From Flavisolibacter tropicus (GTDB lineage Bacteria > Bacteroidota > Bacteroidia > Chitinophagales > Chitinophagaceae), in contig NZ_CP011390.1 in assembly GCF_001644645.1 (NCBI RefSeq), positions 3,716,001 through 3,780,000 of the forward strand: a stretch of DNA of 64,000 nt, given 5' to 3'. The translations under genes were made by a program, and so were the position numbers. The notes under the pieces were generated by a model. It did not search any database, was not told the origin of the DNA, and saw only the letters and a list, made by a program, of their open reading frames with translations. Shown here piece by piece: positions 1 through 64,000 of this stretch (the first letter of the stretch is position 1; every line of letters begins with the position of its first letter).

Positions 1-241
1 TAGGTGTAAAATCGGCACCTGTTAAACAAATAACAGTTGCTTCCTGAAACTGAATAGTAGCTGCGGGGAAATGCATTTCAATTACTGGCTCATTCAGTGT
101 TTTTCCCAACAAGGCATTAGCCAACTGCGCTGAAAAGCGATCCATAGCGCCATTCACGTTGACGCCTAAGTGCTGATAGCCCCAGCGGCCCGTATCCTGT
201 ATGGTATCAAGCAGTCCTGCCTTTATAACTTTCAAACTCAT
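1..241 (-). CDS. pxpC: 5-oxoprolinase subunit PxpC (KipA-like), partial at left edge
   Basis: This is the N-terminal part (about 80 residues) of a biotin-dependent-carboxyltransferase-like protein; the rest lies beyond the left edge. The visible residues include the family hallmark near the N-terminus, GLLDTIQDTGRWGYQHLGV, followed by GAMDRFSAQLANALLG. PxpC works with PxpB and PxpA in ATP-dependent cleavage of 5-oxoproline to glutamate. Its ATG lies inside the end of pxpB, with a 35-base overlap, so the two are translationally coupled. The start is the first ATG that gives the conserved N-terminus. Confidence 0.88.
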   Translation of the reverse strand, partial: MSLKVIKAGLLDTIQDTGRWGYQHLGVNVNGAMDRFSAQLANALLGKTLNEPVIEMHFPAATIQFQEATVICLTGADFTP

Positions 242-935
242 CTTCTGTAATTGAATAGAATTGTACTTCATCCCCAGGCTGGAGTAAAGTGGGCTCCTTT
301 TGGTGTAGATCAAAAAGCTTTAACGGTGTGCGTCCAATAATCTGCCACCCTCCTGGTGTAGTAAAAGGGTAGATGCCTGTTTGTCGACCAGCAATACCCA
401 CTGATCCTGCTTCTACCCGCAAGCGTGGCTGATCTCTTCTAGGCATAGCTATCTTTTCATTAACCTCTCCCATGTAAGCAAAGCCCGGCACAAAGCCAAT
501 CATGTATACACGGTATGTCTGTGTCGTGTGTAGCGCTACTACATACTCAGTAGTCATCGCTTTTGCACTGGCCAAGGCTTGTAAGTCGGGCGCATAGGTA
601 TCACTGTAACATACAGGCACTTTAACCAGGCGCGATGCCTGGTAGCTTTCTACTTCTAAAGAAGCAAGTGTATTTTCCAAAAGCACTTCCATGGCATGTG
701 CCGGTGTTAGATCGTCATGAATAAGTTGCTGCACTTGTACTACATCATAATAAATGGTGAGTGATGCGTAGGCAGGTACTATATCTAACAAAAAGGGCAG
801 CTTCAGTTCCCGTAATTTTTCGAAAAGCGCTAATACCCGTTTGTTTATCGCTGCATCTATTACATTGCCAAAATCGAGGGTCAATGCTGTTTCGCCTAGC
901 GGATAGATGGTATATGACTTCTGTTGTTCGGGCAT
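207..935 (-). CDS. pxpB: 5-oxoprolinase subunit PxpB (KipI-like)
   Basis: This 242-residue protein has the normal length of a PxpB/KipI protein and the cyclophilin-like carboxyltransferase fold signature in its C-terminal half. The signature is GFVPGFAYMGEV, then MPRRDQPRLRVEAGSVGIAG, then QTGIYPFTTPGGWQIIGRTP. In the family it forms the 5-oxoprolinase with PxpC and PxpA, recycling damaged glutamate or glutamine. In Bacillus the relatives KipI/KipA were first described as sporulation-kinase inhibitors, but that role is not implied here. It overlaps pxpC by 35 bases. No PxpA gene is visible in the window. Confidence 0.92.
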   Translation of the reverse strand: MPEQQKSYTIYPLGETALTLDFGNVIDAAINKRVLALFEKLRELKLPFLLDIVPAYASLTIYYDVVQVQQLIHDDLTPAHAMEVLLENTLASLEVESYQASRLVKVPVCYSDTYAPDLQALASAKAMTTEYVVALHTTQTYRVYMIGFVPGFAYMGEVNEKIAMPRRDQPRLRVEAGSVGIAGRQTGIYPFTTPGGWQIIGRTPLKLFDLHQKEPTLLQPGDEVQFYSITEDEFESYKGRTA

Positions 936-1364
936 AGGAGGATGCGTTTATGAATGTACCACAATTCAAGAGAAGAAAGGAATGATTGGAAGGAAAAGCT
1001 ACGAGCCTTGAGCTATGAGCTGCGAGAGGAGTCCACAGTCGACAGACGACAGTCCACAGGAAGAGAGAACCAGGATTATAAGATTGGAAAGGATTAGAAG
1101 GAGAAGGAGAAGGTTGACAGGTTAACAAGTTGAAAAGTTGATAAGGAAGCTAAGCGTTTAAAAGAGAGGAAGGAGAAAAGGAGGAAAATATTGAACAAGG
1201 AACAAGGAATGATGAATAATGAGTGATGAGTAAGGAGAGAGGGAATATTCAATGCTCAATTATCAATGTTCAAGGCACAAGGGAAATGTGGTGCGGGTAG
1301 ATATCCCATATCTTGAAGATATGGGATATCGAGAAGAGGGAATTTACTAAGATTGTTTACATCA
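936..1364. repeat. intergenic tract of phrase-like repeats
   Basis: No gene is visible here. The tract strings together several short repeat phrases found elsewhere in the window. They are a GAGCTATGAGCTGCGAG phrase near 1010, a CAGTCGACAGACGACAGTCC phrase near 1030, a GTTGACAGGTTAACAAG phrase near 1115, and a TTGAACAAGGAACAAGGAAT phrase from 1191. A partner phrase, CAATGCTCAATTATCAATG, follows near 1250. It ends in the 31-bp palindrome at 1300-1330. Confidence 0.75.
1300..1330. repeat. 31-bp perfect palindrome, copy 1
   Basis: Two 15-base arms, GATATCCCATATCTT and AAGATATGGGATATC, flank a single G. An identical copy lies at 2219-2249, on the other side of the CHRD lipoprotein gene. The hairpin has no T-run, so it does not look like a normal intrinsic terminator. 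Confidence 0.9.
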
Positions 1365-1853
1365 CTATCGTTTTGCCATGATCTGGCCGCGCACCTCGCC
1401 ATTGGCATTCGTTGCTGTACCTAATGTGTAATACCATCTGCCGGCCAGCAAATCGGCTTCCTGCGCATCGGTCAGGATCATATTTCCAGTGTACGTACCA
1501 GCAGCTGTGGTATTAGTACCTAAGGTCCAGGCAGAGCCTACCATTGTCCCCGATTGACCACTAGCGCCCATGTAAAAACCTGCTTTGGTTGGTCCACCCG
1601 TTAGCCCAGTCCACGTGCTTGTGTATGACAACTGATTGGTGCCGGTATTGTATGTACCCGTAATTGTACCCGAGCCTGTACCAGTTACAGCAGGTACCAT
1701 CTGACTACCGGCTGCATTGCCACTAATGGTGTACGTTGTACCCGTGTCGTCCATTTCACCTAAATCTCCTTTACAGCTGGAGAAAGCAAATACACTTAGC
1801 GCAGCAAAAGCTGCAGTCATTAACTTACCGGAGAAGCTTCTCGTTCCTTTCAT
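1365..1853 (-). CDS. CHRD-domain lipoprotein
   Basis: This 162-residue protein starts with a basic, hydrophobic leader and a lipobox ending FSSC, so it is probably a lipoprotein anchored in the envelope. The mature part resembles the CHRD domain. It has an early strand around SGSQMVPAVTGTGSGTITGT, a middle LSYTSTWTGL, and the typical ending ANGEVRGQI. CHRD domains are secreted beta-rich modules of unknown biochemical role in bacteria. The mature part is very rich in Gly and Thr. The gene stands alone between two copies of an identical palindrome and repeat-rich DNA. Confidence 0.82.
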   Translation of the reverse strand: MKGTRSFSGKLMTAAFAALSVFAFSSCKGDLGEMDDTGTTYTISGNAAGSQMVPAVTGTGSGTITGTYNTGTNQLSYTSTWTGLTGGPTKAGFYMGASGQSGTMVGSAWTLGTNTTAAGTYTGNMILTDAQEADLLAGRWYYTLGTATNANGEVRGQIMAKR

Positions 1854-2218
1854 TTTACACTATTTAATGATTAATAAAATCTTTGGTGCCTGTGTTCATT
1901 TACAATCATTATGCCTAATAACGGTAATGGATGAGCGGAGCTAAGAGAAGGAAAGAGAGGAAGGAGGAAGGAGAGCTACGAGCTATGAGGAAAATATTGA
2001 ACAAGGAACAAGGAATGATGAATATAGAAGGGAGGAAATGTTCAATGCTCAATAATCAACATACAATGTTCAATGAAGAGAGATGGAATTGGGAATTAGG
2101 GATTTGGAATTGGGGGAAGGAATGATGAATAATGAGTAAGGAGAGAAGGAGTGATTAATGCTCAATTATCAGTGTACAACGATCAGTGTAGAATAAACGG
2201 TGGAATGTAGTATGAGTA

Positions 2219-2249
2219 GATATCCCATATCTTGAAGATATGGGATATC
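2219..2249. repeat. 31-bp perfect palindrome, copy 2
   Basis: It is identical to the element at 1300-1330 and lies 919 bp away. The bases just outside are also similar (GTA before, GAG after), so the duplicated unit is longer than the palindrome. Confidence 0.9.
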
Positions 2250-2296
2250 GAGTGTGTTTAGGATTAAGTTATAGTGTAACAACCTATTGGTATAAT

Positions 2297-2325
2297 AAAA
2301 GCCGCTCTTGGGAAGCGGCTTTATT
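2297..2325 (-). terminator. intrinsic terminator of SNF2 helicase gene
   Basis: AAAGCCGCT and AGCGGCTTT arms form a hairpin about 20 bases past the helicase stop codon. It is followed on the minus strand by a T-rich run. Confidence 0.8.
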
Positions 2326-2344
2326 ATTGCGTTTATTAATTGAT

Positions 2345-5300
2345 CTAGCTAAACAGGTATTCAACATCCTCACGTGACAGTGCTTTCACAAATGTAGCGT
2401 CATCGGCGATTAGCTCTTTGGCCAAAAGACGCTTGCGCTCTTGTAGTTGCATAATCTTGTCTTCAATCGTGTCTTTACAGATCATACGGTAAGCAAAGAT
2501 ATTTTTCGTTTGTCCAATACGGTGAGTACGGTCAATGGCCTGTTGCTCTACCGCTGGGTTCCACCATGGATCTACTATGTACACATAGTCCGCCGCTGTA
2601 AGGTTTAAACCCACACCACCTGCTTTCAACGAAATGAGGAACACGCGTGTTTCATCATCGTTCTGGAAGTTTTGGATGGCTTTCTCGCGATCAGGAGCCG
2701 ACGTACTACCATCAAAGTATTCGTATTTGACACCCGAACTTTCCAGCTTTTCGCGGATCAGTGCCAGCATGCCTAAGAACTGAGAGAAGATAAGCGCCTT
2801 GTGATCGCCGATGTTTTCATTGATCTCACGGGCCAGTTCTTCTAACTTGATAGAGTGGTTCTCATACTTCTCTGTTTCATTCAAAATGGCAGGCGAGTCG
2901 CAGATCTGGCGCAGCTTCATCAATCCTTGCAAGATCGTTAGTTGTGACTTTTGAATACCCTGCTCGTCGATGGTACCCAAGATGCGCGCGCGGAAATCGT
3001 TGCGATAGGCATCATAGATGCGACGTTGCTCCGTCTCCATCTCGCAGAACAGTACCATCTCTGTTTTTTCCGGCAGATCTTTAGCCACCTGCTCTTTGGT
3101 GCGGCGCAGAATAAAGGGATACAATATTTTTTTCAGGTGCTCCTTCTGTTCCTTTTCACCAAACTTATCAATAGGAATAGCAAACTCCTGGCGGAAGAAC
3201 TCCATGGTGCCCAGCATACCTGGATTCAGGAAGTTCATTTGCGCAAAGATGTCGAACGTATTATTCTGCAGCGGTGTACCACTCAAGCACAAACGGTGCT
3301 TGGCTTTCAGCAAGGCTGCAGCCTTGGTAACCTTACTGGCCGGGTTTTTAATAGCCTGGCTTTCATCCAGTACTACATAGTCCAGCGGCATCTCCACAAA
3401 GGTTTTGATATCACTACGCAGGGTGCCATAAGTAGTGATAATAATATCGAACTTGTTTAGCGTGGCATGGTCGCGAATACGTTGCGGGCCATGATGTATG
3501 TGATAACTCAGGCCTGGGGCAAATTTGTTGATCTCATTTTCCCAGTTGTAGATCAGCGTAGTGGGACAAACAACCAGGGCTTTCAGCTGACCATACGTAT
3601 CATGATAATGGTATAGATAGGACAAGGCCTGAATGGTTTTACCCAAACCCATATCATCTGCCAGGATACCACCCCACGATACTTCGTGCAGGTAGTTGAT
3701 CCACTGAAAGCCTGCCTTCTGGTAAGGACGCAAGATGGGCTCCAGGTGTTCAGGCGGTGGAATTTCTTTGATCTTATCAAACTCGCGGATGCGCTCGTAT
3801 TTTTCTTCCAGCTCTATGGTAAGCTCTTCCTCGTTGCGGTTATCATACAGCTCATCAATTACACTCAGGTGATAACGCGAAAGCTTTAGCTTATCGGACT
3901 TGCCTTCACCTACGCGGAATAACAAGGCGTATTTCTTTAACCATTCATCTGGCAAGATGCCCAGCGTTCCATCGTTAAGCTGTACAAACTGCTGCTTATT
4001 GGCCAAGGCCTTTTTTACTTCTGCTACGCTTACCTTCTGATCACCAAAGAGGATGTCTACCTTGGCATCAAACCAGTCGGTATTGGAGCTGATGTAAATA
4101 TGGGTTTGCGGCTTAGCTGTATTAAAGCGGAAGTTTTTCAGGCTTTCGAAACCATACACCGGCACTTTTTGATCCTTCATGGCATCGACAAACAGGAAGA
4201 ACCAGTTATTCTTCAATACATCGGCACCTTTTAGAGCCAGTGCAGCGCCTTCTTCAAAAGGTACAAAGTTGGAGTGCAGGGTTTGCAGCCTATGAATAAA
4301 GGCCTGTTCTGCTACCTTGTTTCGATGTACCACAATCAGGCGGTTGCCCAGAGGGATGATCATTTCGTCCCGGTCTTTGGCTTTCGTATCAAACCCTTTA
4401 TAATTAAATATGGGTTGAAACACCAAGTAGTCGCCTTTTTCCTGCAGGTAAAGTTTTACATCGGGTTCACCGTCCTTGATCTCTTCAATCAATGACTTAT
4501 CAAAATCCACCTTGTACTCTTTGGCCAGCGGCAGTACAATCTGGTTGAGCGTAACCGGCCAGGCCTCTTCTTCTACCTTCATGTTGCCACCAGGCAGGAA
4601 CTGCGCTGCTACAGAAGCAGCTTCTACGCTGTTCCAGAAGAACAATTCGTGGTTATATAAAAAGAACAAGGGCGATGCCGCTTCATTATCCTCTAGCCCA
4701 AAGGCCACGCTCTCGGGCATTACAAAACACTCGATCTCGAAATGTGCGTTGTTCTGGGCCACACTAAACTGGGGTACCAGTGGCGCTGTGTTGAACTCCA
4801 CCTTTATCAGGTTAGCGGTTTTAAAGGTTTTGCCTTTAGCCAATACAAAGACCGGCAGTTCAGCATAGTCCGTACCCAGCTTCTTTAATTTCGGCAGTAA
4901 GTACTCAGCAATCAGCGCTTTTGTTTCTTCGGGCAAATCTTCACCTTCATGGTGTACAATGTTTTCCCAGAAACCAGAGAAGGGAGAGTTGCGGTTAATG
5001 TATTTATTAACCTCTGTATCCTGTAGCTTTCGCACTTGCAGGATCAGGTTTCTATCAGCTTCTTTATAAATATCTAAATTGATATACTTGGATAGCTCCA
5101 ACTTTTGTACAGTGCCCACAAAAGCGCCGTCTTCTGTTTTTTCTCCTTCCACCAGGTCAAGTGTGAAAAAAGGATAGGCTGGTTTGCTTAGGTTAAACAC
5201 CAAGCCCAGCTGACGTCCTTCCTGCACGACTTTCTCTACTTCTTCCGGCTCAGCTGTTTGAACAACCACCCGCTCTACAGGACGTGTAGGAGCGCTGGCT

Positions 5301-6097
5301 AATACAGCTACTCTTTTTATAGAAGGATCCAACACCCGGAGGTAGGGCTTGCCATCTTTATAATTGAACTCAAATTTCCCCTTTAGGTTGTCGCTTAGCG
5401 AATAACCATAGGCTTCCAACAGCTTGTTCTTTTCCTTATCCCAGTTGCGAATGCTGTCGAAATAGTTAGTACCACCCAAATTAAACAGGTGCAAAAAAAC
5501 GATGATCTTAGGCAAACAGAGTGGGTGTTCCGTATCCACATAGTTGGAACTGGTATCGAACGTGCGCTCTTCGTTGCGACGGATAATGACATAATACTCC
5601 TCGCCATTGAGCTTAACAGTGGCCTTAACCATTTCATCCTTAGCACTTTCAATCAATGGTTTTTGCTTGCGCAGGTAGCTTTCAGCTTCCTCAAAAGTTT
5701 CCTGGGAACACAGCAGGCGTAGCGTTTTGATCTCAATGGCTTTCATTTTGGCCACTGTGTGCTGTTGATTGTACGACACATCACCAGCCTTTAGTAAGCC
5801 CTTATCCATCAGCTCTTGTAAGCGGAAGAGTGCAGCCGCCTCATGACGACAGATATCACCCAGATTGTAAGGACAAGCGCAGCGTAAGGAGAGCGCCTTG
5901 GGATCTTTGTATTGCTGGATGAAAACTTTGTAAAAGGTGGCGTAATTATCATCTTTTACACGGAAAACAGCCGACCCGAACAGGTCATCGTGTTCTACCA
6001 ACTCCACAAAACCAATGGCGTGAATCTTTTTTCCACGGCGAATCACTTCATCATTGCCATGCGTATAAATGTATTTCAGTAAATGCGGTAAAGCCAA
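2345..6097 (-). CDS. SWIM zinc-finger SNF2/RapA-type DEAD/DEAH helicase
   Basis: This 1250-residue protein starts with a SWIM zinc-binding motif (C73, C75, C83, H85, pattern CxC...CxH). The long middle region contains SNF2-associated sequence, and the C-terminal third is a complete SNF2 ATPase. The Walker A DDMGLGKT lies near residue 815, the box-II variant DESQ near 910, and the C-terminal lobe ends with GGVGLNLTAADYV and QAIDRTHRIGQT near 1190. Such proteins are double-stranded-DNA translocases thought to remodel protein-DNA complexes or recycle RNA polymerase. The exact role of this subfamily is not established. It is monocistronic with its own terminator. Confidence 0.92.
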   Translation of the reverse strand: MALPHLLKYIYTHGNDEVIRRGKKIHAIGFVELVEHDDLFGSAVFRVKDDNYATFYKVFIQQYKDPKALSLRCACPYNLGDICRHEAAALFRLQELMDKGLLKAGDVSYNQQHTVAKMKAIEIKTLRLLCSQETFEEAESYLRKQKPLIESAKDEMVKATVKLNGEEYYVIIRRNEERTFDTSSNYVDTEHPLCLPKIIVFLHLFNLGGTNYFDSIRNWDKEKNKLLEAYGYSLSDNLKGKFEFNYKDGKPYLRVLDPSIKRVAVLASAPTRPVERVVVQTAEPEEVEKVVQEGRQLGLVFNLSKPAYPFFTLDLVEGEKTEDGAFVGTVQKLELSKYINLDIYKEADRNLILQVRKLQDTEVNKYINRNSPFSGFWENIVHHEGEDLPEETKALIAEYLLPKLKKLGTDYAELPVFVLAKGKTFKTANLIKVEFNTAPLVPQFSVAQNNAHFEIECFVMPESVAFGLEDNEAASPLFFLYNHELFFWNSVEAASVAAQFLPGGNMKVEEEAWPVTLNQIVLPLAKEYKVDFDKSLIEEIKDGEPDVKLYLQEKGDYLVFQPIFNYKGFDTKAKDRDEMIIPLGNRLIVVHRNKVAEQAFIHRLQTLHSNFVPFEEGAALALKGADVLKNNWFFLFVDAMKDQKVPVYGFESLKNFRFNTAKPQTHIYISSNTDWFDAKVDILFGDQKVSVAEVKKALANKQQFVQLNDGTLGILPDEWLKKYALLFRVGEGKSDKLKLSRYHLSVIDELYDNRNEEELTIELEEKYERIREFDKIKEIPPPEHLEPILRPYQKAGFQWINYLHEVSWGGILADDMGLGKTIQALSYLYHYHDTYGQLKALVVCPTTLIYNWENEINKFAPGLSYHIHHGPQRIRDHATLNKFDIIITTYGTLRSDIKTFVEMPLDYVVLDESQAIKNPASKVTKAAALLKAKHRLCLSGTPLQNNTFDIFAQMNFLNPGMLGTMEFFRQEFAIPIDKFGEKEQKEHLKKILYPFILRRTKEQVAKDLPEKTEMVLFCEMETEQRRIYDAYRNDFRARILGTIDEQGIQKSQLTILQGLMKLRQICDSPAILNETEKYENHSIKLEELAREINENIGDHKALIFSQFLGMLALIREKLESSGVKYEYFDGSTSAPDREKAIQNFQNDDETRVFLISLKAGGVGLNLTAADYVYIVDPWWNPAVEQQAIDRTHRIGQTKNIFAYRMICKDTIEDKIMQLQERKRLLAKELIADDATFVKALSREDVEYLFS

Positions 6098-6552
6098 GCG
6101 ATATCAAGTTTACAGTTGTCAATTTCAAGTCTTGAATTGGTATACACTACCAACATGCAACTGACCTAACTAGCACATTATCAAGATCCAACAAGGGTAG
6201 GCGTATACGATTTTGAGCATCCGCAAGCTCCTAATTAAATCCTCTTATCTGCGATTGGGCCAATCGGCAAAAGTAAAAGAAAGAAGTGCACATAACCTAA
6301 GAAAAGGTCTAAAACTATGGTAAAATACTAGGTAACAACTACAGAGGCGGGTATACTGTAACGACAAAAAAAATCCCCCGGCAAAAGACAGGGGAGAAAT
6401 GTTGACACCTAAATAAACCTAAAAAAACTCTTTACGTGAAATACGGTCCGTGTTCTTTACTGTAAAGTAACAACGCTGTAAGCCGAAAGAATCTCTGATA
6501 ATGAATGAGCTGAATATTCAAATGAATGAAATGGCGTTTTTATGGAATAATT
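6098..6552. other. intergenic region without recognised gene
   Basis: I see no coding sequence and none of the repeat phrases that fill other gaps. It holds the upstream region of the helicase gene and a weak CCCC/GGGG hairpin near 6372-6392. Confidence 0.5.
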
Positions 6553-6592
6553 AAAAAACAAAGCCGGTCAATGCTGACCGGCTTACTTTGTT
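6553..6592 (-). terminator. intrinsic terminator of gcvT-SRPBCC-comB operon
   Basis: Perfect 10-base arms AAGCCGGTCA and TGACCGGCTT (6561-6584) with a four-base loop are followed on the minus strand by TTGTTTTTT. It lies about 20 bases past the comB stop. Confidence 0.88.
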
Positions 6593-6605
6593 CATTTTAT
6601 ATCTC

Positions 6606-7331
6606 TTATCGGATTACCAGGCGCTCATTAACATAATACGGCAACACATTGGCCAGATCGGGAGTAAGACAATGGCGGATATCTCTTTCTAAGCCAAAGC
6701 CTATAAGGCGGTGGTAGTGAGAGGCGTCTTTAGCTTTCATAAAACCAAACAAATCATCTGCGGCCACGCCGTACAATGTTTCGGCTACCTGGGTGGCATC
6801 GCAGTTTACGGTGAACTGCTCCTTGACACGAGCCGCTACCGCACCAGCAAATAACGTATCCTCCAGGTTTACTTTGTCTTTCCAGCCAGCGCAGGCCAAA
6901 ACCACATTCTTATTCTGACTAAGCAGGTGATCGCATACGGCCGACAGGTTCAGGAAGGAGCCGGTAATAATTTCCGTAGCGCCTTTGGCCAGAGCCATGT
7001 GCAGCAGCTTGGTACCATTTGTGGTGGTCAGCACCAAGGTTTTTCCTTCAATGAATTCACGGGGATATTCAAAAGAGGAATTGCCATACTGCAAGCCCTC
7101 AGCTACTTTACCGTCGCGTTCGCCGGCCGTGATACACTCCATTTCGCGTCCCAGACGAATGCATTTTTCAACACTGTCTACTGGTATAATGGCTTTTGCG
7201 CCATTGTACAAGGCCGTAGAAATGGTGGAGGTAGCACGTAAAATATCTATTACCACTACTACACAGTCCCTTACATCATAAAGATGTAAGAGCGCTGGAG
7301 ATAGACAGGTATATAATGTAGGTTTGTTCAT
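6606..7331 (-). CDS. comB: 2-phosphosulfolactate phosphatase family protein (ComB)
   Basis: This 241-residue protein matches the ComB family over its length. Signatures are VVVVIDILRATSTI near residue 30, ECITAGERDGKVAEG near 90, and LVLTTTNGT near 125. The known ComB reaction removes phosphate from 2-phosphosulfolactate in coenzyme M or sulfolactate formation. The substrate in Bacteroidota is less certain, and a role in sulfonolipid-related sulfonate chemistry is only a possibility. It is the last gene of a three-gene operon, 7 bases after the SRPBCC gene, and ends at a strong terminator. Confidence 0.85.
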   Translation of the reverse strand: MNKPTLYTCLSPALLHLYDVRDCVVVVIDILRATSTISTALYNGAKAIIPVDSVEKCIRLGREMECITAGERDGKVAEGLQYGNSSFEYPREFIEGKTLVLTTTNGTKLLHMALAKGATEIITGSFLNLSAVCDHLLSQNKNVVLACAGWKDKVNLEDTLFAGAVAARVKEQFTVNCDATQVAETLYGVAADDLFGFMKAKDASHYHRLIGFGLERDIRHCLTPDLANVLPYYVNERLVIR

Positions 7332-7338
7332 TGTTGTT

Positions 7339-7812
7339 TTAGCTTAAAAACATTTTCCATTTATTGGTCTCGGCCACTTCCTTGATAAACTGATTCCGCT
7401 GCTCCAGAAGTTTAGTTATATATCCCGTCAAATAAAAACGACTGACCCATTTACCAATAACCCCGTAGGGTACCTGAAAGTGGAACTGATCAATCATTAT
7501 CGTGCCATTTTGGACAGGCTTGAAATAATGTTCATGTTTGAGTAAAACAAAATCGCCTGTTACCTGCTCATCTATAAAACTAAACGGCTTTTGCAGGGCC
7601 GTTATTTTTGTGGTCAACTGTCGCTCTTTCATCAAGTGCTTGGCTTGCCAGGTCACGGTTTCGTTCAACTCCAGTAGTCCGCCCTGCTTGCCGGCCGTAC
7701 ACTTTTCGTTAAAACGTTGCATCGAGCCTTTATGAAGCTCGATGCTGCGACTTAGATCAAAGACTCGTTCTATAGGTGCTTCAATAAAGGTGGTTAGCTG
7801 TATAAAGGACAT
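7339..7812 (-). CDS. SRPBCC (START/Bet v1-like) family protein
   Basis: This 157-residue protein has the typical beginning of a polyketide-cyclase/SRPBCC fold: FIQLTTFIEAPIERVFDLSR. It also has the FSFIDEQVTGDFVLLKHEHYF core and an amphipathic C-terminal helix. It would form a hydrophobic ligand cavity, but the ligand is unknown. Some relatives are annotated as cell-division inhibitors on weak grounds. Its ATG overlaps the gcvT stop codon by one base (TAATG), so it is translationally coupled. Confidence 0.8.
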   Translation of the reverse strand: MSFIQLTTFIEAPIERVFDLSRSIELHKGSMQRFNEKCTAGKQGGLLELNETVTWQAKHLMKERQLTTKITALQKPFSFIDEQVTGDFVLLKHEHYFKPVQNGTIMIDQFHFQVPYGVIGKWVSRFYLTGYITKLLEQRNQFIKEVAETNKWKMFLS

Positions 7813-8897
7813 TAGGCAAACGGAATTTTAACCACTTTAGCTTGTAACAGCTTATCGCGTACTTTAATATAAATAGATGTATCAATACCTGCGTGCTCAA
7901 CCTGCACATAGCCCATACCAATGGCCTTGCCTAAGGTAGGTGCCTGTGTACCAGAAGTCACATAACCAATACGGTTACCAGAAGCATCTGCTATTTCATA
8001 ACCGTGGCGAGGAATACCTTTGTCTACCATTTCAAAGCCTACCAGTTTACGTTGTACACCGGCTTCCTTTTGGCCTTGCAGCTTTTCTTTAGCGGTAAAG
8101 TCTTTGGTGAACTTGGTGATCCAACCCAGCCCGGCTTCCAATGGAGAAGTGGTATCATCAATATCATTTCCGTATAAGGAAAAGCCCATTTCTAAACGCA
8201 GGGTGTCGCGCGCAGCCAAACCAATCGGTTTTAAGCCTTGTGGTGCACCTACTTCAAAAATAGCGTTCCAGATCTTTTCAGCAGCGCCATCCTTGTCTTC
8301 AAAATAGATTTCCACACCACCAGCACCGGTATAACCTGTTGCACTCACCAATACATTATCTACACCAGCAAATGTACCCTTGGCAAAAGTGTAATATTTC
8401 AAATTCAGAATATCCATGTCGGTAAGCGCCTGCAGGATCTTTGTAGCATTAGGCCCTTGTACAGCCAGCAAACAGGTTTGGTCAGAAATGTTGTGCATTT
8501 CTATGTTATCGGTATTATGCTTCTGAAACCAGTTCCAGTCTTTTTCAATATTAGAGGCATTTACTACCACCATGTACACCTTGTTCTCCTCAATGCAGTA
8601 TACCAACAGGTCGTCTACAATACCGCCATCTTCATTAGTCAGGCAGCTGTATTGCGCTTTACCTGCTGTTAACTTTGAAGCGTCGTTTGAGGTAATGCGC
8701 TGAATCAGATCAAGCGCCTTCTCACCTTTCAGGATAAATTCCCCCATGTGACTTACATCAAATACGCCGGCATTTTTGCGAACGGTTTGATGCTCTTCGT
8801 TGATACCACTGTAACTGATCGGCATGTTATAACCGGCAAATTCAGCCATCTTGGCACCCAGCTCAATATGCTTCTGTGTGAAAGGCGTATTCTTCAT
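7812..8897 (-). CDS. gcvT: glycine cleavage system T protein (aminomethyltransferase)
   Basis: This 361-residue protein is GcvT, which moves the aminomethyl methylene group of glycine from H protein to tetrahydrofolate. Visible signatures are [16 protein letters not shown] at the N-terminus, [11 protein letters not shown] near 50, the conserved [16 protein letters not shown] region and [21 protein letters not shown]. The reading frame stays open upstream to 9101, but those residues are repeat-derived and unlike GcvT. The ATG at 8897 gives the family N-terminus. It is the first gene of an operon with the SRPBCC gene and comB. The GcvH and GcvP genes are not nearby. Confidence 0.95.
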
Positions 8898-8922
8898 ATA
8901 GACTTTTGTTTTGTAAGAAACG

Positions 8923-8930
8923 CAAATATA
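8923..8930 (-). promoter_or_regulatory. candidate -7 element of gcvT operon
   Basis: TATATTTG on the minus strand fits the Bacteroidota -7 consensus TAnnTTTG and lies 25 bases before the gcvT ATG. No good TTG -33 element is seen at the expected distance. Confidence 0.45.
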
Positions 8931-9225
8931 TGTCTGAACCGGGATTTGGGGAGATTTAGGGATTAGGGAGAAAATGGGTGATGGAAAGCCAGGAGGTGCG
9001 AGAGAGCTGCACGCTGCAAGCAAAACAGCCCATTTGCTTTCTAACCAATAAGCTATAGGAACAAGGAATGATGAAGGAAGAAGGGAGGGAGGAATGTTCA
9101 ATGCTCAACGATCAATGTTCAAGGCACAGGGAGTGGAAGGCTTCATAGGGGACAAACGAGTCCTTATGGGACCATTAGTGAACCCATATAGGAGGTATAT
9201 GGGAGGAGTAGAGGATGATATCCTC

Positions 9226-9276
9226 TATAACTCCTTTATAACTCCTCTGTAACTTCTCTATAACTCCCCGGTAACT
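9226..9276. repeat. 11-bp tandem repeat, 4.6 copies
   Basis: Consecutive units read TATAACTCCTT, TATAACTCCTC, TGTAACTTCTC, TATAACTCCCC and GGTAACT. The 11-base spacing is close to one turn of DNA. No frame is meaningful here. Confidence 0.8.
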
Positions 9277-9343
9277 AAAACTCAAATGAGTGGAATTTGG
9301 AGTGAATAGTGAGAGAAGGATACTAAACTAGGGAAAGAGGAAA

Positions 9344-9377
9344 TGTTCAATGAACAGGAAACGCTGTTCATTGAACA
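9344..9377. repeat. perfect hairpin past the TraB/TIKI-like gene
   Basis: The arms TGTTCAATGAACAG and CTGTTCATTGAACA are separated by six bases. It lies about 40 bases past the stop at 9414 on the minus strand. It lacks a clear T-run, so it may be a weak terminator or a repeat-derived hairpin; its arms resemble the TTCAATG phrases. Confidence 0.7.
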
Positions 9378-9413
9378 AATTGGGTTGGATACAATATGCA
9401 TGTATCTACCTTA

Positions 9414-10238
9414 TCATAAAGCAGGTGCTATACAGGCGGCATGGCTGGAGCCACAGATCACAAAAACTCGTTCGCCTTTCGCAGTCAGTTCCTTTATGGC
9501 AGCTACCAATTGCTGGTTGCGAAGATCATTTCCCACCGCCATCATCTCGCCCAAATAACCCGGCAAGCCATATTCATCTGATACTGTGCGCCAGTCTTTT
9601 GCCGGAAAGTATTTTTTCCAAATCCGGTCTACATCCTGCGCAGTTTTGATACTGTCCTGTAAGCCCACACTGGCCGCTCTTTTTAGATATTCTTCAATAA
9701 ATGATTCTGGAGAAGCCGGCTTGCCAAAACGTAACTGGCTAAAATAGGGGTTCAGTATCTGGGCTAACGCTATCTGCTCTTTGCTGAAATGTTTTTCCTG
9801 TTGTTTCGCCAGTGCTTCTTTTGACAAGTCCCAATTGTATAGTGGTATGTCGTCACTTTGCGCCAGCGCTTTTACTTTTCCACCCTCCCCCAGATTTTCT
9901 ACCGGATCCATAAACCCTGGCAACAAAAAACCCAGACGCCCCTCAACCAGTGCTACTGTTGGCTTAAAGGTTTTCCACCGCTGCTCCATCATAGCTATCT
10001 CAGGGTTCTTGGGATCCCGCGTATGTTGGGCACCAAAAACAAGGATGTTATTCTTTTCTATGATCATTGGTCTTGGGTGTTCTCCTGTGTAGTTTTTGAA
10101 AGGGGTGTAGGCATAGGGTTGGTGTTGTTGATGCAATGTGTAATACTTGGGTGACTTCCAGGAAATAAAAAAGATGACACCTAGGACAATTACAATAATG
10201 CCTACAATCCAGGCTGTTAGTTTTAGTAGTTTTTTCAT
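9414..10238 (-). CDS. membrane-anchored TraB/GumN/TIKI-like protein
   Basis: This 274-residue protein has one N-terminal membrane anchor (residues 8-27) and an extracytoplasmic domain. NILVFGAQHTRDPKNPEI near residue 65 and VALVEGRLGF near 95 fit the GxxH ... E pattern of the TraB/GumN/TIKI metalloprotease-like superfamily. VFVICGSSHAACI at the C-terminus fits the second GxxH. The assignment rests on these motifs only. It stands alone between repeat DNA and the pspC operon. Confidence 0.6.
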   Translation of the reverse strand: MKKLLKLTAWIVGIIVIVLGVIFFISWKSPKYYTLHQQHQPYAYTPFKNYTGEHPRPMIIEKNNILVFGAQHTRDPKNPEIAMMEQRWKTFKPTVALVEGRLGFLLPGFMDPVENLGEGGKVKALAQSDDIPLYNWDLSKEALAKQQEKHFSKEQIALAQILNPYFSQLRFGKPASPESFIEEYLKRAASVGLQDSIKTAQDVDRIWKKYFPAKDWRTVSDEYGLPGYLGEMMAVGNDLRNQQLVAAIKELTAKGERVFVICGSSHAACIAPAL

Positions 10239-10271
10239 GTTTTGGTATTTAAGAGTGTATAATAATTGGCA

Positions 10272-10308
10272 TAAAAAGGGCCCTCCAAAGAATTGGGGGG
10301 CCTTTGGT
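10272..10308 (-). terminator. intrinsic terminator of padR-pspC operon
   Basis: AAAGGGCCCTCCAA pairs with TTGGGGGGCCTTT through a short AGAA loop with G-U pairs. It lies about 40 bases past the pspC stop. Confidence 0.7.
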
Positions 10309-10344
10309 ATCCCGCTATTGCGAGATTACTTCAACCGAGTTGAG

Positions 10345-12564
10345 TTATATGATCAGTGAAAACACTGGAGAAAGAAGACTCATGTCTTGTTTAGCGGTAG
10401 ATTGATTACCATTTCTTAAAAAAGTAGTACCATCTTGCTTTTCAACCTGCTCCAAACGCTTCCGGTCTTCTTCCAGCTGGCGCTCTTTTTCTTCAATCAC
10501 CTTGCGCAGGCTATCTTGCTTCTTTGTAGGTTCTCCACTATTCTTTTTGTACTCATAGACACCTCCAGGAGTTGTAGTAGTTGTAGTAGTTGTGGTTGTT
10601 GGTTTATTTGGGTTAACCAGGTCGCCATTCTCATTCATCACATAGTCAATGCCTGGCTCCCAATCATAATAGCTATCATTATCCCAATCCACTTCCCAAC
10701 GGCGATTTCTCCAATCACTTCTTTCGGCTATTCGAATATTGGTGAACTCCAATTTGCTAACGGTTTCATCAAAGCGGATTATTTTTCCAACAGGTACCTG
10801 TACTTCTACAATAACACGCTGACCACGGAACTTTTGTGCTTTTCCTACACCAAACCCGCTACCCAAAACCAAGGCACTATCCAACGTAGAAGCGCTATAG
10901 GTTAATAAAGATGCCCGTTGTGCAGCGTCCTGCCGATTACTGCCACGGCTTTCTTTCCACAAAGTGACATGATAGAAAGGATCAGCGCTTTTGGCTACAC
11001 GGATCTTTACATTAGAAAGACGAATAGAGTCTTCGGTAATATCCCATCCACCGCGATCATTATGGTCATCGTGTAACCATCCAAAAGTGCCACTGTATTC
11101 AATTTTTGGTTCGTCAATACGCACTACCATCCGGTTCATGTTGGTTGGAGGAACTACTACATCTTGGGAAACACGGCTTTCATAACGCCAGTCTCTACCT
11201 ACAGAAGCAATAAAGTAGAATAAACAAACCCAACCTAAGGTCCACAGACCACCAAATGTCCAACCCAGGTAACGGTTTTGTGAACGCACTTTCATTAAAC
11301 GGCGTACGATCCAGGTAATAACCGCAATCAAAGGCACCGCCAAGAAGAAAATCAGGATACCCCACATCGCCAGTTTCTGGTCAAAACCATTCAAGAAAAA
11401 GTTATTGAGAGGCTGTGCAACACCGCCAAATGTAAATACCAGCACCATTACAAATAAGGCAAAGGCAATAACACCAGCTATGAATAAGAAAAATGCTTTA
11501 AACAATACGCCTATGGCATGTCCCAAACCTTGAGCTGCCGGACGAGCCGCTTGTGAAACTTCAGCGGCAAACGTTTTACCACGTGTGTTGGCAAAGGTGC
11601 TGGCTCTTTGGCCTAAGCGCTCAGCAGACTCGCGTACTTCTTCACTCCAGGCCTGTGCTCTTTTACCTAAGTCACCCATTCCCTCTTGAACGTTTTGGCG
11701 AATGCGGTTCACATCTACCCTCTCACCGCGCATCTCCATTTTCTCAAATGGGCTGCGCGCTTCCGGCAATACAATCCATAGTACAATATAGGCCAGTACA
11801 AATGTGCCGGTAAAGGAACCAAAGAAGAAGTCAGGCACGCCAGGACCGCGATGGAAAACATTGAAGATACCATTGATAAAACTGAAAAGAATGTTTAACA
11901 ACAGCGGCGCAGCAAAGATCAGACGGACGATCCAGGTTTCCCGGTTAAAGTAAGCAGCCAGACCTCCACAAACGCCACCCAGTATCTTATCGTCTGGGTT
12001 GCGAAACAGGCGCTTTCCCACGTAACCATCCAGATCCCTGGCTGGTAAAATAATCCAAGCCAGGATATATAAGAATATGCCCAGACCAAAACCACCGAAG
12101 GTGATAATGGCAAATAACAAACGTACAATAGCAGGATCTACGTTCATGTAATTGGCTAAGCCAGAACATACACCACCCAGCATCTTGTCTGAGCTGTCGC
12201 GGTACAAGCGACCTTTGAAGCGGCGAGATTCCGTACCGGCAGCATTACCTGTTCCAGCCTGGCTTCCGGCAGTACCGGTAGTAGTAGCTTCAGCAGCATC
12301 GGCTTCTTCAAAATCTTCTACACGCCCCATGGAAGCAATGATCTCTTCCATGTCGGCCTCAGTTACAGCAGCCGCACCACGACGAACGCGGTCGTTCATT
12401 AATTCGGCTATGCGGCTTTCAATATCATTGATAATCTCGTCTCGCCCTTCTTCATTGGCAAAGTAGCGGCGCAAGCTTTCAATGTAGCGTTGCAAACTTT
12501 CATAGGCAGCGTCCTCTATAGGGATCACTCGACCTGATAAGTTTATATTGATAATCTTTTTCAT
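10345..12564 (-). CDS. double PspC-domain membrane protein
   Basis: This 739-residue protein begins with a helical segment (1-85) and a linker. It has two PspC domains, at about 117-174 and 184-260. Each starts with a K(M/I)LGGVC(S/G)GLA motif and is followed by hydrophobic membrane segments. More membrane segments lie near 370-400 and 410-470. The C-terminal part looks like a soluble beta domain (DUF2154-like). It is followed by a run of ten threonines near residue 660 and a Lys/Glu-rich helix. PspC proteins sense or protect the envelope. It lies 31 bases after a PadR repressor, which probably controls it. Confidence 0.85.
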   Translation of the reverse strand: MKKIININLSGRVIPIEDAAYESLQRYIESLRRYFANEEGRDEIINDIESRIAELMNDRVRRGAAAVTEADMEEIIASMGRVEDFEEADAAEATTTGTAGSQAGTGNAAGTESRRFKGRLYRDSSDKMLGGVCSGLANYMNVDPAIVRLLFAIITFGGFGLGIFLYILAWIILPARDLDGYVGKRLFRNPDDKILGGVCGGLAAYFNRETWIVRLIFAAPLLLNILFSFINGIFNVFHRGPGVPDFFFGSFTGTFVLAYIVLWIVLPEARSPFEKMEMRGERVDVNRIRQNVQEGMGDLGKRAQAWSEEVRESAERLGQRASTFANTRGKTFAAEVSQAARPAAQGLGHAIGVLFKAFFLFIAGVIAFALFVMVLVFTFGGVAQPLNNFFLNGFDQKLAMWGILIFFLAVPLIAVITWIVRRLMKVRSQNRYLGWTFGGLWTLGWVCLFYFIASVGRDWRYESRVSQDVVVPPTNMNRMVVRIDEPKIEYSGTFGWLHDDHNDRGGWDITEDSIRLSNVKIRVAKSADPFYHVTLWKESRGSNRQDAAQRASLLTYSASTLDSALVLGSGFGVGKAQKFRGQRVIVEVQVPVGKIIRFDETVSKLEFTNIRIAERSDWRNRRWEVDWDNDSYYDWEPGIDYVMNENGDLVNPNKPTTTTTTTTTTPGGVYEYKKNSGEPTKKQDSLRKVIEEKERQLEEDRKRLEQVEKQDGTTFLRNGNQSTAKQDMSLLSPVFSLII

Positions 12565-12595
12565 TTTGTATGCGTTTGGTTGAAGTGTATGTGGT

Positions 12596-12934
12596 TTATT
12601 CTTCTAGTTTTTTAGCAGTTAATGCATTCACACCGTTTGCTAGCTCTTGCCAGGTTTGTTCTAACTCGTTGTAGAACGCTTCCCCTTTCTCGGTCAGCGA
12701 AAAATATTTTCGTGGTGGACCGGAAGAGCTTTCTACCCAGCGGTAGGTGAGCATATCGGCGTTTTTCAGACGCGTGAGCAGCGGGTAGAGGGTGCCTTCT
12801 AAAATCGGCAGATTGGCAGCTTTCATTTCCTCCACGATATCACTTGGGTAGGCCTCCCCACGGCGAATAATGGATAAAATGCAAAACTCCAGGATTCCCT
12901 TCCGCATCTGGCTCTGTGTATTTTCTATGTTCAT
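12596..12934 (-). CDS. PadR-family transcriptional repressor
   Basis: This 112-residue winged-helix protein has the PadR signature: MRKGILEFCILSIIRRGEAY, then ILEGTLYPLLTRLKNADMLT and GPPRKYFSLTEKGE. PadR proteins bind dyad operators and often repress the adjacent gene and themselves. The promoter upstream has a well-formed -33/-7 pair and a perfect inverted repeat over the -33 element. That suggests autoregulation and control of the pspC-type gene downstream. Confidence 0.92.
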   Translation of the reverse strand: MNIENTQSQMRKGILEFCILSIIRRGEAYPSDIVEEMKAANLPILEGTLYPLLTRLKNADMLTYRWVESSSGPPRKYFSLTEKGEAFYNELEQTWQELANGVNALTAKKLEE

Positions 12935-12960
12935 GATCTGGAAGTTTTATTTTGTTAGAA

Positions 12961-13001
12961 CAAAGATATGGTGTCATTCAGTACTATACAACACATAGTA
13001 C
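12961..13001 (-). promoter_or_regulatory. padR promoter with dyad operator
   Basis: On the minus strand TTG (12989-12991) is followed by exactly 20 bases and TATCTTTG (12961-12968), the Bacteroidota -33/-7 pattern. A perfect dyad GTACTAT-N7-ATAGTAC at 12981-13001 covers the -33 element and is the probable PadR operator. Confidence 0.8.
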
Positions 13002-13133
13002 CATATTTTTTACAGTAATCGGGGATGCAAGGCAGCACTAAATATATCAAAGCACTGATTATGAGCAAGTAGCAGTGAGTAATGAGTCACCTAAATAATT
13101 TTGAGTGGCCGGCTTACTGGATAAATGGCAATA

Positions 13134-13159
13134 AAAAAGCGCCCAAATGGGCGCTTTCA
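13134..13159 (-). terminator. intrinsic terminator of oxygenase gene
   Basis: AAAGCGCCC and GGGCGCTTT arms flank a four-base loop (AAAT) and are followed by a T-run on the minus strand. Confidence 0.88.
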
Positions 13160-13181
13160 CTATAATCAGTAAATGAAAAAC

Positions 13182-14126
13182 TTACTTTTTTAGACCGATT
13201 TCACGAAGACGCTCGTCAAGGTATTCACCTGCAGTAGCATCTTCATACGCTTTTGGACTGCCTTCTGTAATACAACCTTCTAAGCAAGCCAGGTTCATGC
13301 TGCCTTTAGGGTGCAAGAAGAAAGGAATAGAGTAGCGTGAAGTAGCCCACAACTCTCTTGGCGGGTTTACCACACGGTGGGTAGTAGAACGTAAACGGTT
13401 GTTGGTTAATCGCTGTAACATATCCCCTACGTTCACCACTATTTGCTCCGGCAATGACGTAACGCCTACCCATTCGTTTTGCTTGGTCAGAATCTGTAAA
13501 CCATCGGCAGATGCACCTACTAATAAGGTAATCAGGTTGATATCTTCATGCTGCTCGGCACGGATAGCCGATTTGGGCTCGCTTGTAATGGGTGGATAGT
13601 GAATGGCTCTCAGGATAGAATTACCGTTGTGCACATATTCATCAAAGTAATGTTCATCCAATCCCAGATAAAGAGCAATGGCCTGTAGCAAAGACTTGCC
13701 ACTCTTTTCAAAGTTGCTGTAAGCACTTAACATAGTTGGAGTGAACTCTGGAACTTCATCTACGGTTACGTTGTCTGGGTATTCTTCTTTGATTGGATCG
13801 TTATCTGTAACAGTTTGTCCTAACTGGAAGAACTCTTTCAGATCTGGTGCTTCATAACCTTTAGCATGTTCACGTCCGAAAGAAGTATAGCCTCTTTGTC
13901 CAGCCAGCTCCTTCTTCTCATACTTCAACTTTGTATCTGTAGGAAGAGCAAAGAACGCTTGTACGTATTTATAAAGATCAGCAATCAGGTCGTCAGAGAT
14001 ACCGTGGTTTTTTACTGCTACAAAACCTACTTCCTCGTATGCCTTACCCAGTTCGTTTACAAAGTTTTGTTTACGGGTAGCATCACCACTTAAAAAATCC
14101 GATAGATCTACTACAGGAATGTTCAT
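13182..14126 (-). CDS. 2-oxoglutarate/Fe(II) oxygenase, isopenicillin-N-synthase-like
   Basis: This 314-residue protein begins MNIPVVDLSDFLSG, the typical start of the IPNS/2OG-Fe(II) family, with a DIOX_N domain (GFVAVKNHGI). The jelly-roll core carries the metal triad EQHEDINLITLL (HxD) and STTHRVVNPP (distal His). SRYSIPFFLHP supplies the Arg-x-Ser that binds 2-oxoglutarate. It should hydroxylate or oxidise a small molecule, but the substrate cannot be read from the sequence. The open frame extends to 14216, but the ATG at 14126 gives the family start and follows a candidate -7 element. Confidence 0.9.
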   Translation of the reverse strand: MNIPVVDLSDFLSGDATRKQNFVNELGKAYEEVGFVAVKNHGISDDLIADLYKYVQAFFALPTDTKLKYEKKELAGQRGYTSFGREHAKGYEAPDLKEFFQLGQTVTDNDPIKEEYPDNVTVDEVPEFTPTMLSAYSNFEKSGKSLLQAIALYLGLDEHYFDEYVHNGNSILRAIHYPPITSEPKSAIRAEQHEDINLITLLVGASADGLQILTKQNEWVGVTSLPEQIVVNVGDMLQRLTNNRLRSTTHRVVNPPRELWATSRYSIPFFLHPKGSMNLACLEGCITEGSPKAYEDATAGEYLDERLREIGLKK

Positions 14127-14144
14127 ATGTGCACTTTTTGTGTG

Positions 14145-14152
14145 CAAAAATA
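14145..14152 (-). promoter_or_regulatory. candidate -7 element of oxygenase gene
   Basis: TATTTTTG on the minus strand lies 18 bases before the chosen ATG at 14126 and fits TAnnTTTG. It supports that start over the upstream one at 14216. Confidence 0.45.
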
Positions 14153-14338
14153 GAATGATATTGCTTGTTATGTGAGAAAAAGAGTTAAAAGAGGTTGAAA
14201 GAGTCAAAGGAGTCAATGGTCATTGAGTCATTAGTTAGCTGAAGATGACAGAGGATAGATGGTAGTTGGCAGAAAGACAAGAGGGAAGGAGGTTTATTTT
14301 GGAAGGAGAGTAAACAGATAATCAAAAACATAATAAGG

Positions 14339-14379
14339 TAAAAGCCGGATATACCACATTAGGTATATCCGGCTTTACA
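14339..14379 (-). terminator. intrinsic terminator of exbD gene
   Basis: Perfect 15-base arms AAAGCCGGATATACC and GGTATATCCGGCTTT lie 20 bases past the ExbD stop. A T-run follows on the minus strand. Confidence 0.88.
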
Positions 14380-14398
14380 GTTGGCTTTGGTACCAAGT

Positions 14399-14908
14399 TT
14401 ATTTGATAAAGGATTTCTCATCCTGTGTAGGATCAGTTATAGCATAACGTTTTACACCATTAATCAATACTTCATCTAAGGTGTTGATCACATTGGCATA
14501 GGAGGCTTGGTCCAACGGTTTGATGATCAGCATCAGGGTGTCGCGATCCATGCCTAAGCGTTGCTGTTTTTGCCGGATCACCTGTCCCAAACCTTGCTGC
14601 AAGTCATAACCAGTTGTTTTTACCTTATTGGTTTTTACGGCTTCATCCCACTGGCCTTCATAATAATAAATGCGATTGTCTTTGTCCAGTAATACGGTCA
14701 AGGTCCCAGATTCCCCATATGTAGTTGAAGGACCATCGGCCGGCATATACAGTTTTGTAGCATAGGGCTCAGCCATAGTAGAGGTAAAGATGAAAAAAGT
14801 AATGAGCAGAAAACCCAGATCAACCAAAGGCGTCATATCAATACGTAAGGGCTTTCTTATAGACCGTCTCTTGCTGGACGTGTTGGGTGCGGTAATAATT
14901 TCTGCCAT
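14399..14908 (-). CDS. ExbD/TolR-family biopolymer transport protein
   Basis: This 169-residue protein has a basic N-terminus, one membrane segment (about 30-45) and the family signature RIDMTPLVDLGFLLITFF. The conserved membrane aspartate (D30) carries protons in ExbB/ExbD motors. The rest is a periplasmic domain. ExbD normally works with ExbB and TonB to energise outer-membrane transport. Here it stands alone with its own terminator, so its partners must be encoded elsewhere. Confidence 0.88.
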   Translation of the reverse strand: MAEIITAPNTSSKRRSIRKPLRIDMTPLVDLGFLLITFFIFTSTMAEPYATKLYMPADGPSTTYGESGTLTVLLDKDNRIYYYEGQWDEAVKTNKVKTTGYDLQQGLGQVIRQKQQRLGMDRDTLMLIIKPLDQASYANVINTLDEVLINGVKRYAITDPTQDEKSFIK

Positions 14909-15255
14909 AATCGTTGGTTTATTAATAAGATGAAAAACAGCACGGATTCCATAAAATGGGTATCGGGAATAAGAGTTGCAGGGATGGGGTTGAATGTTGA
15001 GGAATCGTGAGACGTGAAAGAGGACGGCTGCAAGCTACACGCTGCACGCTATAAGCTAAACAGCCGATAGAGAGGGGCCACGGTCAACGGATGACGGTTG
15101 ACAGTAGATTGGTGAATGGTGAGTGGTGAGGGAGGCTGCATCAGATATCAAATGTGAGCGTTGGGTAGGGAACCAAAGATCATAGATCAATGTTGACTTT
15201 GCTCAATTGTTTTGTAGCTTAAGGCTTGTTAATTGCACCTGATAAATGTTTTAGT
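14909..15255. repeat. repeat-rich intergenic region
   Basis: The AAGCTACACGCTGCACGC phrase (15032-15058), a GGTCAACGGATGACGGTTGA phrase (15081) and GGTGAATGGTGAGTGGTGAG (15111) occur in series. No gene is visible. Confidence 0.65.
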
Positions 15256-16050
15256 ATGAATTCCATTGTTGCACTTTCTGATTTTTCTGTTGCTTCGGAT
15301 AATGCCTTGCGTTATGCCGCTACATTGGCGAAAAAAACTGGAGCGGCATTAGTGTTGCTACATGCTTATCAAATACCGGTTACTATGAACGACATGCCGG
15401 TGATGTTGATATCGGCCGATGAATTAAAAACCAATGCTGATAATCGTCTGGCCTTATCTAAAGACAGCTTGTCGTCTGAATTTGCCGGGCTGGCCATTGA
15501 AACAGAAAGCCTGTTGGGCGATGTAGCCTACGAGGTGGAAGAATGGTGTAAACGAAACAATCCGATGGCTGTCGTTCTTGGCACGCATGAAAGCAGCGGC
15601 GCAGAGCGCTTATTCTTTGGCAGCAATGCCATAGACATTTTACGCCATCTAGATTGTCCAGTCTTTACGATACCGCAAACTTATACCCAGTATCATTTTA
15701 CCAATGCGCTACTGGCCACTGATCTCAGTAATAAAGAGGCCTTTCCTTCTAATAAGATCGTTGGGTTATTACAGACGCTAAGCATAAACTTACAGGTAGT
15801 ACATGTAGAGGAAAAAGAGCCAACGCAGCCGTTATCCATCCCTGGTTTAGAGCCGCTACAACCCAGCTATCAATGGATCAAAGAAGAAGATGTCAATAAA
15901 TGTTTGTTGCGTTTAGTGCAGCAACCTGAAACGGACCTACTGATCGTACTACCACATGAACACAACGTGATTGAGCGATTGTTTTTTAAGCTGCATACCG
16001 AAAAGCTGATTCATCATACATCCAAGCCTATTCTAACTATAAAAAATTAA
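15256..16050 (+). CDS. tandem universal stress protein
   Basis: This 264-residue protein has two Usp domains, at about 1-142 and 150-264. Domain one begins MNSIVALSDFSVASDNALRY. It ends with the ATP-binding motif GTHESSGAERLFFGSNAIDI followed by DCPVFTIP. Domain two is degenerate at the corresponding loop (LPHEHNVIERLFFKLHTEKL). Such proteins are made in stress or stationary phase, and no enzymatic role is assured. A TTG at 15226 would extend the frame, but the ATG at 15256 gives the normal domain start. Confidence 0.9.
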   Translation: MNSIVALSDFSVASDNALRYAATLAKKTGAALVLLHAYQIPVTMNDMPVMLISADELKTNADNRLALSKDSLSSEFAGLAIETESLLGDVAYEVEEWCKRNNPMAVVLGTHESSGAERLFFGSNAIDILRHLDCPVFTIPQTYTQYHFTNALLATDLSNKEAFPSNKIVGLLQTLSINLQVVHVEEKEPTQPLSIPGLEPLQPSYQWIKEEDVNKCLLRLVQQPETDLLIVLPHEHNVIERLFFKLHTEKLIHHTSKPILTIKN

Positions 16051-16198
16051 GTTGTACTGTTTAGATCCTAAAGACAGGCATCGTGAGACGTGAAACGTGA
16101 GATGTGCAAGTAAGGCCCTGTCTTCCTTTTGACCGCTTAGTATTGCGAATAGATGTTCCTATTTTTAATGTACAAGCGTATTAGACTGTTTGAGCATA

Positions 16199-16230
16199 AA
16201 AAAAGCACAGCGTAGGCTGTGCTTTTTACT
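16199..16230. terminator. bidirectional intrinsic terminator, usp/asnS
   Basis: AAAAGCACAGC and GCTGTGCTTTTT arms lie between the convergent usp and asnS genes, with A/T runs on both sides. It can serve both strands. Confidence 0.88.
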
Positions 16231-16253
16231 TGTTATTGTATTAGCTATCTAAT

Positions 16254-17690
16254 TTAAAATTCAGCATTCTTTGGTGTGCGAGGGAAAGCTATTACGTCGC
16301 GGATGTTACCCATACCGGTTACAAACTGCACCATACGCTCAAAGCCCAATCCAAAGCCGGCATGTGGCACGGTACCAAAGCGGCGGGTATCTAAATACCA
16401 CCACAATTCTTCGCTAGGCACACCCATGTCTTTCATGCGCTGCTCCAGTTTATCCAGGCGCTCCTCACGCTGAGAGCCACCTACGATCTCGCCAATGCCC
16501 GGCGCCAGGATATCCATAGCGGCTACCGTTTTGCCATCATCATTCTGACGCATGTAGAACGATTTGATATCAGCAGGATAGTTGGTTACAATTACAGGCT
16601 TTTTGAAATGCTTCTCTACCAGATAACGCTCGTGCTCACTTTGCATATCAATACCCCACTTCACATCGTACTGGAACTTCTTCTTTTTGTAATGAGGTGA
16701 TTGTAATAAAATATCGATCGCTTCTGTATAAGTAATACGCTCAAACTTATTGTTTACCACAAATTCCAGCTTCTGGATCAGGTCCATTTCACTACGCTCG
16801 TTTTGTGGCTTTTGCTTTTCTTCATCCAATAGGCGCTGACGCAGAAACTCTAAGTCGTCAGCATTGTTCTCCATTACATATCGGATCAGGTATTGGATAA
16901 ATTCTTCGGCTAGGTTAGCATTGTCTTCCAGGTCATGGAAGGCCATCTCCGGCTCAATCATCCAGAACTCTGCCAAGTGACGGGCTGTATTAGAATTCTC
17001 AGCGCGAAATGTTGGACCAAACGTATAGATCTCACCAAAAGCAGTAGCACCCAACTCGCCTTCCAGCTGACCACTTACTGTCAGGTTGGTAGAGCGGCCA
17101 AAAAAGTCTTCTGCATAATCTATTGAACCGTCTTCTTTGCGTGGAGGGTTATCAAAAGGCAGCGTGGTTACACGAAACATTTCACCAGCCCCTTCCGCAT
17201 CAGAAGCCGTAACGATAGGCGTATGCAGGTATATAAAGCCTTTGTTATTAAAGAACTGGTGTACGGCGAATGCCAGTGCGTGGCGGATGCGGAACACAGA
17301 TCCAAACGTATTTGTACGGAAGCGCAGGTGCGCGATCTCACGCAAAAACTCCAGGCTGTGCTTTTTAGGCTGTAGCGGGTATTTTTCAGCATCGCTGTCG
17401 CCTAAGATCTCTACCTCGTCGGCCTTTACTTCTAAAGTTTGTCCTTTACCCAAAGAAGGGATCACCGTGCCTTTTACTTTCAGAGCGGCGCTGGTGGTAA
17501 TACGCTTAAGCAGGTCATCGTTAAACTTACCCAGCTCTAATACTACCTGTACGTTATTATTAGTAGAACCATCGTTGAGGGCCACAAACTGATTGTTGCG
17601 AAAGGTACGCACCCAACCCATAACAGTCACTTGCTGCTGCTCTGGCTGCCATGTCAGCAGCTCTTTTATTTTAACACGGTTGTTGAACAT
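16254..17690 (-). CDS. asnS: asparaginyl-tRNA synthetase
   Basis: This 478-residue protein matches AsnRS in length and order. The N-terminal OB-fold anticodon-binding domain ([20 protein letters not shown]) is followed by the class IIb catalytic core. Motif 2 is seen in [20 protein letters not shown] and motif 3 in [15 protein letters not shown]. It charges tRNA-Asn with asparagine. It is a single-gene unit ending at the shared terminator, with a candidate -7 element (TATCTTTG, 17710-17717) 19 bases upstream of the ATG. Confidence 0.96.
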
Positions 17691-17709
17691 AAGCTTATTT
17701 GAAAGGCTG

Positions 17710-17717
17710 CAAAGATA
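17710..17717 (-). promoter_or_regulatory. candidate -7 element of asnS
   Basis: TATCTTTG on the minus strand fits TAnnTTTG, 19 bases before the asnS ATG. The -33 side is only T-rich. Confidence 0.5.
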
Positions 17718-18424
17718 TGGCTAAGAGCGGCTAGGAGGAAAAAGAGATAAGGAGGAAGAAATATTGAACAAGGAACAAGGAAGGAAGAGTGAAGAAGTGA
17801 GGGAATGTTCAATGCTCAATTTTCAATGTTCAAGGGGCAATGGAGGGAAAGGAAGACAGGGGTGAGTAATGAGTAATGAATGATGAATGATGAGTGGTGA
17901 ATGGTGAGTGGTGAGTCAGGAGTGAATGTATATAGGAGGATGGTAGGAGGAGTAGTAAATGTGGAAGGCAGGTAGAGGGCTTTTTCTGTGCAGTTGGTAC
18001 GGACTTACCTACAGAAGAGGTACAGAAGAGGTACAGACTAGGTACAGGAGACCCACAGGTTAAGTGCAAGAGAGGAGGAATTGGGAATTAGGGTATTGGG
18101 GATTAGGAGAAAGCCAGTCTCGTGAATGGTCAGTGGTGAGTGGTGAGTAGGGTAACGTACGCCCCCGGCCCCTAAAGGGGAGAGACCATACCCGGACCGC
18201 TTTTAAATGTCAAAGGACAAATTCCAAATTTCACTCATTTGAGTCTCACTTTCCCGGGAGTTAGAGAGGATATACTTTACTAGTACTCCACTTGTATTTC
18301 AGTAAGAGTCCACTAACGGGCCACTATTGACCCAATGAACGATGACATATTAACCATTTACTATTGACTAATGACCATTCCTTATCGTGGACCGTCGTCT
18401 GTCGATCGAGGACCTCTCTCACGG
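17718..18424. repeat. 700-bp repeat-rich intergenic tract
   Basis: No gene is visible. In order it holds the TTGAACAAGGAACAAGGA phrase and its CAATGCTCAATTTTCAATG partner (17763-17832). A stretch of GAATGATGAGTGGTGAATGG units follows (17875-17930). Next are three to four copies of an AGAGGTACAGA unit (18006-18050), the CCCCCGGCCCCTAAAGGGG element (18161-18180), and an ATTGACTAATGACC stretch (18360-18380). Confidence 0.75.
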
Positions 18425-20983
18425 TTATCGAATCAGTATCACTGTTCCTTTTTGCTTATACACTTTATCGTCAAAGCCTACACATTCTACCATCCAGACG
18501 AAAGAGCCGGAGGCTTGTTGTTTGCCTTTGACCTTACCATCCCAGCCTTTTTGGGGATCAGTGGTGGTAAATACCTGTTCTCCCCAGCGGTTGTAGAGGG
18601 TAAAGTATTTAAAGGTTTTCATGCCGCGGGCCGTTACTTTCAGCACATCGTTTTTGCCATCGCCATCGGGTGTAAAAGCGGTGGGAACGTAGATGCCTGA
18701 TTTACCGGGGTCGGTTGGTGGCGGATCATCATCGGGATCGTTGCTAGTAGTGCAATCAGTCAGATCAAAGGTTCGGATTACCTGTGGGCCGCCACAAGCC
18801 TGGTCTACCTGGGCTTTGATCGTATAGGTGGTGGTTTTATCCAGCCCGGTAAAAATACCGGTGGTATTATGGGCCAGTTCGGTAGTGCCTTGATACAAAA
18901 TATAGATCAGGGTAGAACCAGTGGGTAGAGCAGGGGTTAGGGTAGCCTGTACAGACCCATTTTCACAGTCGCGTTTTAAAGGCAGTGTATAAATGCGCGA
19001 GGTACAATAAGAAGTAATATCAAAAGCACCTACAAAACCATTACCGGCTGCATATAGCATACGCTTGGCATTATCATAGGCAAGGTCATAAACAGCCGAT
19101 GTACTAAAACCCGCAATGCTGATATCAGGAGCAGCCGCATCGTCGAAACCGGTGCCGGTAAACTTATACACTTTGATCAAACCGTTTGAGGAACCCACAA
19201 ACACGTTATTACATTCATCGGCTATGATACCACCTTGCTTTAGCGGGGTATTCATGTTAATATTTACGGCAGCACCTACATTACTGCCATTGCTTTTGTT
19301 TAAGGCCGCCAGGTTATACCCGTCATAGTAAAACAGGTAGTTAGCATTTACCGCCAAGGCATTGATCGAGTTATCGTTCAATCCCGCACCCAGGTAAGGG
19401 CGATTGCTTCGTTCGCTTAAAACATTAAATCCAGACATGCGGTTCCATAATTGTTTAGAGGCATTATACGGTGGCGCATGTTTATACAGCCGGTTGTTTT
19501 CCGTAATGGGAGTAATAAAGCCTTGTGAGAAAATGCTGTATAGTTCGTTAGTGCGAGGGTCTATAATCAAGTCAGACATGTCCTGGTGGCCGGTGTGTTG
19601 CCCTGTAATATTCAGTGGCGACAGCGTGGTGGATGGCGGTGAGAAAATACCCAGGTTAATGTTCTCACCTACTGCGCCTCCACCGGCAATCATGATCTTG
19701 GGTGTACCACCATCACAGTTCCAAAGCATTTTCCAATTTTCCTGAAACACATTGTCGCGGGTAGTAATGTAGTTGTCATAAATTCCATCTGTATTCAAAC
19801 GCACTACCTGGAATATAACACCGCCTTGCCCCATGTAGATTTTTCCAGTAGATTTCTCAACCACCCAGCCACCGTAGTTAGTGCCGAATGTCCAAAGCGG
19901 ATTGGAAAGTGTGCCTGAAAATGTCCATAACAAATTGCCGTCTTTATTAAACTTGGCCAGTTGGTGAGGACCAAAACTGGTGCCGCCACCTGTTACATAG
20001 ATATTACCGTCGTAATCAAAGTCAACATCTTTGGCTATCCCCCTGTTAACACCTGTAAAATTGGCTACTGCCGTTACAAAAGGATCGACGATGAGTGTGC
20101 GCGTAGTATCATAGCTATCAGGCAGGCTCAAGTGAACATCACGTTGCTGAAGGGTAAACCGGGAACGGACTTTCGATTTATCATTTTGAGATGCAGCAGC
20201 CGTTTCATTACCATAATAACTTACCGGTGCCGTTTGTTTTATTATATCAATAGCTGAAACCAGTTTCAGATTGCCTTCGGCATCTAACTCCAGTTCTTTG
20301 ATCTCTCCACCCCAACGCATCTTCACCTGGCGCCAATCGGCTCCCGGATGAATAACAAACATATACTCGAAGCCTACCTTTTCTTGCTGTGTAAAACGGT
20401 AGATAAGGTCTATGCCCGGGTACAAATCTCTATACCAAAGTCTTTTAAACCCTTTGGCTTTTACAGGCAGCTTGCCATAGGTGAAATAGTTAGTGGTAGG
20501 CGCTTCTGCTACAATCACTGGCTTAGGATTGGCATTCAACCACTCCATCGTAATGGTGTTATTCTCGATAACAAACTGGTTCTCTTCCTTTTCATCCAGC
20601 AGGCCTTTACGCTCGGCTTCTTCCAATTCTTCCCCGGAGCGTTTTTCTACTTTCTGCTGCTGGTAAATAACGCCCTTATCCGTAAACAACACCGGCCAAC
20701 TCAAACCATTGTACGTAAAACGAATGGCACCTAGATGCTCATAGCTTTTTAGCATCTGTTCATATTGACCAATGTTTTCAATAAACACATGACTATCGCC
20801 AAAAAGATCACTATCCTTTTCCTTGGGTGCAAACGGCACTGGGCGATTAAATGGTGAAAGCACTTGTGTTTGAGAGGAGCGGGAAACTGCACTTTGTGAA
20901 AAAGCCTTGGGAGACCACATACATAGAATGGCCCCAAGCCCCATACAGGCAGCCGCCAAAGCGCTGGTTTTGGTTGTACGCAT
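18425..20983 (-). CDS. T9SS type B (CHU_C/gliding-type C-terminus) exported protein
   Basis: This 852-residue secreted protein has a signal peptide. An N-terminal region matches the DUF7948-type module that precedes repeat adhesins (RLWYRDLYPGIDLIYRF near 185). A propeller-like middle region has repeated FVGSSNGLIKVYKF-type strands. A Pro/Asp-rich linker DPDDDPPPTDPGK leads into the C-terminal sorting domain YVPTAFTPDGDGKNDVLKV ... LYNRWGEQVF ... GWDGK. That domain is typical of gliding-motility-associated (type B) type IX secretion substrates. It is probably exported to the surface. Its function there is unknown. Confidence 0.85.
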   Translation of the reverse strand: MRTTKTSALAAACMGLGAILCMWSPKAFSQSAVSRSSQTQVLSPFNRPVPFAPKEKDSDLFGDSHVFIENIGQYEQMLKSYEHLGAIRFTYNGLSWPVLFTDKGVIYQQQKVEKRSGEELEEAERKGLLDEKEENQFVIENNTITMEWLNANPKPVIVAEAPTTNYFTYGKLPVKAKGFKRLWYRDLYPGIDLIYRFTQQEKVGFEYMFVIHPGADWRQVKMRWGGEIKELELDAEGNLKLVSAIDIIKQTAPVSYYGNETAAASQNDKSKVRSRFTLQQRDVHLSLPDSYDTTRTLIVDPFVTAVANFTGVNRGIAKDVDFDYDGNIYVTGGGTSFGPHQLAKFNKDGNLLWTFSGTLSNPLWTFGTNYGGWVVEKSTGKIYMGQGGVIFQVVRLNTDGIYDNYITTRDNVFQENWKMLWNCDGGTPKIMIAGGGAVGENINLGIFSPPSTTLSPLNITGQHTGHQDMSDLIIDPRTNELYSIFSQGFITPITENNRLYKHAPPYNASKQLWNRMSGFNVLSERSNRPYLGAGLNDNSINALAVNANYLFYYDGYNLAALNKSNGSNVGAAVNINMNTPLKQGGIIADECNNVFVGSSNGLIKVYKFTGTGFDDAAAPDISIAGFSTSAVYDLAYDNAKRMLYAAGNGFVGAFDITSYCTSRIYTLPLKRDCENGSVQATLTPALPTGSTLIYILYQGTTELAHNTTGIFTGLDKTTTYTIKAQVDQACGGPQVIRTFDLTDCTTSNDPDDDPPPTDPGKSGIYVPTAFTPDGDGKNDVLKVTARGMKTFKYFTLYNRWGEQVFTTTDPQKGWDGKVKGKQQASGSFVWMVECVGFDDKVYKQKGTVILIR

Positions 20984-21209
20984 TTAAAGTTGTTCAGAAG
21001 TGTTAAGCCGGTTACTAAATTAACTCTTGCGTATGCATACTCCTAGAGGCCTATGCGAAATTTTGTTTTTATAGTGTTTTGTTAACAACGTCATTGTAGG
21101 ATTTCTGATTGGTTAAAAGTGCAAAAACTGTTTGATAGTTAGCGATTCTTCAATCAGGGTAGTGTTGCTTTTATATACACATGAAAGAGAAGGAAATGAG
21201 CAATAACTA

Positions 21210-21262
21210 TAAAAAGAAACTCGCCCACTTTTGCTATTGAAAACAAAAGATAAGCGAGTGGT
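21210..21262 (-). terminator. probable terminator of blaI-blaR1/amidase operon
   Basis: An interrupted hairpin (ACTCGC / GCGAGT and CTTTTG / CAAAAG) precedes TTTCTTTTTAT on the minus strand. It lies about 20-70 bases past the stop at 21282. Confidence 0.6.
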
Positions 21263-21281
21263 TATGGATGTAAGCTGTTAA

Positions 21282-23273
21282 TTACTTCACATTATAAAGT
21301 AAGCTGGGCAGGTTAATTACTTTCTTGTCTTTCGTTATTGCCAGTCTGTCCCCAATGTATATCACATCACCAGCTTTAGCATTATCAATCAGGTTCTTAA
21401 CCTGGCTGTTCAGTTGAGAGTCATGTACTTTGACAAAGTGAATCGTCCCGCCTAGTTTACTAATCCGAAAAGTTGCGTTAATCATTACATAATCTGTATC
21501 GGGCTGTATAAGATTAGCAAAAGGAATATTTTGTAATTGCGGCACAGTAAGAGCTACGCCGGATTGAAGTACGACTGGAGGGATCGTATCATTCACTACT
21601 GCAGACATGTGTTTAGCATCAACATCATTGTTTTTTGCCGGAAGTTGCTTTTGATCTACAGTTTGTAAATATGCCTCAATACCTGCCAAGAGTTTACGAG
21701 CTACTTGTTGTTGGTTTTCTTTTTGAAGCAAATATGTCCGGTCTTTTGAATTAGATATATAACCACACTCTATTAAGATGGAAGGACAAGTGTTATTATT
21801 TAATACTCGTATCCCCACGTTGCGTTGTAACAGTTGCATTTTAGCCGGCACCGCTACAATTGTGTTTAATTGATCCAATACAGCCGAGCCCAACACTTTA
21901 CTCTGTTCAAAATATGACAATGTAGAATCTCTAGGAATAAATACATTGAAGCCGCGATGAGGATTTTCTATTTTGCCTGCATCTGTTTGTATAGGTGGTG
22001 CAGCACCCACATGAACTGAAACAAAAAGATCTGCCTGTTGTTTTGCAGCAAATTCTGCACGATCGTTCAGCTCCAGATATTCATCATTCTCACGCGTCAT
22101 GACAACCTCAATATTTGCATTGCTGTTTAATGCCTGTATTTCTTTTGCAATTGATAACGTAATATCCTTTTCAAAAATCTCGTTACTAAGCGTACCATTG
22201 TCATGCCCACCGTGACCGGCATCAATAACTATTCTTATCTTCTTTTTGCCTGTATACTTTACAATATTGATAACTTGCTTATCAACTGTTTCCGAATCTG
22301 ATTTAGCTTCTGACATACTATAAATCGCGTTAGCCGTTACACCGTTAGGAACAGCCTGCTTTGTCTCAGCTTTCGCATCTGTAGTAACATCTGACAGTTT
22401 TGCACGAACCGTAAAAGCCAGCGTTAATAGTGCCATCAACGGTAAAAAGAAAATCCGGCTGATGTAGTTTCTTTTGGGATTTTGAATCTTTGTAAGCATG
22501 TGTAGTCTTCGTTTTATAGACTGATTAAAGAAGGCATTGGTTAACTGGGAATAATGATGAGGATAAGCGGCTTGCAGAATCATGGCAGCTAAGGCAGATG
22601 CATCTTGGTCCTCCACCGCTTTGCGGTCGGCTATAAACTCATGCACCATTCGCAGCTCATAACGTATTAGCCAGAACACCGGATTGATCCAACAAATGAT
22701 CAATGCTATCTGTAAAAACAGTTTATCCAGTGAGTGTTTTTCCTCTACATGTACCATCTCATGTTGAAAGATCTGTTGTCCAGCTTCTGAGGTCATATCA
22801 ATGGAGGGGTTCCAAAACAGGAAGCGGAAAAAAGAGAAAGGCGTGCCCTTTGCCGAGCTAAAGATCAAGCGGAGTTTGCCTTGTTCGTGTACAGTATGTC
22901 TTTGCACCAGCCTATATATTTTTATAAGCGACAACAGCAAACCAATCAGTAAGATCATAGAAACAAAAGCATATAATAAAACGGCACTATAGGTTTTCCA
23001 AAAAGAAACTGTTACAGTGGGCAACTCTTCTTCAAAAGAACCACTTACGGTTACTACTTGCAGCACTAGTATCACCTGGTTTTGAGCTTCAGCTGAAGTA
23101 TGTGAAATCGTATAAGAAAAACACGGCATTAATAGTGAAAGCAGTACCGTGGCTAATAGATAAAAACGATTCCACTGATGAAAGAGTTTATTTCGAAGGG
23201 CCAGATAATAGTACAACATCAATAGGCCACTGCACAACACTACTTTAAGGAGATAGGGGAGCAAGGTTGTCAT
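21282..23273 (-). CDS. BlaR1-type M56 membrane protease fused to N-acetylmuramoyl-L-alanine amidase
   Basis: This 663-residue fusion has four parts. Residues 1-290 are an M56/BlaR1-like membrane protease with about four membrane segments, HEMVH at 171-175 and a downstream HEFIAD. A linker follows (about 291-345). Residues 347-537 form a complete Amidase_3 domain: VIDAGHGG with H354, E368, H421 in SVHVG and E502 in IECGY, the expected zinc ligands and catalytic Glu. A C-terminal domain of about 120 residues ends in a strand-rich region that resembles a GldM-type C-terminal fold (tentative). The gene overlaps a BlaI-type repressor by 4 bases. BlaR1 relatives sense cell-wall stress and cleave BlaI. 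Here the sensor domain is replaced by an amidase that could bind or cut peptidoglycan. Confidence 0.9.
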   Translation of the reverse strand: MTTLLPYLLKVVLCSGLLMLYYYLALRNKLFHQWNRFYLLATVLLSLLMPCFSYTISHTSAEAQNQVILVLQVVTVSGSFEEELPTVTVSFWKTYSAVLLYAFVSMILLIGLLLSLIKIYRLVQRHTVHEQGKLRLIFSSAKGTPFSFFRFLFWNPSIDMTSEAGQQIFQHEMVHVEEKHSLDKLFLQIALIICWINPVFWLIRYELRMVHEFIADRKAVEDQDASALAAMILQAAYPHHYSQLTNAFFNQSIKRRLHMLTKIQNPKRNYISRIFFLPLMALLTLAFTVRAKLSDVTTDAKAETKQAVPNGVTANAIYSMSEAKSDSETVDKQVINIVKYTGKKKIRIVIDAGHGGHDNGTLSNEIFEKDITLSIAKEIQALNSNANIEVVMTRENDEYLELNDRAEFAAKQQADLFVSVHVGAAPPIQTDAGKIENPHRGFNVFIPRDSTLSYFEQSKVLGSAVLDQLNTIVAVPAKMQLLQRNVGIRVLNNNTCPSILIECGYISNSKDRTYLLQKENQQQVARKLLAGIEAYLQTVDQKQLPAKNNDVDAKHMSAVVNDTIPPVVLQSGVALTVPQLQNIPFANLIQPDTDYVMINATFRISKLGGTIHFVKVHDSQLNSQVKNLIDNAKAGDVIYIGDRLAITKDKKVINLPSLLYNVK

Positions 23274-23632
23274 TTTTTACCCTTTTTTAGTTGTTTTAAT
23301 AAGAGTTCCAATTCCTCTACACTTACTGACTTTTCCTTGACCATAAAAGAAACCGCGTCACTAAAGGAACCGTCAAAGTAGTTTTTCACTACACTCTTAA
23401 TAGATGCTTTTGAATAAGCCTGCTTAGAAACTAACGGATGATACTGATGTTGACGCCCAAACACTTTGATCCCAACAAATTCTTTTTCTATCAGGATTTT
23501 TAACATAGTAGCTACTGTGTTTTGGTGAGGCTTAGGCTCTGGCAAAGCTTCAATTACATCTCGTATAAATCCTTCACCAATCTTCCATAGCGCCTGCATT
23601 ACCTGTTCTTCTGCTTTGGTTAATGTTTTCAT
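23270..23632 (-). CDS. BlaI/MecI/CopY-family repressor
   Basis: This 120-residue winged-helix protein has the family features LTKAEEQVMQALWKIGEGFI and KPHQNTVATMLKILIEKEFV. It also has the cleavage/dimer region near AYSKASIKSVVKNYFDGSFS. It should repress its own operon until cleaved by the protease encoded next to it. The stop overlaps the fusion gene start (ATGA). Two near-identical inverted operators lie 26-61 bases upstream of its ATG, over the promoter. Confidence 0.93.
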   Translation of the reverse strand: MKTLTKAEEQVMQALWKIGEGFIRDVIEALPEPKPHQNTVATMLKILIEKEFVGIKVFGRQHQYHPLVSKQAYSKASIKSVVKNYFDGSFSDAVSFMVKEKSVSVEELELLLKQLKKGKK

Positions 23633-23648
23633 CTTGTTACTATTGAGA

Positions 23649-23693
23649 CAAATCTATAACTAATTATTTAGTTTAACAACTAATAATTTAGTT
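23649..23693 (-). promoter_or_regulatory. blaI promoter with paired BlaI-type operators
   Basis: On the minus strand TTG (23677-23679), 20 bases, then TAGATTTG (23649-23656) make a full Bacteroidota promoter. Two 16-base near-palindromes of the form AACTAAT(T/A)ATTTAGTT lie at 23658-23673 and 23678-23693. Their centres are 20 bases apart. One fills the spacer and the other covers the -33 end, as expected for a BlaI/MecI-type repressor. Confidence 0.85.
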
Positions 23694-23699
23694 ATACAA

Positions 23700-24143
23700 G
23701 TTATGAGCGCCGGATTTGACATTTACAATTGTCTGTCTTTGTAAGAAAGCAATAAGGACAGCCTTCTTTTAGATGTGAATCCGATGTTGAAGCCAGTTCA
23801 GCATGACAGCATAGAGTCGTTACATTTAGCAGTCTTATTTTCAGTTGTGAGTCGCTGAGATCCTTCACTGCGTTCAGGATGACAAAAGGGACCGCGGATG
23901 GATCAGAATTAAGGATTAGCAGGATTAGGTACCTGCAAGTTTACCATTTCTTATAGTGGAAACCCTGCCTATACAGCAAGAGCGGACAAAGTAAAAAGTG
24001 ACATCAGCCATTCTTTTAAATCCTGCTAATCCATTCTAAATCTCACTAATCCGTGATCCTCCTTTTATCCTTTGCTCTGTGTGAAATCAACCTTCCTATC
24101 TCAATAGGTCCCCTTTTTGATGGTAGATACTAAACGCTGTAAC
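23700..24143. repeat. intergenic region with GGATTAGCAGGATT phrases
   Basis: GATCCTTCACTGCGTTCAGG (23858) also occurs, inverted, near 34340. AAGGATTAGCAGGATTAGG (23910) faces an inverted set AATCCTGCTAATCCATT (24020). No gene is visible. Confidence 0.6.
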
Positions 24144-24929
24144 ATGAAAAGCAAGGCCCATTTTAAATCTCATCCCTTACACCCGATACTTATTTCTTTT
24201 CCCATTGCCTTCTTTATTGGTACATTGATAAGTCATGCTGGTGGTTTGTATTTGGATAACGAGGAATGGCTGACCACTGCTACCTGGCTTAATGCAGCAG
24301 GCATTATAGGTGCAGTGTTGGCCGCTGTTCCAGGCTTTATTGATTACCTGTATACAGTACCTCCGCGGAGCTCGGCAAAGAAACGTGCTTCACTACATGG
24401 TCTGCTGAACACATCAATGCTTGTTCTTTTTGTCCTTTTGTTTTATTACCGCAGACAAGCCATGCCTAGTCAGTTGTTTCTGCTAACAGGAGAATTGATT
24501 GGAGTAGTGATTATGACAATTGCAGGTTGGATGGGTGGTACATTGGTACACCGCAACCAAATAGGCATAGATATGCGTTATGCTAATGCCGGCAAATGGC
24601 AGGAAGCCTATTTCTCTCCCGACAGCAGCACTCTTGAAGTAGCCGATACCAGCGATTTAAAAGTAAATGCTATGATGTTGCTGCATATCAATGGCAAGCG
24701 CATTGTACTGGCCCGCACAGAAGAGGGTTATGCTGCCTTTGATGATCATTGCACGCATCGTGGCGGCTCATTAGCTGGCGGCAGCCTTATTTGTGAGACG
24801 GTACAATGTCCCTGGCATGGCTCACAATTCTCTGTAAAGACGGGAGAGGTTACTGCTGGGCCTGCCAATATGGGCATTACGACTTATCCTGTAACGGAAA
24901 AAAATGGTAAGCTCTGGCTTAAGCTTTAG
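24144..24929 (+). CDS. DUF2231 membrane protein with C-terminal Rieske domain
   Basis: This 261-residue protein fuses a DUF2231 membrane domain to a Rieske [2Fe-2S] domain. The membrane domain has the SHPLHPILISFPIAFF start and about four membrane helices through residue 135. The Rieske domain starts near 160, with ligands C203/H205 in CTHRGGSL and C222/H225 in CPWHG. Such a protein could pass electrons at the membrane, but no partner gene is adjacent. The ATG at 24144 matches the family start, and an ATG at 24120 in frame is an alternative. Confidence 0.88.
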   Translation: MKSKAHFKSHPLHPILISFPIAFFIGTLISHAGGLYLDNEEWLTTATWLNAAGIIGAVLAAVPGFIDYLYTVPPRSSAKKRASLHGLLNTSMLVLFVLLFYYRRQAMPSQLFLLTGELIGVVIMTIAGWMGGTLVHRNQIGIDMRYANAGKWQEAYFSPDSSTLEVADTSDLKVNAMMLLHINGKRIVLARTEEGYAAFDDHCTHRGGSLAGGSLICETVQCPWHGSQFSVKTGEVTAGPANMGITTYPVTEKNGKLWLKL

Positions 24930-24959
24930 GTTCATCTTATGAAACAATATTTCAAAGGC

Positions 24960-25138
24960 TAAAATCCAATGAATAAAAACCAAATCCCCAATTCCCTCTC
25001 TCTTTTCCTTATTCGCAATCCCTTAATTGAACATTGATCGTTGAGAATTGAGCATTGAACATTCCTCTCTTCTCCCTTCATCATTCCTTGTTCAATATTC
25101 CTTTCCTTGTCAACTTATCAACTAGTCAACCTGTCAAC
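24960..25138. repeat. inverted copy of intergenic phrase set
   Basis: The set found at 1190-1275 and 9059-9122 is present in reverse orientation. TTGAACATTGATCG and TTGAGCATTGAACATTCC (25027-25065) are followed by CATCATTCCTTGTTCAATATTCC (25078-25101). TGTCAACTTATCAACTAGTC then ends the tract at the GNAT gene. Confidence 0.75.
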
Positions 25139-25143
25139 CAACA

Positions 25144-25713
25144 TCAGCTAATCCTCCGTTCCTCTCTCCATTCCCACACTACCACATTCCATTCATCCAT
25201 AGCATCCATGCGGGTATGAATAGTTTGAAAGCCTACTTTTTCATGTGCCTTCTGTGAACGTGGATTCCGTGTAGAAATTTCAGTGAGCAGGAAATCATAC
25301 TGCGGACTATATACCTGCCTATGTTTTTGATACATGCTGTTGACCAACCCCTGTCCGCGGTATTCTTTAGCAACACAGATCTGCCCCATACAATAAAAGC
25401 GGTAGCTGAACAACGGCAGCCCTTTATAGTTAACGGCTTCCAGACCTTGAAACATCTCTTCCAGATCGTGGTGAAACACACGAGCTTCCGGCAGTGTTGC
25501 TAGCGCATATCCCACCACGTCATTTCCATCTTTTACAATTACACTTGGTGCCAGCTGATGCATTTGCTCCAGTAACTCTACGTTATACAGCCAGCTTACA
25601 AAGCCTTCCTGTTGTCGCTCTTCGGCACTCACGTTCTGCCTCAGGTTAAGTTGGTTCAGCTCGTGTATCTGTTGCAGTTCATTTGGTGTACTCACCAGTG
25701 TGGTAACTAACAT
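25144..25713 (-). CDS. GNAT-family N-acetyltransferase
   Basis: This 189-residue protein has the GNAT acetyl-CoA loop in CVAKEYRGQGLVNSMYQKH (R/Q-x-x-G-x-G/A). A downstream strand-helix reads LLTEISTRNPRSQKAHEKVGF, where the last motif is typical of family motif B. The acceptor substrate is not evident. It ends a few bases from an inverted repeat phrase and is not in an operon. Confidence 0.85.
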   Translation of the reverse strand: MLVTTLVSTPNELQQIHELNQLNLRQNVSAEERQQEGFVSWLYNVELLEQMHQLAPSVIVKDGNDVVGYALATLPEARVFHHDLEEMFQGLEAVNYKGLPLFSYRFYCMGQICVAKEYRGQGLVNSMYQKHRQVYSPQYDFLLTEISTRNPRSQKAHEKVGFQTIHTRMDAMDEWNVVVWEWREERRIS

Positions 25714-25787
25714 ACAGCAAGGTAGTATTTTGTATTTGATAGATCGGCATGGTCTTTTAACCAGAAGGTTTTACTTAATTATTTGCT

Positions 25788-26120
25788 ATGCCTGGATATC
25801 ATCACTATCAGTCGTGTATTGAAGCCTGCCTGCGCTGCGCAGCTCTTTGCAATCATTGTGCCTCTTCCTGCTTGAAGGAAGAACATCTACATATGATGTC
25901 GCGTTGTGTACAATTGGACATGGAATGTGCTGCTCTCTGTTATGCAGCCGCACAGTTAATGAGCCTGGGCAGTGAAAAAGCTATGGCCATCTGCCGTATC
26001 TGTGCAGAAGCCTGTGAAGCTTGTGCTGCAGAATGTAGCAGCCATGATAATAAGCACTGCCAGGAATGCGCCGAGGGTTGTCGTAAGTGTGCAGAAGAAT
26101 GTAGGAAGATGAGTGCTTAA
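25788..26120 (+). CDS. four-helix-bundle copper-storage-type protein (DUF326, Csp-like)
   Basis: This 110-residue cytosolic protein contains 19 cysteines, in helical CxxxC and CxxC spacing (C10, C14, C17, C21, C24, C28 and so on to C105). It also has an early HH pair. This is the pattern of Csp-type four-helix bundles that line their core with Cys to hold many Cu(I) ions. There is no signal peptide, so it would act in the cytoplasm (Csp3-like). It is a single gene near a zinc-dependent dehydrogenase. Confidence 0.88.
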   Translation: MPGYHHYQSCIEACLRCAALCNHCASSCLKEEHLHMMSRCVQLDMECAALCYAAAQLMSLGSEKAMAICRICAEACEACAAECSSHDNKHCQECAEGCRKCAEECRKMSA

Positions 26121-26272
26121 AGATTATGCAGCCTGATAATTCAAAGCTTTACGCTGCAAGCTGCACGCAAGAAAAGATGAACTTAATGCGCGTGAAGCGT
26201 ACATCTTGCAGCTTGTAGCGTTCATCCGGCCCTTTCAAACATGTTTATCATTGACTTAAAAACATATACTGT

Positions 26273-27430
26273 ATGAAAGCAGCCGTATTTCATAAGATCG
26301 GGGATATTAGTGTTGATAATGTACCCGATCCTAAGATTGAGCAAGCAGAGGATGTGATTCTTAAAGTAACCGCCACGGCTATCTGTGGTTCAGATCTGCA
26401 TATCTACGATGGCTTTTTTCCTCAGCTAAATGATCAGATAATGGGTCATGAGTTTATGGGTATTGTTGAAGAAGTAGGTAGTGGTGTAACCAAAGTTAAA
26501 AAAGGAGACCGGGTGGTTGTACCATTTCCTATTGCCTGTGGCCATTGTTTTTTCTGTAATCACCTATTGCCGGGCCATTGTGAAAACTCCAATCCAAAAC
26601 ACTATGGGCCAGAAGGAGGAATGATCAAAGGAAAAGGAGGTGGCCTTTACGGTTATACGGACCTGTATGGTGGCTATAGTGGTGGTCAGGCAGAATACGT
26701 GCGGGTGCCTTATGCCAACTTTGGACCTTATATTGTACCCGATGGTTTGGAAGATGAGCAAGTACTTTTTCTCACCGACATTTTTCCAACAGGCTGGACA
26801 GCCATAGATTGGGCGGAAGTAAAGGGGGGCGAAACGGTGGCCATTTTTGGTTCTGGGCCAGTAGGCCTGATGGCGCAGAAAGCAGCCTGGATACGCGGCG
26901 CCAAACGAGTAATTGCTATAGATCCAGAGCAATACCGCTTAGACAAGGCCAAGCAGGTAAACAACGTTGAGATCTTAAATGCTACTGATGATGACCTGAT
27001 TCAAAAGATCTATGACATGACCGATGGAAGGGGCGCCGATGTATGCATAGATGCCGTAGGCATGGAAGCCTCACGCTCAGTAGGCGAGAAACTAAAGGCT
27101 GTTATTAATCTGGAAAAAGGTACACCAAAAGTTATGGAAAACTGTTTTAAGGCAGTGCGCAGAGGCGGTATTGTTTCGGTAGTAGGTGTATATGGCAGTA
27201 CTTATGACAATTTTCCCATACATACACTTTTTGACAAAGGCATACGTGTACAGTTTGGCCAAGCTCCCGTACAGAAATACATTGATGAATTGTTTGACCT
27301 GGTGCGAAATGGTAAAGTGGTATTAGATGATATCATCTCGCACCGTCTGCCATTATCAGAGGCTTCCAATGGCTACGATATCTTTAAAAAGAAAGAAGAC
27401 AACTGTGTGAAAGTAGTACTTCGGCCTTAG
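26273..27430 (+). CDS. zinc-dependent alcohol dehydrogenase, formaldehyde-dehydrogenase-like
   Basis: This 385-residue medium-chain dehydrogenase has catalytic zinc ligands in AICGSDLHIYDG (C38) and MGHEFMGIVEEVGSGV (H, E). It has a structural zinc lobe CGHCFFCNHLLPGHC and a Rossmann NAD site VAIFGSGPVGLMAQKAA. The long lobe with a GKGGGLYG loop resembles the glutathione-independent formaldehyde dehydrogenase group, but the substrate is not proven. It is a single gene with a weak upstream promoter region. Confidence 0.9.
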   Translation: MKAAVFHKIGDISVDNVPDPKIEQAEDVILKVTATAICGSDLHIYDGFFPQLNDQIMGHEFMGIVEEVGSGVTKVKKGDRVVVPFPIACGHCFFCNHLLPGHCENSNPKHYGPEGGMIKGKGGGLYGYTDLYGGYSGGQAEYVRVPYANFGPYIVPDGLEDEQVLFLTDIFPTGWTAIDWAEVKGGETVAIFGSGPVGLMAQKAAWIRGAKRVIAIDPEQYRLDKAKQVNNVEILNATDDDLIQKIYDMTDGRGADVCIDAVGMEASRSVGEKLKAVINLEKGTPKVMENCFKAVRRGGIVSVVGVYGSTYDNFPIHTLFDKGIRVQFGQAPVQKYIDELFDLVRNGKVVLDDIISHRLPLSEASNGYDIFKKKEDNCVKVVLRP

Positions 27431-27590
27431 TCGTCAATCTGTTCAACTGGGAAATCTCGCACAGCAGAGTTGCCGTTAAAATTCTACTGAGCAGTAAAAA
27501 AAAAAACTTACAATAATTACTGTAAAACAGGCTGAGATGGCACTGTATTTTCTGTAAAGTCAGATATTATAAACCATAAAAAGTAAGATT

Positions 27591-27860
27591 ATGGCAGAGA
27601 ACAGAAACCAAGGTAGCCAGCAGGGCAACCAAAGTGGTAACATGGGCAACCAAGGTAGACAAGGTGGCCAAGGTAGCCAACAAGGTAATCAAGGTAGTCA
27701 AAGTGGTCGCAGCCAAAGCGGCAACATGGGCAACCAAGGTGGCACTACCCAAACTGGTAGCCAACAAGGTAATCAAAGTGGTCAGCGTTCTGGCAGCCAA
27801 GACCAAGGTTCTCGCAGTGGAAACGTTGGTGGCCAACAAGGTAATCAAGGTAACCGCTAA
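27591..27860 (+). CDS. Gly/Gln/Asn/Ser-rich low-complexity repeat protein
   Basis: This 89-residue hydrophilic protein is built almost only from G, Q, N and S, with a few R, E and D. It shows irregular NQG, GSQ and QQGNQ repeats. The DNA consists of imperfect CAAGGTAATCAAGGTAGT-type units, so the other frames are also open, but only this one gives a hydrophilic protein with a clear ATG. A strong hairpin terminator begins 20 bases past the stop, which supports transcription. Such proteins are common near stress genes in Bacteroidota. No function is claimed. Confidence 0.62.
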   Translation: MAENRNQGSQQGNQSGNMGNQGRQGGQGSQQGNQGSQSGRSQSGNMGNQGGTTQTGSQQGNQSGQRSGSQDQGSRSGNVGGQQGNQGNR

Positions 27861-27879
27861 CGATTGTTGCTAACGAAAG

Positions 27880-27910
27880 ATACGCCCGGGGTTTTCTCCG
27901 GGCGTATTAG
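27880..27910 (+). terminator. intrinsic terminator after Gly/Gln-rich gene
   Basis: TACGCCCGG and CCGGGCGTA arms flank an eight-base loop (GGTTTTCT), just past the stop at 27860. The T-run is short. Confidence 0.75.
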
Positions 27911-28036
27911 TTGACAGAAGACAGTTGACAATAAGGCCTGCTCTCTGCCAACTATCAATTTTCAACTGCCCTCTCATTAACGCAGGGCGCAACATAAACT
28001 GGTATTAGAGACTTATAACCTGGAAATCCTTCCATT

Positions 28037-28762
28037 ATGGACAGCACGTTTCGTGTTTTTGACTTTCATCGCATCTTCGTTGGCGACGCGCCTTTGACCT
28101 TTCTACTGGAGATCGTTTTCCGCACCCTTATCATGTATACCTATACTGTAGTGTTACTTCGTATACTGGGAAAGCGTGGAATGGGACAGCTATCGATGCT
28201 GGAACTGGCTATTATTATTTCCTTTGGCTCAGCAGTAGGCGACCCCATGATGGGGGCCAACGTACCCATACTGCACGGTGTAGTAGCTATCACAGCTGTT
28301 ACCATATTCCAGATTTGTCTGGAGCGGCTCATCAATAAAAACCGAAAAGTAGAGGCCTTGCTGGAAGGCACACCAGACTTGATTATAGAAGAAGGCGTTA
28401 TTCAATGGCCCTGCTTGATACGCGACAACCTTTCACGCGAAGACCTGTTTCGCTCCTTACGCGCTAAAGATGTAGAGCACCTTGGCCAGATTCAGAAAGC
28501 TTTTTTTGAAACATCGGGTACCGTATCTGTGTTCTTTCAACCACCGCGAAAAGTAAAGCCGGGCTTATCTGTTTTACCAGAAGAAATCATTCCGCCAGAA
28601 ACGATCCTAACGCCCCCCATGAAAGCAGAAAAGGCCTGTACCTATTGCTGTTTTAATTGCGGCCATACAAGAAGCATGAAGCTGGAGCAACATTTTGGAC
28701 CGTGTAAAATATGTCAGCAAGAGCGGTGGATAGAAGCTTCAAATGGCATTGCCTCGCACTAA
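28037..28762 (+). CDS. DUF421/YetF-type membrane protein with C-terminal zinc ribbon
   Basis: This 241-residue protein has about three N-terminal membrane segments (to residue 92) and the DUF421 signature LRILGKRGMGQLSMLELAII. The cytoplasmic domain follows (EALLEGTPDLIIEEGVIQ, DLFRSLRAKDVEHLGQI). Unusually it ends with an extra Cys-rich tail (CTYCCFNCGH ... CKICQQERW) that looks like a zinc ribbon. YetF-type proteins have roles in spore-coat or envelope stress in other phyla, but the function here is unknown. It is followed at once by a DUF1622 gene. Confidence 0.85.
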   Translation: MDSTFRVFDFHRIFVGDAPLTFLLEIVFRTLIMYTYTVVLLRILGKRGMGQLSMLELAIIISFGSAVGDPMMGANVPILHGVVAITAVTIFQICLERLINKNRKVEALLEGTPDLIIEEGVIQWPCLIRDNLSREDLFRSLRAKDVEHLGQIQKAFFETSGTVSVFFQPPRKVKPGLSVLPEEIIPPETILTPPMKAEKACTYCCFNCGHTRSMKLEQHFGPCKICQQERWIEASNGIASH

Positions 28763-28768
28763 TCATTG

Positions 28769-29098
28769 ATGCAGTATATGGATGCAGTTGTCACTTTTTT
28801 AATTCTGGTTATCAAGATCATTAGCATGCTTATCATAGGTTGGGCTGCTTTGGTTTTAGGCTATGGGTTTTTGAAGCATCAGCTGACATCTCATCGGTCT
28901 TCCTTGCAAGAAGTACGCACGCATTACGTACAAGCATTGCTGTTAGCGCTGGAAGTTTTAGTAGCTGGCGGCGTACTGCTTACTATTCTGCATCCGTCCT
29001 TAAATGATATAGGTAAACTGGCAGCTATCATTGTGCTACGTATTGTTATTAAGAAGAGTCTGAACAGAAGCCTTCAGTATAAAACGGGCAGCTTTTAA
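28769..29098 (+). CDS. DUF1622 membrane protein, copy 1
   Basis: This 109-residue protein has three hydrophobic segments. It carries the DUF1622 features ALLLALEVLVAGGVLLTILHP and DIGKLAAIIVLRIVIKKSLN. The start is the ATG at 28769, six bases after the YetF-type stop at 28762; a TTG start just before it and an ATG at 28778 are alternatives. The family is of unknown function. The next gene but one unit is a paralog. Confidence 0.8.
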   Translation: MQYMDAVVTFLILVIKIISMLIIGWAALVLGYGFLKHQLTSHRSSLQEVRTHYVQALLLALEVLVAGGVLLTILHPSLNDIGKLAAIIVLRIVIKKSLNRSLQYKTGSF

Positions 29099-29260
29099 TG
29101 GTATTATACTGTTTGCAATTAAGGAGCGTGTATTTAGTTGACAGAGGGCAGTTGACAGTTGGCAGAGAACAGCCATTTATTGCAGACTATCAACAGCCAA
29201 CTACCAATTGTCAACTGCCAGCTAATGCCTTACTGGCAAAAATTTTGAATATACCCTGCC

Positions 29261-29632
29261 ATGGAAGAAACCGCAAAGAGCATTGCCAGTTACCTAAGCC
29301 TAGCTGTTGAAATCATAGGCGCCATCATCATTGGCATTGCACTACTGCAGTTTATTTGGGGCTATGTTCCTGCCCTGTTTATCAAAAGACAATATGATGT
29401 TAACTCCTGGTTACGCGTACGCTTTGGCAGCTCCCTGGCTATAGCACTTGAGTTATTGCTGGCGGCTGATATACTACGCACGGCCGTAGCCCCTACATGG
29501 GATGATATTGGTAAACTGGCTGCTATTGCTGCTATACGTACAGCGCTTAACTACTTCCTGGAAAAAGAATTAAGAGAGATTGAAAGCCGCACAGTGCCAG
29601 AACAAGAGGCCTCTGCTCTGGCTAAAAAATAG
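29261..29632 (+). CDS. DUF1622 membrane protein, copy 2
   Basis: This 123-residue protein has the same core as its neighbour: SLAIALELLLAADILRTAVAP and DIGKLAAIAAIRTALNYFLE. It has about three membrane segments and a charged C-terminus. The 160-base gap before it is filled with GTTGACAGTTGGCAGA repeat phrases in both orientations. It converges on the channel pseudogene. Confidence 0.82.
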   Translation: MEETAKSIASYLSLAVEIIGAIIIGIALLQFIWGYVPALFIKRQYDVNSWLRVRFGSSLAIALELLLAADILRTAVAPTWDDIGKLAAIAAIRTALNYFLEKELREIESRTVPEQEASALAKK

Positions 29633-29633
29633 T

Positions 29634-30403
29634 CTATCCCATTTTCTTTTGCATTTCCTTTAAAGCTTGAGTAAGCGTTGATATCTCTTTCTGCAGCCTG
29701 GAAATATCTTGTGATTCAACCACTGGGGCGTTGGCTTCCTGTGCATCTCTTCCAATAAAGAAAGAAGCAATCGTGGCTGTTACATAGCCAAAGATGGCGT
29801 AACCAAACAGTGCCAGCAGAAAGGCAAGTGCACGTCCCTCACCCGTTATTGGCTCTGCGTCACTGCCAGCTGTTATAACACGCATGGCGGTCCACCACAA
29901 GGCGTGCCCATAGGTTTCAAATTCTGCATTTTGTTTTTCTATAGCATACATGCCCGCCGCTCCTGCAAAAGTTACCAGAAGGGCAAGTGTCATTACCTAA
30001 CGAAACGCCCGGCGTTGCATGGTAGCGCCTAAGCTTTTCATTCCCCTGTTTACGGAAGACACCACCCGAACCAACCGGATACCTCTTAGTCCTCGCAGCA
30101 GGCGAATAAGACGAATGACGCGAAATACGCGCAGTGCCGGGATGGCCAAAGAGATAGCCGTAAGCCAGTTCTTTTTCACATAGTTCCCTTTTCCGGCGCC
30201 AGTATAAACTTCAAGAGAAAATCAACAATAAAGACAATCCAAATGGCTAAGCTGAGCAGCTCTAAGGCTGGTGTCAGCCCCCATACCAGTTCTACAATCA
30301 AGAGCACCAGCCATACAAAACCCAAAAAGATCATAGGGCCATCCAATACTCTTTATATGGAGGCAAGCAACTTTTTTCTTTCCTTCTTTAATTGCTGTTG
30401 CAT
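29634..30403 (-). pseudogene. decayed voltage-gated ion-channel (ion transporter) gene
   Basis: Read from 30403, the gene starts MQQQLKKERKKLLASI and then hits an in-frame TAA at 30353-30355. It continues RVLDGPMIFLGFVWLVLLIV through two membrane helices to a frameshift near 30185-30195 (one base missing in a run of A and G). After it, an S4-like segment rich in Arg (PALRVFRVIRLIRLLRGLRG) runs to an in-frame TAG at 29997-29999. The pore and last helix follow, with MRVITAGSDAEPITGEG and a coiled-coil tail. Joined across the three lesions, the protein is a continuous six-helix channel of about 256 residues. Sequencing error cannot be excluded, but three separate lesions favour decay. Confidence 0.85.
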
Positions 30404-30526
30404 AGGTTAGTTACTTTAAAAAACCAGTTTAAGGCAACAATTATAAAGCCATGCGTATTGGTAAATTTGTCAGTGCTTAATATAGGTACGGCTATTGTGT
30501 ATAGAAATAAATTATTGATGCAGACC

Positions 30527-30982
30527 ATGAACTGGAATGATGTATTGAATTATAGCAAGAACAACCCGGCGCCAGACCGGCAGGTAAAGAAAAGTGATGC
30601 AGAGTGGAAGCAACAACTAACACCAGAACAGTATCGTGTTACCCGTCACCATGGTACGGAAGTGCCATTTAGTGGTGAGTATTGCGAGGCACATTCGCCC
30701 GGTGTGTATGCTTGTGTGTGCTGTGGTACCGAACTGTTTGATTCTACCTTAAAGTTTGACTCCGGCACTGGCTGGCCTTCATTTACGGAGCCGGTAAAGG
30801 ATAATGTTATTCGCTATATAAAAGACAGCTCGTATGGCATGGTGCGTATAGAGGTATTGTGCAATGTATGTGAAGCCCATCTGGGCCATGTGTTTCCAGA
30901 CGGTCCCGCACCAAGTGGCTTACGTTTTTGTATCAACTCGGCCTCATTGAAAAAAGTAGATCGCAGCGCTGTAACTACATAA
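30527..30982 (+). CDS. msrB: peptide-methionine (R)-S-oxide reductase
   Basis: This 151-residue MsrB has all family motifs. Two CxxC zinc pairs (CVCC and CNVC) flank the GTGWPSFTEP active-site loop. The catalytic Cys lies in LRFCINSASL. It repairs R-methionine sulfoxide in proteins. The frame is open upstream to 30392, but the first residues are unlike MsrB. The ATG at 30527 gives MNWNDVLNYSKNN, and 30518 is an alternative. It is divergent from the channel pseudogene. Confidence 0.94.
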   Translation: MNWNDVLNYSKNNPAPDRQVKKSDAEWKQQLTPEQYRVTRHHGTEVPFSGEYCEAHSPGVYACVCCGTELFDSTLKFDSGTGWPSFTEPVKDNVIRYIKDSSYGMVRIEVLCNVCEAHLGHVFPDGPAPSGLRFCINSASLKKVDRSAVTT

Positions 30983-31146
30983 GCTTAGGAATTTGAGATT
31001 TGAAGTTTGACATTTGAGATTGGGTGTCAGCCGCGCGCCGCGCGTAGTGATAGCAGGTTTTAGTTATTAGGAAGTAATTCCTACACTTGAACACCTTTGG
31101 GCGGATGGGTTTGGTGCACATGTCCGTATACGTTGTATCTTCAAAG

Positions 31147-32277
31147 ATGCTTACACGCCTCTTTTGTACCCTGTCATTCTTTGTAATTACCTCTAACACA
31201 ATAGCACAACAACGGGCACGTGATGCAGGTATTCGTATTGGTGTATTACCTACAGGTACTACCAATACCATTACCGACGTGCCGGGTGTACTGGTGGGAC
31301 ATAACACGCTGATCCAAGGCGATTCTGTACGCACAGGAGTAACAGCTATCCTTCCACACGGCGGTAATCTCTTTCAGCAAAAAGTACCGGCCTCCATTTT
31401 TGTAGGCAATGGCTTTGGCAAACTGGCGGGTGTTACGCAGGTACAGGAATTGGGAAATATAGAATCACCCATTCTACTTACCAATACCTTAAATGTAGCC
31501 ACAGCCATGGAGGCAGGAGTTGACTATACACTGCAGCAGGCGGGGAATGAGAAAGTTCAATCTGTAAACATTATTGTAGGAGAGACCAACGATGGTTATC
31601 TCAATGATATTCGCGGCCGCCATGTTAAAAAAGAACATGTACGGCAGGCCATTACTAGCGCCAAAAGTGGCCCAGTGGCAGAAGGTGCAGTTGGTGCCGG
31701 TACAGGCACTGTGTGTTTTGGTTGGAAAGGAGGTATTGGCACGGCCTCTCGTAAACTGCCAGCCAAGCTGGGCGGCTATACAGTGGGCGTGCTGGTACAA
31801 AGCAATTTTGGTGGTGTGTTGCAGGTAGATGGTGTACCTATTGGTGAAGCGCTTGGTAAATATTACCTGAGCGATGTACTGAACAATCCGGTGGACGGCT
31901 CCTGCATGATAGTGGTAGCTACCAATGCACCATTGGACAGCCGCAACCTGGAGCGCCTGGCCAAACGGGCATTTATGGGACTGGCTAAAACAGGCGGCAT
32001 TGCCTCCAATGGCAGTGGTGATTATGTAATTGCTTTTTCGGCCGACACCTCAGTACGTGTTCCGCATCAAAGTACAAATGCCAAACAAACCGTAAGCCTC
32101 TTGAATAATGATGATATGTCTCCCTTGTTCATGGCAGCGATTGAGGCTACAGAAGAAGCCATTATCAACTCCTTATTTATGGCCGTTACTACAACCGGAA
32201 AAGAAGGTCACAAAGTAGATGCTTTGCCCAGGGAAGAAGTATTGCGCATTCTGCGGAGCTATAAGCGGATAAAGTAG
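31147..32277 (+). CDS. P1-family (DmpA-like) aminopeptidase, exported
   Basis: This 376-residue protein has a signal peptide MLTRLFCTLSFFVITSNTIA. The P1/DmpA fold follows: TNTITDVPGVLVGHNTLI near the start, VFVGNGFGKL-type and GLNTNAV-like regions in the middle, and IASNGSGDYVIAFS near the end. Family members are self-processing N-terminal nucleophile hydrolases acting on D-amino-acid amides, beta-peptides or L-peptides. The specificity is unknown. An upstream ATG at 31087 is open but would hide the signal peptide. Confidence 0.87.
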   Translation: MLTRLFCTLSFFVITSNTIAQQRARDAGIRIGVLPTGTTNTITDVPGVLVGHNTLIQGDSVRTGVTAILPHGGNLFQQKVPASIFVGNGFGKLAGVTQVQELGNIESPILLTNTLNVATAMEAGVDYTLQQAGNEKVQSVNIIVGETNDGYLNDIRGRHVKKEHVRQAITSAKSGPVAEGAVGAGTGTVCFGWKGGIGTASRKLPAKLGGYTVGVLVQSNFGGVLQVDGVPIGEALGKYYLSDVLNNPVDGSCMIVVATNAPLDSRNLERLAKRAFMGLAKTGGIASNGSGDYVIAFSADTSVRVPHQSTNAKQTVSLLNNDDMSPLFMAAIEATEEAIINSLFMAVTTTGKEGHKVDALPREEVLRILRSYKRIK

Positions 32278-32587
32278 TACACGCACGCCTCTAAAGAGGA
32301 GCGCTTCGCGCTGTATTGTTTCGCGCAGAGGCGCAGAGGGCGCGGAGGAAGGAACCACTGAGGGCAGGGAGAGGCACAGAGAAAAGGAGGATTAGCTGAT
32401 GGAAGAGAGCAATCATGAACAAGGAACAAGGAAAAAAGAACGAAGAAGGAATTTGGATTGGGAGAAGAGGGAGGGAAATAGGGCAATACCTGACTAGCAA
32501 AAGAAGCCTAAAATAGTACCTATTCCATCTTCAATATTCAATTAATAATATGGCACAGGATTTTGTACGGTTCGGTAAACAGATCAT
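32278..32587. repeat. GC-rich intergenic repeat, copy 1
   Basis: GAGGAGCGCTTCGCGCTGTA, CGCGCAGAGGCGCAGAGGGC and GCGGAGGAAGGAAC (32293-32355) recur at 37960-38015. Part of the AACAAGGAACAAGGAA phrase follows at 32417. No gene is visible. Confidence 0.7.
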
Positions 32588-32809
32588 ATGAAAGAAAAAC
32601 AATGGGACCCGGCACGCAATAATGAGCAATCGCCTGCACCCGGTATGGCAGCAGTGAATACACATAATCCTGAGGAGGAGACACCAATTGAAGAAATTTA
32701 TAACCCCGAAAACGCAAGGCAGGAAGAAAGCCGGCAAAATGAGGGGGCAATTCCTGAGCATCAAGGGGGGCTAAGAGATAAAAGAGGAGAAGGAGGAAAA
32801 GAGGATTAG
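32588..32809 (+). CDS. small acidic hypothetical protein running into a repeat
   Basis: This 73-residue protein is acidic and hydrophilic, with no membrane segment and no recognised domain: MKEKQWDPARNNEQ ... NPEEETPIEEIYNPENARQ. The last 12 or so residues (KRGEGGKED) are read from the GGAGAAGGAGGAAAAGAGGA repeat phrase that continues past the stop. So the native C-terminus may have been replaced by repeat sequence, or the ORF could be chance. It is unlike the neighbouring repeat DNA in base use over its first 60 codons. Confidence 0.5.
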   Translation: MKEKQWDPARNNEQSPAPGMAAVNTHNPEEETPIEEIYNPENARQEESRQNEGAIPEHQGGLRDKRGEGGKED

Positions 32810-33189
32810 CTGATGTGCCAATTAGCTGATGATTGTTGACAGGTTGATAAGTTGACAAGGAAGGGAATATTGAACAAGGAATGATGAAGTAAGAAGGGAG
32901 GGAAAGAGATAAAAATGGAGAAGGAGGAAAGGAGAGAGGGATGCTCAAGGCTCAAGGAACATGAATAGTGGTTGTTTAGGGTTGCCAGAGGATAGAGGAC
33001 AGTTGACAGGGCGAGTAGAAGAAGCCCGCTGACAATACGGATCGTTGAGGAAAAGAGAAGTTATTTGTGCAGGGAATTTAGTATATATTACTGCAACTTA
33101 ATTATGCCCAACCGTTTTATGATTTGTAGCTAAAAGGCAATACTAAACTACCCTTCTTACAAATACAAGAGAACTGATTTACAGTTTTG
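32810..33189. repeat. repeat-rich intergenic tract
   Basis: GATTAGCTGATG occurs twice (32803-32831). ATTGTTGACAGGTTGATAAG (32833) follows, then TATTGAACAAGGAATGATGA (32869) and an AGAGGACAGTTGACAGGG phrase (32993). No gene is visible. Confidence 0.7.
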
Positions 33190-33699
33190 CTAACACTCTT
33201 CCCACCAATTCAACTGTACGAGTTTGCCTTTTTCAAAATATAGTAAACACTGACCATCGCAATCCTTGCAGGGTTTCAGTCTAACCAACTTGCCCCCATT
33301 TTCTTTTATGGCAGCCGAAACACTTTTAGGATACACTTTTTGTAAATCAGCTAACGTAGTGGTACTAGTTAATAAAATCTTTTCAGTTAAGTAACTGAAT
33401 GTACCGGAACGAAAATCAATGGAAGTAAGTTCGGCTTTGTGATCAAAGACAAAGAACTGGGTGTGGCCAAAAGAATATAGTTGCTTGACTTTGGCCCGTT
33501 CTTGTTCTTCTGTCAGGGCACATTCTGAAGTGTAATCTTCAATTTTGGTTGGCTTACCTAACAACGTTTTTAGCTGCTTCGTTGTTAGTGCACTGGGAAT
33601 CGTTTTATTGAGTTTGGCAGTTTTGAAATCAATGACTTCTAACCCATTTTGTCCATATGCTACAGAAGAAAACAACACAAAAGCAATAACCTGGCGCAT
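33190..33699 (-). CDS. exported hypothetical protein
   Basis: This 169-residue protein has a short signal peptide (MRQVIAFVLFSSVAYG). The soluble domain has conserved-looking blocks (LTTKQLKTLLGKPTKIEDY, FFVFDHKAELTSIDFR). It has a Cys pair CKDCDGQC near the end and a C-terminal C. I do not recognise the family. It is a single gene with TATTTTTG (TAnnTTTG) just before its ATG. Confidence 0.7.
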   Translation of the reverse strand: MRQVIAFVLFSSVAYGQNGLEVIDFKTAKLNKTIPSALTTKQLKTLLGKPTKIEDYTSECALTEEQERAKVKQLYSFGHTQFFVFDHKAELTSIDFRSGTFSYLTEKILLTSTTTLADLQKVYPKSVSAAIKENGGKLVRLKPCKDCDGQCLLYFEKGKLVQLNWWEEC

Positions 33700-33806
33700 A
33701 GATCAAAAATAGGTCAGTTAATACAATAGAACGTATTGTCTGGTCATTTCAAAGCCTAAATAGCAATGTTCATGCATTAGGGCTACGAAAAAGCAAGTCT
33801 GCCAAT

Positions 33807-33814
33807 TATCTTTG
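33807..33814 (+). promoter_or_regulatory. candidate -7 element
   Basis: TATCTTTG lies 19 bases before the ATG at 33834 and fits the TAnnTTTG consensus. No clear -33 element is seen. Confidence 0.4.
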
Positions 33815-33833
33815 AAGAAGGAAAATTAGAAAG

Positions 33834-34244
33834 ATGTTAATGCAAATGAAACAACCAGAATCAATAAGCGCTGGCGCTGTTAAAACCAGTAAAACGATAG
33901 GATTGCTATGCGGCTTGATGTTTTCCTTTTATGCATTCAGCCAAACGAACGCTACGCAGCCGAAGACCTTTATCTTTTCCAAATACCAGTTACCTGCGCA
34001 AGGCGATGCTGTGACAACGTCTTTCTATAGCACACCGCAGTCATCCTCGCCTTATAAGATCCATTACAAGATCAAAACACTAACCTTTCCTGCAGATACA
34101 AGACCAGAGCGTCCCACATCCATAGCCAGTGCCGTGGTCAATGGCCTAATTGAAACTGCCACTAAGAAATTATTCAAAGACAATTGCGAAGAAACGAACC
34201 ACATGTTTGTACCGCTCAAGCCGACAAATACAGTTAAGTACTAA
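33834..34244 (+). CDS. exported hypothetical protein
   Basis: This 136-residue protein has a hydrophilic start, a hydrophobic segment (TIGLLCGLMFSFYAFS) ending at a signal-peptidase-like site, and a mature region of about 90 residues. No domain is recognised. Notable is a Ser/Tyr-rich STPQSSSPYKIHYKIK segment. It is convergent with the TMEM175-type gene. Confidence 0.6.
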   Translation: MLMQMKQPESISAGAVKTSKTIGLLCGLMFSFYAFSQTNATQPKTFIFSKYQLPAQGDAVTTSFYSTPQSSSPYKIHYKIKTLTFPADTRPERPTSIASAVVNGLIETATKKLFKDNCEETNHMFVPLKPTNTVKY

Positions 34245-34483
34245 AGGGAGATTTCTGATTTGAAGATTTCAGGGGTTTCTGGTTTCAACCCTCCAATTTC
34301 AACCAAACAGCTAATCATAACACCTCTTGCTTTTGTCACCCTGTACGCAGTGAAGGATATCAGAGATTCTCACCTAAAATCTGACTGCTTTACGTAACAA
34401 CTCTACGCTGTTATTCTGAGCTTGTTTCAGCATCTGATGACCAACAATGATTAGGGTTGCAAAACAATAAGCCTCTCGACTTC

Positions 34484-35089
34484 TTATTTCTGATTAGACA
34501 TTATTTCTTCCTCTCTACGGATCGTCCTTTCAATATTAGAATCGGGTATCCACCAGATAGCGGCCACAAGTAGAAATAATGCTCCGGAGATCAATGGGTG
34601 AATAAAAGCTGTAGGTATGGCTAGTGTATAAGTCAACACGGAGATCAATCCTTTTCGTTCTTGTTTTTTTAATGGTTCATGCAGGCGCGTGGCGGGTGAG
34701 TGTGTTTTTTCTACCAGCCTCAATAGTATAAAATAGGCTCCTCCGCATAGATCCAACAATAAGGCATATGCAGCTACGGTGATGGGGCTGAAATTATTCT
34801 CGCCCATCCAAGCTGTAGCAAAGGGTATCAATGACAGCCAAAACAACAAATGCTGGTTGGCCCAAATAATGCGGCTATTGATATGCGTTATCGTATGCAG
34901 TAAATGGTGGTGGTTACCCCAGTATATACCCAGCATAATAAAGCTCAGGATATAACTAACCAGTACCGGAAGCAGCGGTTTAATGGCTTCCCAGCTGGTG
35001 CCGTGTGGAGTTTTAAGCTCCAGCACCATAATGGTGATCAGGATGGCAATAACACCATCACTAAATGCTTCTAGTCGGGTCTTGGTCAT
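34484..35089 (-). CDS. TMEM175-family (DUF1211) potassium channel protein
   Basis: This 201-residue protein has six hydrophobic segments. At its N-terminus it carries the family motif RLEAFSDGVIAI (RxxxFSDxxxAI), which lines the pore in bacterial TMEM175 channels. These conduct K+ without a classic selectivity filter. The protein has one FSD motif, so it would assemble as a tetramer. It is a single gene. Confidence 0.9.
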   Translation of the reverse strand: MTKTRLEAFSDGVIAILITIMVLELKTPHGTSWEAIKPLLPVLVSYILSFIMLGIYWGNHHHLLHTITHINSRIIWANQHLLFWLSLIPFATAWMGENNFSPITVAAYALLLDLCGGAYFILLRLVEKTHSPATRLHEPLKKQERKGLISVLTYTLAIPTAFIHPLISGALFLLVAAIWWIPDSNIERTIRREEEIMSNQK

Positions 35090-35167
35090 GTGAGTGGCTT
35101 CTGGGTGTTAAATATATTAAGCTACTATCAGAATTGCCAATAAAGTAATTACCGACACGCTTGAATT

Positions 35168-35210
35168 AATAAGGCTGACTTTTCCTCTAAAGAAAAGTCA
35201 GCCTTATTAA
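35168..35210 (-). terminator. intrinsic terminator of 35283 gene
   Basis: Perfect 14-base arms AAGGCTGACTTTTC and GAAAAGTCAGCCTT have A/T runs on both sides. Confidence 0.85.
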
Positions 35211-35282
35211 TGCGATATGCTAAAAGCTTTGCCAAGCTTTAAAGTGCAGAAAACCTTCTTTAAAATAGACCATAGCCATTAT

Positions 35283-35966
35283 TTAGCTTCGGCTCTTATC
35301 AGAAGCAGCTTTCAGCTTTTCAACCAAAAGGGTAGCGCTCTCTACATCCTCTTTTTTAATTTCAAGTATTAGCATGTTAGTAGTATCAGTTGAGGGAGTC
35401 GGATCTTTTGTTGATGATATAGCCTGATCCATACCGTATTTAAAGGTTACAAATACATGATACAGATCTTTATTTATATCCTTAGTTTGCCTCACTGAAA
35501 CACTAAAGATATTTTGCCAGGGCATGTCTTTGTATTTAAACGTAACGATATCATTACCGTATTTTATCCTTTGTACTATCTGATCTTTCGTAAACGTTTG
35601 TTCGATATAAGTAATGTTCTCTTTGTTTTTAGTGTCGTAGTAAGTAAACTTCTCTGTTCTTTTAAATAAAGTCGCTAATTCTTTAATGATTCCATCTATT
35701 TCTTCCGTAACACTTGTTTTAGTTGCAGCATTTCTGTTTTGTAATGAACTGTAGCTGTTCTGTGAGATTGCTGTCGCCTGATTGTTGGCAGCGTACACTT
35801 GGTTGAATAGGTTGTCACCCGCTATCGCTGTGTTGTTGCCAGCACTTATAGCAAGACTCTTTACCTCGCTGGTTTTAGGCGTGAAAACGAGATCTTGGCT
35901 TTGAGCAGTTATGCCCTGTAACATGAGAAGGGCCAGTGATAAAGTTGTGGCTGGTTTAAAAATCAT
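35283..35966 (-). CDS. exported hypothetical protein
   Basis: This 227-residue protein has a signal peptide (MIFKPATTLSLALLMLQGITA). The first half is Asn/Ala-rich and predicted mostly disordered or helical. The second half is strand-rich (KFTYYDTKNKENITYIEQTF, DIVTFKYKDMPW). No family is recognised. It lies upstream of the terminator and downstream of the LytTR operon on the same strand, but with a 125-base gap, so probably separately transcribed. Confidence 0.65.
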   Translation of the reverse strand: MIFKPATTLSLALLMLQGITAQSQDLVFTPKTSEVKSLAISAGNNTAIAGDNLFNQVYAANNQATAISQNSYSSLQNRNAATKTSVTEEIDGIIKELATLFKRTEKFTYYDTKNKENITYIEQTFTKDQIVQRIKYGNDIVTFKYKDMPWQNIFSVSVRQTKDINKDLYHVFVTFKYGMDQAISSTKDPTPSTDTTNMLILEIKKEDVESATLLVEKLKAASDKSRS

Positions 35967-36091
35967 GAGGTAAACTTTAAATAGGAGATAGAAATAGTGA
36001 AAAGTAGTATTTGTTTTGGTGAATACAGCGCTTCAAAGAAAGCATATTATTATGAGAGAATTGCTAATGGCAGGTTTTGGAATTTGAATCA

Positions 36092-36784
36092 TTATAGATT
36101 TTCAATCACATCACGATAGCCGCGCCCAATAGGAATGCTTACGCCATTGACCTCTACTTCCTCGGCGGTGTAAGATTCAATCTTGTTGATGGAAATGATA
36201 AAGGAACGATGGATGCGCTTAAATAGATGGGTGGGTAACAGTGCTTCTATTTCATGCGTACTCATTTTTGATAAGTAGGCTTTCTTGGTGGTTACAATCT
36301 TAATGTACTCGCGCTGGCTTTCTATGTAAACAATATCAGCAAATAAGATCTTCACCTTTTTCTTCTGCACATTCAAAAACAGGTAGTCTTTGGGTTCACT
36401 GCTTTCCGCAGGTTGTGGCTTTTCGCGTTGAGCCGTTTTTACTTTGTTGACTGCCACTAAAAACCGGTCGAACTCAATAGGCTTTAACAGGTAATCGGTA
36501 ACATTGAGCTCAAAGCCTTCCACAGCGTATTGGTGATAAGCAGTAGTGATAATTACGGCCGGAGGATGGGCTAGTGTTTTTAAAAAAGCCATGCCTTTTA
36601 GCTTAGGCAAATGAATGTCTAAAAAGATCAGGTCTACCACGTGATCGCGCAAGTATTCGGTAGCCAGGATGGCATCTTTGAATGAGCCTTGCAGTTCCAG
36701 GAAAGGCACCTGTTCTACATAGTCAGCTAACACCTTGACGGCAAGAGGTTCGTCTTCTATAATAATACACTTGATATTAGACAT
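36092..36784 (-). CDS. LytTR-family response regulator
   Basis: This 230-residue protein has a receiver domain (residues 1-120) with acidic pair ED near 10, phospho-acceptor D56 in IFLDIHLPKLKG and conserved K in YLLKPIEF. A LytTR DNA-binding domain follows (about 130-230), with KAYLSKMSTHEIEALLP and HLFKRIHRSFIISINKI. It overlaps the kinase gene by 8 bases, so they form a coupled two-component pair. Confidence 0.94.
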   Translation of the reverse strand: MSNIKCIIIEDEPLAVKVLADYVEQVPFLELQGSFKDAILATEYLRDHVVDLIFLDIHLPKLKGMAFLKTLAHPPAVIITTAYHQYAVEGFELNVTDYLLKPIEFDRFLVAVNKVKTAQREKPQPAESSEPKDYLFLNVQKKKVKILFADIVYIESQREYIKIVTTKKAYLSKMSTHEIEALLPTHLFKRIHRSFIISINKIESYTAEEVEVNGVSIPIGRGYRDVIENL

Positions 36785-37835
36785 GGCTGGCCAGGTTAAT
36801 TTTTAAAGAAGCGGTAAACTGCGATTCGCCTTGTTGTACTGACAGATTGTAATCGGTATAGAGCAATTGCAATTGGCGCCGCAGGTTGGAGAGGCCAATG
36901 TTTTCCCGCACGCTTGTTTCTTCTGAAACATCTTCAGTTGAGTTTCTTACTACAAAATTCAACTGCCGGCTTTTAACTGAGAGATGCATATCCACATAAG
37001 GTTGGTGTCGCGTTTCAGACACACCGTGTTTAAATGCATTTTCTACCAAAGGAATCAGTAGCAGTGGCGGCAGTGATTGCTTCATATCTTCTATATCATA
37101 ATTAAAGTTGACGCGTAAGGACTCGTCGTAGCGTAAACGTTCAAGTGCGATATAATCACTGATGATTTTCAACTCTTGTTCTATGGCAATGAACTCTCCC
37201 CCTGCTTCATACAACATAAAGCGCAGGATCTTAGACAATCTTAAAATAGACTCTGGTGCTAAATCAGACTTCTCTCTCGCCAATGCATAAATATTGTTCA
37301 GCGTATTAAATAGAAAATGCGGGTTGGTTTGCGATTTCAGGTAGTTGAGCTCGGCCTCCTGTTTTTCCATTCGCAGCTTCTGCGCATCGGCATTCAGCTT
37401 TCGATAATCGTAAGTATACCTGACCACCCCAAAGAACAAAACAGAGAGAAGGCTATAGGGGAAATGATATTCAACACCCTTTTCAATGGAAGGATGCATT
37501 CGTATGGCAAAATAAATATGTAGCTGAATGCCAATGTAGCGCCAAGCATATAAACCAAACGAATACAACATTAGATGAATAAACAAAAACAGGGGCGTTA
37601 GTAATACACGCTTCCAGGTAAGTCGTATAAAAGGTATGGTATACTCAAAGAGGATAAAATTGAGCACTGTCAGGTAGCTGACAAGCCACATGTTGTTGAT
37701 GACTCTTTTAAAAAAGCTTTCCGGTGTACTTACCAAATCAACAAACATCCAAAACAACAAGTATGCAGCACCCATCCATAGATACAACTTAACGCGGCTT
37801 CTATTTAGGGATCGCTTCATCTGGCTGTTTGACAA
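36777..37835 (-). CDS. LytS-type sensor histidine kinase
   Basis: This 352-residue protein has about four N-terminal membrane helices (to residue 140) and a short coiled coil. The His_kinase domain has phospho-acceptor H173 in QTNPHFLFNTLNNIYALA. A HATPase region follows (PPLLLIPLVENAFKHGVSE, GIGLSNLRRQL-like). It lacks an extracytoplasmic sensor domain. It probably phosphorylates the LytTR regulator encoded directly after it. Confidence 0.93.
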   Translation of the reverse strand: MSNSQMKRSLNRSRVKLYLWMGAAYLLFWMFVDLVSTPESFFKRVINNMWLVSYLTVLNFILFEYTIPFIRLTWKRVLLTPLFLFIHLMLYSFGLYAWRYIGIQLHIYFAIRMHPSIEKGVEYHFPYSLLSVLFFGVVRYTYDYRKLNADAQKLRMEKQEAELNYLKSQTNPHFLFNTLNNIYALAREKSDLAPESILRLSKILRFMLYEAGGEFIAIEQELKIISDYIALERLRYDESLRVNFNYDIEDMKQSLPPLLLIPLVENAFKHGVSETRHQPYVDMHLSVKSRQLNFVVRNSTEDVSEETSVRENIGLSNLRRQLQLLYTDYNLSVQQGESQFTASLKINLASHV

Positions 37836-38096
37836 TAAATTTCGTCAAATCTTTTTCTTTTCACCAAGCTATCTACAGAATTGTGTTTGGAGTAGACAGA
37901 GGGCAGGAAAGAGTCAATGGTGAGAAAGCTGCAAGCTATACGCTTCAAGCAAGGAGCGCTTCGCGCTTTACTATTTCACGCAGAGGCGCTGGGAGCGCGG
38001 AGGAAGAATTTCGCACAGAGGAAAGGAGAAAAGGAGGACTGCGGATTAATAAGATTTAGCATGGATTAGCAGGATTTAGAAGAATAATAAATATCT
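37836..38096. repeat. intergenic region with GC-rich repeat copy 2
   Basis: CAAGCTATACGCTTCAAGC (37933), AAGGAGCGCTTCGCGCTTTA, CACGCAGAGGCGCTGGGAGC and GCGGAGGAAGAA (37955-38010) match 32293-32355. GCATGGATTAGCAGGATTTA (38059) matches other GGATTAGC sites. No gene is visible. Confidence 0.7.
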
Positions 38097-38140
38097 ATAC
38101 ATAGAAAAGCACTCCTAATTAGGAGTGCTTTTCTATGTAT
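38097..38140 (-). terminator. long perfect hairpin terminator of DUF5916 gene
   Basis: Perfect 20-base arms, ATACATAGAAAAGCACTCCT and its exact complement, flank an AATT loop. It lies about 130 bases past the stop at 38270, with no other gene between, so it ends that transcript. Confidence 0.8.
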
Positions 38141-38167
38141 GAGTCTTTGCTCTTTTGTGCGTTTGCC

Positions 38168-38193
38168 TCCCCCCTTTAGGGGCCGGGGGCGTG
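38168..38193. repeat. CCCCTTTAGGGGCCGGGGG element
   Basis: It is the inverted match of the element at 18161-18184. Both copies lie next to ATTGACTA/TGACCATTGAC stretches. Confidence 0.7.
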
Positions 38194-38269
38194 CGCTGGC
38201 CAATGACTATTGACTACTGACCATTGACTAACTAAGCCTTCCGCCGCGCTGGCTCACTCAAGCACTCAT

Positions 38270-40711
38270 CTATACCTTTGTCTTGCGTTTGCTCTTCAGG
38301 GTGGCGTAATCGAGGTAGTAGATCACTTTTACAGAGAACGAGCTTTGCTGGGGGTTGTTGACCATTTCGTTCAAGTTGTGGTAATACTTGTTGACCACAT
38401 TCTCATCATAACGCTCGGCAATGTTTTTCCAACCGATATTGATAAAGCTACCTTGCGCAAACTGCCAGGTATATACCATGTCTATATTAAAGAAGTTGGC
38501 ATTGTTGTCTGGGTTTTGGCTTACACTAGCTACTTCTTCCAGGTAGCCATCAGCCTTTAGATTATAAAAGCGGTGGTAATCTACCTTGCTCCAGTAATGG
38601 CGAGTGCGGAAGGTAATGCCCATCTTCGTATTGAAGTTATACTTTACATTAAAGACGTTTTCCCAGGTATGCACATTACGTGATCCAAAGATGACACTGT
38701 CGCCTGCTTCGCTAATAAAACCAAAGCCTATATTGTTTTTATATAGTTCATTATAGTTGCTAAGGCTAACAGTTAGCTTATCGTTGAAACGATAGCGATT
38801 ACTAATGAAGAATTCTGTAGCGCTTGAGTGGTACTTTTCAGAAAGCCTGCTATAAAGCTCCGCCCCAATGGCATACCGCTTTGCTGAATTACTGTTTACA
38901 CTAAAACCAGCCATCCAGGATCCAGGCTTCCTAAACATCAAGCCTTCTTTACGCGGCTCGTAAAAGTCTTGCTTTTCAGAAGTAACATTTCCATAAACAC
39001 CTACGCTCCATAAACTCTTTAGCTGGCTACGCAGATTCATGTCCAGGGACAGGTATTGGTAAGCACGCGGCCTAAAACGCTGTGACCAGGTACCGCTTGC
39101 CTGCGCAAAGATGTTGTTGTAAATGCCCCTTGGTTTGTTGAATTTATACCAGGCTCCAAAGCCGCGATTCAGGAAGTTGTTGTTGGTAGAATAGCCCATG
39201 TCGTTTTGCTGGTACTTATCATCGGCCATATACTCATGTACTTCAAAATTGAAAGGACCACGAAACTTACCAAAGTTCATTTCATAGTTGTAACCCGCAT
39301 AGGTTTGTCCTGGCTTTTCATAACCAGCTAAGCGGCTGGTGGCAATCTTACCCCACCCATTCCAGTTTACTTTTTTATCATAAATATCAAACAGGCCGGC
39401 TGTTACATTGGCATCATAGGCGCTACCTTCCCGCATTACATTGGTGTTGACCAACGTAACACTGGAGTTGTTCTTCATGGTTTGATCTAATACAAGGATG
39501 TTGTAATTAGTCAAAGGCGAGGTTTCTATTTCCTTTTGTTCTTTAGCAGCTGTTTCTATTACGGCATATTGTGGCTTGGTGATGGCATTGAAAAAGCCAA
39601 TGCCCAGCCCATTAGCTGTTCGGCCGCTGACCTTGGTGGCATTAATCAATTTGGTTTCAGCAGGATTCTTTAAAACATGTTCAGCACCATCATAGGAGCC
39701 GCTATACAGTAAAGGGCGGCCACCAATGCGGCGGCTGTAGAACAGGTTCCCTTTGTTGAACAACTCGGTGCCTTCGGTGAAGAAAGAACGGTTCTCATTA
39801 TAGCGCACTTCAAACGGCGAGAGGTTCAATACCTGGTTATCGCTTTGTACCTGGCCAAAGTCGGGGATCAGGGTCATGTCGAGTGTAAAGGCTTTGGAGA
39901 TACCGTATTTCACATCCATACCACCATTAATAGTTGCTTTCCAGTCTTTTTTACCATTGCCATTTGGTGTACCATTCAGGTAGGAAGACAGATAGGGAGA
40001 GAAGGATAAGCGGATAGGCGCTTTAATATCGTGGATGCCTTTCCAGGTACCGGCCTGGTTCATCGTTCCAAACTTGTTAGGATCGATTGGGTTCCAGAAA
40101 TACTGCCGGCCGCTCTTTGAACGACGACGGAAAAAATTAATGCCCCAGCTTTGTATTTTTTCTTTGCTGAAGCGCAAAGCAGAATACGGAATCATCATTT
40201 CAAACGTCCAGCCTTCATTAGTAATCTTTGTGGCAGTTTGATATACGGTGCTCCACGAGCCATCTTCATTACCAAGGGAATATTTACAATCGTACTGCTC
40301 GCCAAGGGCGGTTACATAAAAACCTACCCCATTAATTTCATCTTGATAGGTATCGAACATAACACCGACCAAGTCGTTTACGCCCACCGCATCTCGCCCC
40401 ACCAACTCTGTACTGATACTGTCTTTTGATGGCTCATGACAAAAGCCGGCGATATAAACTGCGTTGTCATCGTACAGGATATAAAAGTCGGTTTTGGTCC
40501 GCTCATCTGGCAAGCGTCCAAACTGTGGCCGCTGCTCTACAAAATTGGTAGCCAGTGGAGCTGTTTTCCAGGCTTCATCATTAAGTTCTCCATCGATCTT
40601 AATAGGGGAGGTGCTCCTTACCGCATCGATCACCCGCTTGGGTGTTGGTGTTTGGGCATTAGCTACCTGTACGCAGGTAGCGCATAAAAGGGGAAATAGA
40701 ATTTTGTGCAC
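38270..40711 (-). CDS. DUF5916 / CBM9-like outer-membrane-associated protein
   Basis: This 813-residue exported protein has a signal peptide and an N-terminal carbohydrate-binding-module-9-like domain (IKIDGELNDEAWKTAPLATNF ... VYIAGFCHEP). The long C-terminal part has amphipathic strands with aromatic ends (NVKYNFNTKMGITFRTRHYW), consistent with an outer-membrane barrel (DUF5916). The function of the family is unknown; many members sit near peptidase or carbohydrate genes. It is a single gene, convergent with nothing and divergent from the antiporter. Confidence 0.85.
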   Translation of the reverse strand: MHKILFPLLCATCVQVANAQTPTPKRVIDAVRSTSPIKIDGELNDEAWKTAPLATNFVEQRPQFGRLPDERTKTDFYILYDDNAVYIAGFCHEPSKDSISTELVGRDAVGVNDLVGVMFDTYQDEINGVGFYVTALGEQYDCKYSLGNEDGSWSTVYQTATKITNEGWTFEMMIPYSALRFSKEKIQSWGINFFRRRSKSGRQYFWNPIDPNKFGTMNQAGTWKGIHDIKAPIRLSFSPYLSSYLNGTPNGNGKKDWKATINGGMDVKYGISKAFTLDMTLIPDFGQVQSDNQVLNLSPFEVRYNENRSFFTEGTELFNKGNLFYSRRIGGRPLLYSGSYDGAEHVLKNPAETKLINATKVSGRTANGLGIGFFNAITKPQYAVIETAAKEQKEIETSPLTNYNILVLDQTMKNNSSVTLVNTNVMREGSAYDANVTAGLFDIYDKKVNWNGWGKIATSRLAGYEKPGQTYAGYNYEMNFGKFRGPFNFEVHEYMADDKYQQNDMGYSTNNNFLNRGFGAWYKFNKPRGIYNNIFAQASGTWSQRFRPRAYQYLSLDMNLRSQLKSLWSVGVYGNVTSEKQDFYEPRKEGLMFRKPGSWMAGFSVNSNSAKRYAIGAELYSRLSEKYHSSATEFFISNRYRFNDKLTVSLSNYNELYKNNIGFGFISEAGDSVIFGSRNVHTWENVFNVKYNFNTKMGITFRTRHYWSKVDYHRFYNLKADGYLEEVASVSQNPDNNANFFNIDMVYTWQFAQGSFINIGWKNIAERYDENVVNKYYHNLNEMVNNPQQSSFSVKVIYYLDYATLKSKRKTKV

Positions 40712-41034
40712 GTTGGTCTTAGTTAGGGCGCCAAACTAAATCATGAATCAATGTTGTTGAAAGAAGTGACTGTTAAATAAAATTAGTAGTTGACCAATGG
40801 CAAATAACTTCTTTAAATGGGAAAGAGTTTATATCAGAATATCTGAAAAATGTAATACGAAATCCGAATGTTGGAATCAACTACAAAAAACGAAATTCCA
40901 AGTATCAAATTCCAAATCCCAAACTAAGTACCGATGAGCAAGGGCCTCTGGAATTGGCATTGAGGGATGGAACAGTACTTGATACCTTTGCATTACTTGT
41001 GCAATAGTGGGACTGCTTTACCTCATTTCGACAA
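40712..41034. other. divergent intergenic region with antiporter promoter
   Basis: It separates the DUF5916 and antiporter genes. It holds a complete promoter for the antiporter (40960-40990) and an AAATTCCAAGTATCAAATTCC stretch; no gene is visible. Confidence 0.55.
40960..40990 (+). promoter_or_regulatory. antiporter promoter
   Basis: TTG (40960-40962), exactly 20 bases, then TACCTTTG (40983-40990) match the Bacteroidota -33/-7 pattern. It lies 44 bases before the ATG at 41035. Confidence 0.72.
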
Positions 41035-42516
41035 ATGCATATAACGCCAGGAAATATCTTATTTATTGGTTCCATACTGGTATTGATTAGCGTGATAGCC
41101 AGCAAATCGACGAGCCGTTTTAGCGTGCCTACGCTGATCCTTTTTTTGATCATTGGGGCACTGGCCGGCTCAGAGGGGATTGGCGGTATTCATTTTGACA
41201 ATCCAGCAGTAGCGCAGTTTATTGGTATAACCGCGTTGGTGTTCATACTATATTCTGGTGGCTTAGATACTAACTGGCAAGCTGTAAAGCCCATTCTTTG
41301 GCGAGGTGTGGCTCTATCAACAGTGGGCGTATTGCTGACAGCGCTGGCCGTAGGCCTTTTTGTACACTATGTATTCAACTTTTCACTATTTGAAGGTTTA
41401 TTATTGGGCTCAATTGTCTCAGCCACAGATGCAGCTGCGGTATTTTCTATACTGCGTAGCAAAGGCATGCGTTTAAAAGGCTCGTTAGCACCTGTACTTG
41501 AGTTAGAAAGCGGTAGCAATGATCCCATGGCTTATTTTCTAACGGTATCGCTCACTTCTATTGTAGCCATTGGAAAGTTTAATGGTTGGCAGCTGGTATT
41601 TGACTTTCTTCAACAGTTTGTATTAGGCGCCATTGTTGGTTACCTGATGGGCCGAGTGTCGCACTGGGTCATTAACCACATCAAGTTAGACGCAGAAGGT
41701 TTGTATCCTGTGTTGCTATTAGGCCTGGCTTTTTTTACCTACTCCGCCACGCATGCCATTGGCGGCAACGGGTTCCTAGCCGTATACTTGTCTGCTATTA
41801 TTCTGGGCAATCAAAGCTTTATTCACAAGCGAACACTTATTCGATTTTATGAAGGTCAGGCCTGGCTGGTACAGATCATTTTATTTTTAACTCTTGGGCT
41901 GTTAGTGTTTCCTTCACGCCTGTTTCCGGTGGCAGGCATGGGTTTATTGATCTCCGCCTTTTTGATTTTTGTAGCGCGCCCTATCAGTGTGTTTGCCAGC
42001 CTGGCATTCTTCCCTACCAACAATCGCAGCAAGTGGTTTATTTCCTGGGTAGGATTGCGCGGTGGTGTACCTATTGTATTTGCCACCTATCCTTTGCTGG
42101 CGGGGCTGGACAAGGCAGGCGTTATTTTTAACCTGGTCTTTTTTATTTCGGTAACTTCTGTATTGCTGCAAGGCACAACCTTGCCTTTTGTAGCCAACCT
42201 TCTGCATGTAGCACAACCTGGGCCGTCAAAAAGGAAAGATGGCTCCAGTGCCCTGGAACATGTGCGCTCCGAGTTAAAAAAGATTGTAATCGCACCAGAC
42301 TCCAGGGCAGTTGATAAACAGATTGTTTATTTGCACATTCCTCTTTCGGTTCATATACTTTATATAAAACGCGATGGCCAATACATTCAGCCGGTTGGCG
42401 CCACCCGTATTTTTGCCAATGATACACTCTATGTACTGGCAGACAACCAAAAAGCATTGGAGCAGACGTATGCAGCACTAGGATTAGAAGGAGAAGAGTT
42501 GTCGGATGATAGATGA
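41035..42516 (+). CDS. potassium/proton antiporter (CPA1, NhaP2/CvrA-like)
   Basis: This 493-residue protein has about 12 membrane helices. Sodium/proton-exchanger motifs are GALAGSEGIGG, ATDAAAVFSILRS and ELESGSNDPMAYFL, with the ion-binding Asp residues. A C-terminal cytosolic TrkA_C domain follows (about 400-485, VDKQIVYLHIPLSVHILYIK). This architecture fits K+/H+ antiporters of the NhaP2 type that export K+. The promoter upstream is clear. It is monocistronic. Confidence 0.92.
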   Translation: MHITPGNILFIGSILVLISVIASKSTSRFSVPTLILFLIIGALAGSEGIGGIHFDNPAVAQFIGITALVFILYSGGLDTNWQAVKPILWRGVALSTVGVLLTALAVGLFVHYVFNFSLFEGLLLGSIVSATDAAAVFSILRSKGMRLKGSLAPVLELESGSNDPMAYFLTVSLTSIVAIGKFNGWQLVFDFLQQFVLGAIVGYLMGRVSHWVINHIKLDAEGLYPVLLLGLAFFTYSATHAIGGNGFLAVYLSAIILGNQSFIHKRTLIRFYEGQAWLVQIILFLTLGLLVFPSRLFPVAGMGLLISAFLIFVARPISVFASLAFFPTNNRSKWFISWVGLRGGVPIVFATYPLLAGLDKAGVIFNLVFFISVTSVLLQGTTLPFVANLLHVAQPGPSKRKDGSSALEHVRSELKKIVIAPDSRAVDKQIVYLHIPLSVHILYIKRDGQYIQPVGATRIFANDTLYVLADNQKALEQTYAALGLEGEELSDDR

Positions 42517-42597
42517 CGGATGTGAAATAGACTCTGAGCAATGAGCTTTGAGCAGCGAGGAGGTTTTTGAATAAGTGCTTATGAAAAAATGTAGCGC

Positions 42598-42759
42598 TTA
42601 CAGTATGCGGCGTTTGGTAAAAGCCAGAATGAGCAAGGCTAGCCCCAGCAAGCCCTGAAATGCAGTAAGATAAGAATAGTTTTTATGGCTTAAGCTAACA
42701 ATGGCCAAGATCAATAGTACCAATGCCGGAATGATATAAAGCAATCTGGGATTTTTCAT
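42598..42759 (-). CDS. 53-residue two-helix membrane protein
   Basis: This short gene reads MKNPRLLYIIPALVLLILAI, a short polar loop (SLSHKNYSYL), a second hydrophobic helix, and a basic tail KRRIL. It has a clean ATG and stop and alternating polarity typical of a small integral membrane protein. It lies between the antiporter gene and the T9SS array. No function is known to me. Confidence 0.72.
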   Translation of the reverse strand: MKNPRLLYIIPALVLLILAIVSLSHKNYSYLTAFQGLLGLALLILAFTKRRIL

Positions 42760-42830
42760 TGCCGTTTGTTATTACCTAAAAATAACGCTTATCTATCAAC
42801 ATTCCTGCAGATACCACGCCAAACAAGAAT

Positions 42831-42852
42831 GGGTGGCCAAGAATGACCACCC
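42831..42852 (-). terminator. terminator-like hairpin past T9SS gene copy 1
   Basis: GGGTGG and CCACCC arms with a ten-base loop lie 20 bases past the stop. The stem is shorter than in copy 2, which has T-run and 10-base arms. Confidence 0.55.
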
Positions 42853-42872
42853 TGGTGCTAACTGACCTTAAA

Positions 42873-44411
42873 CTATCGCTTCTTTACAATGATTTTCTGA
42901 ACCGTAGTGGCTGCGGTATTTATATCGGTTATGTGTAAGGTATAGATACCGTCATTCAAGCCATCAATTTGCAGTGAACCGGCGGTGATATTGCGGTATT
43001 GTTTAACCTCACGTCCTGTCATATCACTTACCGATATGCTGTGGGTTGCATTTTTATCTTCAAACACCAGGTTCACTTTACCGTCTGTACTGGGATTGGG
43101 ATAAACCAGTAGTTGAGCGGCCTGCGACTCACCACCCACAGAGCGAATTTCGCTTAGTGTATAACGGGTATCAATGTCGACCTGGCGTAAGCGGTATTGG
43201 GTAACCCCTTTGTTTAGGTTCACATCGGCGTACTCATAATTAAGTAAAGCACGACTGTTGCCACCATCGGCTTTGGAGAAGACAAAGGCCACCGTTTTCC
43301 AGTCTTCGTTTCCAATCTTCCGCTGTACATCAAAACCACTATTACTAGCTTCCATCGCCGTTTCCCAGGTAAGCAATACTTTCTCCTTGTTGCGCTTGGC
43401 ATTAAAGGATTTGAGTTTAACCGGTAGCGGGGTTGTCTGCGGGCACTCGTCTGTTATTAATCTTGTTACACTATAGGTTTGTCCCGCTGTGGGTCCAATT
43501 GTGGGTGTATAATATACAACAACCCAGAACTTAGATTTACCGTCTGAAGACGTCTGGTCAGCACCAGCATAACTCACATTCGTTGCCGTATAAGGAGAGA
43601 AGGCAGTTAATGTGGTTATCGGTTGTGCACTTGTAGCCACTTTTGTATCAGTACCCGGATCAAAAAATGGATCATTATCTGTGTTTAACACATTATCATC
43701 TTTGAAGATGTCGTATGTAACGGTTATTGGAGTTGAACTGGTAGTTCCAATTGTAAAATTGAGCGATCTGGGTATGGTGCAATTCCTGGAGGCAGCGGTA
43801 ATTAAAGGATCACCAAGTGAGAATGAAATGGCGCCCAAGGCCACACACTGAACGGAGGTATTTGGTCCAACGCTTCCAGAATTTGATGACCAAAGGTCAC
43901 CCTTAATGGTCAATAGCTCTACAGGACAACTAGTGGGTGTTACACGCTTTGCAGCAATAATAATATTGGAAATATTAAAATAAAAGGAGTCCGTTGCCGC
44001 TTTATAAGTTCGATTAACTAATCCATTACTACGTAATATCCTCACATTTTGATTCGTGTTGCCTTGCACATAAGGATAAGAAGTAAATACATTTAGTAAT
44101 TGAGGCGTCAGTGATGAGTTATTATTGTCTATTACAATAGTACCTAATGCTTTACTCAAATCCGTTTCATCTGGCACCTTTGAATATGTAGGTTGTTTAT
44201 AAGTGCTAGCCATCCACAGGCTAATACCCACGAACTTATTACCACCATTAGCTTTCAAACCAACAGTTAAGTCAAAAATTGCATAGCAGCTATCAGCTGT
44301 GCTATACGTAGACGCGTTAGAAATAATGGGGTTACCTACTCCGCAAGATTGGGCAAAGGTTACAGAAGCAATGATACATGACACAAAAAAGCATAGTAAA
44401 TACTTGCGCAT
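42873..44411 (-). CDS. T9SS type A sorting-domain exported protein, copy 1
   Basis: This 512-residue protein has a signal peptide (MRKYLLCFFVSCIIASVTFA) and a long beta-rich region with several Cys. A fibronectin-like segment (VKLKSFNAKRNKEKVLLTWE, DVQRKIGNEDWKTVAFV) precedes the C-terminal T9SS sorting domain: LLVYPNPSTDGKVNLVFED ... SVSDMTGREVKQYRN ... GIYTLHI ... KIIVKKR. It should cross the outer membrane by type IX secretion and be surface-bound. It is the first of two paralogs of identical length arranged in tandem, with conserved promoter and leader. Confidence 0.9.
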   Translation of the reverse strand: MRKYLLCFFVSCIIASVTFAQSCGVGNPIISNASTYSTADSCYAIFDLTVGLKANGGNKFVGISLWMASTYKQPTYSKVPDETDLSKALGTIVIDNNNSSLTPQLLNVFTSYPYVQGNTNQNVRILRSNGLVNRTYKAATDSFYFNISNIIIAAKRVTPTSCPVELLTIKGDLWSSNSGSVGPNTSVQCVALGAISFSLGDPLITAASRNCTIPRSLNFTIGTTSSTPITVTYDIFKDDNVLNTDNDPFFDPGTDTKVATSAQPITTLTAFSPYTATNVSYAGADQTSSDGKSKFWVVVYYTPTIGPTAGQTYSVTRLITDECPQTTPLPVKLKSFNAKRNKEKVLLTWETAMEASNSGFDVQRKIGNEDWKTVAFVFSKADGGNSRALLNYEYADVNLNKGVTQYRLRQVDIDTRYTLSEIRSVGGESQAAQLLVYPNPSTDGKVNLVFEDKNATHSISVSDMTGREVKQYRNITAGSLQIDGLNDGIYTLHITDINTAATTVQKIIVKKR

Positions 44412-44655
44412 ACACGATAGTTTATAGGGTCCGAAAAACGTTTAAGGTTCAGGACAGGTCAGCATGTCCGCGTTAAGCAGCATTCATTAGGGATACGAGT
44501 AGGCGGTATTACAAATAGGAAATGTGGAATGGATGGTGTGTTTGGCTTACAGGCATAGGTTGCCCCTAGTGGCTATCATAAGAAATGGTACGGTGTAGCA
44601 AGAAAATTGGTGTGGTAGTTTTCGAAGAGGATGTTTATGGATGAGCTTGTGAACA
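44412..44655 (-). other. conserved long 5' leader of copy 1
   Basis: About 240 bases separate the promoter from the ATG. Blocks such as CCGCCTACTCGTATCCCT and CACCATCCATTCCACATTTC (minus strand) are conserved in the leaders of copies 2 and 3. No ORF is evident. Confidence 0.65.
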
Positions 44656-44686
44656 CGAATGTAAGCAAGGGTTTTCTCTTATGCAA
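44656..44686 (-). promoter_or_regulatory. promoter of T9SS copy 1
   Basis: On the minus strand TTG (44684-44686), 20 bases, then TACATTCG (44656-44663). The pattern and the AAACCCTTG spacer block are conserved in all three units of the array. Confidence 0.68.
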
Positions 44687-44767
44687 GCCCTTATTTTTTT
44701 CAACACTAATTGTAGTGGAAAATCTACGGGAGGAAAACCGGTATCGCTTTGATATTCATAAATAAAA

Positions 44768-44795
44768 AAAGGGTGGTCATTTCTGACCACCCTGG
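44768..44795 (-). terminator. terminator past T9SS copy 2
   Basis: Perfect 10-base arms AGGGTGGTCA and TGACCACCCT with a four-base loop are followed on the minus strand by TTTTTTT. Confidence 0.88.
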
Positions 44796-44812
44796 TGCTA
44801 ACTGACCTTAAA

Positions 44813-46351
44813 CTATCGCTTCTTTACAATGATTTTCTGAACCGTAGTGGCTGCTGTATTTATATCGGTTATGTGTAGGGTATAGATACCGTCATTCAAG
44901 CCATCGATTTGCAGTGAACCCGCGGTGATATTACGGTATTGCTTGATTTCCCGCCCCGTCATATCGCTTACCGATATGTTGTGGGTTGCACTACGGTCTT
45001 CAAACACCAGGTTCACCTTACCATCGGTACTGGGATTGGGATAAACCAGTAGTTGAGCAGCCTGCGACTCACCGCGCACCGAACGCACTTCGCTAAGAGT
45101 GTACCTAGTATCAATGTCGACCTGTCGTAAGCGGTATTGGGTAACGCCTTTAGTTAGATTCACATCAGCATACTCATAGTTCTGCACAGCGCTACTGTTG
45201 CCATTTTCGGCTTTGGAGAAGACAAAGGCAACGGTTTTCCAGTCCTCGTTTCCAATCTTCCGCTGTACATCAAAACCGCTATTGTTGGCTTCCATGGCAG
45301 TTTGCCAGGTTAGCAGCACTTTTTCCTTGTTGCGCTTGGCGTTGAAAGAAACGAGTTTAACAGGGAGGGGAGTTGTTTGCACGCACTCGTCCAATGTTAA
45401 TTTTGTTACACTATACGTTTGTCCAGCTGTGGGTCCAATTATGGGTTTATAATACACAACAACCCAGAACTTAGATTTGCCGTCTGAAGTCGTTTGGTCA
45501 GCACCTGTATAACTCACATTCGTTGCCGTATAAGGTGAGGAAGCCCTCAATGTGGTTATCGGTTGCGCGCTTGTAGCCACTTTTGTATCAGTACCAGGAT
45601 CAAAAAAGAGTTCATTTTCCGCATTTAGCACGTTGTCATCTTTGAAGATGTCGTATGTAACAGTTATTGCAGTAGTACTGGTCGTTGCAATTGTAAAATT
45701 GAGCGATCTGGGCAAGGTGCAGTTTCTGGCTGCTGCGGTAATTAAAGGATCGCCAAGGGAGAAAGAAAGAGCACCCAAGGCCACGCATTGAAGCGGTGTA
45801 TTGGGGCCCTCGCTGCCTGCATTTGACGACCAAAGATCCCCCTTGATTGATAATAGGTCTACCGGGCATGTATTCGGATCAGTGCGTTTTACAGCAACAA
45901 TTATATTGGAAATATTAAAGAAGAATGAGTCTTTTGTTGCATTAAACGTTCTATTTACCAACGAGCCCGTTTTTAAAATTTTTACATTCTTATTCTTATT
46001 GCTTGAAACATATGGATAAGTAGCAAATACAGGTAGCGATTGCGGTGTTATTGCAGCATTGTTATTGTTGATTACAATTGTACCCAGTGCGTTAATTAAT
46101 TCATCCTCATCGGGCACCTTCGCATAGGCAGGTTTTGCATAGTTTTTAGCCATCCACAAACTAATCCCCATTAACTTGTTTCCAGCATTTGCTTTCAAGC
46201 TAAATGTCAAATCAAACGTCGCATAGCAGCTATCTTGGCTACTATAAATAACCGCGTTGGAGATACTTGGCGAACCAACCCCGCAAGGTTGGGCGTAGGT
46301 GATTGAAACAATAAGACATGAAAAAAACAGGCATAGTAAAGACTTGCGCAT
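44813..46351 (-). CDS. T9SS type A sorting-domain exported protein, copy 2
   Basis: This 512-residue protein is collinear and closely similar to the neighbour at 42873-44411. It has the same signal peptide, middle domain and T9SS sorting tail ending KIIVKKR. The C-terminal 150 residues are almost identical, and most differences fall in the first 200 residues. That is the pattern expected after tandem duplication with the tail kept alike by gene conversion or constraint. It has its own promoter, long leader and terminator. Confidence 0.9.
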   Translation of the reverse strand: MRKSLLCLFFSCLIVSITYAQPCGVGSPSISNAVIYSSQDSCYATFDLTFSLKANAGNKLMGISLWMAKNYAKPAYAKVPDEDELINALGTIVINNNNAAITPQSLPVFATYPYVSSNKNKNVKILKTGSLVNRTFNATKDSFFFNISNIIVAVKRTDPNTCPVDLLSIKGDLWSSNAGSEGPNTPLQCVALGALSFSLGDPLITAAARNCTLPRSLNFTIATTSTTAITVTYDIFKDDNVLNAENELFFDPGTDTKVATSAQPITTLRASSPYTATNVSYTGADQTTSDGKSKFWVVVYYKPIIGPTAGQTYSVTKLTLDECVQTTPLPVKLVSFNAKRNKEKVLLTWQTAMEANNSGFDVQRKIGNEDWKTVAFVFSKAENGNSSAVQNYEYADVNLTKGVTQYRLRQVDIDTRYTLSEVRSVRGESQAAQLLVYPNPSTDGKVNLVFEDRSATHNISVSDMTGREIKQYRNITAGSLQIDGLNDGIYTLHITDINTAATTVQKIIVKKR

Positions 46352-46576
46352 ACTCGATAGTTTAAGTGTTAGAAAATGTAAGGCGCAGGACGAGTTAAGA
46401 TGTCCGCGTTAAGCAGCATTCAGAAGGGATACGAGTAGGCGGAATTACCAATAGGAAATGTGGAATGGATGGTGTATGGCTTAGTGGTATAGGTTGCGCT
46501 GGCAGTTAAGAGGAAATGGATACGTAAGTTAGTTTGGTTGTTTTCGGAGGGGTGGGAATAGATGAGTCTGTAAGCA
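46352..46576 (-). other. conserved long 5' leader of copy 2
   Basis: It is similar block for block to the leader at 44412-44655, including GATACGAGTAGGCGG (plus strand, 46431) and ATGTGGAATGGATGGTGT (46457). Confidence 0.65.
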
Positions 46577-46607
46577 CGAATGTAAACAAGGGTTTTTGCT
46601 TATACAA
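46577..46607 (-). promoter_or_regulatory. promoter of T9SS copy 2
   Basis: TTG (46605-46607), 20 bases, then TACATTCG (46577-46584) on the minus strand. It matches copy 1. Confidence 0.68.
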
Positions 46608-46650
46608 GAGCTTGGCAAAAAATATTTTTAATTTATTCTTCTTAAGAAAT

Positions 46651-47080
46651 AAAAAGGGCGATCAAGAATGACCACCCCAGGTGCTAACTGACCTTAAACT
46701 ATCGCTTCTTTACAATGACCTTTCTACACTTATTTCTCCTGTGCTATTTTTTTGTTAGTTGAATGGTTTAAACACCATTTTAAGATTGTTATTCAGAATA
46801 AAACATTCTGTTATTGTTTGCCCATACATTAAGCGACATCGCTCACTGTAATTGAACGGCCAATAGCAGCGTTCAGTAGGAATACGAGTATGTATGTGGT
46901 GTAGTGCTAGGATTTGCGAAATGGATGGTGTGTATTGCCCGGGGGCATAGGTTATCTTAAGCCATCATGAGGGACGAAATCAACGATTCTTCTGATTAAA
47001 GAGGTGAGTTTGTTTTACGAGAGGGACAGAGGAAATGTGCTTGTATAAACGAAGATAGATAAGGGTTTTAATTTATACAA
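46651..47080 (-). pseudogene. third unit of T9SS array, coding region deleted
   Basis: The 3' end (46651-46718) matches the other copies, including the last codons IVKKR-stop (46699-46718) and the following GTTAGCACC block. The 5' end retains leader blocks (46861-46945: CAGTAGGAATACGAGTATG, GAAATGGATGGTGTG). It also keeps the promoter (47050-47080: TTG, 20 bases, TATCTTCG). The 1.5 kb coding sequence is gone and replaced by about 140 bases of unrelated AT-rich DNA. This is a remnant of a third tandem copy. Confidence 0.8.
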
Positions 47081-47208
47081 GCGTTTTAAAAATTACTTTA
47101 CATGATTGAATGAGTAGTGCCGACTCTAACAGATAGGGGCAACGATGACAGCTACTTATACTATTACACTTATCTATTTATCATATTTAGTATGAGACCT
47201 TAGATACT

Positions 47209-47850
47209 TTAAGGTATTATTATTTTGGGCCCAAGATATTTTGGCTGTTTGTTTGTCAGATAATCAACAAACACTTTGACACGCGCCAGGCGTTCTCTTA
47301 AGCGAGTTTTGAAGCCAGCTGCAGTCGTTACATCTTTAGCATTGTAGGCTACAGCGGTAATACCTTCTTTTGAGGCTATATAGAGCGCTCGTTCATTATG
47401 AAACTGCTGTGAGATGATAGTGACTTTAGACTGACCAAAGATCTCGCGTAACCGCACTATTGAATCAAAGGTTCTAAAGCCTGCATAATCCAAAACAATA
47501 TGATTACTATCTATGCCTCCTTGCACTAAATCGTTGCGCATTAGTTCGGGTTCGTTATAATCCTCACGGCTATTATCGCCACTGACAATGATGTATTGTA
47601 CTTTACCCGCCTTGTATAATTCGAGGGCTGCTTGAATCCGATACTGATAATACAAGTTAGCACGACCACCTTCCAGGAACTTACTGGTACCTAGCAATAA
47701 GCCTACTTTATTAAAAGGAACCTCTTTTACCTGGCGAAACAACTTACCCTCCGCTGCTTTATTTACAGCCCAATTGCAATACACAACAGCCACCAGGCTT
47801 ATAATAATAACAATCACGAAAAGATAAAGTAGCAGTTTTCGGTAATTCAT
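47209..47850 (-). CDS. SanA/ElyC-type DUF218 (YdcF) membrane protein
   Basis: This 213-residue protein has one N-terminal membrane helix and a DUF218 domain. Signatures are VGLLLGTSKFLEGGRANLYYQYR, IIVSGDNSREDYNEPELMRN and VTIISQQFHNERALYIA. SanA of enterobacteria affects envelope permeability and vancomycin resistance, but the biochemical function is unknown. The ATG at 47850 places the membrane helix at the N-terminus; an upstream start at 47922 is less likely. Confidence 0.86.
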   Translation of the reverse strand: MNYRKLLLYLFVIVIIISLVAVVYCNWAVNKAAEGKLFRQVKEVPFNKVGLLLGTSKFLEGGRANLYYQYRIQAALELYKAGKVQYIIVSGDNSREDYNEPELMRNDLVQGGIDSNHIVLDYAGFRTFDSIVRLREIFGQSKVTIISQQFHNERALYIASKEGITAVAYNAKDVTTAAGFKTRLRERLARVKVFVDYLTNKQPKYLGPKIIIP

Positions 47851-48173
47851 TTGTGTGAATGTAAATGATAAAATCTGTTTGTAATTAGACAGCAGGTGTT
47901 TACCACTTTGCTCTTTTAGCAAACACTAACTTGGATAAAGCCATTAGGGTTTTATATAAAAATTTATAAAGCGAGGGACAGTTACCGTAAATGGGGTATG
48001 ACTTGTCTGTCCTATTGAAATGCAGAGCTGCAATGCATTAACTGGAAATAGATGAGTTTGCGCCTCTGGTCCTTCTATTCTTTTATGCACAGGTGCAAAA
48101 GCAACCGCTGATACAGATTTAACCTTGCCCCAGCGGAATTGCCGTAATTTAATAAGTACCTTAAACTTCTCAT
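47851..48173. other. divergent intergenic region
   Basis: It separates sanA-type and barrel genes. I see no RNA gene or repeat phrase, and a minus-strand frame (47944-48252) looks random. Confidence 0.4.
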
Positions 48174-49094
48174 ATGAAACCGGCTGCATTGCTTGTTGCG
48201 CTGTTCCTCTATGCAGGAATGGCCGCACACTCACAGTGGCGTTTCTTGCCACAAATGGGTATCGATAATCTTAAATCTTCGTTGTATGTAAATGACCAGA
48301 AAGCCTCGTCGACGTTCAGTGGCAGTACGGCCTTTAAAGCGGCCTTGCGCACTGATTACCTTTTTAAAGGAGGCCATGGTCCTTATTTCAGTGTTGGCAG
48401 TAGTCCTTCGGCCATTAGCTTGAGCTTTGCCAATCCTGAAAACCTGACCAATAACTATAGCGTTGAAAGCAGCGGGCTTCAGTGGCGCCTGGAAGGTGGA
48501 TATGGCTTTAGAAGTAAACCGATTTATTTTAAAAAAGGGGCCGCTAACAACAGCACCACTAAAAGCAGTAACAGTAAAACAGAAAGCTATACAACAGTAG
48601 TGAAAAAAAGCTGTGGTACCTATACCTACACTTATCGCTGCCATCGATCAACACCACCGCAAAAACAAGCACAGAACGAAGCCTTTAATTTACGATTACA
48701 GCCATCAATAGGTATGGCTTATTTACCAAGTATTAAAGATGATATCGTACAAGAAGGCGGATCAACTACCTACCGTGCAGGGAATTGGAATACAGGGTTT
48801 GTATCGGCGCTGGGATTTGAGTTGGCTAAAGGAGCCCGAAGCTTCCTAACCCTTCAACTTTCCTATACCAAAGGCATTGGCAACTTGGATACCCGCACTG
48901 TAACTACTGCTGTTGATGGCAAAACGGTAGTTACCTCATTGCGCTCCACCGCTTCTTCCTGGTCACTCACTGCGGGAGTACCCATTTCTATAACGAAAAA
49001 GACAACTAGTACTACAAAGAGCGAAACGAAAAAGGAAACATCTGAAAAGTGTAAGAATTATTATTATAAGCGCTGTAGCAGAACCGTTATCTAA
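48174..49094 (+). CDS. exported beta-barrel-like protein with paired Cys-Tyr-Arg loops
   Basis: This 306-residue protein has a signal peptide (MKPAALLVALFLYAGMAAHS) and alternating strands resembling an outer-membrane beta-barrel (FKAALRTDYLFKGGHGPYFS; TGFVSALGFELAKGARSFLTLQLSYT). A Ser/Thr/Lys-rich loop carries CGTYTYTYRCHR (about residue 148), and the C-terminus repeats a similar motif, CKNYYYKRCSR. Both fit C-x2-Y-x-Y-x(1-2)-R-C-x-R. The family is not known to me. A terminator follows. Confidence 0.75.
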   Translation: MKPAALLVALFLYAGMAAHSQWRFLPQMGIDNLKSSLYVNDQKASSTFSGSTAFKAALRTDYLFKGGHGPYFSVGSSPSAISLSFANPENLTNNYSVESSGLQWRLEGGYGFRSKPIYFKKGAANNSTTKSSNSKTESYTTVVKKSCGTYTYTYRCHRSTPPQKQAQNEAFNLRLQPSIGMAYLPSIKDDIVQEGGSTTYRAGNWNTGFVSALGFELAKGARSFLTLQLSYTKGIGNLDTRTVTTAVDGKTVVTSLRSTASSWSLTAGVPISITKKTTSTTKSETKKETSEKCKNYYYKRCSRTVI

Positions 49095-49144
49095 TAGAGC
49101 TGACGATTACATCTGAACGTAGTTAGCACCATCCTTCATTTTTC

Positions 49145-49178
49145 TGCCCGCATACAATTTCAGTATGCGGGTTTTTAT
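49145..49178 (+). terminator. intrinsic terminator of barrel gene
   Basis: CCCGCATA and TATGCGGG arms with a short loop, then TTTTTATTTT, 50 bases past the stop. Confidence 0.85.
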
Positions 49179-49419
49179 TTTGTGTATTCGCTTGCTTTAT
49201 CTGAAAAACACCTTCTACATAAATAAATTATCAGATGTCGCAGTGATAAGAAATAGCATATCCCTCCTAGTTATATAATAAAGGCCACAGAATCAACACC
49301 CTACTTATTAGTTTTTTTTATTTAAAATAGTATAGAAGGATTTCTAAAATAAAACTCAGGATTCTATTTGGTTTTTAGGTGGTACGATTATTATATTTAA
49401 GTAGTAAACCTTAGTCAGC

Positions 49420-49635
49420 ATGCTATATGTATTCGGCCGTGCCTTATCTGTACTCTGTTTGTTAGCTATCAACGTTAGTATTAATATTTTCTGGTTCAAA
49501 GTATCGGCTTTTCTGGGTATTGCCATACTGTTGATCATCTCTTTTGTTGTTTACAGAACTGTAGCTTTATCTGTAGAGGAAAAGAAACAGCGCGAAGCAG
49601 CGTTTAACCACGAAACGCTTAAACATTTAAATTAG
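49420..49635 (+). CDS. small membrane protein
   Basis: This 71-residue protein has two hydrophobic helices (MLYVFGRALSVLCLLAINVS and FLGIAILLIISFVVYRTVAL) and a charged tail EEKKQREAAFNHETLKHLN. The amphipathic organisation looks like a real small membrane protein. No homolog comes to mind, and the promoter is unclear. Confidence 0.55.
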   Translation: MLYVFGRALSVLCLLAINVSINIFWFKVSAFLGIAILLIISFVVYRTVALSVEEKKQREAAFNHETLKHLN

Positions 49636-49761
49636 CCTTCTACACAGAGACCCCTTTTATTGGCAAAAGGCAACCTAGTTCACTCATTTTGTAACTACTA
49701 TTGTTGCAAAAGCTTTTGAAGTGTGGCACAACTTTTTGGAAGTATTGCATAAACTAGAATT

Positions 49762-49878
49762 ATGCAAAATTGGTTACGCGCTATAATAGCCGGCTATGGC
49801 GCCAAGAAGTTAGGCGGTGGATGCATCGGCACCATCCTGGTATTTGTTATTCTGTATTACTTGTTGGGTTATTGCTAA
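49762..49878 (+). CDS. 38-residue Gly-rich membrane protein
   Basis: The peptide reads MQNWLRAIIAGYGAKKLGGG, then CIGTILVFVILYYLLGYC. The GAKKLGGGC(I/F)GTI core followed by a single helix resembles tiny conserved proteins I have seen in Bacteroidota genomes. ATG and stop are clean. It is short, so support is modest. The function is unknown. Confidence 0.68.
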   Translation: MQNWLRAIIAGYGAKKLGGGCIGTILVFVILYYLLGYC

Positions 49879-49883
49879 GATGG

Positions 49884-50303
49884 TTATAATAACTGTGTGC
49901 CATAATGGCCAATGAGTGTAAAAAGAATGCAGCGGGCAGTTACCCCTACGCAGCACCAAACCAATAGTTTTTGCACCGAGGCTCTAAAACCGAGTCCGAT
50001 GGCAATACTGGCAGGGCCGCCGATGGTCATTGTTCCTAAAACACCCAGGCCTACAATACCATATTTGTTCCAGATGCGGTAGCCTATACCCGTCTTGGGC
50101 TTTACAGGCTTCTGGCTTTGTTTTTTGGGAAATAACTGGCGCAATTTATCGCCCAGGAAGGCTGTAATAAATATTCCACTCAAACCGCCCAGAAGAGCTG
50201 CTACTAATATTGCAAGAGGGGAGAGGCCAAAAGCAAAGCCAGCTGGTATAGCTGCATACATTTCAAAACTTGCCAGGGCCGCGACGGTTAAAAACTTCAA
50301 CAT
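49884..50303 (-). CDS. small multidrug export family protein (COG2426)
   Basis: This 139-residue protein has three to four hydrophobic segments and matches the small-multidrug-export family in its opening (AAIPAGFAFGLSPLAILVAA) and GTMTIGGPASIAIGLGF. The family name is historical and a transport role is not shown. It converges with the tiny gene at 49762. Confidence 0.75.
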   Translation of the reverse strand: MLKFLTVAALASFEMYAAIPAGFAFGLSPLAILVAALLGGLSGIFITAFLGDKLRQLFPKKQSQKPVKPKTGIGYRIWNKYGIVGLGVLGTMTIGGPASIAIGLGFRASVQKLLVWCCVGVTARCILFTLIGHYGTQLL

Positions 50304-50400
50304 AAGTTAGCGTTATTTGAGCGTGTAAAAGCGACACAAAATAACGGTAGCCTATGACTTGAAGTTGTTATACATTTCTAAAAACTGTCTCACTTCAGGA

Positions 50401-51345
50401 TTAGCGTATATTAACTACAAGTTTTCCTTTTGTATGGGAGGTTTCAATTTGCTCATGGGCAGCGGCTATTTGGTCGAATCCATATTGGTGTGAAATATAT
50501 GGCTTCAATGCGCCGGCCTCCAGCAACTGCGCCAGTTGCTGCATGTCTTCGCCACTGGAATGCACCAGATAATTAGATGCCAGAATACCTCTTTCTGCTA
50601 TTAGTGGCTGCAAGGGCTCTTTAACACCACCTACAATAGAGATGATCGTTCCACCCGGTTTTACCACGGCTATGGAGCGGCGGGTAACTTCTCCACCAAT
50701 GGGATCCAGTACAACATCAACATTATTCACTACGTCTTCAAAATTTTGTTGGGTATAGTCGATATGCTGGTGAGCACCAAGTGATTGAATAAAGTCGGCA
50801 TTGGCACCAGAGGCTGTTCCTATGACATAGGCGCCCAGGTGACGAGCTATTTGAATAGCGAAGTGGCCAACACCGCCAGCAGCGGCATGCACCAACACGC
50901 GTTGGTCGCGTTGCAGGTGAGCTTGTTGTACCAATGCCTGCCACGCCGTTAACGCAGCCAACGTTGTAGCAGCAGCCTGTTGGTGCGAAACGCCAGCCGG
51001 CTTTTTTGCCAAGTGTGTTTCGGGTGCTGTAACATATTGCGCATAGGCTTTACCGCTACCAGGGAAATTAATCATACCAAACACTTCATCGCCAATAGAA
51101 AACTGTGTCACGTTGCTACCAACAGCTACAACGTGCCCAGCTATGTCCCAACCTAATATAGGTGGTCCGTCTGCCTTCAATCGCTCATAAAATGCGCCAC
51201 CTTTGCGTGTTTTTATATCTACCGGGTTGATACTGATGGCTGCTACTTCAACGAGTACTTCATTGGCGCCAGGCGTGGGCGTTTGCACTTCCTGCAGTTG
51301 CAGGTTTTCGATACCACCAGCTTCGGTTAAGACAATTGCTTTCAT
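50401..51345 (-). CDS. NADPH-dependent quinone oxidoreductase (MDR family)
   Basis: This 314-residue protein is a zinc-free medium-chain dehydrogenase/quinone reductase. It begins MKAIVLTEAGGIENLQLQEV, has PPILGWDIAGHVVAVGSNV in the catalytic domain, and has the NADPH motif HAAAGGVGHFAIQIARHLGA near residue 150. It should reduce quinones or enones with NADPH. It is a single gene. Confidence 0.9.
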   Translation of the reverse strand: MKAIVLTEAGGIENLQLQEVQTPTPGANEVLVEVAAISINPVDIKTRKGGAFYERLKADGPPILGWDIAGHVVAVGSNVTQFSIGDEVFGMINFPGSGKAYAQYVTAPETHLAKKPAGVSHQQAAATTLAALTAWQALVQQAHLQRDQRVLVHAAAGGVGHFAIQIARHLGAYVIGTASGANADFIQSLGAHQHIDYTQQNFEDVVNNVDVVLDPIGGEVTRRSIAVVKPGGTIISIVGGVKEPLQPLIAERGILASNYLVHSSGEDMQQLAQLLEAGALKPYISHQYGFDQIAAAHEQIETSHTKGKLVVNIR

Positions 51346-51443
51346 GTTTGTTATTTACAATGGTAGCAAGGTAAAACTATCATGCCTGTAGGGAGAAGGG
51401 CTACTTTGCCACGTTTCTACCGACTACTTATTAATACCTCTAC

Positions 51444-52202
51444 TTAGTCTATCAATGGTAGCTCAACAAGTGGGTCTATTACGGGTTTGCCATCTTTGGA
51501 AAAAGCTAGATTGACACCGTTAGCATATACATTTGTAACCAATCCTTCCGTAGAAAAGTGTATGACATATATGAGTTGTCCCGCTAAGTGGATTTTTTCC
51601 GGAACAGCTATAAACAGTTGTGTAGAGACCGTACCTGAGGGGTCATTCATTATAGAAGCCTCGTCCAAGGGTAGCTTAACCTTTTTATCAAATACTGAAA
51701 TATAGTCCAGCTTACCGTTTTTGTAAAAGCGCCATTCGCCAGTAAAAAAAGCTTTTTGCTCTAACCCATTCATAAAAGATGCTTTAGTAGCTTCTTTATC
51801 CATAGAAGTATACTTCCTGGTCAGCTCTTCATCTACAACCAGGTTGTTGGCTTCCAGGTTTTGAAAACTGCCTTCACAAAACAGTTCATATTTACCACCT
51901 GTGATTGTGAAATAGCGCCAGATACCAAAGGGCTTTCCATCTGCAGTGGCATAGCCATAGCCAATTTTATCGGCGGGAGCGCTATACCAGGTCTTTTTCT
52001 CGTAATAAAAGGTTTCGTTACGTTCAATTGGCTTTTTCTCTTGTACCAGTGTATCGAACGTTAGATATACCTTTTTTTCTTCGCCCATTATGGTTTGCAC
52101 CTTTTTAGAAGCTGGCAAGCCTGCCCAAGGTGTTTTTTGTGCATATATGGCAGTTGTGAAAAACAATGTACTGCAGGCAAGGATCGTAAAGCGTTTCATC
52201 AT
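51444..52202 (-). CDS. exported hypothetical protein
   Basis: This 252-residue protein has a signal peptide (MMKRFTILACSTLFFTTAIYA) and MORN-like short strands (GKPFGIWRYFTITGGKYELF, GEWRFYKNGKLDYISVF). A C-terminal part resembles the energy-transducing receptor-like fold (PEKIHLAGQLIYVIHFSTEG). No firm family is recognised. It is transcribed in the same direction as the GYF_2 gene upstream with a 70-base gap. Confidence 0.65.
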   Translation of the reverse strand: MMKRFTILACSTLFFTTAIYAQKTPWAGLPASKKVQTIMGEEKKVYLTFDTLVQEKKPIERNETFYYEKKTWYSAPADKIGYGYATADGKPFGIWRYFTITGGKYELFCEGSFQNLEANNLVVDEELTRKYTSMDKEATKASFMNGLEQKAFFTGEWRFYKNGKLDYISVFDKKVKLPLDEASIMNDPSGTVSTQLFIAVPEKIHLAGQLIYVIHFSTEGLVTNVYANGVNLAFSKDGKPVIDPLVELPLID

Positions 52203-52270
52203 TTCCGGGAAGGATTTCTTTAAGGAACCCGGTTAAAGATAATTGCAATTGACTATTGACTTTAAGGCTT

Positions 52271-53278
52271 TTAATCGACGGAGGTCTTTTCTGCATCCTC
52301 TGTCTCGTTGTCTTTCTTTTTCTTTTTGAAAATGTTCTTGATAGTCTGTCCTAAGCCTTTCTTTTTCCGCTGTGTTTCTTGTACTGCAGTAGCATTATTT
52401 TCTGCCTGATCTACAGTAGTATCCACAGTTTCCTTCTTTTCTACTTTGACAGTAGTGACAGCCTCATTTACCGGGACTTCCTGCTTTTTTTCTTCAGCAG
52501 TAGATTGCACCAGCGCAGGCGTTGACTTTGGATGCTGTATTTCAGTTACTCTTGCTTCTTTTGGCACCAGTTTAATTTGCTGAACTGCCAGCGAAGGCGC
52601 TGCTATACTTTTAGGAAGTATGTCAACTTGAGGCTGCACCCTTATTGTATCTATCACTGTTGCGGGAGCGGGTTTTGGTGTTGGGGGCAAGGTAACCTGA
52701 AAGGTGACGGGGGCGGCTGCCTGGGAAATCTCTGTTGGATGGGAGCGTACAATCTTTAAGATAGAACGGTTGTACCAGCCGGTTGCAATCAAGGCTGTGA
52801 TAACGCCGGCAGCAATTAACTGCGGCAAGGAGACGTTTTTTTTATGAAGGGTGTGTATTTCTACTAAAACAGGGCTCTCCTCTTCCTGATACACGATGTG
52901 TTTACGGTAATGCCTATGTGTAGCTGGCGCGGGCAGATGGGGATGATCAGTGGCTGCCTCAGCCCGTTTGCGTATAGCCAAGGCCCGTTCTTCCAATTCG
53001 GCTTCAGGGGATCTTCTTTGCTGGTACCAAGGGATAGTAACAGACGTTTGGGGCGGAGCCGCTGATTTGCTGACAGATACTGCCGCATCTGGGCTTACCT
53101 TTTTAGTCATTGTGTGAGTAGCCCTAAAAGTTGTAAGTTCTGTTGGACTTAGCCAAGTGGTACTTTTTCCTTCTACCCAAATGAGGTCGGTTGATGCTAA
53201 TTGTTGTTGCAACAATTCCTCATATGTGTAAGGACCTGTTTGCTGATTTTTGCGCAGAAGCAGATAGACCTTTTCCAT
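52271..53278 (-). CDS. GYF_2-domain membrane protein
   Basis: This 335-residue protein begins with a GYF_2 (DUF4339) domain (residues 1-55; GPYTYEELLQQQLASTDLIW, W at 35). A Pro-rich segment follows, then one membrane helix (VSLPQLIAAGVITALIATGW, about 170) and a long disordered C-terminal tail. The tail ends in a Lys cluster (KNIFKKKKKDNE). GYF_2 domains bind proline-rich peptides, and the tail could contact DNA or membrane. The role is unknown. Confidence 0.78.
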   Translation of the reverse strand: MEKVYLLLRKNQQTGPYTYEELLQQQLASTDLIWVEGKSTTWLSPTELTTFRATHTMTKKVSPDAAVSVSKSAAPPQTSVTIPWYQQRRSPEAELEERALAIRKRAEAATDHPHLPAPATHRHYRKHIVYQEEESPVLVEIHTLHKKNVSLPQLIAAGVITALIATGWYNRSILKIVRSHPTEISQAAAPVTFQVTLPPTPKPAPATVIDTIRVQPQVDILPKSIAAPSLAVQQIKLVPKEARVTEIQHPKSTPALVQSTAEEKKQEVPVNEAVTTVKVEKKETVDTTVDQAENNATAVQETQRKKKGLGQTIKNIFKKKKKDNETEDAEKTSVD

Positions 53279-53940
53279 AACTCACGTTTTGAAGCCCACA
53301 GGCGGAGTTTTGTTGCATTCTTTCAGTAGGGTACTCAGCGTCTGTAAAGCTAGTGTATATAGATTAATGCTAATAATATGCCTGAACAGTAGCGTGTCGA
53401 TATTTAGGAAGGTTTGGCAAGAAATTGAGGATTTGATATTTGAGGTTTGAAATTTGAGATTGGTTGGCGGATTTGGGATTGCCGATTTTAGATTGGTGAT
53501 TGCGGATTGAGGGGGAAGGCCGATTGTGTTTTCGTATCTTTAGGATCTGCTTACTTAGATTCGTTTTCCTCCTTCACATTATTATTTTTTTACTAATTAT
53601 GATTACCTGCCTATTGGAAGTATGGAGGCAGGAGGGCCGGTCAACCGCAGGAGGAAGGGTGTTGATACGGAGTTAAGTAGGCTCCCATACGGAGTAACTA
53701 AGTATTGGATACGGAGTAACCATGAGGGGACAGAGGCGTAGCTATGAAGGAGCGTAGGAGTAGCAGGCAAGTAGCCATGAAGGAAGGATAGAGTATCCAA
53801 GGATTAGAGGAAAAATATATAATTGGAAACGCTTGGGGGCTTAAGATAATTGGTAGCGACTGAAAAGATGCTCTATAAATTGATACCCAATAACTACATA
53901 AACGATTTAAAGCTTATATTTAGAAATAAAACCATTGACT
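53279..53940. repeat. 660-bp intergenic tract with tandem-like phrases
   Basis: TTTGAGGTTTGAAATTTGAG (53437) and GATTGGTGATTGCGGATTG (53491) are repeat phrases. From 53590 to 53800 units of the type ATACGGAGTAAC (three copies) and GTAGC(T/C)ATGAAGGA (two copies) occur. No gene is visible except the small one that starts at 53941. Confidence 0.65.
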
Positions 53941-54102
53941 ATGAGCATACTAAACCCAAAATCAAAGAAAGGTGACAAGAAAAACGGGGCTTCAAAAAAC
54001 GGCGGGCAAGCATCGAAATTTATTACCAATAAGTCGTCCGTAAAAAGTAATGCTGGCTTTGCTAAAAAACCAATGACTGGCGGCACACAGCGCGGCAGCT
54101 AA
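53941..54102 (+). CDS. 53-residue Lys/Gly-rich basic protein
   Basis: The peptide starts MSILNPKSKKGDKKNGASKN and ends GTQRGS. It is strongly basic (about 12 Lys), soluble and without Cys. Clean ATG/stop and a strong terminator 20 bases downstream support a gene. It could bind nucleic acid, but no domain is recognised. Confidence 0.7.
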   Translation: MSILNPKSKKGDKKNGASKNGGQASKFITNKSSVKSNAGFAKKPMTGGTQRGS

Positions 54103-54121
54103 AAGGTATTACACCAAATGA

Positions 54122-54165
54122 CATAAAGCAAAAGCCACTCTTTAAAGAGTGGCTTTTGCTTTATG
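54122..54165. terminator. 44-base perfect hairpin, bidirectional terminator
   Basis: The hairpin is perfectly self-complementary from CATAAAGCAAAAGCCACTC to its complement GAGTGGCTTTTGCTTTATG. It lies between the convergent 53941 and 54184 genes. Confidence 0.88.
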
Positions 54166-54183
54166 GTAACGAATGGTGATTTA

Positions 54184-55041
54184 CTATTTAAAAATCGTTG
54201 CAAAGAAAGCTTTCATATCGTTCCAGGAAGCCGTATCAGCAGCACCATTGTATTCAATGGGCATATTGAACTTTTTGCCAGTTTCGGTAGCCGCTGGATT
54301 AGTAAAGGCATGGGTGGCATTGGGATAGGCCTTAAATGTATAGTTAGCACCAATTGAGTCCATTGACTTTTTAAATGCAGCTACTTCTGCTTCAGATACA
54401 AACTTGTCGGCGGCACCATGTGCTACCAGGATGTTTGCTTTCAGCAAATCTTTTTTAGGTTGTACCCCCGACAGGTTGCCGTGAAAGCTAACCACTCCTT
54501 TTAATGGAGCACCCAGCTTGGCTGCATTCAGTACCACAAAGCCACCATAACAGTAGCCGATGGCAGCCATATTAGCGGTGTCAACTTGTGGATAGGTTTT
54601 TAATTTATTCATGGCCGCCTCCAGGCGGGTAAGGGTCATTTGGGGATTTTTATAAAAAGGCATAGCCATTGCCTCAGCTTCCTTTGGATTGGCTGCTGTT
54701 TTTCCATCACCATACATGTCTACCGCCATGGCGATGTAGCCTAACTCGGCCAACTGCTTAGCACGGCTGCGGGTGTAATCGTTTTGTCCCCACCATTCGT
54801 GTACGACCAATACTGCAGGCCGCTTGCCCTCCTTGGCTGCATCGTAAACAATATAACCATTAGCTGTAACCGTGTCTTCTGTGTATGTTACGTTTTCCTC
54901 TTTGAGTTGTGCTGCAGAGGATGGTTGTGTAGTCATGGTTGTATCGTTGGTGGTTGTTGTAGACTTGGAATCGTTGCTATTACAAGAGGTGGCTAAAACT
55001 GCCAGGGTAAGCATAGCAAAAAAGAGAGGTTTGGGTTTCAT
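54184..55041 (-). CDS. dienelactone hydrolase family lipoprotein
   Basis: This 285-residue protein has a lipoprotein signal (LAVLATSC) and a Ser/Thr-rich linker. The dienelactone hydrolase fold follows: VLVVHEWWGQNDYTRSRAKQ, the nucleophile elbow IGYCYGGFV (Cys), an acid in GAADKFVSEAE and the final His in YPNATHAFTNP. The Cys-His-Asp triad is complete. The substrate is unknown. It is a single gene. Confidence 0.9.
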   Translation of the reverse strand: MKPKPLFFAMLTLAVLATSCNSNDSKSTTTTNDTTMTTQPSSAAQLKEENVTYTEDTVTANGYIVYDAAKEGKRPAVLVVHEWWGQNDYTRSRAKQLAELGYIAMAVDMYGDGKTAANPKEAEAMAMPFYKNPQMTLTRLEAAMNKLKTYPQVDTANMAAIGYCYGGFVVLNAAKLGAPLKGVVSFHGNLSGVQPKKDLLKANILVAHGAADKFVSEAEVAAFKKSMDSIGANYTFKAYPNATHAFTNPAATETGKKFNMPIEYNGAADTASWNDMKAFFATIFK

Positions 55042-55079
55042 TATTGTGTTGGTTTAGAGTGTAAAAGTATAAAACCATG

Positions 55080-55160
55080 GGTAAAAGCAATTTCTGATTT
55101 GAGGATCGCTGATGTATGATTTGAAATTTGAGGTTTGATATTTGAAATTGGAGATCTTTA
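55080..55160. repeat. TTTGAGATTTG-type repeat phrases
   Basis: TTCTGATTTGAGG, GATTTGAAATTTGAGG and GATATTTGAAATTGGAG follow one another. The same phrases occur at 30990 and 53430. Confidence 0.6.
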
Positions 55161-55257
55161 AGGCGGGTGTTGCTTCTTTGTCTAATTTTCCCTGTGTTCT
55201 TTTTGATATGTGACAACAGTGAATAACTTACACGCGATTTAGAAAATCAAACATAGC

Positions 55258-56292
55258 ATGCTTTCTATTACTCAAGAACTTATTGAACACTTACACGCCA
55301 GCGATAGCAAGGAGCAACCGCCAGCATTGGCCGGTAGTTATATCAACGTTATTTTAAAGTGTGGTGACGTAAAAGATGCTGAAGCGCTATTACCTGTTTT
55401 TCTAGAAAAGCCAAGTCATTTTTACCGGACACAATTGCTTCCTATTTTAGGAATGTTTGGCACTAACGCTATTGCACAAGGACTCCTTGAAAACTGCTTT
55501 GCTACAAACCAGCTAAAGGCAGACATGCCAGAAGAACTATTGCATGTACTGGGACAGTTACGGTATGAACCCGCAATAGATATGCTCTCTAGTTATGCGC
55601 TTAGTGATACCAGTGGGTATTATCCTAGCAAGTATGCCGTATTGGGATTGTTGCATTTTCCCTGCGAAGGCTATGAACAACAGATAGAAGCAGCGATCCG
55701 TAACACCTTTGGTAAAAACCTATTCAACGAGTTTGTGCCCAGCCTGGTATGCAAACTGAAAAACCGCGATGCGTTATTGCCCATTTTATATGAGCAAGGT
55801 GTTACAGTATGTTCTACCGACTGCAATGCGGGGCTTTTGCTAGGCTTTGCACTAAGTGGTGTCGAAGGCGCCAACTATATTAGAAAGGCTTTGTTTGACC
55901 CGGCATGGGAAGCTGACGCTACTGGTACCGGAACAGCTTATTGGGCCAGTAAGAGCATGCAATACACTGGCGTTAGCTTTGAAGAGTTGTATGCAGCTAT
56001 AAAGCAAGAAGACAATCCAGATAAGCTTGATTATCAGCTTCGGGTTTTTGAAAGCTTACTCTCCCGTCGATTAGAAAGTGTAGAAGAGCCGTTACGCTTA
56101 GAGCATAGTAAGTCAAAAGAAAGTTTTACTACTCTATATGAACTGTTGTTTCGTTGGGCAACACCTAATCGGCAAAATAATATTTTGGACCTAGCAGAGA
56201 AGGTGGATCGCGAGCAAGACTTTTACCTACTTGAAAAAGTCTTATTACAGAAGGTAGAAGAGGAATGTCTTTTGAAAGTAATCCGGTTGTAA
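55258..56292 (+). CDS. hypothetical HEAT-like alpha-helical protein
   Basis: This 344-residue cytosolic protein is helix-rich, with repeated helical pairs (AEALLPVFLEKPSHFYRTQLL, AIDMLSSYALSDTSGYYPSK, YAVLGLLHFPCEG) suggesting HEAT-like repeats. No enzyme motif is seen. It is a single gene without obvious neighbours in function. Confidence 0.65.
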   Translation: MLSITQELIEHLHASDSKEQPPALAGSYINVILKCGDVKDAEALLPVFLEKPSHFYRTQLLPILGMFGTNAIAQGLLENCFATNQLKADMPEELLHVLGQLRYEPAIDMLSSYALSDTSGYYPSKYAVLGLLHFPCEGYEQQIEAAIRNTFGKNLFNEFVPSLVCKLKNRDALLPILYEQGVTVCSTDCNAGLLLGFALSGVEGANYIRKALFDPAWEADATGTGTAYWASKSMQYTGVSFEELYAAIKQEDNPDKLDYQLRVFESLLSRRLESVEEPLRLEHSKSKESFTTLYELLFRWATPNRQNNILDLAEKVDREQDFYLLEKVLLQKVEEECLLKVIRL

Positions 56293-56351
56293 AGCCTACG
56301 TTTAGATAAGACTATCTATATTCTTATCTTACTTGTCTTATTCTATATAGG

Positions 56352-56795
56352 TTATCTACCGGTGTTGACTATTTGAATAAAAGGCTTTTTGCCAATGCGT
56401 ACTTTGGCAGTAGCAGGTACCAGGTCTTTTGAAAGAAAACAAACAATCCAGAAAATAAAAGCTACGCTACCATATGCAAACGTATCGCCCCAAATACTTA
56501 ATGGTGTATTGATCTTTGCATCGGAAGGATTGGAAGCAATGTAACGGACTGGTACCTGATCGCCATACTTGTAATCCTGGTCCATACCCTGAAACCAAAT
56601 GGTATCCTTTGCTACCGAAAAACTCACTAAGGCATAAGTGCTGGGTCCTAGGTTCATACCTGTATGTTCTCCAATTCCCTGCACCTTGCCAACGGCTTTT
56701 TCAGACCGCAGCAGCCACACCAGATTGGTGATCATAAATGGTGACAGCACTAGCAGCAACAGTGAAAAGAAGAACTGGTTTTTACTGAGTAGCAT
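56352..56795 (-). CDS. DUF3592 membrane protein
   Basis: This 147-residue protein has an N-terminal and a C-terminal membrane helix around a DUF3592 beta domain. The domain has YALVSFSVAKDTIWFQG and the typical closing YGDQVPVRYIASNPSDAKI. Many relatives sit near stress or envelope genes, and the function is unknown. The chosen ATG at 56795 gives a membrane-helix start; 56858 is an alternative that adds a leader. Confidence 0.75.
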   Translation of the reverse strand: MLLSKNQFFFSLLLLVLSPFMITNLVWLLRSEKAVGKVQGIGEHTGMNLGPSTYALVSFSVAKDTIWFQGMDQDYKYGDQVPVRYIASNPSDAKINTPLSIWGDTFAYGSVAFIFWIVCFLSKDLVPATAKVRIGKKPFIQIVNTGR

Positions 56796-56910
56796 ACCCG
56801 AAGGTAGGGGAAGTGCCTGCAATAGCAAGATGCTTTTTCGTGAGACGTGAGCCGACAAATGTGAGCACTTAAATGCAAAATGTAATTATGATTACTGCCT
56901 TTAAAGGGTG

Positions 56911-57492
56911 CTACTTTCTATTGGACATTTGGCGTCGGGTGCGACTCAGTGTTTCTGGCGTAAGGCCTAAATATGATGCGATCATATGCTGTGGCACACG
57001 CTGTACAATATCGGGATAGGTTTTAATCAAATTTGTATAACGCTCCTCTGTAGACATGGTAAACATAGCTGTAATGCGACGCTGCAGAGCGATATAAGCG
57101 CTTTGCATTTGCAGACGAATAAAATGTTCATACTGCGGAATACGTTTGATCAATTCTTCCTGGGCAGTATTGCTTATCAATAGCAATTCACAATCTTCCA
57201 GGGCTTCGATATTGTAAGTAGCCGGTTCGCCGGTAATAAAACTATACAAGTCTGCGATGGTCCATCCCTCTACAGCGAACTGGACAATGTGTTCGCCTCC
57301 TTTTTCATCAATGGTATAAGCACGCAAAGCGCCTTTCTCTACAAATGCGGCGTGTTTGGAAACATCACCTTCCTGCAAAAGGTATTGGCGCTTGCGCAAT
57401 TTTTTTGGTGTGAGATAGCCCTTGAATATTTCCTGCTCTTCTGCTGTGAGACTTATTTTAGCCGTAAGACTTTTAAAAAACAATTCGTACAT
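56911..57492 (-). CDS. Crp/Fnr-family transcriptional regulator
   Basis: This 193-residue protein has a cyclic-nucleotide-binding-like domain (KLRKRQYLLQEGDVSKHAAF, then VEGWTIADLYSFITGEPATY). The C-terminal winged helix is Crp-type (PQHMIASYLGLTPETLSRTR). It lacks clear cAMP-binding residues. The ATG at 57492 is chosen because a candidate -7 element (57510-57517) lies just upstream; a start at 57501 is also possible, and 57546 would place the promoter inside the gene. Confidence 0.88.
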   Translation of the reverse strand: MYELFFKSLTAKISLTAEEQEIFKGYLTPKKLRKRQYLLQEGDVSKHAAFVEKGALRAYTIDEKGGEHIVQFAVEGWTIADLYSFITGEPATYNIEALEDCELLLISNTAQEELIKRIPQYEHFIRLQMQSAYIALQRRITAMFTMSTEERYTNLIKTYPDIVQRVPQHMIASYLGLTPETLSRTRRQMSNRK

Positions 57493-57509
57493 ACCCGTCA
57501 TTATCGACG

Positions 57510-57517
57510 CAAAAGTA
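57510..57517 (-). promoter_or_regulatory. candidate -7 element of Crp/Fnr gene
   Basis: TACTTTTG on the minus strand fits TAnnTTTG, 18 bases before the ATG at 57492. No clear -33 TTG is at the right distance. Confidence 0.42.
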
Positions 57518-57546
57518 GTGGTTCCTTTTTGCCTTCGTTTTCTCAA

Positions 57547-57877
57547 TTAACGATCAAAAAGGTAAGTTTCCTATGATATACTACGGAAAAAAAGAGGTGA
57601 AAACTGTGATTGCAAAGGTGCGCCTAATCCTATAGGAGTCAAGCTGTTCGGCACTTTACATAATGGGAAAACCCTATGAATAGGGTACAAAACCGAAAGC
57701 CTTGGTAAATATGAAGCAAAAATTTTTGGGTTCGCAATTTTAGCATTATTATTGCATCGGAAACTGTTGAGAGGTTCTTTCTTTCTCACTCACAAGTCGA
57801 GTTTTCAATTTCCATTCAATAATCAAATCATTAGCTAAGGATTTCGCCCCATTTAGTTTTTTAAACGACCATTTACT
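57547..57877. other. rho upstream region
   Basis: It includes a small hairpin CCCTAT-GAAT-AGGG near 57672-57688. No gene or repeat phrase is visible. Confidence 0.45.
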
Positions 57878-59527
57878 ATGTACGACATTTTGCAGTTGAA
57901 CGACATGCTTGTTCCAGAATTGCTGGATATAGCCGAACGACTAGACATTACCGATGCCAGAAAACTGGATAAACAAGGATTAATTTACAAAATTTTGGAC
58001 AAGCAAGCTGTAGCCGGAGCCGGGAAAACCGCTGCGAATGGCGAAGAAAAACCCCGCCGCAAACGCATTGTAAAGGCATCGACTGCTAATACTACTGAAG
58101 AAGCTATTGTAGAAGATACTGCAACTCCAGTAGCTGAAGCGAAAGTAGAAAGCAAAAAGGCGCAGCCCAAACGCGAAGAACGTCCTAAGCGTACCCGTAA
58201 AAAAACTGATGGTGGTGATGTAGCTACAGCTACAGAAGCTGATAGCGATACAGCGACTCCGGAACCGATTATTGAAACCTCTCCTGAATTAGCAGCCTTC
58301 TTTAACGATGAACCAGTAGTACTAGATACTCCACCTGTAGTGGAAAGACCGGCTCAACAAACTGGTGGTCGTAATTTTCAACAACGTCGTGAACAGGCCT
58401 TCAACATTGAGTTTGACGGTGTGATCATAGCAGAAGGTGTATTGGAAATGATGCCTGATGGCTATGGTTTCTTACGTTCTTCTGATTACAACTATTTATC
58501 ATCTCCAGATGATGTATATGTATCGCCTTCTCAAATCAAATTGTTTGGTTTAAAGACCGGTGATACGGTATATGGCTCTGTACGTCCTCCTAAAGAAGGA
58601 GAGAAGTACTTTGCTCTTTTAAAAGTAGAAAGCATTAATGGCAAAAGTCCTGAAGAAGTACGCGACCGTGTACCTTTTGACTACCTGACGCCATTATTCC
58701 CATTCGAAAAGCTGAACTTATTTACCAGACCGGACAACTACAGCACCCGTATTATGGACCTGTTTACCCCAATAGGTAAAGGTCAGCGTGGATTGATTGT
58801 AGCCCAGCCAAAAACTGGTAAAACCATGCTGTTGAAATCAGTAGCTAACGCTATTGCTGAGAACCATCCAGAGTGTTACCTGATGATCGTGTTGGTAGAT
58901 GAACGTCCGGAAGAGGTAACCGATATGGAGCGTAGCGTAAAAGCAGAAGTAATTGCTTCTACGTTTGATGAACCAGCAGAAAAGCACGTGAAAGTATCTA
59001 CCATTGCTCTTCAAAAAGCTAAGCGTTTGGTGGAATGCGGCCATGATGTAATAATCCTGTTAGACTCTATTACACGTTTAGCACGTGCACACAATACAGT
59101 AGCGCCAGCCTCCGGTAAAGTATTATCTGGTGGTGTGGAAGCCAATGCGATGCAGAAGCCTAAGCAATTCTTTGGTGCGGCCCGTAAAATTGAGAATGGT
59201 GGCTCTTTAACCATTCTTGCTACTGCTCTGATTGATACTGGCTCTAAAATGGATGAGGTAATCTTTGAAGAATTCAAGGGTACTGGTAACATGGAATTAC
59301 AGTTGGATCGCCGCTTAGCGAACAAGCGTGTATTCCCTGCTATTGACCTTGTAGCCTCTTCTACCCGTAGAGATGACCTATTACTAGAAAGAGATGTATT
59401 ACAACGTATGAACCTGTTGCGTGTTTACCTGACGGATATGAACTCAGAAGAAGCAATGAATGAATTGCTGAAACGCATGCGCGGAACCAAGAGTAATGAA
59501 GAGTTTTTGGCTTCTATGAACCGCTAA
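57878..59527 (+). CDS. rho: transcription termination factor Rho
   Basis: This 549-residue Rho starts [20 protein letters not shown]. It carries a long charged insertion (about 50-150, Glu/Lys/Ala/Thr-rich). The cold-shock-like RNA-binding domain follows ([20 protein letters not shown]), then the RecA-type ATPase with Walker A QPKTGKT near 313. The Q-loop and R-loop regions are complete ([20 protein letters not shown]). It ends Rho-dependent transcripts. The insertion is a feature of Bacteroidota Rho. Its own transcript ends at an intrinsic hairpin. Confidence 0.96.
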
Positions 59528-59555
59528 CAGCAGCGCTTACTTATAACTGATCAAT

Positions 59556-59587
59556 ATAAAATGAGACCTCTACGGTCTCATTTTTGT
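59556..59587 (+). terminator. intrinsic terminator of rho
   Basis: AAATGAGACC and GGTCTCATTT arms with a five-base loop, then TTTTGTTAT. Confidence 0.88.
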
Positions 59588-59608
59588 TATAGGTTGTCCT
59601 GAATCAAA

Positions 59609-60268
59609 ATGAGTAATATGAAGACAACAACAATTTTTAGCCTATTGGCAACAAGTCTTACAGTAGGATTTGTAGCCTGTGGCGAGAATGGCAACAACAC
59701 GGATAGCGGAGACACAACAGTAACAGCTAGCACGACTACTGAAAGTTCAACTACAACAACGACCAGCACGGTGAACTATGCTGCCATGGCGGATTCTTTT
59801 TCAGTAGGGAACAATGAGGGACGCTACTTGGATCCCAAAACGGGTAAGTCTATTAAAATACGTGTAGACCCGCAAAGCGGACGACGCGTAAACGCTGCAA
59901 CCGGTGAACCAGTATGGCGTTATGTAGACAACAGAACCTGGTGGGTATATGGTGGTGATGATTGGGAACCCCAAGGTGAGGCACGCATGGAAGGAAGCAA
60001 TCTGCAGTATAAAGGTGAAAATGATGCATGGGTAACCTACGATGAGAAGTGGCCAGATGATAATACGAAAATGGAAGCGTGGAAAACAAAATATGCTGAC
60101 GGATCTAAAGAAGAAATGCAGGAAAATGGTAATCAGAAATACAAAGACAGCGACATTAAAATAAAAACAGAAAAAGACGGTGATTTCCGTATTAAAACAA
60201 AAGACGGCATCAAGATCAAAAAAGATGAAGATGGTGTTCGCGTAAAAGATAAAAAAGACAACAAGTAA
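59609..60268 (+). CDS. lipoprotein with charged KDG-repeat tail
   Basis: This 219-residue protein has a lipoprotein leader (lipobox VGFVAC) and a Thr/Ser-rich linker. The middle domain has PQSGRRVNAATGEPVWRYVD. The highly charged tail repeats IK-x-K-x-DG motifs (DIKIKTEKDGDFRIKTKDGI). No firm family is recognised. The terminator lies 25 bases after it. An internal ATG at 59618 is an alternative start. Confidence 0.72.
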   Translation: MSNMKTTTIFSLLATSLTVGFVACGENGNNTDSGDTTVTASTTTESSTTTTTSTVNYAAMADSFSVGNNEGRYLDPKTGKSIKIRVDPQSGRRVNAATGEPVWRYVDNRTWWVYGGDDWEPQGEARMEGSNLQYKGENDAWVTYDEKWPDDNTKMEAWKTKYADGSKEEMQENGNQKYKDSDIKIKTEKDGDFRIKTKDGIKIKKDEDGVRVKDKKDNK

Positions 60269-60289
60269 CAAAGCAGTCTATTCTTTGTT

Positions 60290-60322
60290 AAAAAGCTCCT
60301 TTAAACGGGAGCTTTTTTTATT
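60290..60322 (+). terminator. intrinsic terminator of lipoprotein gene
   Basis: AAAAAGCTCC and GGGAGCTTTTT arms with a loop of TTTAAAC, then T-run. Confidence 0.88.
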
Positions 60323-60338
60323 ATGCCGCGCCGACTGA

Positions 60339-60346
60339 TAACTTTG
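60339..60346 (+). promoter_or_regulatory. candidate -7 element of mnmH operon
   Basis: TAACTTTG fits TAnnTTTG. It ends 5 bases before the GTG start at 60352, so a transcript from it would be leaderless or nearly so. Confidence 0.4.
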
Positions 60347-60351
60347 TACTT

Positions 60352-61446
60352 GTGACCACCGACAAACTTCATATCACCTCCTTTTTACAACAACATGTCA
60401 ACCATTTGACCATTGATGTACGCTCGCCGAAAGAGTATGAACACGCCCATATGCCAGGAGCTGTGAGTGTTCCCATATTTGATAACGAAGAGCGAAAGAT
60501 CATTGGTACGATCTATAAACAGCAAAGCCAGAAACTGGCAATAAAAAAGGGACTGGAATTTTTTGGACCCAAGATGAGAGGAATCGTAGAGAAGGTTGAA
60601 GAAATTTTAGATTGCAGATTGCAGATTGCAGATTCTGAAAAACAATCGCCAATCGCCAATCGCCAATCTGAACTCTTTATCTATTGCTGGCGAGGAGGCA
60701 TGCGCAGCGGTGCAATGGCCTGGCTGCTACAGTTGTATGGATTTAAAGTGCATTTGCTGGCGGGTGGTTATAAAAGCTATCGCCGCTGGGCATTGGAACA
60801 ATTAGCTGCTCCACACGATTTGAAAATATTAGGAGGCTATACCGGTTCAGGGAAAACAGAAGTGTTGAATCAACTGGAAGCAGAAGGCGCCTGCGCTATC
60901 GATCTTGAAGAACTGGCACGCCACAAAGGGTCGGCTTTTGGCAACATGGAACAAGTTCCACAACCCAGCCAGGAAATGTTTGAGAACTTGTTGGCTTACG
61001 CTCTATATGAACAGTATACTAAACCAGGGGCAACACCATCTATTTGGATAGAGGATGAGAGCCAACGAATTGGCTTAACCAATATTCCACAACCCTTTTG
61101 GCTAACGATGCGCCGTTCACCTTTGTACTTTTTAGACATACCTTTTGAGGAGCGATTGACACACCTGGTAAAAGAATATGGCGGGTATCCGAAAGAAGCT
61201 TTGGCAGAAGGGATTCAACGCATAGCCAAACGTTTAGGCGGCTTAGAAGTGAAGAATGCCTTACAGTACTTAGAAGAAGGTAATATAAACGACTGCTTTT
61301 CTATTCTATTAAAGTATTACGATAAGCTATACCTGAAGGGGTTACACAATCGAAGTGACTTATCTTCGTTATTAACTAAAATCAATTGCTCTGCTGTAAC
61401 TAACAGCAATGCTACAGCCTTATTAACACCATATTCTACTGTATGA
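60352..61446 (+). CDS. mnmH: tRNA 2-selenouridine synthase
   Basis: This 364-residue protein has an N-terminal rhodanese domain (LTIDVRSPKEYEHAHMPGAV), with catalytic C112 in IYCWRGGMRSGAM. A P-loop domain follows (GGYTGSGKTEVL, 161-172). It replaces sulfur by selenium at the wobble U34 of some tRNAs, using selenophosphate. A 22-residue stretch (86-107) is encoded by an intergenic-type repeat. The start is GTG. Its stop overlaps the next gene by 4 bases (ATGA), so it begins an operon ending in selD. Confidence 0.93.
   Translation: MTTDKLHITSFLQQHVNHLTIDVRSPKEYEHAHMPGAVSVPIFDNEERKIIGTIYKQQSQKLAIKKGLEFFGPKMRGIVEKVEEILDCRLQIADSEKQSPIANRQSELFIYCWRGGMRSGAMAWLLQLYGFKVHLLAGGYKSYRRWALEQLAAPHDLKILGGYTGSGKTEVLNQLEAEGACAIDLEELARHKGSAFGNMEQVPQPSQEMFENLLAYALYEQYTKPGATPSIWIEDESQRIGLTNIPQPFWLTMRRSPLYFLDIPFEERLTHLVKEYGGYPKEALAEGIQRIAKRLGGLEVKNALQYLEEGNINDCFSILLKYYDKLYLKGLHNRSDLSSLLTKINCSAVTNSNATALLTPYSTV
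60610..60672. repeat. repeat pair inside mnmH
   Basis: Four GATTGCA-type steps (60610-60636) are followed by inverted CAATCGC steps (60643-60667). Both ends carry TCTGAA. The arms are imperfect inverted repeats and resemble the GATTGCGGATTG phrase at 53498. They are in frame with mnmH. Confidence 0.8.
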
Positions 61447-62429
61447 AAAACCTCGTTTTAGCTTTTACCCTACTCTTTGCTGTTAAAGGCCAATCTCAAG
61501 TGGTAAGTGGCTTGTATGGCGGCACCCTTGTTAACGATAGTACCCACAAGGTGCAAAACTATGAAGTGGCGCTTAGTGAATACCGTGGTAAGATTACCGG
61601 CTACTCGTACACCACCTTCGTTGTAAATGATACGTTTTTTTACAGTGTAAAAACTGTAAAAGCTAATTTGAAGGACAACGAGCTGGTCATCCAAGATGAC
61701 AAGATGATTGTCAATAACTTTCCTGAAGCTCCAGCCAAAGGCGTCAAGCAAACCAATATAATACCCGTAATGGCTGCTGGCCCTGCTGATACCGTACGAG
61801 GTTTCAATGGTAAATGGAGTACGAATCAAACTAAGGTTTATTATTCCCTGTATGGTGGCCTGGAAATGAAGCGGGACAGCGATAGTTCACAATCTGCACT
61901 TATTGGTCATTTGCGTGAATTAAAAATCCTGGGGCCAGCTTATGCAGCGACAAGAACAGATGCTATTGCTGTAGCTGATAATGCCACTAATAAACAGAAG
62001 CAGCCCACAAAAGCGGTGGTGGTTAAAACACCAACAGCAACGACGCCATCTGTTAGTAATACAGCTGTACCAACTTCTATACCTTATGCACAACGTGCTG
62101 AAAAGATATTACAAACACTATCTGTTGGTAGTGATAGTTTAACCCTTTCGTTTTATGATAATGGGGTAGTAGATGGCGATATGATCAGTGTATATGTAAA
62201 TGGAGAAACCGTAATTGACAATACAAAGCTGACCGCTGTAGCTGTTAAAAAGACAATAGCTGTAAATGCAACTGCTGGTGAAATCAAACTAATACTCGTA
62301 GCTGAAACATTGGGAACCTTACCACCAAACACTGGTTTATTAATCATTCAGGATGGTGACAACCGTTATAATGTACACTTCAGCGCGGATCTGCAAACCA
62401 ATGCAGCCATTATATTAAGAAGAAAATAG
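61443..62429 (+). CDS. exported hypothetical protein in the mnmH-selD operon
   Basis: This 328-residue protein has a signal peptide (MKNLVLAFTLLFAVKGQSQ). An N-terminal beta-rich domain (about 20-165, LYGGTLVNDSTHKVQNYEV) is followed by a Thr/Pro/Lys linker (about 175-215). A C-terminal beta domain follows, with LTLSFYDNGVVDGDMISVYV and LGTLPPNTGLLIIQDGDN. The start overlaps mnmH by 4 bases and the stop lies 1 base before selD, so all three are co-translated. No selenium-related motif or Cys is seen, and the family is not known to me. Confidence 0.83.
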   Translation: MKNLVLAFTLLFAVKGQSQVVSGLYGGTLVNDSTHKVQNYEVALSEYRGKITGYSYTTFVVNDTFFYSVKTVKANLKDNELVIQDDKMIVNNFPEAPAKGVKQTNIIPVMAAGPADTVRGFNGKWSTNQTKVYYSLYGGLEMKRDSDSSQSALIGHLRELKILGPAYAATRTDAIAVADNATNKQKQPTKAVVVKTPTATTPSVSNTAVPTSIPYAQRAEKILQTLSVGSDSLTLSFYDNGVVDGDMISVYVNGETVIDNTKLTAVAVKKTIAVNATAGEIKLILVAETLGTLPPNTGLLIIQDGDNRYNVHFSADLQTNAAIILRRK

Positions 62430-62430
62430 T

Positions 62431-63480
62431 ATGACAGAACCGATAAAGCTTACACAATATTCTAAAGGTGGCGGGTGTGGTTGCAAAATTGCACCGGCTG
62501 TTTTAGAACAAATAGTTAGAACAAATTCAACATCATTATTTCCTTCCTTATTAGTAGGAAATGAAACAGCTGATGATGCCGCGGTCTACCAGATCAATGA
62601 TAGCGAAGCTATTATTTCTACTACTGATTTCTTTTTGCCAATAGTAGATGATGCTTTCGATTTTGGAAGAGTAGCTGCCGCCAATGCTATCAGTGATGTA
62701 TATGCGATGGGAGGCACTCCGATGATAGCTATTGCTATATTAGGCTTTCCTGTAGATAAGTTACCAGTGGAAGTGGCACAACAAATATTGGAAGGTGGTC
62801 GCAGCATTTGTAAAGAAGCAGGCATACCGTTAGCAGGTGGGCATACGATTGATTCTGCTGACCCTATATTTGGATTAGCAGTTACCGGACGCGCTACCCT
62901 AAATCATCTCAAGCGCAATATTGGTGCAGAAGAGGGGGATGCACTTTATCTCACCAAACCCATTGGTACAGGCTTGTTATCTACTGCGCTAAAAAGAGGG
63001 GTGTTGCAGGAAGGACATTACGAAGTTTTGATAAAGCAACTTACTAGCATTAATAAGTTAGGAGAACAACTTGGCCAGATTAAAGGTGTAAAGTCTATGA
63101 CCGATGTAACAGGCTTTGGATTGTTAGGTCATGCCATTGAAATGGCTGAAGGTAGTGGTGTATCTATTAGTCTAAACTATACTGCCATTCCTAAAATGGA
63201 AGGAGTAGATGAGTATTTAAAACAACGTACTATTCCGGATGCTACGTACCGCAACTGGAACAGCTATAATAGTAAAACACAGTTTGGAAAAGGTGTGAAT
63301 GTAATGGAGGCCTTTACGGTATTGCCCGATCCACAAACCAATGGAGGGTTATTACTAGCTGTGGCACCAGAATCACGTGCCGAAGTAGAAGCTTTATTTA
63401 CGGCTAATGGTTTAGGTGATTTTCTTGAACCGATAGGAAGTTGTGTGGAGAGAGGAGAGAAGGTGATTTATGTAGGATAG
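62431..63480 (+). CDS. selD: selenide, water dikinase (selenophosphate synthetase)
   Basis: This 349-residue SelD has KLTQYSKGGGCGCKIAPAVL with active-site C16 and K19; it is the Cys form, not the selenocysteine form. DDAAVYQIND and STTDFFLPIVDDAFDFGRVA bind ATP and magnesium, and ALAGGHTID-type (IPLAGGHTIDSADPIFG) is typical. It makes selenophosphate for MnmH. No SelA/SelB or tRNA-Sec is seen, so selenium may be used only for tRNA here, but they could lie outside the window. Confidence 0.95.
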   Translation: MTEPIKLTQYSKGGGCGCKIAPAVLEQIVRTNSTSLFPSLLVGNETADDAAVYQINDSEAIISTTDFFLPIVDDAFDFGRVAAANAISDVYAMGGTPMIAIAILGFPVDKLPVEVAQQILEGGRSICKEAGIPLAGGHTIDSADPIFGLAVTGRATLNHLKRNIGAEEGDALYLTKPIGTGLLSTALKRGVLQEGHYEVLIKQLTSINKLGEQLGQIKGVKSMTDVTGFGLLGHAIEMAEGSGVSISLNYTAIPKMEGVDEYLKQRTIPDATYRNWNSYNSKTQFGKGVNVMEAFTVLPDPQTNGGLLLAVAPESRAEVEALFTANGLGDFLEPIGSCVERGEKVIYVG

Positions 63481-63518
63481 AACTAGGATTAATTGGATTA
63501 AATAAGATTTAGAGGAGA

Positions 63519-63550
63519 AAGTTGACACGTTGATAAGTTGACAAGTTAAT
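63519..63550. repeat. GTTGACACGTTGATAAGTTG phrase (right of selD)
   Basis: It matches, inverted, the phrase at 63652-63686 and other GTTGACAGGTTGATAAG sites (1115, 25104 inverted, 32833). The pair brackets the selD terminator. Confidence 0.75.
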
Positions 63551-63577
63551 TAGGAGAATTCAACCAACTATTAATAG

Positions 63578-63618
63578 TAAAAAGCTGGCAAGTAGAAACT
63601 GCCAGCTTTTTTATTTTA
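63578..63618 (+). terminator. intrinsic terminator of mnmH-selD operon
   Basis: AAAAGCTGGCA and TGCCAGCTTTT arms with a loop of nine bases, then TTATTTTATT. It lies about 100 bases past selD. Confidence 0.87.
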
Positions 63619-63651
63619 TTAAGTTGAGTAGAATGAAGTCAATGCGCTTCC

Positions 63652-63686
63652 CTTGTCAACTTATCAACGTGTTAACTTGTTAACCC
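63652..63686. repeat. inverted partner phrase (left of AlkD-like gene)
   Basis: CCTTGTCAACTTATCAACGT followed by GTTAACTTGTTAACCC is the reverse complement form of the 63519 phrase. It is placed on the other side of the terminator. Confidence 0.75.
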
Positions 63687-63718
63687 TTTCCTCTCCATCC
63701 ATTCTACCCCTAAAAATC

Positions 63719-64000
63719 CTAGTTCTCTAATTCAAAAGTCTTGATCTCTTTTTCTTCTCCATTTATAATAATGGATAGCTGATGTTGGCCTGCATAGAAC
63801 TTACGGGTAGTGATGGGTTTGAAACTTTGGCGCCGTTGCACAATTGCTTTTTCATTGGACTGGTACTGTCTTTCACTGATCTTAAACACTTTCTTAGATA
63901 GTTGTCCATTTTGTCGTTTGTAATACACAGCATATTCCAACCGAATGACTTGAAATGTATTATTATTGTTCTCAATAAAAAAAGAAAATACCAGGCTTTG
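63719..64000 (-). CDS. DNA alkylation repair (AlkD-like) protein, C-terminal part, partial
   Basis: The frame is open from the right edge, so the 5' part is missing. The visible 93 residues end the protein: FSFFIENNNNTFQVIRLEYA, VYYKRQNGQLSKKVFKISER, ITTRKFYAGQHQLSIIING and KTFELEN. This C-terminal Ig-like extension is typical of Bacteroidota AlkD-like DNA glycosylase proteins. I name it from that tail; the catalytic domain is not in view. Confidence 0.72.
   Translation of the reverse strand, partial: QSLVFSFFIENNNNTFQVIRLEYAVYYKRQNGQLSKKVFKISERQYQSNEKAIVQRRQSFKPITTRKFYAGQHQLSIIINGEEKEIKTFELEN

Follow-up and report, generated by a model that had tools for sequence, protein, structure and literature searches.

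In the analysed window, a stretch of 64,000 nucleotides from Flavisolibacter tropicus (contig NZ_CP011390.1), a BlaR1-type M56 membrane protease is fused in a single chain to a peptidoglycan amidase domain (Amidase_3) and a PorM/GldM-like C-terminal end, directly behind a blaI-type repressor gene with two operators on its promoter (Table 1). We put at about one half the probability that this protein is a receptor-protease using the amidase as its external sensor, with the M56 domain cleaving BlaI and thereby derepressing its own operon. The observation itself was confirmed as real, more widely spread than the preliminary description had assumed, and mechanistically suggestive. The domain order, the active sites, the BlaI with two operators and the predicted topology given there all stood, whereas the claim to novelty stood only in part.

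Table 1 Features of the fusion locus, in window coordinates (operators are given on the plus strand).
Feature	Position	Strand	Remarks
M56 protease–Amidase_3–PorM/GldM-like fusion gene	21282..23273	-	663-aa ORF; Pfam; AlphaFold2; fold matches
PorM/GldM C-terminal-like domain, residues 562–663	21285..21590	-	profile and fold likeness
Amidase_3 domain, residues 345–540	21654..22241	-	zinc ligands H354, E368, H421; catalytic Glu E502
Linker from last membrane segment to amidase, residues 293–344	22242..22397	-	mostly low confidence
BlaR1-type membrane/M56 module, residues 1–292	22398..23273	-	
E212FIAD216, third zinc ligand motif	22626..22640	-	E212 in 123/123 distinct fusions
H171EMVH175 gluzincin motif	22749..22763	-	H171, E172, H175 in 123/123 distinct fusions
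blaI-type repressor gene	23270..23632	-	120 aa; Penicillinase_R
Promoter-like TTG-N20-TAGATTTG	23649..23679	-	Bacteroidota-type -33/-7; proximal operator within spacer
Proximal operator ACTAATTATTTAGT	23659..23672	.	
Distal operator ACTAATAATTTAGT	23679..23692	.	20 bp from proximal

The two genes and the outer end of the second operator lie where the preliminary description had placed them, and the overlap of repressor and protease genes that it reported amounts to 4 bp (ATGA). The blaI product carries a Penicillinase_R domain (PF03965; Pfam, E 4e-29) and matches MecI structures by sequence (E 2e-6), and palindromic candidate operator sites lie at its own promoter, as in Penicillinase_R repressors. 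The AlphaFold2 model of the 663-aa fusion had a mean pLDDT of 79.1 and a pTM of 0.57; pLDDT fell below 50 at residues 288–325 and 329–331, and with such a linker and pTM the relative orientation of the domains in the model is unreliable. About 300 bp downstream, at 18425–20983 on the minus strand, is a gene for a DUF7948 protein that bears a CHU_C signal for type IX secretion, and at 24117–24929 on the plus strand is one for a Rieske iron-sulphur domain fused to a DUF2231 membrane domain (both Pfam).

A scan of a genome collection returned 331 relatives, the best 80 of which were all fusions, with blaI beside 79 and the remaining one at a contig end; being the best of 331, these 80 named loci give no fusion rate. 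Within Chitinophagaceae, M56 relatives with an E value of 1e-40 or lower were present in 163 of 294 genomes (at most four candidates scored per genome). The fusion was present in 51 of the 109 relatives' genomes examined, i.e., 19 of the 29 top matches (the window itself excluded) and 32 of 80 additional regions, which were taken singly from each genome in the order of the list and contained 82 M56 proteins. These 109 were drawn from 162 other matching genomes, from the end most like the query and in list order to G071; G073 and second matches within a genome were skipped in the tally, and two cut-off M56 fragments (L187 and L248) were dropped before domains were counted. Open frames for fusions also occur in genomes beyond the 109 (G007, G026 and G027). 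Outside the family, 11 genomes of other families matched among 395 sampled genomes of the phylum (only two candidates scored per genome), with three fusions (L167, L168 and L169), all with blaI, and eight M56-only proteins. The fusion thus spans 30 genus codes of one family (51 genomes) and two further families, and named isolates include Flavisolibacter ginsengisoli, Agriterribacter humi, Ginsengibacter hankyongi, Lacibacter luteus, Ferruginibacter paludis, Flaviaesturariibacter flavus, Sediminibacterium goheungense and Pollutibacter soli. The arrangement had first been taken as new: it is common in Chitinophagaceae at the above frequency, and full-text searches of open PMC papers found no description of an M56–amidase fusion.

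The membrane module has the main features of a BlaR1-type protease. Peptidase_M56 was matched at residues 160–260 (Pfam, E 5e-11; 42.7 bits, cut-off 31), and the HEMVH motif, already recognised at 171–175, is accompanied by the ExxxD motif of the BlaR1 family. The 41 residues from H171 to E212 equal the H201–E242 spacing of BlaR1, and D216 corresponds to BlaR1 D246, as numbered in an excerpt of PMC9834060. Judged by spacing, the position of BlaR1 Asp210 (H201+9), which the same excerpt describes as near strictly conserved, is taken by His180 in the window protein. His180 is invariant in alignments A2, A3, A4 and A5 and is a mark of this M56 subfamily. Hydropathy gave hydrophobic segments at residues 2–20, 39–57, 99–117, 182–200 and 271–289, the fourth of which falls inside the protease part and may be compared with the re-entrant loop of BlaR1. 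Over 140 fusion rows, the predicted inside loops were positive (mean K+R/D+E 3.5/0.1, 4.2/1.2 and 6.7/0.1), and loop 2, predicted to be outside, was acidic (1.8/5.1). Hydropathy, the positive-inside rule, the model and the structural match to BlaR1 together predict an N-out/C-out protein with the protease inside and the amidase outside the cytoplasmic membrane, as first proposed; BlaR1 follows the same plan, its protease site being cytosolic and its sensor external according to the relevant part of PMC9834060.

The amidase domain (Pfam, residues 348–533, E 4e-42) has the Amidase_3 fold with two His and one Glu as zinc ligands and the catalytic Glu. All four residues named in the preliminary description are present and align with those of solved amidases. 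Residues were counted over distinct fusions by profile matches, the profile having first been built from alignment A2, whose sequences were selected via the motif DA[GA]HG. H354 and E368 are kept in 123/123 distinct fusions and H421 in 122/122 readable ones, whereas E502 is kept in 112 of 121 readable ones, being otherwise Gln (n = 7), His (n = 1) or Gly (n = 1). Stand-alone amidases have the catalytic Glu in 31/31 distinct genes (33 rows, two genes entered twice), too few for a significant contrast with the fusions. If the self-inhibitory insert of AmiA/B/C falls, as assumed here, in the stretch from the last zinc His to the catalytic Glu, it is absent from the fusions, where this spacing is 65–82 residues (121 distinct fusions) compared with 134–165 in 24 of the 31 distinct stand-alone genes.

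The nine fusions without the catalytic Glu (L018, L019, L050, L053, L056, L076, L080, L094 and L195) need at least eight changes on the M56 tree, against 8.8 with shuffled labels, and are thus scattered. All keep the zinc ligands and an intact protease site (HExxH and E212), and the eight surveyed keep two operators each, L195 lying outside the operator survey. Because Glu losses keep ligands and operators, the zinc site and the circuit outlast the catalytic base; this pattern is consistent with a domain that serves for binding or as a receptor, hydrolysis being usual yet apparently dispensable. A related observation is reported for CwlD in a section of PMC8496864: partner binding does not depend on Glu199, the putative catalytic residue, but is weakened by loss of the His or Glu zinc ligand. 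Retention of the Glu in most fusions counts against a pure sensor, which would not need it.

An alternative that we find unlikely is that the M56–BlaI pair senses by other means, through its own membrane part or its C-terminal end, and that the amidase is the output, an inducible hydrolase tethered to the membrane and perhaps reliant on the membrane domain for its activity, much as LytH depends on ActH. The retained zinc ligands and operators of the scattered Glu-less members argue against it, as does genome G013. There, the amidase is encoded by a gene of its own, whose product has a hydrophobic stretch at the N terminus (L269 1348–2163; L186). This gene lies 146 bp upstream of a blaI–M56 pair whose M56 protein has no amidase, and the operators are between the amidase gene and blaI rather than before the amidase. 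The nearest tree rows of this amidase are fused ones, without a well-supported branch, and the split arrangement is possibly a fission of the fusion.

Of the 194 distinct domains on the M56 tree, 123 are joined to an amidase and 71 are not. At least 24 switches between the two states are needed, 11 of them forced by well-supported branches, compared with 58 under shuffled labels. Fused domains need only 3 changes on the amidase tree versus 30 when shuffled, and the fused amidases thus look like nearly one lineage, often lost and perhaps regained (both trees were built quickly with FastTree, and their long branches were flagged). The 69 aligned M56-only proteins all keep HExxH and the third Glu, and the operator motif ACTAN6TAGT occurs in all 11 M56-only promoters examined; the amidase is therefore not needed for the basic circuit. 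At one locus (L100 1478–5893), two blaI–M56 pairs stand in tandem, and only the second has the amidase.

The last domain also varies. The "further C-terminal domain" of the preliminary description now reads as PorM/GldM-like, with both GldM_4th sequence likeness (E 7e-4 for the domain alone, below the Pfam cut-off) and the fold; this is a likeness of domain only. Two other tails (L062 and L068) match GldM_3rd above the cut-off, L068 also matching GldM_4th below it, and a profile from four such tails matches PorM structures (E 2.5e-7). Among 62 fusions drawn at random from 114 complete fusion frames (the window replacing its own copy, L152), TonB_C was found in 26, a Plug-like domain in 20 and GldM_3rd in 2, and a few fusions are almost without a tail. 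One of the 62 also matches Peptidase_M23, a second wall hydrolase family. TonB_C and Plug each occur in 38 of 69 M56 proteins without amidase. TonB_C binds outer-membrane receptors, and either kind of tail could therefore extend to the outer membrane. Both the variety of ends and the many changes in amidase presence would suit a protein in which amidase and tail merely hold or position the protease and the signal comes from elsewhere; a passive tether of this kind, however, would need neither invariant zinc ligands in the readable members nor a catalytic Glu in so many of them, and we consider it quite improbable.

Both operators claimed for the blaI promoter were borne out. Matches to exact ACTAANNNNTTAGT are confined to these two sites in the 5,940,863-base genome, compared with 16 for the pattern read backwards, and this restriction to its own genes suggests a self-inducing circuit, with a wall enzyme that monitors the wall and turns on its own synthesis. 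The looser ACTAN6TAGT has 65 sites in the same genome (reversed control, 242), and diverged operators may exist at other genes there. It precedes blaI in 97/97 fusion loci with at least 100 nt available, two or more times in 95, whereas a control pattern gave 1 match and shuffles 0.35, which argues that the motif is not due to chance. blaI itself is adjacent in 99 of 100 fusions (this count, like those for operators and for the FtsE-like neighbour below, includes duplicates, ten scan loci being the same as named loci). The pair ACTAN6TAGT-N6-ACTAN6TAGT occurs once in the window genome and is present in nine of ten genomes searched, once in seven, twice in two and not in G068. The second paired sites lie away from M56, near a thiolase-like gene in G028 (L140) and a lipoprotein-like gene in G239 (L150); these names were assigned by eye, and neither site has a clear target. 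Two further blaI–M56 pairs in the window genome have no such operator sites in front, and a weak fourth blaI-type match there (C1:4612548–4612799, L044) contains an internal stop codon.

Among 108 upstream regions, 54 contain TTG-spacer-TAnnTTTG with a 17–22 nt spacer, which we take to be the Bacteroidota -33/-7 promoter consensus; shuffling gave a mean of 0.65 and the other strand 3. In all 54 an operator lies between the two promoter elements, and promoter occlusion is thus well supported as the probable mode of repression in about half of the upstream regions.

Of the 91 fusion loci with sufficient flanking sequence, 43 have an FtsE-like ATPase gene that diverges across the operators (e.g., L016 287–997, minus strand), as do 3 of 10 M56-only loci; the label rests on a best NCBIfam match to FtsE of 233 bits, below the equivalog cut-off of 264.85. 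In E. coli, FtsEX controls amidase activation. Three relatives in the window's genus, one with the fusion (G104) and two with M56 lacking the amidase (G004 and G269), all adjoin an FtsE-like gene; in the window genome the FtsE-like gene (415 kb) is far from the fusion (3.74 Mb) and is not its neighbour. Inheritance alone may explain this synteny within one family. A wider regulon reached through diverged operators (e.g., genes for wall synthesis, division or antibiotic tolerance), with the amidase incidental, would accord with the FtsE-like neighbours and the second paired sites of G028 and G239, but the unique operators of the window genome, its distant FtsE-like gene and the sub-threshold FtsE match make it very improbable.

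In the reading that we prefer, with the amidase as sensor, the M56 domain would sit in the membrane facing the cytoplasm, the compact Amidase_3, free of the self-blocking insert, would lie in the periplasm, and the PorM/GldM-like end (TonB_C in many relatives) could extend towards the outer membrane. The amidase groove would bind stem peptides of the wall, and altered occupancy or tension, for example on uncrosslinked or detached wall, would be passed through the membrane helices to the M56 domain, which would then cleave BlaI. Release of BlaI from the paired operators overlapping the promoter of its own operon would raise the output of both repressor and receptor-amidase. The amidase of most members probably cuts as well, in which case sensor and effector would be one molecule. 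More tentatively, the protein might act as a gauge across the whole envelope, with a protease in the inner membrane, an amidase gripping the wall and an end reaching the outer membrane; a mismatch between layers or the occupancy of the groove would trigger BlaI cleavage and self-amplification, and catalysis would be optional, the enzyme having turned receptor several times with its metal site kept. We think this form possible but doubtful.

BlaR1 is the textbook receptor-protease that reads an antibiotic, and here the same machine, made by a soil-type bacterium and many relatives and controlled from a very clean operator, bears a wall enzyme in the place of the reading head. If the sensor reading is true, the M56–BlaI pair would be a general wall-sensing chassis with exchangeable heads, and the locus would offer a simple genetic system for asking which state of the wall is sensed. 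The natural Glu-less variants are a ready-made means to tell sensor from effector.

Among known systems, LytH–ActH of S. aureus, an amidase with a transmembrane activator, consists of two proteins where the fusion is one chain; ActH is rhomboid-like and not M56, and we know of no BlaI-type repressor for this pair. CwlD–GerS shares with the fusion an Amidase_3 without the AmiA/B/C insert, and CwlD gave the best NCBIfam match, at 97 bits against a cut-off of 221.55. A passage of PMC8496864 connects zinc binding with partner binding in CwlD–GerS, but CwlD is a spore enzyme whose partner is a lipoprotein, and its chain includes neither a protease nor a transcription-control part. Proteins that pair an M23 wall hydrolase with M56 are noted in the corresponding part of a review (PMC9662197), among architectures with other domains that together make up less than 1% of hits; the review adds that no M56 role in wall cleavage has been shown, and their hydrolase is of a family other than Amidase_3. 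With PorM/GldM, of type IX secretion and gliding, the window protein shares the last domain only.

Compared with BlaR1/MecR1, which with BlaI/MecI form the beta-lactam induction systems of staphylococci and bacilli, the window protein has Amidase_3 in place of the penicillin-binding sensor and adds the PorM/GldM-like end (TonB_C in relatives), and the operator of its system, ACTAAN4TTAGT, also differs. Pfam found no transpeptidase domain in it at E 0.01, and thus no penicillin-binding sensor, and the NCBIfam blaR1 model matched residues 159–284 only (20 of 400 bits). Since neither exact nor paired operators recur in the window genome beyond this promoter, no gene for a beta-lactamase or PBP stands under such an operator. 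BlaR1 is said to cleave BlaI directly, with no further components, in a portion of PMC9834060, whereas the abstract of PMC3305447 describes a dipeptide from wall turnover whose binding to BlaI/MecI makes the DNA complex less stable; a receptor with a fused amidase could be relevant to either account. Having a BlaR1-like plan without BlaR1's defining sensor, the protein is best filed as a variant of the M56–BlaI receptor kind.
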